From contig DYKH01000230.1 in NCBI GenBank assembly GCA_020722685.1, positions 1 to 7,217 of the forward strand: a DNA stretch of 7,217 nucleotides. The letters run 5' to 3'. Under the pieces are notes generated by a model. That model saw only the letters and a list, made by a program, of their open reading frames with translations. It was not told the DNA's origin and searched no databases. Shown in pieces: positions 1 to 7,217 of the stretch. The translations under genes were made by a program, and so were the position numbers. How positions within the stretch are numbered: position 1 is the first letter of the stretch; every line of letters begins with the position of its first letter. The DNA is from Caldithrix sp. GTDB lineage: Bacteria > KSB1 > UBA2214 > DYKH01.

Positions 1-1
1 A

Positions 2-196
2 GAACTGACATACATCTTGGATGTCATGCTGCAGATGGGGGCGTTCAATCCGGGACGAAAAATAGAGGAGATCGGTGCAACCACCATGCAATGGCCCCAG
101 AACTTTGATTATGATAAAGGGAACTTTCGCGATCTGGAAGCGCTGCTGCGCCGCGCCTGCTGTCGGGCAGGGGTGACGGACGGGGATATCTGGTAG
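2..196 (+). CDS. C-terminal tail of an unrecognised protein (5' end outside window)
   Basis: An open frame enters at the left edge and reads 64 codons to a TAG at 194-196. The peptide is plausible coding sequence: it runs YILDVMLQMGAFNPGRKIEE near its start and ends in an amphipathic stretch with a Cys-Cys pair (RRACCRAG) and a DGDIW terminus. I do not recognise the family. No transmembrane segment or known motif is visible in this piece. It lies upstream of the operon on the same strand, 235 bases before the ABC ATPase start, so it may be an earlier member of the same cluster or an unrelated neighbour. Its last bases are part of an imperfect direct repeat that continues past the stop. The other two plus-strand frames look less protein-like; frame 1 is closed by a TGA near base 106. 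Confidence 0.5.
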   Translation, partial: ELTYILDVMLQMGAFNPGRKIEEIGATTMQWPQNFDYDKGNFRDLEALLRRACCRAGVTDGDIW

Positions 197-248
197 AGGC
201 TGATTTGCTGATGATGTAATTCCGGGGATAGCTGGTAGCGGATTTGCT
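182..248. repeat. Imperfect direct repeat of the upstream gene's 3' end
   Basis: Bases 182-209 and 224-248 align over about 28 positions, with two substitutions and one 3-base indel. Both copies start GGGGATA, share CTGGTAG and end ATTTGCT. The first copy contains the last codons and TAG stop of the upstream gene; the second lies just beyond it and, read in the matching frame, would again end Trp-stop. The copies are 42 bases apart. This looks like a short segmental duplication of the gene end. Confidence 0.6.
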
Positions 249-251
249 ATC
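227..251. repeat. Short inverted repeat (6-bp perfect stem, 13-base loop)
   Basis: GATAGC at 227-232 is the exact reverse complement of GCTATC at 246-251. It sits just after the upstream gene and inside the second copy of the direct repeat. The stem is short, only moderately G+C-rich, and has no immediate U-run; the first T-rich stretch (TTTT) comes at 263-266. It could be a weak or decayed terminator, or a site for an activator of the downstream promoter. Neither role can be shown from sequence alone. Confidence 0.25.
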
Positions 252-371
252 TGTGCTGCTTGGTTTTGACGCCTCTATGAGTGTAGATGTAGTGAGCGGT
301 TGGATGTGTATTTTTGATAACTGGCAGTAATGTGGCATGAAGAAGGTTGAAAGAGGTACTTGTTCTAATTT

Positions 372-387
372 TGGCATAGATATTGCT
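372..387 (+). promoter_or_regulatory. Candidate sigma-54 (-24/-12) promoter for the operon
   Basis: TGGCATAGATATTGCT matches the sigma-54 consensus TGGCACG-N4-TTGCW at every position except the C and G that follow TGGCA. The diagnostic GG (373-374) and GC (385-386) have the required spacing. It is preceded by the preferred pyrimidine. Transcription would start near 398, giving a leader of about 34 bases before the ATPase ATG at 432. Two further GG-N10-GC matches flank it, at 322-337 (weaker -24 box, TGGC at -12) and 396-411 (perfect TGGCAC, poor -12). I see no convincing sigma-70 -35/-10 pair here. An activator of the NtrC type would be needed, and its site is not identifiable. Confidence 0.4.
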
Positions 388-431
388 GAATTATATGGCA
401 CTACTAAAGCCACTGCCTTTTGCGAATTGCC

Positions 432-1220
432 ATGTCACAAAGTCTCATCAATTTGGATGACATTCACGTCTCGTTTCAAGGGAACGAGTTCCGGACGTCT
501 CGGTTGCGGGTCCTGGAAGGGATTCATCTTGTCGTTCCTGAAGGTCAATTCCTTACCCTATTAGGTCCGTCCGGATGTGGGAAGAGTACTCTGCTACGCG
601 TTATGGCGGGCCTGCTTTCGCCCGATCGGGGTTCGATCAGATGGAAAGATGATTTGCTGGAGAAAAGATCGTCGCGGATGGCGATGAACTTTCAAAAACC
701 TGTCTTGTTACCTTGGTTGTCAGTGGAGGAAAATGCTCTTTTGCCGTTTCGGCTTGCCGCCAACGGCGCTCAAGCCAGGGTCGGAGCAGAGATTGAAAAA
801 CGGCTTCTGCACCTGCTGAATCTCACCGGCCTGTTCAGATTTCGCCATTCACTGCCACATGAGTTGTCTGGAGGTATGCAGATGCGTGCGGCTTTGATCC
901 GAACCCTCATCTCCAAACCGGATCTGGTGTTTATGGATGAACCATTTGCCGCCATTGACGAACTGACGCGACAGGATCTTGGCAGGGAATTTCGCTCGAT
1001 GGCTTTAGCATCAAAATCATCGACAATTTTTGTAACCCACAGCATCCAGGAAGCAGCGTTTTTGTCGGACCGCATTATTATTTTAAGTCCACGGCCATCA
1101 CATATTGTAGAGGATATTCCTGTTCACTACAGTTCAGCCGAGCGTACCGACTCGTTGCGCCGTGACAGGGAATTCCTTGATATGTGTGATCATCTTCGCG
1201 AGATAATGGCCCATGGTTAA
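432..1220 (+). CDS. ABC importer ATP-binding protein (SsuB/TauB/NrtD-type)
   Basis: A cytoplasmic ATPase of 262 residues, the usual size for this importer class, that powers uptake through the permease encoded next. All nucleotide-binding motifs are intact: Walker A GPSGCGKST (45-53), Q-loop Gln88 in NFQKPVLLPWLSVEEN, signature LSGGM (145-149), Walker B DLVFMDE (164-170) with catalytic Glu170, D-loop AAID, and switch His203 in VTHS. The Q-loop wording 'LLPWLSV.EN' and the region RIIILSPRP are typical of nitrate/sulfonate/taurine/pyrimidine transporters. I chose ATG 432; an in-frame TTG at 420 would add only four residues. Neither start has a clear Shine-Dalgarno sequence. It overlaps the permease start by 8 bases, so the two are probably translationally coupled. 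Family is certain; the substrate cannot be inferred from the ATPase. Confidence 0.93.
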   Translation: MSQSLINLDDIHVSFQGNEFRTSRLRVLEGIHLVVPEGQFLTLLGPSGCGKSTLLRVMAGLLSPDRGSIRWKDDLLEKRSSRMAMNFQKPVLLPWLSVEENALLPFRLAANGAQARVGAEIEKRLLHLLNLTGLFRFRHSLPHELSGGMQMRAALIRTLISKPDLVFMDEPFAAIDELTRQDLGREFRSMALASKSSTIFVTHSIQEAAFLSDRIIILSPRPSHIVEDIPVHYSSAERTDSLRRDREFLDMCDHLREIMAHG

Positions 1221-2331
1221 ACAAAGAGAAAAATCGGTTGTTGCAGTCGTTTTTCCAATCAAACAAGATGTCGTTGCATCACTGCATAGATATGAAGTCA
1301 TTGAACTGAAAACGGCTGAACTTTCAGCGGACGTTTTGAAGGCTCGCCGCGTAAAGCTTTTGATTGTGGGAGGCAACTACCAGCCCTTGAAGGAGGTACT
1401 ACCAATTTTACGTTCTGCCATCCCCGATCTGGCTATTGTAGCTCATACCAACATCCCTGATCGTGACAGTTTGTTTTTCTATCGTAATCATGTTGATGGG
1501 TTCTATGATTTGCCAAAAGAGGTGGACAAATTGAATCTTTCTGAGGTCGAGGACGCCGGGATAGAGCGCAGTTGGTTCCTGCGAGAGCGGTTAGGCAACG
1601 GTGCCCTGGCCCTGGCGGTACTGCTGACTCTATGGTGGAGCATGGTTGTGGTGTTTCGGCCGGCTCCTTATCTGCTGCCCTCTCCAGTAGCCGTTGCCGC
1701 TGCTTTTTTTTCCCAATCCTCGCAATTTCTCTTTCATCTCGTAGTTACCAGCTATGAGGCCTTTCTCGGTTTTGTCATTGGCAATGCACTGGGAATCACG
1801 CTTGCCATCCTGCTACATCGTTACGTCAACCTGCAGAAGTTTACCATGCCAGTATTGATCAGCTTCCAGGCGATTCCCATCGTGGCCCTGGCACCGTTGC
1901 TTGTGGTTTGGCTGGGTACGGGGCTGCTTTCCAAGGTTGCGATGGCCGCGATCATCTGTTTCTTCCCCATGGTTGTGAACGGGTTGCAGGCCTTTTCCAA
2001 TGTGGATCGGGATTATGTGGAATTATTCGAATTCTATCGGGCGAGCTTTGTCGCGAAACTCAAGATGCTTCTGATGCCAGCGAGTTTCCATGCAATTATA
2101 GCCGCCCTGAAAATTTCCGCCGGTCTGGCGGTGGTCGGCGCGATTGTCGCCGAACTGACCGGGGCCGACCGGGGTTTGGGGTATGTGCTGCTCAATGCCT
2201 CCTACCGATTGGAGACGGCGATGATGTTTGTGGCGATGCTGCTGTCAGGCGCCTTGGGCATGGCCTTTTTTCAGATGCCGCTTCTGCTCCGCTTTGTTGT
2301 GCCTCGAAGCTGGAGTGTTTCGCTTACATGA
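1213..2331 (+). CDS. ABC importer permease with N-terminal receiver-like domain
   Basis: An inner-membrane permease of 372 residues, about 110 longer than ordinary SsuC/TauC/ThiX-type proteins. The membrane part starts near residue 129 (ALALAVLLTL) and has the expected five or six hydrophobic segments. The cytoplasmic EAA loop that contacts the ATPase lies at about 268-290 (ELFEFYRASFVAKLKMLLMP). It is followed by the family signature LKISAGLAVVGAIVAEL and ADRGLGYVLLNAS (299-330). Residues 8-115 form a soluble alternating strand/helix domain resembling a CheY receiver but lacking the acceptor Asp (see separate entry). Only one permease gene is present, so the channel is probably a homodimer. 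The frame is continuous, with no stop between the parts. It begins inside the end of the ATPase gene and its stop overlaps the next start as ATGA. Confidence 0.9.
   Translation: MVKQREKSVVAVVFPIKQDVVASLHRYEVIELKTAELSADVLKARRVKLLIVGGNYQPLKEVLPILRSAIPDLAIVAHTNIPDRDSLFFYRNHVDGFYDLPKEVDKLNLSEVEDAGIERSWFLRERLGNGALALAVLLTLWWSMVVVFRPAPYLLPSPVAVAAAFFSQSSQFLFHLVVTSYEAFLGFVIGNALGITLAILLHRYVNLQKFTMPVLISFQAIPIVALAPLLVVWLGTGLLSKVAMAAIICFFPMVVNGLQAFSNVDRDYVELFEFYRASFVAKLKMLLMPASFHAIIAALKISAGLAVVGAIVAELTGADRGLGYVLLNASYRLETAMMFVAMLLSGALGMAFFQMPLLLRFVVPRSWSVSLT
1234..1557 (+). other. Pseudo-receiver-like domain within the permease (residues 8-115)
   Basis: The order of predicted elements follows a response-regulator receiver: strand SVVAVVF (8-14), helix, strand YEVIEL (27-32), helix, strand VKLLIVGGN (47-55), helix, strand DLAIVAHTN (72-80), helix, strand VDGFYDLP (94-101), helix. 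Pro-Asp-Leu before strand 4 and 'V-D-G-F-Y' before strand 5 are very receiver-like. The acceptor Asp expected at the end of strand 3 is replaced by Gly-Gly, and the Lys usually before Pro at strand 5 is absent (DLPKE). The acidic pair after strand 1 is also missing (FPIK). If the fold is right, it cannot be phosphorylated in the normal way and is a sensor or interaction module on the cytoplasmic face. This is inference from pattern; another flavodoxin-like alpha/beta fold is possible. Confidence 0.5.
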
Positions 2332-2888
2332 ACAAAATTGTTGGAATGTACGGAACTTGGCGAGCTGCTGAGGGTTCCTCGCTCTACCGGTTGGCGAGGG
2401 AGATGGGCCGGATTGCGGCTCGCCGTGGATTTGGTGTGCTGACTGGATCCTACAGCGGGGTCATGGAAGCCGCACCACGAGGAGCTAAAGAGGAAGGCGG
2501 TGAGACGCTCGGCTATGCCTGGGACAAACTCGACGCGGAACTTTCGCCCAATACATTCTTGGATCGGGTTGTTACCTATACCCGTCTTGAAGAACGGATA
2601 GCGGATTTGGTCGGTGACGCGGATGTTTGTGTGTTTTTTCCCGGCCGTACCGGTTCCGTTGCGGAGCTGGCTCTGGCCACTGAGATGCGGGCCAAGGGAG
2701 AAAAGGCGGTTCCCTTGGTCATGGTGGGGGACTTCTGGAGTAGTTTTTTTGCCTGGTTGACGGCAAGTAACGATGCGTTGAACCTGCCTGCAGATGCTCC
2801 TAGGGGCTCCGAACTGTATGTGACTGTTGAAACCGCTGACGATTTTGATCAGTTTCTCGGACAATATGAACATATTTGGCATCAATAG
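2328..2888 (+). CDS. LOG/SLOG-family nucleotide-binding protein (possible phosphoribohydrolase)
   Basis: A 186-residue cytoplasmic protein of the LOG ('lysine decarboxylase-like', TIGR00725/TIGR00730) Rossmann-type family. Visible landmarks are the N-terminal strand with GMYGT (6-10), the glycine loop TGSYSGVMEAAPRGA (39-53), an Arg90 in TRLEERIADL that matches the family's catalytic 'ER' segment, and PGRTGSVAE (105-113) in place of PGGxGTxxE. The final Glu113 of that motif is kept, but the second Gly is Arg and Thr is Ser. Authentic LOG enzymes cleave the N-glycosidic bond of nucleoside monophosphates (for example cytokinin riboside phosphates); whether this one does so is unknown. The ATG at 2328 overlaps the permease stop (ATGA); a longer upstream reading would lie wholly inside the permease gene. 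The gene's end overlaps the carbamoyltransferase by 23 bases. Confidence 0.8.
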   Translation: MNKIVGMYGTWRAAEGSSLYRLAREMGRIAARRGFGVLTGSYSGVMEAAPRGAKEEGGETLGYAWDKLDAELSPNTFLDRVVTYTRLEERIADLVGDADVCVFFPGRTGSVAELALATEMRAKGEKAVPLVMVGDFWSSFFAWLTASNDALNLPADAPRGSELYVTVETADDFDQFLGQYEHIWHQ

Positions 2889-4653
2889 TGGTCGTTCGGC
2901 CCCGCCGAGAGTAGACTCAGAGAAAGTGCGGCACTTGGCTGACGGAGGCGCGGCGCTCCTCTGCGAAGGGAAAATAGTCTGTGCGGCCATAGAAGAACGG
3001 TTCACCCGGACTCGCTACTCGGGTGGATTTCAGAAAAGCGGGGTCGCCTGTCTTGCCCAGGGAAAACTTCACCTTTCCGACCTCGATGCGGTGGGCCATT
3101 CCACCTGCTGCGACGTCGCTTGGTCGGATCCCGATGATGTGTTGGCGGACATCGCGGAATCTTGGACGGGGATTTACCCCAGGGATTATGTTTACGAGGC
3201 CTTGCGGGGCAAGGTTTACACGATCAATCACTATGAGAGCCACGCTGCTCTGGCCTTTATCGGAAGTGGTTTTCCCAGGGCCCTGGTTGCGGTGATCGAC
3301 GGCATGGGAAACCGTTATGACGACGGCAGAGACTTCCATATCGAGGCAGACTGGTGGAGAGGCTCCTTTCAACGGCACGCGTATTATCTGTGCGAATGGC
3401 GTTCCGGACGGATTCATTTTGAAAAGGTCCATGAGGATGCCTGCGGGGTGGACGAGATTGGACTTGGCGAACTCTATCGCAGTGTGACCCACTTTCTCGG
3501 TTGGTCGACTTATCAGCATGCGGGAAAGACCATGGCCCTTGCCTCATTCGGCGACTTCAGCCACCTCGACGGGGTGCGCTTGGTCGATTTTGAGCCACCT
3601 TATACGACCAGAGTGCCGATCACCAACAACCATGAGCAGCCGGTTCAGCAGATCGCCGAAGCCATCCGTCGGGCCGGCTATTCTGTGCCGCAATTGGGAA
3701 CGAAACCGGGTTCGCCAGAATCACCCTTTCTCTGTGATGTAGCCGCACTGCTTCAGCATCAGCTGGAGGCAGCCCTTTTACCTGCCGTTATCGGCTTGGC
3801 CGAGGCGCATGGTGTCGGCAACGTGGTCTTTGGCGGCGGGGTTGCTCTGAACTGCGTGGCATTGGGCAAGATCGCCGCGTCTCGGCCCGATTTGTGCCTC
3901 TATGTCCCGCCGGCACCGGCCGATACCGGCCAAGCCCTGGGAAACGCCCTGTGGCTTGCCTACGCGGCCAACTCTCCAGTTGTTGAGCAGAATCGGCCCC
4001 AACCCATTGCTTCCGCCGCCCTGGGGGTGGAATACTCGCAAGGTGAGATTGATGCGGCTGTTGCGGATTTCTTGGCGCGTGTCTCTGATATCGTGGCGGA
4101 GAAGGTTGATGATCAGGCAACTCTCGCCGATCGGATTGTTCAGGACCTTGCTGCAGGCAAGGTCGTCGGCCTGCGTCAGGGCCGGGCCGAATACGGTCCC
4201 CGGGCGTTGGGGCAGGCGAGCATCCTCGCCGACCCTCGAAGCATCGAAACCCACGACCGCGTCAATGCCTATAAGCGGAGGGAACCATTTCGTCCGTATG
4301 CCCCGAGCATCCTTGCCGAATATGTCCCGGAGTACTTCGAGATCGACACGCCCAGCCCGTTCATGAGCTTTGCCGGTCTCATCCGACAGGAGAAGCGGCA
4401 CGAGATCCCTGCGGTGGTCCATGTGGACGGCAGTGCACGTTATCAAAGCGTAGGTCCGGACTCTGGTTTTTACCGACTCCTGCTCGAGGCCTGGCACTGC
4501 CATTCGGGTGTCCCGGTGTTACTCAACACCTCGTTTAACCAAAACGGCGAGCCCATTGTCGAAACACCGACCGACGCGCTCACATGTTTTGCACGGAGCG
4601 GTCTTCCGGTATTGGTTTTAGGGAATTGGTATCTTCAACGAAAAACTCACTGA
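2866..4653 (+). CDS. NodU/CmcH-family O-carbamoyltransferase
   Basis: A 595-residue cytoplasmic enzyme, full length for the family, which transfers a carbamoyl group from carbamoyl phosphate to a hydroxyl of a small molecule with ATP (nodulation factors, cephamycin, tobramycin). The Kae1-like half shows ALLCEGKIVCAAIEERFTR (30-48), metal-ligand histidines in NHYESH (His122, His126), VIDGMGNRYDDG (143-154), HAGKTMALASFG (218-229), FGGGVALNC (322-330) and PPAPADTGQALGNA (348-361). The C-terminal half shows GRAEYGPRALG (439-449), KRREPFRPYAPSIL (470-483), DGSARYQSV (521-529) and LLNTSFNQNGEPIVETPTDA (552-571). Two deviations from the usual motif are seen: GQASILADPR where GNRSILADPR is typical, and CVALGK where an Asn is common. 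I chose ATG 2866 because MNIFGIN matches the family N-terminus; the in-frame ATG at 2827 would add 13 unrelated residues. The acceptor substrate is unknown. Confidence 0.92.
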   Translation: MNIFGINSGRSAPPRVDSEKVRHLADGGAALLCEGKIVCAAIEERFTRTRYSGGFQKSGVACLAQGKLHLSDLDAVGHSTCCDVAWSDPDDVLADIAESWTGIYPRDYVYEALRGKVYTINHYESHAALAFIGSGFPRALVAVIDGMGNRYDDGRDFHIEADWWRGSFQRHAYYLCEWRSGRIHFEKVHEDACGVDEIGLGELYRSVTHFLGWSTYQHAGKTMALASFGDFSHLDGVRLVDFEPPYTTRVPITNNHEQPVQQIAEAIRRAGYSVPQLGTKPGSPESPFLCDVAALLQHQLEAALLPAVIGLAEAHGVGNVVFGGGVALNCVALGKIAASRPDLCLYVPPAPADTGQALGNALWLAYAANSPVVEQNRPQPIASAALGVEYSQGEIDAAVADFLARVSDIVAEKVDDQATLADRIVQDLAAGKVVGLRQGRAEYGPRALGQASILADPRSIETHDRVNAYKRREPFRPYAPSILAEYVPEYFEIDTPSPFMSFAGLIRQEKRHEIPAVVHVDGSARYQSVGPDSGFYRLLLEAWHCHSGVPVLLNTSFNQNGEPIVETPTDALTCFARSGLPVLVLGNWYLQRKTH

Positions 4654-4657
4654 AAAA

Positions 4658-4663
4658 AGGAGG
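4658..4663 (+). promoter_or_regulatory. Strong Shine-Dalgarno site for the substrate-binding lipoprotein
   Basis: AGGAGG lies five bases before ATG 4669, within the 15-base gap after the carbamoyltransferase stop. It is the clearest ribosome-binding site in the window; the overlapping genes upstream have weak or none. This fits the need for more binding protein than permease or ATPase from one message. Confidence 0.85.
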
Positions 4664-4668
4664 TTCAC

Positions 4669-4737
4669 ATGCGTCCTGTATTAAGTCAACTACTCACCCT
4701 CTGCCTGGTGGTGATGTCGTTGCTGTTGAACAGCTGC
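4669..4737 (+). other. Type II (lipoprotein) signal peptide with Asp+2
   Basis: Residues 1-22 have Arg2, a hydrophobic core LLTLCLVVMSLLL (8-20) and the cleavage box L-N-S before Cys23. The next residue is Asp. Signal peptidase II would cleave before Cys23 and leave a lipid-anchored protein. Confidence 0.88.
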
Positions 4738-5685
4738 GATCAGAACAAGGAGGCACCAACCAAGACAGAGACCACCACCTCCAAGCCGGCTGTCATGGAA
4801 AAAATCAAGTTTCGTCTGGCCTGGGTGTACGATATGGCGGAGGTCGGGATCTTGGTGGCCAAGGAAAAAGGCTATTTTGCAAAGGAGGGTCTGGATGTCA
4901 CCATCGAGCCCGGCGGCTTCGGACTTGATCCGATCAAGCTGGTCGCCACCGGTTCGAACGATTACGGCATCGGCGGCGCCGGCAATATCTTGCTGGCACG
5001 GGCGCAAGGAGTGCCGATTGTCGCCATCGGAGCTGAATTTCAAAACACACCAGTGGGTTTTATCACCCATAAGGATTCCGGGATTACATCGTTTGCCGAC
5101 TTTAAAGGTAAGCGGGTGGGGGTACAGACTGGCGCTGATACCGACGTGCTCTACCGGGCGTTGCTGGCTAAGAACCACATGACTTCTCAGGACGTGACGG
5201 AGATTCCCATCCAGTTCGACATGGGGCCGTTCACCAACAAGATCATAGATGTCCTGCCCGGCTATGTGACCAACCAGCCGATTACCTTGAAAGGGAAGGG
5301 GTTTGAGACCAACGTGATCACCGCCGCCTCCCAGGGCCTCAACTACTACGGCAATGTCTTTTTTACCACCGAGGCGACCCTAAAAAATAAGCCCGAGCAG
5401 GTTGCAAGGTTTCAGCGGGCGGTGCTGGCTGGCTGGCAGGATGCCTTGACCAACAAGGCCGATGCCATCGCTGCCCTTCAGAAATACACCCAGGAGTTCG
5501 ATCCCAAGGATCTGGATCAGATCTATGACGCGGTCATGCCCTTTATCCGTCCCGATGAGCAGGGGGTTCCTCTGCTCGGCATGTCGCAGGCCCGGTGGTC
5601 GCAAACGGCCCAGGTCCTGCTTGATGCCGGCCTGCTCAAAAAAATGCCCGATCTGCACGCCGCCTATGTTCTGCCGAAGGATTAA
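4669..5685 (+). CDS. ABC importer substrate-binding lipoprotein (NMT1/THI5-like)
   Basis: A 338-residue solute-binding protein of the NMT1/THI5-like (SsuA/ThiY-type) superfamily, the extracytoplasmic receptor of the importer. The signal peptide ends in lipobox LNSC, with lipidated Cys23. Asp24 at +2 is the inner-membrane retention signal in E. coli, which suits a receptor that stays next to its permease. A Lys/Thr-rich linker (24-44) precedes the mature fold: FRLAWVYDMAEVGILVAKEKGYF (48-70), GLDVTIEPGG (74-83), LVATGSNDYGIGGAGNILLARAQG (91-114), FKGKRVGVQTG (145-155), DVLPGYVTNQP (194-204) and NYYGNVFFTT (225-234). The DV-PGY-N-P and NYYGN-FFTT segments resemble pyrimidine- or flavin-precursor-type members more than taurine or nitrate ones, but this is a weak clue to ligand. 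Its gene is separated from its ATPase and permease by two enzyme genes. Confidence 0.92.
   Translation: MRPVLSQLLTLCLVVMSLLLNSCDQNKEAPTKTETTTSKPAVMEKIKFRLAWVYDMAEVGILVAKEKGYFAKEGLDVTIEPGGFGLDPIKLVATGSNDYGIGGAGNILLARAQGVPIVAIGAEFQNTPVGFITHKDSGITSFADFKGKRVGVQTGADTDVLYRALLAKNHMTSQDVTEIPIQFDMGPFTNKIIDVLPGYVTNQPITLKGKGFETNVITAASQGLNYYGNVFFTTEATLKNKPEQVARFQRAVLAGWQDALTNKADAIAALQKYTQEFDPKDLDQIYDAVMPFIRPDEQGVPLLGMSQARWSQTAQVLLDAGLLKKMPDLHAAYVLPKD
5677..5681 (+). promoter_or_regulatory. Shine-Dalgarno-like site for the methyltransferase
   Basis: AAGGA lies six bases upstream of ATG 5688, inside the last codons of the lipoprotein gene. It supports 5688 as the start; the two genes are separated by only two bases. 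Confidence 0.55.
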
Positions 5686-5687
5686 GT

Positions 5688-6578
5688 ATGTCCCTCCCTG
5701 CCCAGGAACGCCGTATCCCTGAGGCGGAGTTCGTGATCCGTATTGACCAGTTGCTTGAGAAGGGGCTTCCGGAAAAGACCGTCCCTTGGCCTGCTGACAG
5801 TCCCCCTGCCTGGGCGCGCGGATTTCGCCCTCAGACTATTGTTGATTTGGGCACTGGGGTTGGTGGTTTCATGAGGTCAGTGCTGCTGCGTCTCGGGCAA
5901 TGGGGGTGCCTGGAGGGGCTGAAACGGCTGGTCTTGATAGAAAGTGACAAGGCCCTTTCTCCATCGGGTAGTGAAATGGGTTTGCAAAGGCTGCTTTTAA
6001 TGAAAGCAAAAGAGGCCTTGGCTGTGGCAGGAAAAAGCGATGTGGCTGTGGAAACGGTGATTGCACCGGTACGGGTTGAAAGCAAAGATGGATTCCAAGA
6101 GGGGGTGATCTCTGTCCTGGAACCATACCGGGCGGTTGATTTAATCATCGCCTCGCACATCACATACTATTTTGGCGACGGCTCCGGCCGGGAATTGCTT
6201 CCTGCTTTAGGGCGTTACCTCTCTCCGAATGGAGGACGGTTGTGGTGTGTGATCCGCAAACAGAACTGTCCGATTTATCAGACGCGGGCCAAGACCTTGG
6301 CCAAGCTGGGCCAAGATGATGTCAAACCATTTGATTACGCAGAGTATTTTGAGCGGGTGGTCTTGCCCGTGTTTCCGGAATTTGTTGTGTTGGAGACAGC
6401 GGACAAGGGGTATCTTGGAGATCCGGGCCAGGAGGGGCGGGCCGATGCCGCCTATTTCCTGATGTGGCGTGAAGTGCCCTTGCATCATGAGAATCCGTAC
6501 TGGCAGGCGGTTGCCGATATTGTTGCCGCACCGGAGCCGCTCTTTGTCGAGCGGCATTTTATAGTTGAGAGATCATAA
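5688..6578 (+). CDS. Class I SAM-dependent methyltransferase
   Basis: A 296-residue cytoplasmic protein with the Rossmann-fold methyltransferase core. Motif I is IVDLGTGVGGFM (51-62), the SAM-binding loop. The acidic residue at the end of strand 2 is Glu85 in LVLIESDKAL. Motif IV is VDLIIASHITYYFGD (150-164), and the strand after the following helix is LSPNGGRLWCVIR (178-190). The 'ASH-YYF' wording resembles small-molecule N- or O-methyltransferases of the histamine-N-methyltransferase-like group; no rRNA or DNA target motif (such as NPPY) is present. An N-terminal extension (1-48) and a C-terminal segment (about 195-296) with many aromatic residues may form the acceptor pocket. It follows the lipoprotein gene by two bases and its TAA overlaps the next ATG by one base, so it belongs to this operon. 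The methyl acceptor is unknown. Confidence 0.85.
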   Translation: MSLPAQERRIPEAEFVIRIDQLLEKGLPEKTVPWPADSPPAWARGFRPQTIVDLGTGVGGFMRSVLLRLGQWGCLEGLKRLVLIESDKALSPSGSEMGLQRLLLMKAKEALAVAGKSDVAVETVIAPVRVESKDGFQEGVISVLEPYRAVDLIIASHITYYFGDGSGRELLPALGRYLSPNGGRLWCVIRKQNCPIYQTRAKTLAKLGQDDVKPFDYAEYFERVVLPVFPEFVVLETADKGYLGDPGQEGRADAAYFLMWREVPLHHENPYWQAVADIVAAPEPLFVERHFIVERS

Positions 6579-7217
6579 TGATGAGCCCGCAGAACAGTTC
6601 GTTTACGACGATATACATGCTGCTCACGAGTGAATGGAGGCTTGAGAACTTCTCTGTAAAGTGGGATGAGTTAGCCAAAGGGTCTTACGACGAATTCCGT
6701 TGTAAGCTCATGGCTTCAGCAGAGTATGCCGCATTTTTTATCCGTGCCCTGCTTGGCGACCATCCAAGTCGAAAGCAGAATGGAGATAAATGGCAGCTGA
6801 GTTGGAAAAATAATAATGAAATTACAATATCTGGGGAAAAAGAGAAAGAACAACTTCAGAAGGCGCAAGATAATAAGGAGGCACTGATCGGCGCCGATTT
6901 GACTGCACGCACCGGTTTGACTTTAGCTTGGCAGATTTGTCAATCCACCAAACAAACATTTTATCCAGAGCTGGATATTTGCTCAAATCCCTTCAAAAAT
7001 GGCAATGCGGCATTACGATTCCATTCCGCCGACTTTATCTACGGTCCCATCAAGGATTTGGTTTATGTCAAAAAGAATAATGGCGGGGTTTTTGAAAGAG
7101 CAAGTCAGGAGCAATATGATAGCCTATATTACAAAATCGATTTTGAGAAGGACATGAGAAACCACGGTTGGCGAACAAGTGGTGAACATGGCTTCACGAA
7201 TGACCCATACTGCCTTG
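6578..7217 (+). CDS. Unrecognised protein, N-terminal 213 codons (3' end outside window)
   Basis: The frame opens at ATG 6578, overlapping the methyltransferase stop by one base (TAATG), and stays open to the window edge. A second ATG follows directly at 6581. The protein begins MMSPQNSSFTTIYMLLTSEW and is soluble-looking, with no signal peptide or clear membrane segment. About residues 60-110 are charged and hydrophilic (Lys-, Asn- and Glu-rich, GEKEKEQLQKAQDNKE). Later segments are richer in aromatic residues (FHSADFIYGPIKDLVYVKK). I recognise no family or catalytic motif. By eye its codons are more A+T-rich than those of the preceding genes, especially around 6780-6880, which may mean separate acquisition. 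Start overlap and strand place it in the operon. Confidence 0.75.
   Translation, partial: MMSPQNSSFTTIYMLLTSEWRLENFSVKWDELAKGSYDEFRCKLMASAEYAAFFIRALLGDHPSRKQNGDKWQLSWKNNNEITISGEKEKEQLQKAQDNKEALIGADLTARTGLTLAWQICQSTKQTFYPELDICSNPFKNGNAALRFHSADFIYGPIKDLVYVKKNNGGVFERASQEQYDSLYYKIDFEKDMRNHGWRTSGEHGFTNDPYCL

What the first reader, a model, noticed from the sequence alone, without database searches (positions are those of the whole stretch)
1213..2331. ABC permease carrying a degenerate receiver-like domain at its N-terminus
Seen: the permease is about 110 residues longer than SsuC/TauC/ThiX-type permeases, and the extra part alternates hydrophobic strands and amphipathic helices in the order of a CheY receiver, ending VDGFYDLPKEV. 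The acceptor Asp position reads IVGGN and the strand-5 Lys is missing. Known: receivers control kinases, transcription factors and enzymes; importers are commonly regulated through ATPase-fused domains (for example CBS or NrtC-type), not through a receiver on the permease. Inference: a phosphorylation-independent pseudo-receiver that gates transport or couples it to the enzymes encoded in the same operon. It would be a new domain architecture if confirmed.
Basis: partly seen in the sequence, partly recalled or inferred. Interest (0 to 1): 0.75.

Follow-up and report, generated by a model that had tools for sequence, protein, structure and literature searches.

The report
Nutrient importer with built-in pseudo-receiver
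A bacterial nutrient-import channel protein carries at its front end an extra piece predicted to fold like the signal-receiving domain of two-component systems but lacking the residues that domain needs for phosphorylation, so it likely controls import through contact with another molecule; this domain combination appears to be undescribed.

Summary

The extended rows fall in one permease clade. Two nested members appear to have lost the domain in frame; one still shares a contig length with the clade's binding protein, so the domain looks accessory. Most likely it regulates import without phosphorylation through a partner or ligand; that is inferred, untested. Substrate and signal are unknown. 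Six library searches listed no paper on such a fusion.

The parts
1213..2331 (+). ABC importer permease with N-terminal pseudo-receiver (372 aa, P0001)
1213..1539 (+). Pseudo-receiver domain, residues 1-109
1369..1371 (+). Gly53, at the position of the phospho-accepting Asp
   Evidence: hhalign aligns the acceptor Asp of L087 to G53; 0 of 61 rows have Asp in this column
1411..1413 (+). Arg67, invariant, in predicted helix 3
   Evidence: 61 of 61 rows
1423..1425 (+). Pro71, helix 3 to strand 4 loop
   Evidence: 60 of 61 rows, Ser in one
1447..1449 (+). Thr79, at the position of the receiver's conserved Thr/Ser after strand 4; not conserved in the family
   Evidence: hhalign register; S 16, A 12, G 10, T 5 of 61
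1495..1497 (+). Asp95, nearly invariant, just before strand 5
   Evidence: 60 of 61 rows, Glu in one
1510..1512 (+). Leu100, at the position of the receiver's strand-5 Lys; followed by the usual Pro (P101, 50 of 61)
   Evidence: hhalign register; Lys in 0 of 61
1540..1596 (+). Linker, residues 110-128, predicted helix (alpha 5 position) leading into membrane helix 1; low-confidence hinge at 111-120
   Evidence: pLDDT block 58; hydropathy segment 127-152
1597..2328 (+). Membrane permease part, residues 129-372
420..1220 (+). Importer ATPase; overlaps the permease start by 8 bases
   Evidence: PF00005 E 2.4e-30; ORF
4669..5685 (+). NMT1/SsuA-type substrate-binding protein, lipoprotein-like start by eye
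2328..2888 (+). SLOG/LOG-like Rossmann protein (ATG at 2328 chosen by eye); overlaps the permease end by 4 bases
   Evidence: PF18306 E 1.3e-16, PF03641 E 2.8e-10
2866..4653 (+). Carbamoyltransferase of the NodU/CmcH type (ATG at 2866 read by eye; scanned from 2872)
   Evidence: PF16861 E 2e-57, PF02543 E 1.2e-19
5688..6578 (+). Possible SAM-dependent methyltransferase (weak)
   Evidence: PF13489 E 0.014, below cut-off

Best explanation
The permease subunit of this ABC importer carries an N-terminal domain predicted to have a receiver fold and lacking the acceptor Asp and strand-5 Lys, and this pseudo-receiver likely regulates import without phosphorylation by binding a cytoplasmic partner or ligand. 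Shown by calls: the extension, its conservation across 61 aligned rows, the missing phosphorylation residues in the profile register, and its absence from other members of the same permease clade. Predicted: the receiver fold, and a helix that joins it to the first membrane helix. Inferred: cytoplasmic location (from the related CmpB/NrtB permeases), two copies per importer (one per permease of the dimer), and a mode of action in which partner or ligand binding, perhaps through the conserved residues Arg67, Pro71 and Asp95, changes how the two pseudo-receivers sit at the cytoplasmic side and so raises or lowers transport, a form of trans-regulation. Substrate and signal are not known.
Against: No experiment. 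Sequence evidence for receiver homology is modest: PF00072 is not among the 18 families listed for the 28 domains at E up to 1; hhalign probability is only 46; in the PDB sequence search nothing reaches 0.001, the best row is a plant Rac GTPase fragment (0.012) and a second Rac row scores 0.059. Foldseek: of 20 rows at E up to 0.001, 13 are cobalamin-binding domains (from 1.4e-4, TM 0.52-0.64), 7 TadZ/CpaE-type (from 9.2e-5, TM 0.60-0.73), none a canonical receiver. The domain evolves much faster than the membrane part (for P0036, 20% against 66% identity to P0001), which would also fit a loosely constrained structural role. Clade members exist without it. No partner was identified.
Confidence: 0.55

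Rival explanations
1. The domain is a structural or assembly module: it helps the permease fold, dimerise, localise or bind its ATPase, without sensing anything. TadZ and FrzS, the nearest folds, act in polar localisation.
For: Nearest structural relatives are TadZ/CpaE and, among receivers in the sequence search, FrzS, whose role is polar localisation (FrzS: PMC1974792 abstract and passages; TadZ recalled). Fast divergence with few invariant residues. Loss seems tolerated.
Against: Permeases of the SsuC/NrtB kind are commonly found without it: the matches listed in 385 Alphaproteobacteria genomes (82 genomes hit at E up to 1e-65) and 369 Gammaproteobacteria genomes (6 hit) begin at profile position 94 or later (class names from the titles of the loci used as centres). 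Near-invariant Arg67 and Asp95 suggest a specific site.
Confidence: 0.25
2. The domain binds a cofactor or small molecule as a B12-binding or other flavodoxin-like domain, not a receiver derivative.
For: Foldseek: 13 of 20 rows at E up to 0.001 are cobalamin-binding domains, methylmalonyl-CoA mutase from E 1.4e-4.
Against: No DxHxxG motif (recalled as the B12 signature) in the first 130 residues of 61 rows; hhalign to 10 B12-binding domains E 0.038 against 2e-4 for 22 receivers; no B12 domain among the 50 best rows shown by VIA-align; TM-scores lower than for TadZ; no Rfam family, riboswitches included, over its cut-off in the window.
Confidence: 0.1
3. The domain is still a phospho-receiver that uses a shifted acidic residue (position 54 or 55; Asp55 in 25 of 61 rows) as acceptor.
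For: Asp is the commonest residue at position 55 (25 of 61); Asp54 in 6 and Glu54 in 10 of 61.
Against: Position 55 lies three residues after predicted strand 3 and is Asn in the window's own protein; the strand-5 Lys is absent in 61 of 61 rows and no acidic pair after strand 1 is conserved. FrzS has a similar layout (small residue at 53, Asp55 nearby) and its Asp55Ala mutant has no motility phenotype (PMC1974792 passages).
Confidence: 0.05

Closest known systems
TadZ / CpaE N-terminal CheY-like (atypical receiver) domain, PDB 4lda, 4dn6
   Different: In TadZ/CpaE the domain precedes a ParA/MinD-type ATPase (recalled), here an ABC permease.
FrzS pseudo-receiver (Myxococcus xanthus), PDB 2gkg, 2nt3, 2nt4
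   Same: Nearest receiver-type hit in the PDB sequence search (E 0.018-0.062); small residue at the acceptor position with an Asp two residues on; phosphorylation-independent.
   Different: FrzS acts in polar localisation for motility; it keeps the Lys and the switch Tyr, while the permease domain lacks the Lys in 61 of 61 rows.
SsuC / TauC / NrtB / CmpB permeases (PF00528)
   Same: Membrane part: BPD_transp_1 E 3.8e-22; CmpBCD and NrtBCD are among the closest solved importers.
   Different: The matching NCBIfam models for SsuC, TauC, SaoP and NtrB are 202-275 positions long and cover only the membrane part; none of their cut-offs is reached.
Importers regulated by extra domains (OpuA CBS, ModC, MetN, NrtC; recalled)
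   Same: A soluble domain on a transporter subunit controls transport.
   Different: There the domain is on the ATPase subunit (recalled); here it is on the permease.
Minor pseudo-receiver Pfam families (FleQ PF06490, PF21155, PF21194, PF21695, PF21714, PF22368; PMC12632262 section 4)
   Same: (beta/alpha)5 topology with almost none of the five active-site residues; FleQ gives traces here (1 of 28 domains at E 0.012; 2 of 62 whole proteins, best E 0.087).
   Different: None of the other five appears among the 18 families listed; the review holds 0 mentions of transporter or permease.

Membership tests
Phospho-receiver domain (PF00072) | (beta/alpha)5 receiver fold | tested here: met
   Predicted models and VIA-align rows; a prediction, and Foldseek also lists cobalamin-binding domains
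Phospho-receiver domain (PF00072) | Acceptor Asp at the end of strand 3 | tested here: not met
   G53; Asp in 0 of 61 at this column
Phospho-receiver domain (PF00072) | Lys at the end of strand 5 | tested here: not met
   L100; Lys in 0 of 61
Phospho-receiver domain (PF00072) | Acidic pair after strand 1 | tested here: not met
   Residues 12-15 are V V F P; no conserved acidic pair in 61 rows (position 15: Glu 10, Asp 6); outside the hhalign range, so placed by predicted secondary structure
Phospho-receiver domain (PF00072) | Match over the Pfam cut-off | tested here: not met
   No family at E up to 1 for the window's domain; PF00072 not among the 18 families listed for 28 domains, nor among the 25 of 33 shown for 62 whole proteins
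Pseudo-receiver (definition of PMC12632262) | Receiver fold lacking key phosphotransfer residues | tested here: met
   As above; predicted fold
Pseudo-receiver (definition of PMC12632262) | Identified computationally as a receiver | tested here: not met
   No Pfam receiver hit; it resembles the minor families that the review counts outside PF00072
Pseudo-receiver (definition of PMC12632262) | Acts in its protein without Asp phosphorylation | not testable with these tools
   Needs experiments
TadZ/CpaE atypical receiver | Closest structural family | tested here: met
   4lda is the only domain row, first by 1.1 Z and first
TadZ/CpaE atypical receiver | Fused to a ParA/MinD-type ATPase (recalled) | tested here: not met
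   Fused to a PF00528 permease
B12-binding domain (PF02310) | DxHxxG motif (recalled) | tested here: not met
   0 of 61 rows in the first 130 residues
SsuC/TauC/NrtB-type ABC permease | BPD_transp_1 domain over cut-off | tested here: met
   79.4 bits against 26.4
SsuC, TauC, SaoP or NtrB equivalogs | NCBIfam curated cut-off | tested here: not met
   Best 93.9 bits against 295 for SaoP

The most novel reading that the evidence does not exclude
A whole clade of ABC importers carries its own signalling switch on the channel subunit: a pseudo-receiver captured from two-component signalling, stripped of its phosphorylation site, now reads a cytoplasmic ligand or partner directly and gates import, making it a first known case of a receiver-type domain controlling a permease.
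Probability: 0.45. Interest if true: 0.75.

Novelty: new variant of a known kind. Interest (0 to 1): 0.58.

Why it matters
What turns pseudo-receivers on and off is called the central unanswered question about them (PMC12632262 section 17). Here one is tied to an output, import, that could be measured directly, and relatives that seem to have lost the domain in frame (P0025, P0026) offer a ready comparison. It would also add a permease-borne regulatory domain to importers, whose known regulatory domains sit mostly on the ATPase (recalled). Pfam does not recognise it, so Pfam-based surveys could hardly have counted it.

Tried and rejected
Context of relatives could not be read. The one genome-contig scan with A1 kept 80 loci of 340 confirmed; the top row is 40% identical, the highest 42%, and each aligns only from query residue 77 or later, so none shows the whole domain. 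The viral scan gave no relative. Plasmid records: 1233 matched, 0 with 80% of the query. In many genomes the first look scored only part of the candidates, so absence there is weak. A domain-only protein search (residues 1-112) found only P0001 and P0002 among 87 candidates, so it says little about other hosts of the domain.

Co-occurrence with the binding protein was judged only by equal longest-contig length in two hit lists, cut at the best 120 of 405 and of 220. It is indirect, and permeases far from the query would be expected to have binding proteins outside the second list, so the contrast with outside rows is partly built in. Of 120 permease rows, the fragment P0097 was left out of the tree. 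P0054, P0057 and P0061 (contigs of 1.0-1.6 kb) and P0044 begin inside the protein and may be cut or mis-started rather than true losses, although the script labelled the first three 'none'. The 61-row counts include the window's own protein, leave out P0084 (which lacks the domain and was misaligned in A1) and do not include P0049 and P0050 (extended but shortened; they make 63 in the tree). A few of the 61 start late (for example P0016, P0023, P0024). The ext label rests on 85 or more residues before the permease part.

The quick tree has 45 of 116 inner branches open and warns that long branches meet; the extended group needs 8 changes on it (at least 2 forced by starred branches), so gain and loss are clear only for the P0025/P0026 case. 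A comparison of permease columns between 63 extended and 14 unextended rows gave 24 differing columns but no contact surface. Literature: of ten searches, six asked about a receiver or pseudo-receiver with a transporter or permease (1, 0, 9, 4, 0 and 3 papers); their listed titles and abstract starts did not concern such a fusion, and I opened none of those papers. The other four asked about TadZ, FrzS, aspartate-less receivers and Kentrum. Three papers were opened: PMC12632262 (outline, passages, sections 4, 7, 17, 19, 20), PMC4395418 (passages, section 10), PMC1974792 (passages). The library is open-access only, a 2006 response-regulator census was not held, and supplementary tables were not readable.

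Full report
What is there. The window holds a compact gene row on the + strand: importer ATPase (420-1220), the permease in question (1213-2331), a SLOG/LOG-like protein (2328-2888), a NodU/CmcH-type carbamoyltransferase (2866-4653), an NMT1/SsuA-type binding protein (4669-5685), a weakly recognised methyltransferase (5688-6578) and a further open frame from 6578. With starts chosen by eye the first four genes overlap by 8, 4 and 23 bases, which suggests one operon. Rfam finds nothing over its cut-offs in the window.

The extension. Known families cover only the membrane part of the permease. Of 405 homologues the best 120 were listed. 61 aligned rows, the window's own included, carry the extension (with P0084 left out); 63 rows were scored as extended in the tree. 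In the 61, Arg67 is invariant and Pro71 and Asp95 are present in 60 each. The domain diverges faster than the membrane part, yet these positions hold.

Degeneracy. In the hhalign register the acceptor Asp falls on Gly53, the strand-4 Thr on Thr79 and the strand-5 Lys on Leu100, with Pro101 kept. Across 61 rows no Asp is at 53 and no Lys at 100; position 79 is S, A, G or T in 43 of 61. FrzS, a studied pseudo-receiver, likewise has a small residue at the acceptor position and a nearby Asp55 whose change has no motility phenotype (PMC1974792 passages). Asp phosphorylation is therefore unlikely.

Distribution and history. The 63 extended rows lie in one permease clade of 84 rows, split by a long branch (SH-aLRT 100) from the other 35 tree rows. 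The clade also holds rows without the full domain: a 12-row subclade, the pair P0064/P0070, P0046, four that may be cut, and P0025/P0026, sister to the extended P0019. P0025 keeps a stub of the first strands and P0026 only about a dozen N-terminal residues, so both look like in-frame losses. Named members include Paucibacter sp. JuS9 (P0052), Panacagrimonas (P0020) and Allosphingosinicella (P0068); the binding protein P0134, on a contig of the same length as P0021, is named from Candidatus Kentrum sp. DK. By equal contig length, 37 of 63 extended rows and 9 of 21 other clade rows share a contig with this binding-protein family, against 0 of 35 tree rows outside; the fragment P0097, not in the tree, also matches. 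The importer thus seems to be one family, and the domain an accessory to it.

Mechanism. Because the domain is attached to the permease but absent from some relatives, and lacks phosphorylation residues, I favour regulation by partner or ligand binding on the cytoplasmic side. Cytoplasmic placement is inferred from the match to CmpB and NrtB. Pseudo-receivers elsewhere bind partners (FrzS-SgmX) or ligands (quinones in CikA and KaiA, c-di-GMP in ShkA, pathway end products in JadR1 and RedZ) (PMC12632262). An end-product-type feedback on uptake, possibly linked to the carbamoyltransferase and LOG-like genes, is attractive but untested. A purely structural or localising role is the main rival.

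Novelty. Two papers on degenerate receivers do not mention permeases in their main text: 0 hits in PMC12632262 for transporter or permease, 0 for permease in PMC4395418, whose three mentions of transporter are of an iron-uptake target and a figure key. Six library searches listed no paper on such a fusion. Pfam does not see this domain. I file it as a new variant: a known fold class on a known permease type, in a combination not found described.

Noticed in passing
window 2328-2888: The LOG-like neighbour reads PGRTGSVAE where LOG proteins have PGGxGTxxE (motif recalled), so its phosphoribohydrolase activity is doubtful.
   Followed up: partly
P0025 and P0026 (homologues): Close relatives that seem to have lost the pseudo-receiver in frame, natural deletion variants.
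   Followed up: yes
window 2328-4653: A LOG-like and a carbamoyltransferase gene lie between the permease and its binding protein, a pairing with an importer that I cannot place.
   Followed up: no
window 6578-7217: Partial open frame with a weak DUF1824 match (E 0.0072, below cut-off).
   Followed up: no
L082: A divergent receiver in an open frame of 250 residues, below the PF00072 cut-off (E 1.7e-4), picked up by the pseudo-receiver profile.
   Followed up: no
window, both strands: Promoter-like sites are more frequent than in shuffles (10 against 4.6), but none lies on the + strand upstream of the ATPase gene.
   Followed up: no
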